Positions 1 through 22,702 of a stretch of 22,702 bases of DNA are shown here, one piece after another. Position 1 is the stretch's first letter. Each line of letters starts with the position of its first letter. The translations under genes and the position numbers were made by a program. The DNA is from a virus: positions 1 to 22,702 of the IMG/VR virus record IMGVR_UViG_3300030012_000718; one strand, given 5' to 3'. The notes under the pieces are model-generated. The model saw only the letters and a program-made list of their open reading frames with translations, was not told the origin of the DNA and did no database searches.

Positions 1-1
1 A

Positions 2-298
2 CAGCTACTAAAAGAGCTAAAAGATTGGCAAAATAAAAAGAAAGAATGTCAAAATCAAATAGACGCTAGAAAAGTTATTTTAGAAAATTATTTTGATGAT
101 GGATTTATACTAAATAAATTTGAAATTGATGGGATACAAGCGATAAGAAAACGTAACCCTGAGAAATGGGATTACAGTGCTGAGTTAACAAAATATAAAA
201 AAGAGATAAAAAACGAAATAGAAGAAAAAGAACAGTTTGAAAGAGAAGAAGGGATAGCAAAAAAACAGGATACAAGTTATTCATGGAGTATTAGATGA
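2..298 (+). CDS. Unknown early-type phage protein, 5'-truncated
   Basis: The 98 C-terminal residues of a protein that begins outside the window. The visible part is very rich in Lys and Glu. It has a helical, coiled-coil-like N-terminal stretch, a short segment containing a KWDYS motif, a second charged helix, and a terminal SWSIR. This layout (charged helix, short strand with W-x-Y, charged helix, conserved final Arg) recurs in small phage proteins near recombination and replication genes, but I cannot name a function. Its TGA stop overlaps the next ATG as ATGA, so the two genes are probably translationally coupled in one rightward operon. Confidence 0.7.
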   Translation, partial: QLLKELKDWQNKKKECQNQIDARKVILENYFDDGFILNKFEIDGIQAIRKRNPEKWDYSAELTKYKKEIKNEIEEKEQFEREEGIAKKQDTSYSWSIR

Positions 299-564
299 AC
301 AAAATGGAAAAGATAGAAACTGCATTAAAAAGAATAAAAGAGCTTTTTGATTTAGTAATTTATTGGTCAAAACCAACAAAAGAGGAAGATTTATTAAATA
401 AAGAATTTAAGAAAAGAAAAAAAGATTTGTTGAAAGATTTATATATACAACTTGCTGCGTTAGATGATAGATATATGTTTACTCATAAATCAGAATTTAA
501 AACTAAAGAATATATGGTGGAATATGAGAATATAAAAAAACAAATACAGGAGTTAGAAAAATGA
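295..564 (+). CDS. Small Lys/Glu-rich protein of unknown function
   Basis: An 89-residue, highly charged, probably all-helical protein with no signal peptide or membrane segment. The ATG at 295 is preferred over the Met three codons later because a GGAG ribosome-binding site lies 6 nt upstream (285-288). The start also overlaps the preceding stop as ATGA. The C-terminus overlaps the next gene by 4 nt. I recognise no domain. The context of nuclease and methyltransferase-like genes downstream suggests an early DNA-metabolism operon, but no role can be read from the protein itself. Confidence 0.75.
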   Translation: MNKMEKIETALKRIKELFDLVIYWSKPTKEEDLLNKEFKKRKKDLLKDLYIQLAALDDRYMFTHKSEFKTKEYMVEYENIKKQIQELEK

Positions 565-902
565 ATACAGCAAAAAATAAAGGGGATGCAGCAGAGAGGG
601 AGGCAGCCGCACTATTAACAAAATTTACACGGTATGAAGTTGAAAGACGTTTTGGAGCAGGTCAAGAAAAAGATAAGGGTGATTTAGTTGGTATTCCTGA
701 TACTGTTTTACAGGTAGCTAATTGGAAAGATACAAACGCGGCTGTATTACAGAAACCTAGAGAAGCTGAACAGCAAAGAATAAACGCAAAGGTAAAATAT
801 GCAGCAACATTAGTTAGATATAAAAAAAGACCAGGTTGTGCAGAAGGTGATAACTGGCGTGTTGTATTAACACTTCAACAGTATGCAAGATTAATAAAAT
901 GA
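561..902 (+). CDS. PD-(D/E)XK nuclease-like protein, Holliday-junction-resolvase type (degenerate motif)
   Basis: A 113-residue protein that looks like the small Hjc-type resolvase/endonucleases of phages. The N-terminal helix carries a conserved Glu (NKGDAAERE, E12/E14). It is followed by an RRFGAG motif and then DKGDLVGIP with the acidic D41. In active members the next strand carries E/D-x-K. Here the equivalent strand reads LQVANWKD, so Gln-51 and Ala-53 stand where Glu and Lys are expected, with Lys-56 shifted. Known family members cut branched or broken DNA during recombination and packaging. Whether this one cuts is uncertain. The start has an AGGAG site 8 nt upstream (548-552), and the 3' end overlaps the next gene by ATGA. 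Confidence 0.6.
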   Translation: MNTAKNKGDAAEREAAALLTKFTRYEVERRFGAGQEKDKGDLVGIPDTVLQVANWKDTNAAVLQKPREAEQQRINAKVKYAATLVRYKKRPGCAEGDNWRVVLTLQQYARLIK

Positions 903-1510
903 GAGTATTAGTTGCCTGTGAATATAGTGGCAAAACTAGAGACAGTTTTATTAGAAATGGACATGATGCTATAAGTTGTGATTTCTTACCTACAGAATCT
1001 CCTGGTAAACATTATCAGGGTGATGTAAGAGATATTATTAATGATGGTTTTGATTTAATGGTGGCTCATCCAAGTTGCCAACATTTAGCAGTATCAGGTG
1101 CAAAGCATTTTTACAGAAAAGAAAAAGAACAGAAAGAAGCCTTAGATTTTGTGCGTATGCTTATGAACTGCAACATACCAAGATGGTGTATTGAAAATCC
1201 TATAAGTGTTATTAGTTCAGCTATAAGACCACCAGATCAGATAATACAACCTTACGAATATGGAGATCCATTTCAGAAATCTACATGTTTATGGCTTAAA
1301 AATTTACCATTACTTAGACCTACAAAGATAGTAGATAAAGGTGAATTTTATATAAGTCCAAGTGGCAAAAAATTACCTGCCTGGTATAGCAACAGTAAAA
1401 ATTGGAAAGATAGAAGCCGTACATTCAATGGAATATCTAATGCTTTTGGAGATCAATGGGGTGATGAAAGTAAATTACCTGTACCAGTAGAACAACTTAG
1501 TTTATTTTAA
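899..1510 (+). CDS. Small cytosine-C5-methyltransferase-like protein lacking a target-recognition domain
   Basis: A 203-residue protein with motifs of the m5C DNA methyltransferase fold. The N-terminal VLVACEYSG region resembles the AdoMet-binding motif I. HPSCQHLAVSG (residues 57-67) resembles motif IV, with Cys-60 as the possible nucleophile. CIENP (97-101) resembles the ENV motif VI, and a C-terminal GISNAFGDQWG resembles the GNA motif of the last conserved block. Bona fide enzymes are at least 300 residues and contain a separate target-recognition domain, for which there is no room here. The protein may modify free nucleotides or DNA without specificity, or may have another role; the biochemical function of this compact type is not known to me. 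No strong ribosome-binding site is visible, so it is probably coupled through the ATGA overlap. Confidence 0.6.
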   Translation: MRVLVACEYSGKTRDSFIRNGHDAISCDFLPTESPGKHYQGDVRDIINDGFDLMVAHPSCQHLAVSGAKHFYRKEKEQKEALDFVRMLMNCNIPRWCIENPISVISSAIRPPDQIIQPYEYGDPFQKSTCLWLKNLPLLRPTKIVDKGEFYISPSGKKLPAWYSNSKNWKDRSRTFNGISNAFGDQWGDESKLPVPVEQLSLF

Positions 1511-1514
1511 TTAC

Positions 1515-1576
1515 TTGACAGGGGTATACCCCTAATATATATTAAGAATGTAGTATACAACCGAGAGGTTTTCTAA
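1515..1576 (+). promoter_or_regulatory. Promoter, palindromic operator and leader, copy 1
   Basis: A consensus sigma-70 promoter: TTGACA (1515-1520), a 17-nt spacer, and TATATT (1538-1543). The spacer begins with the perfect 12-bp palindrome GGGGTATACCCC (1521-1532), a likely repressor or activator site because a bound protein there would cover the polymerase footprint. The leader ends with ACAACCGAGAGGT plus TTTCTAA before the ATG, in which GAGAGG is the ribosome-binding site about 8 nt from the start. The whole arrangement recurs at 2325-2383. Confidence 0.75.
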
Positions 1577-1822
1577 ATGAATTTCACCAATGAAGAATTA
1601 AGACATCTTTGCTTTGTAACTAGAGTTGATTTAAATGGAACAAAATCATATTTAGAAGATATGAAAAACTGTGTAAATAGCTCCAGAAGAAGAAAAGAAC
1701 CAAGACACATTACTGACTCTCATATTTCTTTGAGAGATTCTGTAAAAAAAAGACTTAAGAAAAAAACAATTTTATTAACTAAATTAGAAAACCAATTTTT
1801 TGCTCAAGGAGGCAAGTTCTAA
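1577..1822 (+). CDS. Small basic protein of unknown function
   Basis: An 81-residue, strongly basic protein with an Arg/Lys-rich middle (SSRRRKEPRH) and a second run, KKRLKKK. It has no membrane segment. The N-terminal MNFTNEELRHLC and basic stretches could fit a nucleic-acid-binding or regulatory protein, but no fold is recognised. It is the first gene behind the palindrome-controlled promoter at 1515-1543, and its GAGAGG ribosome-binding site is part of the duplicated leader. The TAA stop overlaps the ATG of the following mini-gene. Confidence 0.75.
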   Translation: MNFTNEELRHLCFVTRVDLNGTKSYLEDMKNCVNSSRRRKEPRHITDSHISLRDSVKKRLKKKTILLTKLENQFFAQGGKF

Positions 1823-1962
1823 TGCAAAATTTTCTAATGATGTTAGCAGCGTCAGGGTTGTTTTTTACAGCCCTTTCATCAAGCCTATATGACATGACAG
1901 TTACAGCGTGTAAAAGTCAAGTAGGTAACTATGAATTAGCTTGTAAGGAGGTAAACAAATGA
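1822..1962 (+). CDS. 46-residue protein with signal-peptide-like N-terminus
   Basis: A short gene starting within the stop of its neighbour (TAATG) with a strong AAGGAGG ribosome-binding site upstream (around 1807-1812). The product begins MQNFLMMLAASGLFFTALSS, a hydrophobic segment that could be an uncleaved anchor or a Sec signal. It ends in a small hydrophilic tail with two cysteines (C30 and C41), which could form a disulfide if exported. The strong ribosome-binding site, the tight packing and the ATGA overlap with the next gene support it as real. Function unknown. Confidence 0.65.
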   Translation: MQNFLMMLAASGLFFTALSSSLYDMTVTACKSQVGNYELACKEVNK

Positions 1963-2162
1963 ATAAAAAGAAAATAGAAAAAGAACATCATGCACAGATA
2001 TATAAAATGTGTACGCAAAGATTAAAAAAATACTCTATTGATGCTTTTTATAAAGATGACGCAATAAATAAAATAATAAATATTTGTTTATCTCATATGA
2101 AATACAAGCATATAGTCAAATTTTATGATGTATTAGAAAAAAATGGATTTAATAAATATTAA
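1959..2162 (+). CDS. Small Lys-rich protein of unknown function
   Basis: A 67-residue basic protein (MNKKKIEKEHHAQ start) predicted mostly helical, with two cysteines and no membrane segment. It starts inside the stop of the preceding mini-gene (ATGA), with AAGGAGG about 8 nt upstream (around 1946-1952). It is the third gene of the short operon driven from the 1515-1543 promoter and ends immediately before the candidate structured RNA. I recognise no family. Confidence 0.7.
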   Translation: MNKKKIEKEHHAQIYKMCTQRLKKYSIDAFYKDDAINKIINICLSHMKYKHIVKFYDVLEKNGFNKY

Positions 2163-2168
2163 TGAAAA

Positions 2169-2305
2169 AATAATAGTCGGGAAGCCTGATAGTTAGATTT
2201 TTTAGAGATAGATCTAACTTGAAAGTTATACAAAACCTATAAGCTCCATAGGAAAGACAGGGCAAGAAAACAATTTAGACTTGATCTATCTCCCGACTAA
2301 TTATT
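2169..2305 (+). ncRNA. Candidate structured RNA with alternative folds
   Basis: A non-coding stretch of about 137 nt closed by a long inverted repeat: TAGTCGGGA (2174-2182) pairs with TCCCGACTA (2291-2299). AATAA/TTATT extends it outward after a one-base bulge at A2300. Inside are AGTTAGAT (2191-2198) pairing with ATCTAACT (2212-2219), and CCTAT (2236-2240) pairing with ATAGG (2248-2252). GAGATAGATC (2205-2214) is also perfectly complementary to GATCTATCTC (2283-2292). That pairing would compete with both the closing stem and the first hairpin. It could be a small RNA, an attenuator or switch, or a processed 3' end. It lies just upstream of the second operator module. It resembles no RNA class I can name. 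Confidence 0.5.
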
Positions 2306-2324
2306 ACAAGATTGTAATACAACC

Positions 2325-2383
2325 TTTATAGGGGTATACCCTTGTTATATACTATAAATATACACAACCGAGAGGTCTTCTAA
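2325..2383 (+). promoter_or_regulatory. Promoter, palindromic operator and leader, copy 2
   Basis: Second copy of the module at 1515. A weaker -35 (TTTATA, 2325-2330) is followed at once by GGGGTATACCCT (2331-2342), one base off the perfect palindrome of copy 1. The -10 is TATACT (2348-2353), with a 17-nt spacer. The leader ACAACCGAGAGGTCTTCTAA (2364-2383) differs from copy 1 at one base and again places GAGAGG about 8 nt before the ATG. The operator-to-start distance is 53 nt here and 56 nt in copy 1. Confidence 0.7.
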
Positions 2384-2536
2384 ATGACATTCCAACAATT
2401 CACACAAACAACAGAAGGACAAAAAGCAGCTAAAGCATGGGCTAAATTAGCAATTAAAATGAACTGGTCAAATGATGAGCTAGAGCAAAGAATGAGAGTT
2501 ACATATAAGAATTTAGCAAAAGCAGGTCTAATGTAA
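2384..2536 (+). CDS. 50-residue protein of unknown function behind operator copy 2
   Basis: A compact, mostly helical, mildly basic protein beginning MTFQQFTQTTEGQKAAKAWA, with a central MNWSNDELEQRM. It is too short for a typical helix-turn-helix domain but could form two or three helices. It is the only gene between the second operator module and the terminator at 2561-2583, so it is a monocistronic transcript with the same promoter architecture and ribosome-binding leader as the 1577 gene. Sharing an operator suggests both respond to the same regulator. Function unknown. Confidence 0.65.
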   Translation: MTFQQFTQTTEGQKAAKAWAKLAIKMNWSNDELEQRMRVTYKNLAKAGLM

Positions 2537-2560
2537 AATCTGCAAAAAATAAAAACAGAG

Positions 2561-2583
2561 CCTCCTTAATATGGGGGTTTTTT
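2561..2583 (+). terminator. Rho-independent terminator ending the left arm
   Basis: CCTCC (2561-2565), a 7-nt loop and GGGGG (2573-2577) form a stem with one T-G wobble, followed by six T (2578-2583). The A-rich upstream flank (AAAAAACAGAG region) gives a T-rich tail on the opposite strand, so it may also act on the leftward gene that ends at 2582, though that hairpin would contain an A-C mismatch. Confidence 0.7.
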
Positions 2584-2758
2584 ATTGCAATCCTCTAGTT
2601 GAATTAGGGTATAATCTAGCCTTAATAAAATCTACAGCCTGATCATCCAAAGTATTATCTGTCTGTTTTACTAATGCTTCTAATAAATCTATTATTAGTT
2701 TCTTCATCGCTTTTGATTTTATAAATGCAAGAAGTATTGGCTTAAAAATGTGTACCAT
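2582..2758 (-). CDS. 58-residue protein, lysis-region small protein
   Basis: A short leftward gene with an AAAGGAA ribosome-binding site about 10 nt before its ATG at 2758. The product starts MVHIFKPILLAFIKSKAMKK, an amphipathic basic helix. It continues with LLEALVKQTDNTLDDQAVDF, a pattern I associate with tiny phage proteins encoded beside holins. It lacks a convincing full membrane span. It ends exactly at the terminator at 2561-2583, convergent with the left-arm transcript. It follows the membrane/coiled-coil gene at 2856 with an intervening hairpin. No function is established from sequence. Confidence 0.6.
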   Translation of the reverse strand: MVHIFKPILLAFIKSKAMKKLIIDLLEALVKQTDNTLDDQAVDFIKARLYPNSTRGLQ

Positions 2759-2813
2759 GATAATTGTGTTCCTTTACAAACATATTCTAGACGTTAAATT
2801 AAAATTGAACATT

Positions 2814-2853
2814 TACCACTTTATTATCTATCCCCATCACCTATAAAGTGGTA
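2814..2853 (-). other. 11-bp perfect hairpin between two small leftward genes
   Basis: TACCACTTTAT (2814-2824) and ATAAAGTGGTA (2843-2853) form a perfect 11-bp stem with an 18-nt loop. It begins directly after the stop of the gene at 2856-3086. In the leftward transcript it lacks a U-run, so it is more likely an RNA-processing, stability or attenuation element, or a protein-binding site, than a simple terminator. The rightward strand has only TTTT after it. Confidence 0.55.
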
Positions 2854-2855
2854 TT

Positions 2856-3086
2856 TTATCTTCTTGGTTTGAGTTCTACTACAGCAAGTTCTACTTCTTT
2901 AAGCCTATGAAAAATTTCTTTCATATTATCATCCATAGAATCTATCTTATCTGTTAGTAATTCTATAGCAGTTGTATTTCTTACAAGATCATCCCTAGAC
3001 TGCCTACCTCGATAACTTATAGATCCTACTGATACCGCGCATGCAGTTAACAATGCTCCACCTACTGCCGCTATTACTTCTATCAC
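2856..3086 (-). CDS. Membrane-anchored coiled-coil protein, possible holin/lysis accessory
   Basis: A 76-residue protein with one N-terminal membrane segment (residues 2-22, AAVGGALLTACAV) followed by a charged heptad-like helix (32-72) and a basic C-terminus (KPRR). This layout is shared by XhlA-like and other small phage holin-associated proteins, and is known from lysis cassettes. The role here is inferred from layout and location only. The start is GTG, with AAGG about 10 nt upstream. It is transcribed divergently from the holin-like gene at 3129, and the two form a plausible lysis pair. A spanin-like role is possible but there is no lipobox. Confidence 0.6.
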   Translation of the reverse strand: MIEVIAAVGGALLTACAVSVGSISYRGRQSRDDLVRNTTAIELLTDKIDSMDDNMKEIFHRLKEVELAVVELKPRR

Positions 3087-3128
3087 TTTTCTGTACCTTA
3101 ATTTATAGCTATTATAGATTAAAAACTT
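3087..3128. promoter_or_regulatory. Divergent intergenic region with back-to-back -10-like boxes
   Basis: Only 42 nt separate two divergent genes. The region is AT-rich and holds the palindrome ATAGCTAT, a rightward TATTAT and a leftward TATAAT (plus-strand ATTATA, 3111-3116). No good -35 hexamer is visible for either direction, so any promoter here is weak or activator-dependent. No clear ribosome-binding site precedes the ATG at 3129. Confidence 0.35.
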
Positions 3129-3512
3129 ATGTCAGAGCAAAAAGGTAAAAATCCACTACAAAAGCTAAAAGAGAAATTTGACGATAAGGAAGAACAATTA
3201 GAAATATTAGGTACTTTTATTAGACTTGGCGTTATGGTGTGGGCTGGCTTTATAATTAGCCTTAATTACATCACAATACCAGGCTTAACAGAGGATAGAG
3301 AAGTTAAAGATATAACCTTTATAGCTTCAGTATTTACAGGATGTTTGGCCTCTTTTAATATAACCCCAGGAGGGAAAAAGAAAAAAGATAATAATGATTT
3401 AGAAGGTAAATCTATTGCAAACTCTAATGGAAACGTGCAAACTATAAGAATAATACAAGAACCGATAAAAATTATTGGTGCTACTACAGTTGACCCCACT
3501 AAAAAAGAATGA
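3129..3512 (+). CDS. Holin-like protein with two membrane segments
   Basis: 127 residues: a charged N-terminal helix (1-26), a first hydrophobic segment at about 28-48, a second at about 62-78, and a long hydrophilic, Lys-rich C-terminal tail. Two closely spaced membrane helices with charged ends are typical of class II holins, which perforate the inner membrane at lysis. The tail is longer than usual, so another membrane role is possible. It is divergent from the coiled-coil membrane gene at 2856. It is the first gene of the operon that continues with three secreted proteins, and its stop overlaps the next ATG as ATGA. Confidence 0.5.
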   Translation: MSEQKGKNPLQKLKEKFDDKEEQLEILGTFIRLGVMVWAGFIISLNYITIPGLTEDREVKDITFIASVFTGCLASFNITPGGKKKKDNNDLEGKSIANSNGNVQTIRIIQEPIKIIGATTVDPTKKE

Positions 3513-4018
3513 AAAAATTACTATTTTTATTTTTAATATTTCCTCTACCTTTACATGCAGGTTACATTCATAAAATTTCAGCTTCAGCCCAAGGTGTGGT
3601 TGACGGAAGCTATTCACAGGCAAAACGTATAGGCTCAACATATTCGATGAGTTCGACAGGTATCACTGCGGGAACAATGGGGCATTTAGATTCACCTGCA
3701 CTTGACAATAGTTCTGTATTAACAGGCGTTGCAGCAACACATGGCGCAGGGTCTTATACTCAAACGACAGCAGGGGCAGCTACTTCCTTCTCTGAGTCAT
3801 TCGTGCAAGGTGATGCAGTGGTAACAACTGCAAGCGTTTCTTCTGGCGTTGTTTCTTCTTTACCTGTTACAGGAGACACTATTACATATTCTGGAGGTTC
3901 TAGTTCAGGTCAATCGATAGGTATAACATCTGTTGCAGGTGGAACTATTACATTAAGCCCAGGGGCAGCGGGTTCAAGTGTAACGGGATCAATAACAAGC
4001 ACAATAGAAATAGATTAA
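3509..4018 (+). CDS. Secreted Ser/Thr/Gly-rich protein (first of three)
   Basis: 169 residues with a clear Sec signal peptide (MKKLLFLFLIFPLPLHA, cleavage expected before Gly-18). The mature part is a low-complexity, beta-prone Ser/Thr/Gly/Ala chain with no cysteines. Residues 85-98 (QTTAGAATSFSESF) match a segment of the next protein almost exactly, so the two share a building block. The function is unknown: it could be periplasmic, outer-membrane-associated or a secreted superinfection factor. No strong ribosome-binding site is visible, and it is coupled to the holin-like gene by ATGA. Proteins of this look are familiar to me from marine phage sequences, without assigned roles. Confidence 0.7.
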   Translation: MKKLLFLFLIFPLPLHAGYIHKISASAQGVVDGSYSQAKRIGSTYSMSSTGITAGTMGHLDSPALDNSSVLTGVAATHGAGSYTQTTAGAATSFSESFVQGDAVVTTASVSSGVVSSLPVTGDTITYSGGSSSGQSIGITSVAGGTITLSPGAAGSSVTGSITSTIEID

Positions 4019-4455
4019 TGAAACGCTTATTTATAAGCCTTCTATTATTATCTAGTACACCCTGTTTTGCTATTCCTGTTATTCCTAATTTTTCTGCGGG
4101 GTCGAGTATTTCTCGAACGACTAGCTCACAGAGTACAAGAGAAATTATTCAATCTTATTCATATTCTACGGGTTACCAATATACAAGTGGCGGTTCTAAC
4201 ATTGAACCCGTAACTGCAAACGGGACAATAAGCCCTGAAGCAATTGCAGGGGCAACTCAAACAATTAACGGAGTAACATCAACGACAACAGGCATAAATT
4301 TACAAACAAAGCCACAATGGAAACAAACAACAGCAGGGGCGGCAACACAATTCCATGAATCCTATATGAGTCCAGGTCTTAATTCATATGTGCATATAGA
4401 TAGATCTATTGAAGTGCAATCTGTCACCGAGTCAACGTCTACTTTTACGCAATGA
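4018..4455 (+). CDS. Secreted protein sharing a motif with its neighbour (second of three)
   Basis: 145 residues with a Sec signal peptide (MKRLFISLLLLSSTPCFA, cleavage expected before Ile-19). The only cysteine is inside the signal, so it is not a typical lipoprotein. The mature chain is rich in Ser and Thr. Residues 103-116 (QTTAGAATQFHESY) align with residues 85-98 of the upstream protein, which suggests an ancestral duplication followed by divergence. The ATG overlaps the preceding TAA. Function unknown; the shared motif may mark a common binding partner. Confidence 0.7.
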   Translation: MKRLFISLLLLSSTPCFAIPVIPNFSAGSSISRTTSSQSTREIIQSYSYSTGYQYTSGGSNIEPVTANGTISPEAIAGATQTINGVTSTTTGINLQTKPQWKQTTAGAATQFHESYMSPGLNSYVHIDRSIEVQSVTESTSTFTQ

Positions 4456-5159
4456 TAAAAAAATCTAAATTTGCAAGTGTAATATTATTGTTTTCTGTTC
4501 AGTTTCCAAGTTATGCAAATACCAATATGACAAATAATCCAATAAGTAATAGTTCTGGAAGCGTTACTAATTTAGGCGTAATGAATATGCCGACACGACA
4601 ATTTCAAAATCAAGTCGGTTTGCAAACTGTTGTTTGTCAATCTGACACAATGGTTATACAGCCATTTGTGACTTCATCCGCTTCATTTACGAAACCTTAT
4701 CAAGATTTTTATTTAGATCCTATTTATTCAGTAAAAGATACAGTAGGAGCTTTTGATGCAAACGGAAATTCTATTGGGGATGGTGATCCTGATAATGCAG
4801 GGCAAATTATAGGATATAGAACAGTGAGAACAGCGCAGAAAGACACTTATAATATTTCACCAGGAATTAGTTTATCTTGGAATATTTCTTTAGATCGTAA
4901 AGCGGTGAGATTATGTAGAGAAGCACAACAAAGACAATCTGATTTAATACAAGCAAGAATAAATGACAATATGTATGCTCTTGAGTTGGGGCGTCTAAAA
5001 ACATGCGGTGATCTTTTAAGCAAGGGCTACAATTTTAAAAAATCCTCAAAATATTATAAATTATGCGAAGATATAGAACTTACAAACCCAAGTAATACTT
5101 TAATTAATCATCAACATTCTTTGAACTCAAAAGCTTCTGTTTCTTCAAACGAACCTTAG
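4452..5159 (+). CDS. Secreted protein with four cysteines (third of three)
   Basis: 235 residues with a Sec signal peptide (about 1-22, ending FPSYA). The N-terminal half is beta-prone and includes a Asp/Asn/Gly-rich loop (DANGNSIGDGDPDN, 102-115) that could bind a metal ion. The C-terminal half (about 150-208) is helical and charged. Cysteines at 62, 155, 185 and 205 could form two disulfides in the periplasm. It starts by ATGA coupling to the previous gene. Its last 56 nt overlap, tail to tail, with the leftward gene at 5104-5835. No family is recognised. Confidence 0.7.
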   Translation: MIKKSKFASVILLFSVQFPSYANTNMTNNPISNSSGSVTNLGVMNMPTRQFQNQVGLQTVVCQSDTMVIQPFVTSSASFTKPYQDFYLDPIYSVKDTVGAFDANGNSIGDGDPDNAGQIIGYRTVRTAQKDTYNISPGISLSWNISLDRKAVRLCREAQQRQSDLIQARINDNMYALELGRLKTCGDLLSKGYNFKKSSKYYKLCEDIELTNPSNTLINHQHSLNSKASVSSNEP

Positions 5160-5835
5160 AAGTGAATATTGTTTTGTCTTTTTTACCTATTAATTTCTTA
5201 AGTCTAGATATGATTTGTTTAAATACAGGCTTTAAAAGTTTTGTTAGATAAGGAGTTAATGTTGCCGCTGTTGTTGCAACAATCGTTACTCCGAATGTAG
5301 TGGCTGCAACCGATCCTGAAGGTAAATATTTGTCAACTATACTTGTACTAGCCCATAATTCCACACATTGACCATTCATAATTTCAAAACCTATAACCTT
5401 TTCTTTTGCTTCTGAATTACGTAAATCGCCGATTCTATATTGTTGATTTTTTGCAGGGCAATCTATTTGTTCTACTGGTTTTGTTGTATCATCATTATTT
5501 TGTTTTAACTTTGGAATATCTGGCGGGTTTACTTTTGTTAATTCTGGCGCTTCTGTTTTTGTATTTTGTTTTGGTGTAATTATTTTTGTATTTGGTGTGA
5601 AATCAGGTGCAAAATAAAATGGCGCTGTGTGATCGCAAAGAGCAACATTTCCATCGGGGTCATTGTTGAAATGATCTTTTCCACCTGTTACAGAATCTCG
5701 TACAACAGCACAAGGCGCATCTATCACAGGAACACCCATATCAATTGTTATCGGTATGTCTACGACTATCGAAGGGGCTATCTGTAAAGGTTCTAATAAT
5801 TCAATGTTTGGAATATTTATTTCTTTTATTTCCAA
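5104..5835 (-). CDS. Proline-rich protein with C-terminal membrane anchor
   Basis: 243 residues. The N-terminal part is rich in Pro, Ile and Val and contains four cysteines (42, 67, 126, 157). There is a Pro/Lys linker at about 85-125, a small domain at 126-165, one hydrophobic segment (about 174-198) and a strongly basic C-terminal tail. The charge distribution suggests the tail is cytoplasmic and the Cys-bearing part outside. The likely start is TTG at 5835, two codons after the stop of the 65-residue gene and in the same frame. There is no nearby Shine-Dalgarno, so initiation probably depends on termination-reinitiation. Function unknown; I associate similar proteins with marine cyanophages. 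Confidence 0.65.
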   Translation of the reverse strand: MEIKEINIPNIELLEPLQIAPSIVVDIPITIDMGVPVIDAPCAVVRDSVTGGKDHFNNDPDGNVALCDHTAPFYFAPDFTPNTKIITPKQNTKTEAPELTKVNPPDIPKLKQNNDDTTKPVEQIDCPAKNQQYRIGDLRNSEAKEKVIGFEIMNGQCVELWASTSIVDKYLPSGSVAATTFGVTIVATTAATLTPYLTKLLKPVFKQIISRLKKLIGKKDKTIFTSKVRLKKQKLLSSKNVDD

Positions 5836-5838
5836 AAT

Positions 5839-6036
5839 TTAAAATGGAATTACGTTTCCTGTTGATTTTGGTAATTTAGGCATTTCTGGTAAAGGTATTT
5901 TATCAATAACTTGTTGAATCATTTTTTCTTTAAAATCATCACTTGTAACCATTTTGTAACCATAGATCCCTGCGCCTAATATTGACGCGCTGATAATAAA
6001 ACTTAAAATTGATAATATTTGTGAAATACGACCCAT
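5839..6036 (-). CDS. Small single-span membrane protein, partner of the 5104 gene
   Basis: 65 residues: one membrane segment (about 7-28), a charged helix, then a Pro-rich tail (KIPLPEMPKLPKS) ending in GNVIPF. It starts at ATG 6036 without a clear ribosome-binding site. The downstream gene is in the same reading frame, separated only by TAA and ATT before its TTG. The two products may therefore be made in a fixed ratio, or even partly as a readthrough fusion. Both are Pro-rich membrane proteins, so they may form a complex. Function unknown. Confidence 0.65.
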   Translation of the reverse strand: MGRISQILSILSFIISASILGAGIYGYKMVTSDDFKEKMIQQVIDKIPLPEMPKLPKSTGNVIPF

Positions 6037-6067
6037 GATTAAATACCAGATAATAAGAGCTTGCTCA

Positions 6068-6163
6068 ATGATGAGTTTAGTTGTTTTGCTTCTTATTGTA
6101 GCCTTGAGTCCTTTATATGTCAGTATGTCTTTAATGACACAAATGCAACATAAGACTAATTAA
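6068..6163 (+). CDS. Possible 31-residue hydrophobic membrane peptide
   Basis: A rightward mini-ORF inside a gap of about 120 nt between two leftward genes. It encodes MMSLVVLLLIVALSPLYVSM followed by a short polar tail, a plausible single membrane span. Only a weak AAGAG-like ribosome-binding site is present, and there is no evident promoter. Its stop overlaps the stop of the leftward gene at 6160. It could be a genuine lysis-type or regulatory membrane peptide, or chance; the gap holds nothing else I can identify. Confidence 0.3.
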   Translation: MMSLVVLLLIVALSPLYVSMSLMTQMQHKTN

Positions 6164-6339
6164 TCAGCCTCCTCTGCTGTGTTTCCCTCAGCGACCCAAG
6201 CAAGGTACTCTTGGTAGTCGGTGTTTGCTTCATTTATTGGGATAATTGTAAATCGATCATTACCATCATCTCTGCTTATACAAGAGATCTTATCTGTAAG
6301 AGGATTTTTACGCAGTTTATACAGTTTTGATTGTGTCAT
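6160..6339 (-). CDS. Small fibre-locus accessory protein, 59 residues
   Basis: A short leftward gene beginning MTQSKLYKLRKNPLTDKISC and ending in an acidic DYQEYLAWVAEGNTAEEAD. A Y-K-L-x-K start and a tail of the type YQxYLxWVAEGN are features I recognise from small proteins encoded next to phage tail fibres, possibly fibre-assembly factors. That link is from memory of the pattern, not proof. It lies 3 nt after the stop of the fibre gene at 6343, and GGAG of the preceding coding sequence can serve as ribosome-binding site about 11 nt upstream. It is the last gene of the leftward structural operon. Confidence 0.65.
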   Translation of the reverse strand: MTQSKLYKLRKNPLTDKISCISRDDGNDRFTIIPINEANTDYQEYLAWVAEGNTAEEAD

Positions 6340-6342
6340 AAT

Positions 6343-7512
6343 TTAAAGCTCCGCACTTAATTCAAAAGAACCACCCCTCATCCATCCAGCGTGGCCAGCA
6401 GTCCAGTTACCACTTGATGCAGTCAAATTCACTTCCATAGACGATTCGGACTGTCCTCCTACTCCCAAAGTTAAACCAGTAAAACTAGCTCCGTTTGAAA
6501 AATAACTACATCCTGATGAAGTAAGACTAGGGCCAGTTCTCATTATTCCATTGAAAAAAGGTATTCGTCCGTAGGCATGAGTGTTTGTAAAGTTTGCCAT
6601 TACAGCAATAGGATTATCGTTCTGTCCTCCTACTGTTGTCGGTTGTAGTTTTTGGAAGTAACGAGTACAAAGATTAATCTCCTGACCGAATGACCTAAAT
6701 TCAAAGTCGCTGGCATGATCCGAAACTTCTAATTGAACTCCTGTAATTTCAAAAGTCGCATCATTGGTTGTGTACCATGTTGAAGTTTGATCGGGCGTAT
6801 GATTTGTCCCATCAAATGCTGCCCATGAATTTAAAGATTTATTATTAGTTAAATCTGTCCCCATAAACAAAGTAAAATATATTTCTAACCCTTTATCTGC
6901 TGCATTTGTCGTTGTATCTGTATCAAATTGTAAATTAGCATTTCCTGAGATTACTTTTGTTATTTTTGTCCATGTATTTTGACTTAAAGATCCAGTTTCA
7001 ATACAAAAATTTTGTGCTGTACCATCTCTTGTTCTTATATATCCATAAAAATTTTGAGCAATACTAGATTTAACCCAAAAACTTAAAGTAATTTTACTAT
7101 TTGTATTTGTATAATTCCAACCACTATTCGCAATATCTTGTGCTTCTATTTTATGACCTATTTCAATATAATCTGAAGAACCAGCACCACCTGATTGATC
7201 TCCATTTGTGACTCTAAGTGCTTTTCTAAATCCTAATGTATAAGGTGTTGTTCCTGATGCAACATCAACCTGTGATTGTGTAGGTGCTTCATTTGTACCA
7301 CTATATTGAACAAGAAATCTATCAACACTTCCATAACCATTGGTAGTAGATGACGTACCACGTTGAGCCACTTGCATAGCTCCGTTAATTATTAAATTAC
7401 GATTAGGTTTATTTGTAATATTGGCAGTACAAGTTCCATCAGAATTATTTACGGTAATAGCAGCAGCACTAGCTGCTACCCCTTTTATCGAATTGACTTT
7501 GATTTCACTCAT
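6343..7512 (-). CDS. Tail fibre / receptor-binding protein
   Basis: 389 residues. After a short N-terminal stretch (MSEIKVNSIKG) comes NRNLIINGAMQVAQRGTS (about 38-55), a signature of phage fibre and minor structural proteins. It is followed by a large beta-rich region of the kind found in carbohydrate-binding jelly rolls. Near the end of that region is FRSFGQEINLCTRYFQK, a motif typical of marine phage fibres, and then a distal domain. It probably sits at the tail tip and contacts the host surface. It overlaps the upstream gene by ATGA and is the most promoter-distal large fibre gene, where host-range exchange is common. Confidence 0.75.
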   Translation of the reverse strand: MSEIKVNSIKGVAASAAAITVNNSDGTCTANITNKPNRNLIINGAMQVAQRGTSSTTNGYGSVDRFLVQYSGTNEAPTQSQVDVASGTTPYTLGFRKALRVTNGDQSGGAGSSDYIEIGHKIEAQDIANSGWNYTNTNSKITLSFWVKSSIAQNFYGYIRTRDGTAQNFCIETGSLSQNTWTKITKVISGNANLQFDTDTTTNAADKGLEIYFTLFMGTDLTNNKSLNSWAAFDGTNHTPDQTSTWYTTNDATFEITGVQLEVSDHASDFEFRSFGQEINLCTRYFQKLQPTTVGGQNDNPIAVMANFTNTHAYGRIPFFNGIMRTGPSLTSSGCSYFSNGASFTGLTLGVGGQSESSMEVNLTASSGNWTAGHAGWMRGGSFELSAEL

Positions 7513-7838
7513 GGTTTTGGATTAGCGTTTTTTACTTCGGTTATGTGAGTATGCCATGTAGCAAATTTAGCTTTTAAATCTGAATCAGCATCAATCGCTT
7601 TGAACAGCATGTCTAATTGATTACCAATTGTGTCATACGTTTTAGAACCATTTGTCGTTCTATCGGTTTTGTATTTTAATTTAGCTGATTCTTGATCTAG
7701 CTCAGTTCTTGCTTTTGCCACAAGACTGTCATCCAAGCTAACTGATTTACCATCTTTATCGAACGCTCCAGCAGAATCATCAATAGTAACGACTGTACCT
7801 GCGTATGCTTTGTAAATAGCTTCGTGATCTAAGGCCAT
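7509..7838 (-). CDS. Fibre-associated structural protein, XkdW-like
   Basis: 109 residues, mainly helical and charged. The C-terminal half, YDTIGNQLDMLFKAIDADSD followed by W-x-x-x-I and a terminal NPKP, fits a pattern (Y-x-x-I-G-x-Q-L-D-x-L) I know from XkdW-type and other small proteins encoded with tail fibres. A role in fibre attachment or assembly is likely but unproven. The ATG at 7838 has an AGGA site 8 nt upstream. It ends inside the start of the 389-residue fibre gene, consistent with coupled production. Confidence 0.6.
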   Translation of the reverse strand: MALDHEAIYKAYAGTVVTIDDSAGAFDKDGKSVSLDDSLVAKARTELDQESAKLKYKTDRTTNGSKTYDTIGNQLDMLFKAIDADSDLKAKFATWHTHITEVKNANPKP

Positions 7839-7869
7839 AGTGTTTTCCTGTAATTATAGAAGATAGCCA

Positions 7870-8436
7870 TTAACCTGCTACCTCCAATAAAGTAATGTAC
7901 GATCTTGTATAAGTAGCTCCTTGCAATCCAACAGTAGCACCATCTAAACTTCTATAACCTATTCTGTAAGTTGCTGAGCTTGCACCTGGCGTATGCAATA
8001 CATTGAAAGTTCCAACACCAAAACTGTAAGAATTACTATCGCCACTCTTGTAATCTCCATATTCTCCTTGAGCAATGTAATTGCCGTCTGTTATAGCTGC
8101 ATCGTGAAGCGTAATTGCAATTCTCCTATCCTGATCACCATAGGCTTGCCATTGCGTGTTTAGTTGTACTAATACTTTATTAGAAGAATCAGAAAGAGTT
8201 ATTGATTGTGTCAAACTGGTGTAATCTTGAATACTTGAACTGGTTGTAGTTGCACTAACTGTAGTTTCTTTCTGTATAACTTGAATAATATTCCCTGCCT
8301 TTGGGTTTGTTGTAGTTAATATTGTTCCATCTGCATTACTAGGTAATTTAAGAGTGCGATCAGATGCAGGGTTACTATCTGGTGCAGCTATAATTACTGA
8401 ATTACCACTGCTATGTTTTAGTTTGATCTGGCTCAT
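7870..8436 (-). CDS. Tail fibre / virion structural protein, jelly-roll type
   Basis: 188 residues. The first 45 (MSQIKLKHSSGNSVIIAAPD, then LKLPSNADGTILTT) form the N-terminal module seen on many phage fibre proteins, thought to dock on the virion. The remainder is a beta-sandwich-like domain (about 48-188) resembling that of the upstream neighbour at 8433, with matching positions around the LVQLN/LLGQL, SYSFGV and YRI strands. It probably binds the host surface or decorates the fibre. It starts by ATGA overlap with a GAGG site 7 nt upstream. Confidence 0.65.
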   Translation of the reverse strand: MSQIKLKHSSGNSVIIAAPDSNPASDRTLKLPSNADGTILTTTNPKAGNIIQVIQKETTVSATTTSSSIQDYTSLTQSITLSDSSNKVLVQLNTQWQAYGDQDRRIAITLHDAAITDGNYIAQGEYGDYKSGDSNSYSFGVGTFNVLHTPGASSATYRIGYRSLDGATVGLQGATYTRSYITLLEVAG

Positions 8437-9035
8437 GCTGCTACCTCAAATGCAAGTAACGATGATGCTCCACGAAAATAATAAACACCATTAGTGTCAG
8501 TACCTGATCTATTAATATATAACGTTCTTTGAACTCCTCCTCCATGCCTTATACGATAATTATAAGATCTTTGATTTGTATTTCCAGCACTTACTTCCAT
8601 AGCAATAGAAAAAGTTAATGCACGTCCAGAATCTTCAAAACGTCCGCTAACAGATGTACCTCTACTTCTATTACCATCAGCAGCAGCCCTTGTAGAATCA
8701 AGTTCACTTCCATCTTGATCTATAGTTACACCTAAATCTTCATGGCTTGAAATACCTACTGTTAATTGTCCAAGCAATACAATGCTATTTGAAGCTGAAG
8801 ATGGAGTTAAAGTTACACTAAGACCACTACTGTAAGACCATGAACCTCCTGGGTTTACAGCTTGCGAAACTGTATCTAATTTTATACTTTTTTTAAATTG
8901 AAGAATAGCTCCAGCACCTCTTTTAGCTGCGGTTACAGCATTAGCAGCAAGCATATCAGTATCAACAATACCGTCTGGTAGTCCTCCTACTGAGACTCCT
9001 GTAATAGTTCCGTTTCCGTTAATTGTTACTGGCAT
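8433..9035 (-). CDS. Tail fibre / virion structural protein, partner of the 7870 gene
   Basis: 200 residues starting MPVTINGNGTITGVSVGGLP, a common opening of phage fibre proteins. It continues with DGIVDTDMLAANAVTAAK, a typical collar segment, then a beta-rich domain (about 45-200). The C-terminal domain has the same length and general strand pattern as the next gene's, suggesting duplication with exchanged N-terminal modules. It starts just after the stop of the cupredoxin-bearing fibre gene, with no strong ribosome-binding site. Confidence 0.65.
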   Translation of the reverse strand: MPVTINGNGTITGVSVGGLPDGIVDTDMLAANAVTAAKRGAGAILQFKKSIKLDTVSQAVNPGGSWSYSSGLSVTLTPSSASNSIVLLGQLTVGISSHEDLGVTIDQDGSELDSTRAAADGNRSRGTSVSGRFEDSGRALTFSIAMEVSAGNTNQRSYNYRIRHGGGVQRTLYINRSGTDTNGVYYFRGASSLLAFEVAA

Positions 9036-9037
9036 AA

Positions 9038-10579
9038 TTAAAGAATAACAAGTATTGCACCAGATGGCACTGTTAAAGTGACTCCACTATCTATGATAGG
9101 TGATATTGTTAAGGCATTTTTATTGGCAGTTAATTGGTAATCTTGCGTCATATTTTGATCTGTTTCTAGAAATAACTCATCGCTTCCCCCTCCAGTTGTA
9201 CCAGAACCTGCAGACGGTAAGTTTGTAAGATTTGCACCACTTACAGCAGGTAAAGTTGCAGGGAATCTTGCATCTGGTATAGTGCCACTTGCTAAATCAT
9301 CTGCATCTAAATTAGTAAGATTTGCACCACTAATAGCTGGTAATGCAGCTGGAAATCTAGCGTCAGGTACAGTTCCACTGCTAAGATTACTTGCATTTAA
9401 CGCTGATCCATCAATAAAGCCAGCACCATTTGTAAGTTGATTATTATTAGTGGGTACAGTTGGCTTATTAAGTAAATCATTGAAATTAACTACATTAGAA
9501 TTATTACTAACACTATTACCCATATGTGCATGATTTATACACATATAATGCAAAATTAATGGTGTTGTATCTGTTACTTCTATTTCTACATATCTACTAG
9601 ATGCACTATTGAAAGAACTATTATATGCAGAAGAATTAGCTTTTGAACCGTCAGCATAAAAAGTAATTCCAGTTGTATATTCTGTAGTTTTATTTGCTTC
9701 TAAATAAAATGCAATTGGATGGCCACTGTTAGAAGAATCAGATTGATCTAATCTATATGTCCTTCCTGGTGTCAGTGTTATAAAAGGTGCTTCATATCCA
9801 TCCACCTTATAACCATTACTAGAACCAGTTCCGTTATATCTATGAGCCGCAGTTTTTGCAGCTACAGTTATAGCTAATGTTTTTGTAGAACCAGTATAAG
9901 TTGCCTGTAATGTTGCAAAACCTCTAATATTTCCATCATTTTGAAGTGTTAAATTACCTGTAAAAGCAGGATTAGTGCTAGAACCAGGGTCTACCCAACT
10001 TAAATTTCCACTAGCATCACTTGCTAAAACATAACCACTCACACTCGCATCTGATGCTGGCAATGTCCATACAAGATTAGATGTAACAGTAGCAGGTGCT
10101 TTAAAACCTACATAATTTGAAGAATCACTATCTAAATATCTAAATTCTTTTTGACCTGATACTGAAAAATGTTCAGAAGAAGTCCATGAATCAGTAGAAT
10201 CTAACCAGTTTATAGTTTTATCTGTTGCACCTTTTAATGTAATACCCCCTCCCGAAGCAGTTGTATCTGATGGCGTGGATACTTTGCCTAATTCTATATT
10301 TTTATCTTCTACAGCAAGAGTTGTAGTGTCTATTGTTGTAGTCGTACCATTTACAGTAAAATCCCCTTCAACAGTTAAGTTTCCTGCCAGTGACCTATTA
10401 GCGTCAGGTATTGGTACATAATCTAAACTTTGCCATGCTGTAGATCCATCACCTATCTTAAATTTTTTAGTATCTGATTCTATGCCCCATTCACCTGCTA
10501 ATAAAACAGTATTATTAGATGTCCAATTACTAGCAGTATCCCTTCTTTGTTTTTGTAATGCAGTTAATGTAATAGTCAT
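9038..10579 (-). CDS. Multidomain tail fibre with cupredoxin-like domain
   Basis: 513 residues. Residues 1-60 (QKQRRDTASNW, LLAGEWGIESDTKKFKIGDG) form the N-terminal module shared by many fibre proteins, including the major-tropism-determinant type. Residues 65-200 contain phage-fibre repeats (NLTVEGDFTVNGTTTTIDTT, LKLP-like strands). Residues about 225-356 resemble plastocyanin: HRYNGTGSSNGY, then GHPIAF with His-287, and YMCINHAHMGN with Cys-347, His-350 and Met-353, a full set of possible type-1 copper ligands. Two 30-residue repeats follow (395-454), then a beta-strand C-terminus. It is probably a virion fibre near the tail tip. Copper binding is inferred from residues only. Confidence 0.75.
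   Translation of the reverse strand: MTITLTALQKQRRDTASNWTSNNTVLLAGEWGIESDTKKFKIGDGSTAWQSLDYVPIPDANRSLAGNLTVEGDFTVNGTTTTIDTTTLAVEDKNIELGKVSTPSDTTASGGGITLKGATDKTINWLDSTDSWTSSEHFSVSGQKEFRYLDSDSSNYVGFKAPATVTSNLVWTLPASDASVSGYVLASDASGNLSWVDPGSSTNPAFTGNLTLQNDGNIRGFATLQATYTGSTKTLAITVAAKTAAHRYNGTGSSNGYKVDGYEAPFITLTPGRTYRLDQSDSSNSGHPIAFYLEANKTTEYTTGITFYADGSKANSSAYNSSFNSASSRYVEIEVTDTTPLILHYMCINHAHMGNSVSNNSNVVNFNDLLNKPTVPTNNNQLTNGAGFIDGSALNASNLSSGTVPDARFPAALPAISGANLTNLDADDLASGTIPDARFPATLPAVSGANLTNLPSAGSGTTGGGSDELFLETDQNMTQDYQLTANKNALTISPIIDSGVTLTVPSGAILVIL
9218..9397 (-). repeat. Two tandem 30-residue collagen-free linker repeats
   Basis: Within the fibre gene, residues 395-424 and 425-454 are a tandem duplication. 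Both contain SGT(V/I)PDARFPA, LPA(I/V)SGANLTNL. They differ at few positions, and the DNA copies are similarly related, so the duplication is fairly recent or kept by selection. Such repeats lengthen a fibre shaft. Confidence 0.8.
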
Positions 10580-10581
10580 AT

Positions 10582-11082
10582 TTAAACAGAAGACCCTGCA
10601 TCTATTATATTAGTCCGTGCAGGGGTTGCACTACTATCTAAAGCATCTATTATATATTGTCTTGCAGTATTAGAAGAATCACCAGCATCAAATATTAAAT
10701 CACCTATATCAATTGGTACAGAAACTAATTCAATTTCAACATTCCATTTACTTGTAATACCATCAGATATTGTAGGAGGTGTTGCATATAACCATGCAAA
10801 ATCTGATACTAAAGCTACAGGAGGTAAATTATATCCGCTCCAAGTAGTTGACGAAAGAAAAAATATCTTGAAGCTACCATTTTGACCATCATAATGAGTT
10901 CTAATATCTGTAACTTGACTTTCCGTTAAATTATCAAAACTTAACTGTAATGTTTGATTTATACGTCTATTACCACGCCTAAAACCTGTTGTAGTTCCAT
11001 TAGATGACTGTTGAATTGCACTAGGAAAATCACCAGGGGTATAAAGTCTTGTAGTAGGAACAATAGAAGGAAAAGTAGCCAT
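10582..11082 (-). CDS. Tail-tip minor protein, duplicated copy with extension
   Basis: 166 residues. The first 125 match the next gene upstream in layout: MATFPSIVPTTRLYTPGDFP; RRGNRRINQTLQLSFDNLTE; HYDGQNGSFKIFFLS; W-x-GY; and ELVSVPI. The F-x-x-Y-G/GDFP start, Leu-Thr-E helix and NGS turn recall lambda gpM-type minor tail proteins of the tail tip, a family that links the tip to the tape measure end. The remaining 40 residues are an Asp/Ser-rich tail with IIDAxDSS repeats that the neighbour lacks. It starts with TAATG overlap on the preceding stop. A role as a tip or fibre-adaptor protein is inferred. Confidence 0.55.
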   Translation of the reverse strand: MATFPSIVPTTRLYTPGDFPSAIQQSSNGTTTGFRRGNRRINQTLQLSFDNLTESQVTDIRTHYDGQNGSFKIFFLSSTTWSGYNLPPVALVSDFAWLYATPPTISDGITSKWNVEIELVSVPIDIGDLIFDAGDSSNTARQYIIDALDSSATPARTNIIDAGSSV

Positions 11083-11453
11083 TAAATAGGAACGCTAATT
11101 AATTCTATAGATGTACTATATCTATTAGGGGATGAAATGCTAATTTGAAAAGATTGTGCATACCTCCACTTATAACTGCTACTACTTACTGGAGGTGTCG
11201 AATAACCTGCCCATATTTCTGTTGACAAATCAAAGGGTTCAATAGATCCATTTTGTCCGTTGTAATGAGTTAATAAATTTTGAGCTTCGGTTTCTGTTAA
11301 ATATTCATATGTAATAGTTAACCTTTGAACAAGTCTTTTTGCACCAACTAAAAATCTTACATTACCACCACTTAATCCTTCATGTATATTTTGGGGGTAA
11401 TCTCCATAGATTAATGCCCTTGTTTCTGGCTCTAATGCTGGAAAAGTAGTCAT
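11082..11453 (-). CDS. Tail-tip minor protein, short copy (gpM-like)
   Basis: 123 residues, a paralogue of the adjacent gene at 10582. Both begin with MxTFPxxxPxTR, have (G)DYP/GDFP at about residue 18, a basic RxLVQRLTI strand, LTExE, HYNGQNGS and end with ELISVPI. The pattern resembles the lambda gpM-like minor tail family, which would place it at the tail tip. It follows the gpJ-like gene by ATGA overlap. Position downstream of J is unusual for gpM, so it may instead be an adaptor to the fibres. Confidence 0.55.
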   Translation of the reverse strand: MTTFPALEPETRALIYGDYPQNIHEGLSGGNVRFLVGAKRLVQRLTITYEYLTETEAQNLLTHYNGQNGSIEPFDLSTEIWAGYSTPPVSSSSYKWRYAQSFQISISSPNRYSTSIELISVPI

Positions 11454-13453
11454 TGCAAAACTGTAAAAGAGCCTGTAGATATTTCATTAGATATTTCTGC
11501 AATATTACTGTTATTAAGTGGAAAATGTGCCGCTTCTATATTGCTAACACCATCATTATCATATGTAATACTACTAACTTGATAATATTCTATTTCAGTT
11601 CTATCATCACCGACACTATTTTTTCTTTGTAATTGTAATTTTATAATATTTGTTGGTATTAGTGTTGTTGTTAACAATGCAGTTGAAAATGCTATGTTAT
11701 GTGTTGTATGTTTTCTTCTTGATAATTCATATTTAGCGTACAAAATAGCGTGATTAACATCAGCACAAAAATCTGACATATCAAACTGTTCAGTAGGTGC
11801 ATCTAATGTAGTTGTTGAAAATTTTACACTAACTGTTTTACGTCTTGCAATTTCTGTTGGTGTACATTCTGTATAAATACAATTTGCAATAAAAGCTCTT
11901 CTTTCCTCTACACCTAAATAAGATTTTTTAAATGTACCTTGAATAATATTTGCTTCAGAAAATGTTATTACTGGAGTAAGTGCAGTTGTATCTATTTGAT
12001 TACTATTATTAATTGGTAGTATTGGTGCAAATTGATATTTACCACCAACTGATAAGAAAGATAATAGATAAAATGGTGAAGTATTAGTAATAAAATCTAC
12101 TATATTTACAGATTTTGATAATATTCCATTGAAAAACATATTATTGTTAGTACAAAAACTAGAAAGACTTTGTAAATTTGATAGTTCTACAGGTGCAACA
12201 ATTGTTGCTGTATTATTACCATCAATTTTCTTATAAAGCTTAAATAAATGCATAGCTAAATCTATAAATTGATTACTAGCACCCACTGTATAACTTGAAC
12301 CAGATAAACCACTACTAAATAAATCTACTTTTACACCCTGTTCATAAAAAATATAAAGTTGTTTTGTTGTTGTAGGAAAAGTCCCAGATGAAGGAGTTTC
12401 ATAAAGATTTCCACTAGAAGCTAAGAATGTTATGTCTGCAAAAGATGAATTATTATTTGAATTATTTGTAAGTGTAGAAGTAGGACTTATAGCGTATTCA
12501 ACTTGAGTTCCTTCTAGTGTTCCTGTACTTGCTGGATTATTTGTATTTGTTTGAGTATTCAGTGAAACAAAAGTACTTTTAAAAATAAATTTTGTACGTC
12601 CACCACTTACTTGCTGTAGGTTAGACAAGCTGGAACCAGTTGCAGGTGCAAATAAATTACCATTATTAAAATCAGCGTTAGAATCTTGTATTGTGCCTAC
12701 TGTTCTACCACCAATAAGATTAAAATTAGAATCTAATCTTGTATTTTTTATAAATTGCATATTTGATGCCTGTAAAAATATATTCTGATAATTTGTAGTA
12801 ACATTAGCTCCTGTTTCAGCATCAAAAACCTGTACACTTGTAATAAAAGTTGTATTAGATGTATCACCAGTACCAAAAGTTTTTATCTTTTGTGAAAAAA
12901 AATCTTTTGCTAGATCAGGTGTATTTTCTAATGAAGAACCAGAAGATGCTTTTTCTAATTCTACTAAATAACTGTATATGTCATTACCACAAAATAAACC
13001 ACTACTAGAAATAGGGCATGTTGTAGGGCTACTAGCAAGTGTTGCCGCAGTATTATATAAATGACTTAATAAAACACTTGTATCATCTAAAAACGTAAGT
13101 TTTTTCAATCCTGTAAATGCTTTTGATTTAATAGGTGTACTTGCTATTTCTCCTTGTGATATAACAAATAATAATTTTTGAACAAAACTAGATGAACCAG
13201 CTTTTATTAAACTTGGTTGCATCCAAACACCACCAATATTATTAGATCTTTTACCAAATACAATAGGTACTGTTTCACCTGATTGTGCTATTTTTTGTGC
13301 TTTATCTAAATCTGCATTAGGTTTTTTTACATTATCTAAACTATCATCTAATTTTTGAGAATCTTGGTTAACTTCAGATTTTCTTTGTGCATTACCTGTG
13401 AATGCAGATTTTACACCTTTAGCACCAATAATAAAAGAAAATGTTCTAGGCAT
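11450..13453 (-). CDS. Tail tip / host-specificity protein, gpJ-like
   Basis: 667 residues. After a charged N-terminal stretch comes SGETVPIVFGKRSNNIGGVW (about 57-76), then LLFVISQGEI, the conserved opening of lambda gpJ-type central tip proteins (T-V-P-I-V-x-G-x-R and S-x-G-E-I). Later segments (FSEANIIQGTFKKSYLGVEE and IEYYQVSSITYDNDGVSNIE) fit the tail-hub beta domains found in the same family. It is shorter than lambda gpJ (1132 residues), so receptor-binding modules are probably on the separate fibre genes downstream. It lies between the tip genes at 13453 and the gpM-like pair, with 1- and 4-nt overlaps. Confidence 0.75.
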   Translation of the reverse strand: MPRTFSFIIGAKGVKSAFTGNAQRKSEVNQDSQKLDDSLDNVKKPNADLDKAQKIAQSGETVPIVFGKRSNNIGGVWMQPSLIKAGSSSFVQKLLFVISQGEIASTPIKSKAFTGLKKLTFLDDTSVLLSHLYNTAATLASSPTTCPISSSGLFCGNDIYSYLVELEKASSGSSLENTPDLAKDFFSQKIKTFGTGDTSNTTFITSVQVFDAETGANVTTNYQNIFLQASNMQFIKNTRLDSNFNLIGGRTVGTIQDSNADFNNGNLFAPATGSSLSNLQQVSGGRTKFIFKSTFVSLNTQTNTNNPASTGTLEGTQVEYAISPTSTLTNNSNNNSSFADITFLASSGNLYETPSSGTFPTTTKQLYIFYEQGVKVDLFSSGLSGSSYTVGASNQFIDLAMHLFKLYKKIDGNNTATIVAPVELSNLQSLSSFCTNNNMFFNGILSKSVNIVDFITNTSPFYLLSFLSVGGKYQFAPILPINNSNQIDTTALTPVITFSEANIIQGTFKKSYLGVEERRAFIANCIYTECTPTEIARRKTVSVKFSTTTLDAPTEQFDMSDFCADVNHAILYAKYELSRRKHTTHNIAFSTALLTTTLIPTNIIKLQLQRKNSVGDDRTEIEYYQVSSITYDNDGVSNIEAAHFPLNNSNIAEISNEISTGSFTVLQ

Positions 13454-13671
13454 TATTCATACTCCAAAGACATTAAGAAGTTTAGTATTTCTGGGGTTAC
13501 AATAAATGAAACAAAATCAAATGTTTTTATTTTTGTAGATCCTGTCAATATATTACCCTCTTTGCTTTTATATATCCTTTTATTGTTTTCTACAAAACCT
13601 TTAGCACCAGTAATTTTTGTACCATCTTTTAGGGTTGCTTCAATATTTATTGCAAAAATAAAAATACTCAT
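13453..13671 (-). CDS. Small tail-tip locus protein of unknown function
   Basis: 72 residues, beta-prone at the start (MSIFIFAINIEATLKDGTKI) with a KGFVENNKRIY segment and an acidic, hydrophobic C-terminus (LNFLMSLEYE). It overlaps both neighbours (ATGA upstream, 1 nt downstream), so it is certainly part of the tail operon. It takes the place where lambda-type phages have gpK/gpI between gpL and gpJ, but it is much smaller and shows no NlpC/P60 motif. Its role is unknown. Confidence 0.6.
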   Translation of the reverse strand: MSIFIFAINIEATLKDGTKITGAKGFVENNKRIYKSKEGNILTGSTKIKTFDFVSFIVTPEILNFLMSLEYE

Positions 13672-14174
13672 GTTGTGACAAACCTACCTAATAAATCACT
13701 ACTTATACGTCTTGATGGTACTTGTGCTTTTTGTTTTGATATTGCAGGGCTTACAGTCCAGGTAACAGTAGAGTCATTTATAGAAGCGTTTTCAATAGTT
13801 CCATTAAATCTACAAATAAGAGAAGCACTATTACTAAAAGCATCTTGTCCAATAGATTGAGTATATAAAGAAGCTATTACAAGGCTATCGCCACCTATTG
13901 CCGTATCAGTTAAATCAATAATTGTAGCTGTAGCTGCTAGATTAATAGTTAAATCACTAATACTAGATGCTTCAGTTGATGCAAAACCACTAGCATCAAA
14001 CGCTAAATAAGTAAAATTCATATTTTGATCAATTTCTGAATCTGCTGTCAAATTTTGTGCTGATTGATAGAAATTTTGATATGCAATAGAAGGAGATCTT
14101 TTATTACTGCTGTTTAGAACATTGCTTTTATCAGAATAATATTCTAAAAAAGTTAAAATATCGAAATCAGCCAT
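13668..14174 (-). CDS. Distal tail protein candidate (gpL/DUF1833-like position)
   Basis: 168 residues, largely beta-prone. It contains NFTYLAFDASGFASTE, a Leu/Ile/Thr-rich middle, CRFNGTIENASINDSTVTW and a final PSRRISSDLLGRFV. In lambda-type phages the gene after the tape measure encodes the tail-tip ring protein that interfaces with the end of the tape measure. Size and position agree, and the P-x-R-x-x-x-x-x-L-x-R-F ending loosely recalls gpL-like proteins. It lacks the cysteine cluster of lambda gpL. It begins right after the tape-measure stop (TAAATG). Confidence 0.45.
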   Translation of the reverse strand: MADFDILTFLEYYSDKSNVLNSSNKRSPSIAYQNFYQSAQNLTADSEIDQNMNFTYLAFDASGFASTEASSISDLTINLAATATIIDLTDTAIGGDSLVIASLYTQSIGQDAFSNSASLICRFNGTIENASINDSTVTWTVSPAISKQKAQVPSRRISSDLLGRFVTT

Positions 14175-15920
14175 TTATGATAAACCTAATGATCTTCTAG
14201 CTCTTAAATCAGATTGAAGTATGTTTAATGTTTGATCTATTCCACTTTGTACTGCTGTTGTCAAATCATTTGTTGTTATAAAATTAGTGCCATCCATTTG
14301 TGTTACTGCCCCTGTTGTTATATTAACATTAGGTCTTGAAATATAGCCACCATCCGCAAATCTAGGAATTGCTGCACTACCGCGCATACCTGCCAAATAA
14401 TTTCTACTAAATGCCCCTGCCTTTCTTGCGGGTACTATGTATTCACTACCAGCTTCACCTGCATAAATTAATTCTGGACTTGAAACAACACCACCTGCAG
14501 CCATCGGCCTACCAGTGTTGTTATTAGAACCATTATTAGAACCATTATTAGAATTAGCAGCGTTTCTTCTTCTTATTAAGTTTCTTAAAGCGGCTAAAGC
14601 TCTTCTAATAGTATCCATAAAAGATGTTATAGGTGAAGTAGCTATTTTTATAATATTTCTCACAAATTCAGGAATAGAATTAAAAATATTTTTTATACCG
14701 TCAACAGCATTAGTAAAAGCATTAATTATAAAATCTGAAAATTGTGTAAATCGTTCTCTAATTGCATTTCCTACTGATTCAATCATTATTACTACACCTT
14801 CTTTAAAAGCAGTAAAAAATTCACCGATAGCTGCAAAACCTTCACCTATTTTATCTTTTGCTACAAATAAATGACCTGCAAGAGTTCCTATAAGCTTTCC
14901 TAGTGCAATAATACCAACAAAGATAGCACCACCAATTAAAAGAGGTGCAAAAGGTGCAGCAAGTGCAGTAACAGCAGGTATTATCTTAGCTAAGACGACA
15001 CCAAATTTTATAGCAGCAATAGTTTTAAATGAAAATATAAGACCTGCTAAAACTGGTGCTAGAGCTAATATTGCAGGTGCTAATAAAGTAAATCCTATTA
15101 CTATAGTTTGAAGAGGCTTAGGTAGTCCCTTTAAAAATTCTGCTATTTTTGTTACTAAATCTGCAAAAACTTCTAATGCAGGTAATAAAGATTCTGTAAG
15201 TGAAAATTTTAGAAAATTAAATTTTTCACCTAATTGTGCAATACTATCATTAAAATCTTCTATTCTGTCTGCAAAATCATCTGTAAAAGCACTATCCAAT
15301 CCTAATATTGCATCTTTACCCATATTCAAAAGAGGAATCATTTTCATTCCTTGCCCCCCAAATATAGTTTTAGCTAAATCTATCTGCTCAAGAGTAGATC
15401 CTGAAGGTAAATTATACAAAGCTTCTGCAACTTCAAAAAGCAAGTCATCAATTTCTTTTAATTGCTCTACACCATTATTATTTATGAATGTAGGACTTAT
15501 TTCTAATTGCTCTAATGCATCAAAGGCCATGCCTTTACCTCTTGTAAAATCCATCATATTTTCTGCAAAAGTTCCTAATGATTTTGATACTTTTTTAAAA
15601 TCAACGCCAGCTAAATCTGAAGCCTGTCTTAACTTGTCTATACTGCTAACTGAAATGCCTGTTTGTTCATTTAGTTTTCCTAATTCATCTCCTAAAGTTA
15701 GTGTATCGTTTACTAATTTTCCCATACCAGCAATACCTATAGCAGGTGCTAATGCTTTTAATGCTCCAAATGCCTGACTAGCCATATTTTTAAGTTTACC
15801 CATTGATGTAGCTGCTTTATCAGTAGAGGTTTTAAGACCGCCTAAGCTTTTTTGTAAACCTCCTATTTGATTTTGACCTTCTACTTTTGCTTTTATTGTA
15901 TAAGAGGTAGATAAATCCAT
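14175..15920 (-). CDS. Tail tape measure protein
   Basis: 581 residues. The N-terminal helix-rich part (1-120, GLQKSLGGLK, TGISVSSIDKLRQAS) and IFGGQGMKMIPLL (187-198) are standard tape-measure signatures. Hydrophobic segments lie at about 268-350, consistent with membrane insertion during DNA ejection. An Asn/Ser/Gly linker (455-470) precedes the C-terminal GGVVSSPELIYAGEAGSEYI and FADGGYI, seen at the end of many tape measures. At about 0.15 nm per residue the tail would be roughly 85 nm. It starts in TAATG overlap with the frameshift chaperone extension and is the largest leftward gene after the capsid and J-like genes. Confidence 0.92.
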   Translation of the reverse strand: MDLSTSYTIKAKVEGQNQIGGLQKSLGGLKTSTDKAATSMGKLKNMASQAFGALKALAPAIGIAGMGKLVNDTLTLGDELGKLNEQTGISVSSIDKLRQASDLAGVDFKKVSKSLGTFAENMMDFTRGKGMAFDALEQLEISPTFINNNGVEQLKEIDDLLFEVAEALYNLPSGSTLEQIDLAKTIFGGQGMKMIPLLNMGKDAILGLDSAFTDDFADRIEDFNDSIAQLGEKFNFLKFSLTESLLPALEVFADLVTKIAEFLKGLPKPLQTIVIGFTLLAPAILALAPVLAGLIFSFKTIAAIKFGVVLAKIIPAVTALAAPFAPLLIGGAIFVGIIALGKLIGTLAGHLFVAKDKIGEGFAAIGEFFTAFKEGVVIMIESVGNAIRERFTQFSDFIINAFTNAVDGIKNIFNSIPEFVRNIIKIATSPITSFMDTIRRALAALRNLIRRRNAANSNNGSNNGSNNNTGRPMAAGGVVSSPELIYAGEAGSEYIVPARKAGAFSRNYLAGMRGSAAIPRFADGGYISRPNVNITTGAVTQMDGTNFITTNDLTTAVQSGIDQTLNILQSDLRARRSLGLS

Positions 15921-16258
15921 TATTTATGATCCTTATTAAATGTTTCTATTATTTTACCTTCTATTACCTGTAAGTCAGCAAGTAATTCTAAAGGTTTTTT
16001 TATTTTGTCCTTTTTTAGGTCAAATATCCATTTTATTGCGTTGTAATCTAAACCATATATGACACCATGACTAATCCTCCATTGTGTCTGTACAGTTAAA
16101 AAAATTTCTATAGATAACCAATTAACAGGCAATACTTCAAAAATCTTAGTTTCTTTTTTTTCTTTAACAGGCTTACCAAATAGGACTGCATCATCTTTAT
16201 GTGTTTCATCAATTACACGATCTCCACACCAAAACAAAGCAGCCCCTTCTAGTTTTTT
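15920..16258 (-). CDS. Tail assembly chaperone T-extension (DUF1799-like), made by -1 frameshift
   Basis: This frame has no sensible ATG and is open back to the slippery site at 16252-16258. After a -1 shift, translation would continue LEGAALFWCGD and then run to the end, adding 110 residues to the 124 of the upstream product (234 in total). The segment EVLPVNWLSIEIFLTVQTQW, then YGLDYNAIKWIFD and DLQVIEGKII, fits the DUF1799 family (P-x-N-W-x-x-x-x-x-F-x-x-x-x-T-Q-W), known as the T part of gpG-gpT-like chaperones. These bind the tape measure and recruit tail tube subunits. Independent initiation at TTG 16237 is possible but has no ribosome-binding site. Confidence 0.8.
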   Translation of the reverse strand, partial: KKLEGAALFWCGDRVIDETHKDDAVLFGKPVKEKKETKIFEVLPVNWLSIEIFLTVQTQWRISHGVIYGLDYNAIKWIFDLKKDKIKKPLELLADLQVIEGKIIETFNKDHK

Positions 16259-16623
16259 ACTTTTTGTTTTGATACTTCTTCGAAATATATAGTAACAAGT
16301 AAATTAGCTAAACCTGCTATATCTAATACTTGTTTTTTTGTAGCTTTTGTAAAAGGAACAGGTTTATCACCGTCAGTAATACCATCCCAACCTACTAAAA
16401 TTTCGTCAGCTATTAATAAGTCACTAATTTCAGTGCCATCCATAATCCCCTTATCAATTTCATTTTTTTTCTGTTGTGCCTGTAAACCAATCTCATTAAT
16501 TCTTGATTGTGGAATAATTTTAAATACAGCGTCAAATGTTTCTTCTTTCTGTGTGCCGCCATCAGCAGGTGTTGTAAAAACAATAGGATGCGTAAAAGTT
16601 GCTTCCTTTTTTAAAATAAACAT
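16249..16623 (-). CDS. Tail assembly chaperone G (zero-frame product)
   Basis: 124 residues, helical after a beta-strand start. The segment LVGWDGITDGDKPVPFTKAT fits the signature of gpG-type chaperones (W-x-G-v-x-D-x-x-x-x-P-f), followed by a helix LDIAGLANLLVTIYFEEVSK and terminal KVKN. It keeps the tape measure soluble and, together with its frameshift product, loads tail tube protein. It lies between tail tube and tape measure genes, exactly as in lambda-like tails. No strong ribosome-binding site precedes the ATG at 16623; the leader is AT-rich and contains the inverted repeat at 16644-16655. Confidence 0.8.
   Translation of the reverse strand: MFILKKEATFTHPIVFTTPADGGTQKEETFDAVFKIIPQSRINEIGLQAQQKKNEIDKGIMDGTEISDLLIADEILVGWDGITDGDKPVPFTKATKKQVLDIAGLANLLVTIYFEEVSKQKVKN
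16252..16258 (-). other. Programmed -1 ribosomal frameshift site A AAA AAC
   Basis: On the coding strand the upstream frame reads GTA AAA AAC TAG. The heptamer A AAA AAC is a canonical X XXY YYZ -1 slippery sequence in the correct phase, with the zero-frame stop as the very next codon. The -1 frame is open into the DUF1799-like sequence. Conserved frameshifting at this genome position is known for long-tailed phages. I cannot confirm a stimulatory pseudoknot; a GC-richer stretch (AAGGGGCTGC) follows. Confidence 0.85.
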
Positions 16624-16643
16624 AAATTTATATAATATATTCT

Positions 16644-16655
16644 AGGGTAAACCCT
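16644..16655 (-). promoter_or_regulatory. Operator-like inverted repeat upstream of the tail chaperone gene
   Basis: AGGGTTTACCCT (leftward strand) differs only in three central/outer positions from the GGGGTATACCCC operators of the left arm. On the same strand TATATT (16639-16634) follows 4 nt later, at nearly the spacing seen in copy 1. However, no good -35 is present, and the two half-sites could simply form a small hairpin ending the tail tube transcript. Weak evidence. Confidence 0.3.
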
Positions 16656-16672
16656 TTTCTATAACTTAGCAA

Positions 16673-17611
16673 CTAGGTGAAAGCTAAACTAAATTCATCT
16701 TGCCCTGCATCTGTAGGAGTTGCATAAAATGGAAGGTTAAGCATTGTTATACCATCGCTATCCTCATAAGTTGGCTGTCCTAAATCTGTTTGCGGACAAG
16801 ATACAGTGACAATATTACCAGCACCGCCAGAATGCACCCAAGTATTAGAGCCAGTAGAATTGCCTGTAGCAGTTGTGAAAAAGTTTTTATCTGATAATGC
16901 AACAGCTTCAACAACCATTGTTCCTGATGGCCTACGGTCTGTAATTAGTGCTTCTTTTGTGCCACCTACTAATTCCCTGTATATAACTTCATTAGCAAAA
17001 TCTAATTCCCATGATTGCAAAGCGGCTGAAAAACCGAATATAGAGAAACTAGATGTATTACCATTTTTAAAGAGGACAGGATCGGGCTGGAGAGATTTGC
17101 TCACAGTCGGGAGTGCCGTGTCCGTTGGTGTATTGAATATACCCTGCATTTCAAAATTTATTCTAGGTATTTCATTTACTGCACAACTAATAGAAAATGT
17201 GCCTCTTGCTCCTGTAATTTTATGCCTAACACCATCATAGTTAACAAAGAATGTGCAGCTATCTTGAGTAGCTAATGTTGATGGTGTATAAGTAACAGAT
17301 GTAGATGATACTGTAGCAGCACTTAAACCACAAGCTTTTAGAATCGGATCATATTTTGGCGCAGTTCCAGCAGCACCACTTCCTACCATAAAAACACCAA
17401 AACTTAAATTGACTTTTGTATTAGCTAATAAAACAGGATAATTACCAGGGTAAGGTCTTATAGTTTCCTGTTCTACTTCATCACTTGCTACTGGTTCAAT
17501 CTCTAAATCAACAACCTCTACATAGTTAGAACTGCCTGTAGGTGTTGGGTCAGTATTATAGCTGCTTTCTATTTTTGCTAATAAAGATCTTTTTCGATGA
17601 AGTTTTGGCAT
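16673..17611 (-). CDS. Major tail tube protein
   Basis: 312 residues, beta-rich, starting MPKLHRKRSLLAKIESSYNT. The opening with an aromatic/Asp-Pro segment, followed by VEVVDLEIEPVASDEVEQETIRP and PNYPVLLANTK-like strands, is typical of siphovirus tube proteins that add an extra C-terminal Ig-like or beta domain. The size is larger than the plain 200-250 residue tube protein, which fits such an extra domain. It polymerises around the tape measure to make the tail. It sits between the tail terminator and chaperone genes. The ATG has AGG 5 nt upstream and may have its own promoter at 17636-17664. Confidence 0.85.
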   Translation of the reverse strand: MPKLHRKRSLLAKIESSYNTDPTPTGSSNYVEVVDLEIEPVASDEVEQETIRPYPGNYPVLLANTKVNLSFGVFMVGSGAAGTAPKYDPILKACGLSAATVSSTSVTYTPSTLATQDSCTFFVNYDGVRHKITGARGTFSISCAVNEIPRINFEMQGIFNTPTDTALPTVSKSLQPDPVLFKNGNTSSFSIFGFSAALQSWELDFANEVIYRELVGGTKEALITDRRPSGTMVVEAVALSDKNFFTTATGNSTGSNTWVHSGGAGNIVTVSCPQTDLGQPTYEDSDGITMLNLPFYATPTDAGQDEFSLAFT

Positions 17612-17635
17612 TTACCTAATGATCACTATGTTTAT

Positions 17636-17664
17636 ATAATAAACCTTTATAAGAATTATGTAAG
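17636..17664 (-). promoter_or_regulatory. Candidate promoter for the tail tube gene, with inverted repeat
   Basis: On the leftward strand CTTACA (17664-17659), a 17-nt spacer and TATTAT (17641-17636) match sigma-70 boxes at 4/6 and 5/6. The -10 lies in the 15-nt inverted repeat GTTTATTATATAAAC (17630-17644). It would boost the highly needed tube protein above the upstream transcript. No experimental support is visible from sequence. Confidence 0.35.
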
Positions 17665-17666
17665 TA

Positions 17667-18092
17667 TTAAGTAGTTAGATCGTCAACATTTGTTCTATAT
17701 CTTATATCATATTCACATTCAATAATGCCACCCGCCTGATCTGCATCTATAAACTGAAAAGTAGTGTTTGATGGTTGTATATCAATAGCATTACCATTAA
17801 GTGTTAAATCTGCCATTAACTTAGAATGTAAACTTTCAACAACTGGGTCTGCTGTTTGATGTGGTGTCGAACTTCTAACAACTACACTAATTTTTACTGT
17901 AAGGGTGTGATCTAATGTTGGCAGTGATGTTGTTTGTTCTACTACATCATTTTGCGGTTCAATAATAATACTTGGTGTTTCTGCCCTTGTTAATGCTGTT
18001 GTACGACTTCTAAAAATACGATCAGATACACCTGTAGTATTAGCTAACACTGTTGTAATTCTTGCTAATATTGTTTCTCTTTTTGTAGTCAT
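17667..18092 (-). CDS. Tail terminator / tail completion protein (gpU-like)
   Basis: 141 residues with the layout of tail terminator proteins: an N-terminal helix (KRETILARITTVLANTTGVS), a VSDRIFRSR strand, a central PSIIIEPQNDVVEQ strand, then SVVVRS and helices, ending in ECEYDIRYRTNVDD. This family caps the tail tube and joins it to the head. It lies between the head-tail joining and tail tube genes, as expected. It starts in overlap with the preceding stop (1 nt) and is followed by a 55-nt gap with the candidate tube promoter. Confidence 0.7.
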   Translation of the reverse strand: MTTKRETILARITTVLANTTGVSDRIFRSRTTALTRAETPSIIIEPQNDVVEQTTSLPTLDHTLTVKISVVVRSSTPHQTADPVVESLHSKLMADLTLNGNAIDIQPSNTTFQFIDADQAGGIIECEYDIRYRTNVDDLTT

Positions 18093-18379
18093 TATGTTTT
18101 CTGTAGGCTGATTCTACAAAATGTACCATCATTTTCTTTTCTTATATCTCTTACTGTATAAGCAACACTATCAACTGTAATACTGTCAGTAGCAACTAAA
18201 GAACCAAAGTCTGAAGTTTTTGCAAATAATTCATACTCAGTGCTGATTATCATATCCCCTGCCAGTATTTGATCAGGTTGTTCTAATACACCTAGTCCAG
18301 TAGTACTTCCAGCTATACAGGTGACACCAAAATCCCCTAAATAAACATCTTGTGTTGTTGCATCTTCTGTGAAAGGCAT
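18092..18379 (-). CDS. Head-tail joining protein (gpFII-like)
   Basis: 95 residues beginning MPFTEDATTQDVYLGDFGVT, with LGVLEQPDQI, a strand KTSDFGSLVATDSITVD and VRDIRKENDGTFCRISLQK. The order of an acidic start, a D-F-G-V motif, a Pro-Asp turn and a G-D/V-D-x-x-x-Y-x-V-R closing strand is that of the small gpFII-like proteins that connect the capsid vertex to the tail. It starts directly at the stop of the 18380 gene (TAAATG) with no Shine-Dalgarno, so it should be translated by reinitiation. Confidence 0.7.
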   Translation of the reverse strand: MPFTEDATTQDVYLGDFGVTCIAGSTTGLGVLEQPDQILAGDMIISTEYELFAKTSDFGSLVATDSITVDSVAYTVRDIRKENDGTFCRISLQKT

Positions 18380-18544
18380 TTATTTTTTAGATTCTGATTT
18401 TTTTTGTTTTGTTGGTTGTTTATATTCTTCAGCTTTTCCGATAGTTATTAAAAAATTTGCATCAGTTGTAGAAATATCATAAGTTTTGCCAGCTTCTAAA
18501 CCAACGCCACTAGCACAAACATTTTTAAGACACTTAATTTTCAT
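18380..18544 (-). CDS. Small beta-barrel head-locus protein, 54 residues
   Basis: Encodes MKIKCLKNVCASGVGLEAGK, then TYDISTTDANFLITIGKAEEY, ending in a Lys-rich tail. The alternation of a basic start, a G-L-x-x-G-K-x-Y-D-I-S turn and A-x-x-L-I-x-x-G-x-A is a pattern I know from tiny proteins encoded between phage capsid and connector genes, function undefined. Its ATG at 18544 immediately follows the T-run of a terminator hairpin, leaving no room for a ribosome-binding site outside the hairpin. Expression probably requires readthrough. Confidence 0.65.
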   Translation of the reverse strand: MKIKCLKNVCASGVGLEAGKTYDISTTDANFLITIGKAEEYKQPTKQKKSESKK

Positions 18545-18570
18545 AAAAAAAAGGGGGTGTAATACCCCCT
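18545..18570 (-). terminator. Rho-independent terminator behind the capsid gene
   Basis: On the leftward strand AGGGGGT (18570-18564), a 5-nt loop and ACCCCCT (18558-18552) form a perfect 7-bp stem followed by seven T (18551-18545), 12 nt after the capsid stop. The T-run ends at the ATG of the next gene. It probably lowers transcription of the downstream connector and tail genes relative to capsid. Confidence 0.85.
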
Positions 18571-18582
18571 ATATTAAACTAT

Positions 18583-21162
18583 TTATGTGGTTACGTCTAA
18601 GATAGCTGCAAATGACTGAGCATGACGAACAGCAACATCAAAAGCAACTACACCCTTAACAGATGTTAAGTTTTTAGCGAAGTCATCGGAATCTTCACCA
18701 ACAGTTATTTCAATACCAGATCCAAAGAATCCTAATATTGCCTGTGAGAAGTCACCCATGACTACAGCAGAACATTCACCGCTTGTACTACCTTTTGTAA
18801 GGTTAGATGGTACTTGGTTTGTCATTGCTAATGGATAGCCATTTACATTTAATGGTGTACCGCCTCTACCAATCGCTGTAAGATCAGTATTAACTAAAAA
18901 TGCACCATCAGTAGAACTAGATCCACCTGCTCTGAGTTTCTTTAATGCTCCAATTACTTTAGCGTTAGTAACATAAGCAATATTATCAGCATTAACACCA
19001 GCGTTATCTTCCATAATCGCTGTTTCAAGATCTACTAATGCTTCTACAGTAATTGCACCTCCATTAGTACCCATTGCAACAGAACCAATACCTGAAGTTT
19101 GCATAATACCTGTAGGCTGACCACTTGAACCAGTACCGTTTAAGATTCCTAGATCAATTCCAACATTAATACCATCTGAAATATCTCTACGTACTAATTC
19201 TTCTATGCCTGGTGTGGCTTGAATTAGCATATTACGAGAGTACTTAGATAATGTACCAAGAGTTTTAGGTGTCATAGAAATCTGATCAAATGTTGATTCA
19301 GCCTGACTTAATGCACCTGTTTCAGATGAAAGATAACCAGTAGAAGCAACACCAGATCTTCTAGGGATTGCGACATCCCCTACAAGTCCAGAAAGTGTTT
19401 GAACACCTAAACCAACCATTACAGTAGAATTTCTAAGTGCTTCAATAAAATCATCAGCCCTTAAATCTGTTGCAACAATGTTACCGCCTGTAGTAGCACC
19501 TGATGTCACATAAGTAGCTCTTTTTGCCAGTGCAGAAAATGGTACAAATAGTGATCTGCCATTTGTCTGTCTTTGAGAATCTTTTGCAATCTGCTCTGAT
19601 ATTTCTCTAGCGAAACCAGAAGATCTATTAGACCAATCACCAGTAATTAAGCCACTAAGACCTGATGTAATCTTATAGTCTCTAGCAAATTGCTGTCTTT
19701 CTTTTGGTGATAACTGCTCTTCAATTGGTTTTGCAGTTTCAACAGGTTTTGCGTCAATTCTTTCTAATATTGCCTGTCTGCATTGATCTGCAGAAGAACC
19801 ATTAGCAATTAATTGTTCTGCAAGATCATCAAAACCACGCTTAGTACACATTGCACTAATTTCCTTTATACGTGTGCGTTCTGCGGAAGTAGCTTTTTTA
19901 TGCTCTTCACTACGCACAACTTCTAAATCAAGTTGCTCTTTTGCCATAGTTTTTTCTGTATGAGAAATGTGTTGTTGTACGTCAGTAGACGCAGCGTATA
20001 CACGCTTATCTTCTATCATATCTTGTTTTTTTGCACTAGGCATAGCGTTATCGTCAATTAATCCTCTTGAAATACCAACATCGGTCGCTGCTGGCGAAGC
20101 CACAACAGATACCTCGTGCGGTTCCCATCGGGTCGCGAGAAAAGCGTTAGATCCATTTATTTCACGTTCTTCCATTTCTAAAATGCGATAACCTACGCTA
20201 ATTGAAGATAAAATACCGTCATCTATATCTCTTTTTATTTCTTGAGCTTTAGAATTTCTGCTTAATTCAACAACTGCCCTTCCTTTTTTCTTTTTTTCAT
20301 CTAAATATGCGTTGCGTACAATTCCGATAACTTGATCCATATTATGATTCCATAACACTGGTGCAACGCCACCATTTAATCTGCCGAAATCTATTGCACC
20401 ATCTTCATGGCTGAGGATTTCAGTGCCAAAGGTACGCTCTACTGGAAATTCAGAACTAAAACTAAACTCATAAGTATTTTCTTCTTTTGATGTAAAAGAT
20501 GTTTCACCACTACGTTTTAAAACTTTTGTAACACTTCTTAAAGAATCTATCTTAGTTAATGTGCTGAATTTATGACCTACCTGTACATCTGTAGCTTCAA
20601 ATTCACCGTCAACTTCTCTAAAAACAGTAATTAAAGCTGCAGGGTCATCCTCTGTACCATTAATTTCAAATTCAGAATTAGGTACATTTATTGTTCCATC
20701 CCTTTCGATGCGATCTATCACACCTCTAGCAATGCCGCCGCTTGCGTTCCATCGTACTGAATCACCTACTGATAATTCATCAGGTTCTGCTCTTTTAAGT
20801 TTTGCCATAGGGTCATTATTTCTTAATTCCTTTATTCTAGCCGATTTTGAATCTGAAAAACTTTTGCCAGCTTTTCCGCCCCAGGCCGCCGCAGCTACTC
20901 TTCCTGCACTTGGGTATCCTTCTTCACCTGGTCTATAGCCTTCTGCCTCCTGATCTACAGCGTGTCTTGCATGCCAAGCTGACATATCAATAACTGTCTT
21001 AGGACTTAATTCATCACCGCTTAATATTTGTGTTGCTCTTCTAGCTGCAACATCTGTACCGCCAGCCCTTCCTTCTTGTTTCCATTTTCTATATTTTCTG
21101 GCTTCATCCCTCATCCCTTTTGTTGGCATAAGGTCTATTTCTGTTCCATTAATAACTGCCAC
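18583..21162 (-). CDS. Capsid polyprotein: N-domain, SH3-like domain, prohead protease, delta region, HK97-fold major capsid
   Basis: 859 residues. Residues 1-110 (TEIDLMPTKGMRDEARKY; GRAGGTD; EGYPSAGRVAAAAWGGKAGK) form a compact domain I do not know by function. Residues about 125-205 (LSVGDSVRWNASGGIARGVI) look SH3/tudor-like. Residues about 210-370 are an S78 HK97 prohead protease, with probable catalytic His-273 (WNHN), Ser-322 (ISVGY) and Glu-350. Residues about 405-540 are a charged helical scaffold (delta) region, and 550-859 the HK97-fold capsid. Protease and capsid must be separated by self-cleavage, probably near 540-550. The start is GTG at 21162, with GGAGG 6 nt upstream. It overlaps the portal stop by 14 nt; longer frames to 21276 lack any support. 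Confidence 0.85.
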   Translation of the reverse strand: MAVINGTEIDLMPTKGMRDEARKYRKWKQEGRAGGTDVAARRATQILSGDELSPKTVIDMSAWHARHAVDQEAEGYRPGEEGYPSAGRVAAAAWGGKAGKSFSDSKSARIKELRNNDPMAKLKRAEPDELSVGDSVRWNASGGIARGVIDRIERDGTINVPNSEFEINGTEDDPAALITVFREVDGEFEATDVQVGHKFSTLTKIDSLRSVTKVLKRSGETSFTSKEENTYEFSFSSEFPVERTFGTEILSHEDGAIDFGRLNGGVAPVLWNHNMDQVIGIVRNAYLDEKKKKGRAVVELSRNSKAQEIKRDIDDGILSSISVGYRILEMEEREINGSNAFLATRWEPHEVSVVASPAATDVGISRGLIDDNAMPSAKKQDMIEDKRVYAASTDVQQHISHTEKTMAKEQLDLEVVRSEEHKKATSAERTRIKEISAMCTKRGFDDLAEQLIANGSSADQCRQAILERIDAKPVETAKPIEEQLSPKERQQFARDYKITSGLSGLITGDWSNRSSGFAREISEQIAKDSQRQTNGRSLFVPFSALAKRATYVTSGATTGGNIVATDLRADDFIEALRNSTVMVGLGVQTLSGLVGDVAIPRRSGVASTGYLSSETGALSQAESTFDQISMTPKTLGTLSKYSRNMLIQATPGIEELVRRDISDGINVGIDLGILNGTGSSGQPTGIMQTSGIGSVAMGTNGGAITVEALVDLETAIMEDNAGVNADNIAYVTNAKVIGALKKLRAGGSSSTDGAFLVNTDLTAIGRGGTPLNVNGYPLAMTNQVPSNLTKGSTSGECSAVVMGDFSQAILGFFGSGIEITVGEDSDDFAKNLTSVKGVVAFDVAVRHAQSFAAILDVTT

Positions 21163-22702
21163 TTGAATCCTCCACAACGTTTTCGGCATCCTCGCCACTT
21201 GGTTCATCAGTATCACCAAATGGGTCAACTGTATTAAGTGGTTTAAATTGTGATCCACCTGCTTTATTTGTAGCACTTGGATCTGTATCTAGAATAATAT
21301 TCATATCATCAAGTTTTGCTAGTTCAGTTTGTCTAGTAATTAACAACTCTTCAATATCTCCACCTGCTTCACTTACAACATCAGTTAAAGTCTTAAAACC
21401 ACATCTTACTGCATCCTTCATACCTGCTATTTCTTTTTGTGGGTCAACATAGCTATATCCTCTACATACCCACCTAACTTTTTCATATACTTCTGGTGTT
21501 GTTGAATATGTAGGCAATGTAAGAACATTACTAAGTACTGCCATCTCTAACCAATATTCATATATAGGTTGGTAAAAAGTTTCTTTCAACATCTTTTGAA
21601 TTGTACGCCAGTGATCCCGATCCTGTAGCATTGCAAGTCTGCTACTGCTGTAGTTAGATTGCGAATAATCAGAAGAAATCGCTTCAAAACTACAACCAAG
21701 ACCTGATGCCATACTCCTGAGCATCGACCTTACAAAAGGTTCAAATTCTCCATTTGCCTTATCTAAATCAGGAACAGATACAGATTCGCCTGGTGCTAAA
21801 TATTTAAAGGTACCAGGTTCAAATGCACTAACACGCTCAAAATCAAATACTTCACCACCTGCATCTAATTCACCTTCTGGACTTGTAATAAATCCCATTA
21901 ATGCACTTGATGCTCTTTGTCCTACAACTGTTGCTTCAATATATCCATCAAGTTGATGTAAATGATTTATAGCACTAGCTAAAAATGGCACTCCTCGATG
22001 TTGGCCTGGCCTTAGTGGTAAAAATAAATGTACTACATCTTTTGCAGGTACAATAATATGATTTTTTTGTCCTATCGTTTGTGCAAAATTAGTATCACCA
22101 GGATGTTTAGCAAGAAAAGCATAATTAACTGCCCTACCTTCTGGACTTAGTTCTATACCTAACCGCCATACATTCTTTTCATTCTGTTTTACACCTTTAT
22201 AATCTTCATCTAGTTGTTCAGCTTCTAATATTTCTAAACTAAATGGTATCTTGCTGCGTCCAAAAGCTTTTCTATGAATGATAATAAAGCATTCTCCTGA
22301 TTCGATCATTGATCTTACTGCTAATCTTTCTAATTCAGAAAAACAAAGAACACCACGTATATCACAACTATCTTTTCTACCCCACTTACTCCATTCTCCC
22401 TCTATAGCTTCATTTAATCTTGTATTTATAGTGCCACCCCTTTGCGATCTTATCTGTGCTTGTAGTTTTACACCTTGCCCTACAATTTGATTAGTAGAAT
22501 ATCTTATAGCTTGTGCAGCATAATTATTATTTCTTACTAAATCATGTACTCTTTTTCTTAATGTATCAATAGAGTTTTTATAACTTTGATCAGGTGATGA
22601 TAATGGTGTAACCCAACTTAGATTTGTTCTATCGAATCTTGCACCAGAATACATCCTTTTTAACTTATTTCTACGCTTATTTAAGTCATCATTAGATGTA
22701 AA
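21149..22702 (-). CDS. Portal protein (lambda gpB type), N-terminus beyond the window
   Basis: The frame is open to the window edge, so at least 517 residues are present and the start is missing. The internal RMYSGARFDRTNLSW is the conserved Y-x-G-A region, not a true start, as no ribosome-binding site suits its Met. Family marks include LRKRVHDLVRNNNYAAQAIR, NQIVGQGVKLQ, and SFEAISSDYSQSNYSSSRLA (the conserved Y-S-S-x-R region), followed by YQPIYEYWLEMAV. Portals form the dodecameric DNA gate at one capsid vertex and bind terminase and connector. It is the most upstream structural gene visible; the terminase should lie to the right. It overlaps the capsid gene by 14 nt. Confidence 0.92.
   Translation of the reverse strand, partial: FTSNDDLNKRRNKLKRMYSGARFDRTNLSWVTPLSSPDQSYKNSIDTLRKRVHDLVRNNNYAAQAIRYSTNQIVGQGVKLQAQIRSQRGGTINTRLNEAIEGEWSKWGRKDSCDIRGVLCFSELERLAVRSMIESGECFIIIHRKAFGRSKIPFSLEILEAEQLDEDYKGVKQNEKNVWRLGIELSPEGRAVNYAFLAKHPGDTNFAQTIGQKNHIIVPAKDVVHLFLPLRPGQHRGVPFLASAINHLHQLDGYIEATVVGQRASSALMGFITSPEGELDAGGEVFDFERVSAFEPGTFKYLAPGESVSVPDLDKANGEFEPFVRSMLRSMASGLGCSFEAISSDYSQSNYSSSRLAMLQDRDHWRTIQKMLKETFYQPIYEYWLEMAVLSNVLTLPTYSTTPEVYEKVRWVCRGYSYVDPQKEIAGMKDAVRCGFKTLTDVVSEAGGDIEELLITRQTELAKLDDMNIILDTDPSATNKAGGSQFKPLNTVDPFGDTDEPSGEDAENVVEDSSGSY
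21169..21173 (-). promoter_or_regulatory. Strong ribosome-binding site that fixes the capsid start
   Basis: GGAGG on the leftward strand lies 6 nt before the GTG at 21162, inside the last codons of the portal gene. This ideal spacing decides the start as GTG 21162 (MAVINGTEID) over an ATG upstream at 21276 that has no such site. Confidence 0.75.

Follow-up and report, generated by a model that had tools for sequence, protein, structure and literature searches.

The DNA analysed here, hereafter the window, is a virus record of 22,702 nucleotides (G000) whose portal protein has its closest counterparts, at 47-48% identity, in three siphoviruses of Synechococcus (S-CBS1, S-CBS3 and S-LBS1). The RNA that we describe is numbered on its + strand. 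It follows genes for a RusA-like resolvase and a DNA methyltransferase, in a region of two modules that each start with a promoter bearing a GGGGTATACCC palindrome, where it separates the final ORF of module 1 from the module 2 promoter (Table 1). The earlier note, which had proposed a structured RNA at positions 2169-2305, gave its positions and sequences correctly. It was also right that the interval contains no ORF, that it directly precedes the second operator module and that it sits at the end of an operon, a placement that proves general among the copies described below.

The promoter modules at 1515-1585 and 2325-2392 are near-identical, with the GGGGTATACCCC palindrome sitting between the -35 and -10 elements, and they share a leader (ACAACCGAGAGG..TCTAAATG) that is followed by unrelated ORFs. 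This arrangement suggests a putative array of small-gene modules under operator control. In other contigs the RNA has related operators (GGGTATACCC, GGGGTTGACC) on its 3' side.

Table 1. Positions in the window of the parts of the RNA and of the features that flank it.
Feature	Position	Strand	Remarks
Probable operon promoter, TTGACA-17-TATATT with GGGGTATACCCC operator	1515-1543	+	11/12 consensus match only
Last ORF of the module 1 operon	1959-2162	+	67 aa, unknown; stop 13 nt before P1
P1 closing stem, 5' strand AGUCGGGA	2175-2182	+	About 97% of cells paired; AGTCGGGA pairs with TCCCGACT (2291-2298)
Junction AG-CCU-GAU	2183-2190	+	In the 71 host copies, from a covariance-model search, CCUGA is near-invariant
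P2 hairpin	2191-2219	+	Stem 2191-2200/2210-2219; loop variable
Junction UGAAA, P3a 5' strand GUU (2225-2227), AUACAAAA internal loop	2220-2235	+	Near-invariant
P3b hairpin CCUAU/AUAGG	2236-2252	+	Stem variants across homologues
AAA internal loop, P3a 3' strand GAC (2256-2258), A, GGG	2253-2262	+	AARRCARGG conserved
P4 hairpin CAAG/CUUG	2263-2283	+	Double changes at all four pairs
Linker AUCNAUC	2284-2290	+	A, C and AUC mostly kept in the 71 host copies
P1 closing stem, 3' strand UCCCGACU	2291-2298	+	Same evidence as 5' strand
Operator of the next module GGGGTATACCCT, second GGGGTATACCC-type copy	2331-2342	+	3' of the RNA

Fold and covariation

Positions 2175-2298 of the + strand encode a folded RNA of about 124 nt, composed of a closing stem (P1), a hairpin (P2), an arm (P3) with an inner helix (P3a) and a further hairpin (P4). 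The earlier note had recommended an energy-model fold and a search for covarying pairs in homologues, and both checks came out in favour of a structured RNA. The + strand of 2169-2305 folds better than chance, at -31.5 kcal/mol against -20.9 +/- 3.4 kcal/mol for shuffled sequences (z -3.15; one of 200 shuffles as good). The consensus reads, in its 5' half, P1 (7-8 bp), AG, CCUGAU, P2, UGAAA and P3a (3 bp), and in its 3' half an 8-nt/3-nt internal loop (AUACAAnA/nAA), P3b, ARGG, P4, AUCNAUC and P1. Two elements of the original drawing need revision: the closing stem encloses three conserved hairpins (P2, P3 and P4) rather than two, and the five extra outer pairs (AATAAT/ATTATT) are unconserved, the outermost pair persisting in no more than 67-68 of 85 sequences and nothing beyond it being kept.

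A conserved structured RNA with covarying pairs in phages is very strongly supported. In an alignment of 85 distinct viral sequences, pairing holds in 95.6% of cells and double changes occur at 17 of the 22 pairs; the 274 double-changed cells compare with 65.5 in shuffled alignments, and none of 500 shuffles reaches this value. Sliding the partners by a single column brings pairing down to 43-52%. This alignment was fitted to a covariance model; anchor-based counts, MAFFT counts and unbiased RNAalifold all agree with it, the last recovering P1, P2 and P4 from 31 diverse sequences, with double changes at 12 pairs. Covariation is also evident in the 71 host copies that we describe below, with 244 double-changed cells versus 92 in shuffles (0/500 shuffles as high).

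Between homologues the helices swap completely, and the junctions stay constant. Compensatory changes in P1 include A-U/G-C/U-A at the inner pair, U-A/C-G and G-C/G-U, and its G-U variation is compatible with the + strand only. P2 shows double changes at all six pairs around an unconserved loop, with stems such as GUUAG/CUAAC, GACCU/AGGUC, GAUCC/GGAUC, AGCUG/CAGCU and GUCUG/CAGAC. Homologous P3b stems (CCUA/UAGG, CCC/GGG, UUGUAG/CUACAA, UUGGA/UCCAA, UUCG/CGAA) and P4 stems (CAAG/CUUG, CAGA/UCUG, CAUG/CAUG, CACG/CGUG, CAGCC/GGCUG, CGG/CCG) are similarly diverse. Most phages have U-A as the middle pair of P3a, most hosts C-G; these positions are paired in 98% of copies versus 77% when shuffled, or 92.5% versus 67.6% in hosts alone. 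In viruses, the constancy of CCUGAU, UGAAAGU and AAGACARGG partly reflects how the copies were selected, as the viral searches demanded short core motifs; the covariance-model search that yielded the host copies did not demand CCUGA, and CCUGA is near-invariant there too. A pseudoknot between CCU (2185-2187) and RGG (2260-2262) may also form and would be compatible with the fold. This pairing is unproven because only one position varies, on one side, and RNAalifold favours an extension of P2 that uses the same bases.

Copies in phages and cyanobacteria

Covariance models, patterns and flanking-protein scans together yielded at least 96 distinct complete viral cores, normally one per contig. 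A model built on 39 sequences (R1) matched 88 places in 99 sources, and the longer virus records tested hold one strong copy apiece. The cultured carriers, MED4-117 (57 bits, E 1.2e-11), MED4-184 and P-HS2 (region 98% identical), infect Prochlorococcus MED4. S-CBS1, S-CBS2, S-CBS3, S-CBS4, S-LBS1, PSS2, P-SSM2 and P-SSP7 have no copy. Sequence comparison by blastn against 50,697 phage records returned nothing, though MED4-117 carries the RNA; a covariance model is therefore needed. Short patterns performed poorly, with one true and four chance matches for an exact 17-nt hairpin pattern, and 119 stretches, none of them real, among the matches listed from a pattern scan of genome contigs. Loop combinations in the phage copies are mosaic.

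Several viral contigs carry further features. At L113 (6271-6380) a shortened copy has P1-P3 followed by unrelated sequence and resembles a decaying copy. In L025, L053, L124 and L125 the RNA is followed by another conserved element of hairpin-like form (AACAAGTCTGCGCC..AAGACGTCTTTCTTGTTTTTCTGC), which may be a terminator. A weak NsiR1 match (23 bits against a gathering score of 39, E 0.016) adjoins the most divergent viral copy at L290 5195-5248 (+).

The same RNA is found in cyanobacteria. A pattern search of 386 cyanobacterial genomes picked out one genome (G343, 2.79 Mb) with at least two copies, where the full model R2 finds 17 copies at 36-89 bits. Carriers make up 20 of the 34 genomes of that genus and at least 42 of the 300 genomes sampled from its family, with 1-17 copies per genome and few matches in genomes smaller than 2 Mb. 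Membership of a phylum set centred on a Nostoc record, genome sizes of 1.2-3.3 Mb and the connection to phages together suggest that these are marine Synechococcus-type picocyanobacteria. We took 71 host copies for close examination. Degenerate host copies also occur. The TM2 gene tested, which precedes a host copy, is unique to a single genome among the 34 of the genus. In an orthologue comparison of gene and RNA, both upstream genes examined proved nearly strain-specific; together with the degenerate copies, this indicates that the modules turn over with accessory genes.

Phage and host copies occupy a common position. Relative to a same-strand stop codon, 89 of 96 viral copies start at -1 to +38 nt (mostly 5-13), behind genes of 28 unrelated families that range from 43-aa ORFs to a 680-aa helicase. 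What comes next on the 3' side is a convergent gene, a terminator or the operator-promoter of the following module, with neither terminator nor operator recognised in 36 of 95; the viral terminator count is inflated by operator palindromes scored as terminators, about 26 of 95 being clean. Among host copies, 53/71 begin 5-46 nt past a same-strand stop, following 31 gene families that include RTX-type, signal-peptide and TM2 proteins. An intrinsic terminator falls within 75 nt in 48 of these 71 copies, versus 2-8 of about 70 (3-11%) at each set of control positions, and at L362 three gene-RNA-terminator units stand in succession. To judge from this arrangement, the RNA looks like a 3'-UTR module in both phage and host.

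Some host loci have additional neighbours. In G343, at L320, L323, L325 and L328, a near-identical 5' flank of ~150 nt (..GATTCCGGAGATGGTGTGTGCATCGG..) precedes unrelated ORFs ending in the RNA, so that flank and RNA are shared while the gene differs. Nif11-type leader-peptide genes adjoin the 3' side of the RNA at L329 and L309 of G343, and a pair of strong Cyano-2 RNAs (RF01702, 172-178 bits; L308 11165-11364 and 14392-14592), 3 kb apart, lies a few kb from a copy in the same genome. At L369 a double-glycine-type small protein is encoded immediately before the RNA.

Relation to sRNA-Xcc1

The window RNA matches no Rfam family at threshold, and no match overlaps it up to E 5; weak matches to NsiR1, L10_leader, RMST_4 and SNORD126 were taken as chance. 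Our search of the open-access journal literature on phages and cyanobacteria found no paper describing it. The suggestion of a previously undescribed phage RNA holds to this extent. It does not hold in that hosts carry the RNA too and that a distant relative, sRNA-Xcc1 (RF02221), is on record.

The window itself does not match RF02221, either at gathering or up to E 5. One host copy gives a weak full-length match (22.5 bits, E 0.045-0.09) and another reaches 13.8 bits; these best copies stay below the gathering score of 53 bits. In the opposite direction, the Rfam consensus of sRNA-Xcc1 located three loci in a plasmid collection. A model of cyanobacterial copies only with P2 removed (R3) finds exactly these three, at full length and E 1.7e-4 to 3.4e-4, with no further match up to E 10 in 438,705 bases (0.44 Mb) from 47 sources; its E-values are rough, and the separation of the sRNA-Xcc1 loci from the rest is clean. 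The full model R2, which includes P2, misses them, which identifies P2 as the main difference.

Judged by sequence and architecture, the RNA is a distant, enlarged relative of sRNA-Xcc1. Their closing stems belong to one sequence type (the sRNA-Xcc1 copy on a P. aeruginosa plasmid reads GUCGGGA/UCCCGAC), and both have an arm in which the internal loop AUACAAnA/nAA surrounds CCC..GGG, followed by P4, a linker and the 3' strand of P1. Every element of the sRNA-Xcc1 architecture (closing stem, 8/3 arm, AUACAAnACC..GG.AA core and P4) is found in the RNA, and the 8/3 internal loop is a specific feature common to the two. In contrast, sRNA-Xcc1 lacks the P2 hairpin and its CCUGAU/UGAAA core, which the aligned viral and host copies possess. 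At the sRNA-Xcc1 loci examined, a gene begins 50-75 nt downstream of the RNA (one for a hypothetical protein, with a transposase gene after it, or a BRO family gene), whereas the phage and host RNA directly follows a stop codon. Additionally, sRNA-Xcc1 is borne by integrons, transposons and plasmids of proteobacteria. It is multi-copy in places, with seven copies in Xylella (PMC12189769), and in Xanthomonas, the only case known, it is a discrete 88-nt RNA detected by Northern blot, with ends mapped by RACE (PMC2996969). The title of Chen et al. 2011, as it appears among the references of PMC12444791, calls it trans-acting.

The comparison thus links three things that were unlinked in the sources searched: a cyanophage RNA, a multi-copy 3'-UTR RNA of cyanobacteria, and sRNA-Xcc1. 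A structured 3'-UTR RNA that phage and host alike place after dozens of unrelated genes would be without precedent in these sources, and with P-HS2 as a cultured carrier on Prochlorococcus MED4 its function is directly testable.

Possible roles of the RNA

We tentatively propose that the RNA is an operon 3' UTR that would act in cis as a 3'-end cap and might be trimmed to a stable RNA. It represents the phage branch of a family common to marine picocyanobacteria and their phages. Having no promoter of its own, it would be co-transcribed from the promoter near 1515 and form the 3' UTR of that operon. Its compact four-helix fold would then cap the 3' end, blocking 3'-to-5' decay of the upstream mRNA or binding a protein that does so, and the RNA itself may persist in a trimmed, stable form delimited by P1, like sRNA-Xcc1 in Xanthomonas. 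The parts of this proposal differ in strength. Co-transcription with the upstream gene is very probable, since no conserved promoter lies upstream and the 28 viral and 31 host families of unrelated genes end a few nt from P1. A role in cis is probable to a lesser degree, as the presence of up to 17 copies, following different operons, in a single genome argues for a cis element over a redundant trans RNA. Capping that protects the mRNA from 3' exonucleases, perhaps with a trimmed RNA left over, is put forward with more reserve; for a compact fold flanked by a stop codon and a terminator, a cap would be the simplest cis role. When P-SSP7 infects MED4, a phage factor induces host RNase E, and antisense RNAs have been proposed as protectors of phage transcripts in this system (PMC9692554). 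Judging from this one system, phage transcripts may need protection, and selection for it would be plausible in the phages that carry the RNA.

Several observations sit uneasily with a cis cap and lead to the competing explanations. The known sRNA-Xcc1 loci are upstream of genes, that RNA is called trans-acting in a paper's title (as referenced in PMC12444791), and in 36 of 95 viral copies no terminator or operator was recognised downstream. A processed small RNA cut from the 3' UTR and acting in trans on other RNAs or on a protein is the nearest competitor, though on balance unlikely: the 88-nt relative seen by Northern blot and RACE (PMC2996969) speaks for it, but the loops of the phage and host RNA are highly variable, no long conserved unpaired seed lies outside the junctions, and up to 17 copies across the operons of one genome would be redundant. 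A second difficulty for the cap is that a simple hairpin would be enough for REP-like protection, so that the ~35 near-invariant junction nucleotides suggest binding or catalysis. Small RNAs derived from 3' UTRs are common in bacteria, which counts for the trans reading as well. A self-cleaving ribozyme at mRNA 3' ends, or another RNA there with a specific site for catalysis or a ligand, would account for the near-invariant CCUGAU, UGAAAGY, AUACAAnACC, AARRCARGG and AUCNAUC amid freely varying peripheral hairpins. We nevertheless consider it improbable, as the RNA matches no ribozyme or riboswitch family in Rfam and the ends reported for sRNA-Xcc1 enclose its entire stem and do not mark an internal cut. 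A hammerhead-like reading (CUGAU..GAAA) was rejected on this lack of a match and on misfitting stem II spacing, and the C-stem of a K-turn or box C/D-like reading of GAU/UGA was looked for and not found. In a broader version, which we rate as unlikely, a module with its own site-specific activity (self-cleavage, or ligand or protein sensing) would travel on the 3' ends of accessory genes between marine cyanobacteria and phages, setting mRNA fate in a regulon copied by the phage, as part of a superfamily that includes sRNA-Xcc1.

Two further explanations fare worse than the 3'-end cap. An attC-like mobile or cassette-boundary element, RNA or DNA, could promote exchange of the preceding gene; the upstream gene is hypervariable and the element fixed, near-identical 5' flanks precede unrelated ORFs in several host units, the tested TM2 gene occurs in just 1 of 34 genus genomes, and phage loop combinations are mosaic. 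Ordinary homologous recombination at a conserved RNA would give the same pattern, however, and phages normally hold exactly one copy. Neither an integron integrase (TIGR02249) nor R/L boxes were found in the three genomes tested (G343, G634 and G624). The strand-specific G-U pairs and conserved junction core, which rule out an insertion sequence or MITE for the window copy, likewise indicate selection on RNA. We consider an exchange element improbable. The earlier note had favoured a switch or attenuator in which 2205-2214, which lies within P2 and takes in part of its loop, pairs instead with 2283-2292. This 10-bp pairing can be drawn, but it is an accident of the window copy: among 54 distinct P2 loops only that of the window has complementarity above 6 bp. 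The longest complementary stretch averages 3.54 bp over these loops versus 3.47 bp over shuffled ones. Forcing the alternative gives -23.2 versus -27.1 kcal/mol, a cost of about 4 kcal/mol. Because the second pairing relies on a variable loop and occurs in one copy alone, the switch is not supported. No conserved exclusive pairing tied to a downstream terminator or start was found, and the downstream gene is often on the opposite strand, where termination could control nothing. We regard a switch as highly improbable.

Comparison with known systems places the RNA, with its preferred role as a 3'-end cap, among several partial likenesses. REP/BIME elements are dispersed folded repeats in the 3' UTRs of unrelated genes that stabilise upstream mRNA; a REP is a simple, short hairpin, and RAYT transposases are associated with it. 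In host genomes the RNA is likewise dispersed in many copies in 3' UTRs behind unrelated genes, but at 110-125 nt, with four helices, an invariant core and a single copy in phages, it is no simple palindrome. Integron attC sites, which are folded and follow the stop codons of variable genes, act as single-stranded DNA with an integrase; the RNA shares their position directly after the stop codons of variable genes. The lambda sib retroregulator, a simple RNase III hairpin controlling int, is a phage 3'-UTR structure that acts on the upstream gene, and has neither sequence nor fold similarity to the RNA. The L17 downstream element (RF01708) is a structured 3'-UTR RNA, described as highly unusual in bacteria (PMC2864571); it serves one gene, that of ribosomal protein L17, whereas the RNA of cyanophages and their hosts serves many unrelated genes. 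Proteins with a Y1_Tnp domain (PF01797) number three in G343, one in G624 and none in G634. In another genome, G337, three copies of equal score each lie ~100-200 nt from the end of a contig (C9, C18 and C26; L382-L384), as if a recently duplicated repeat had broken the assembly.
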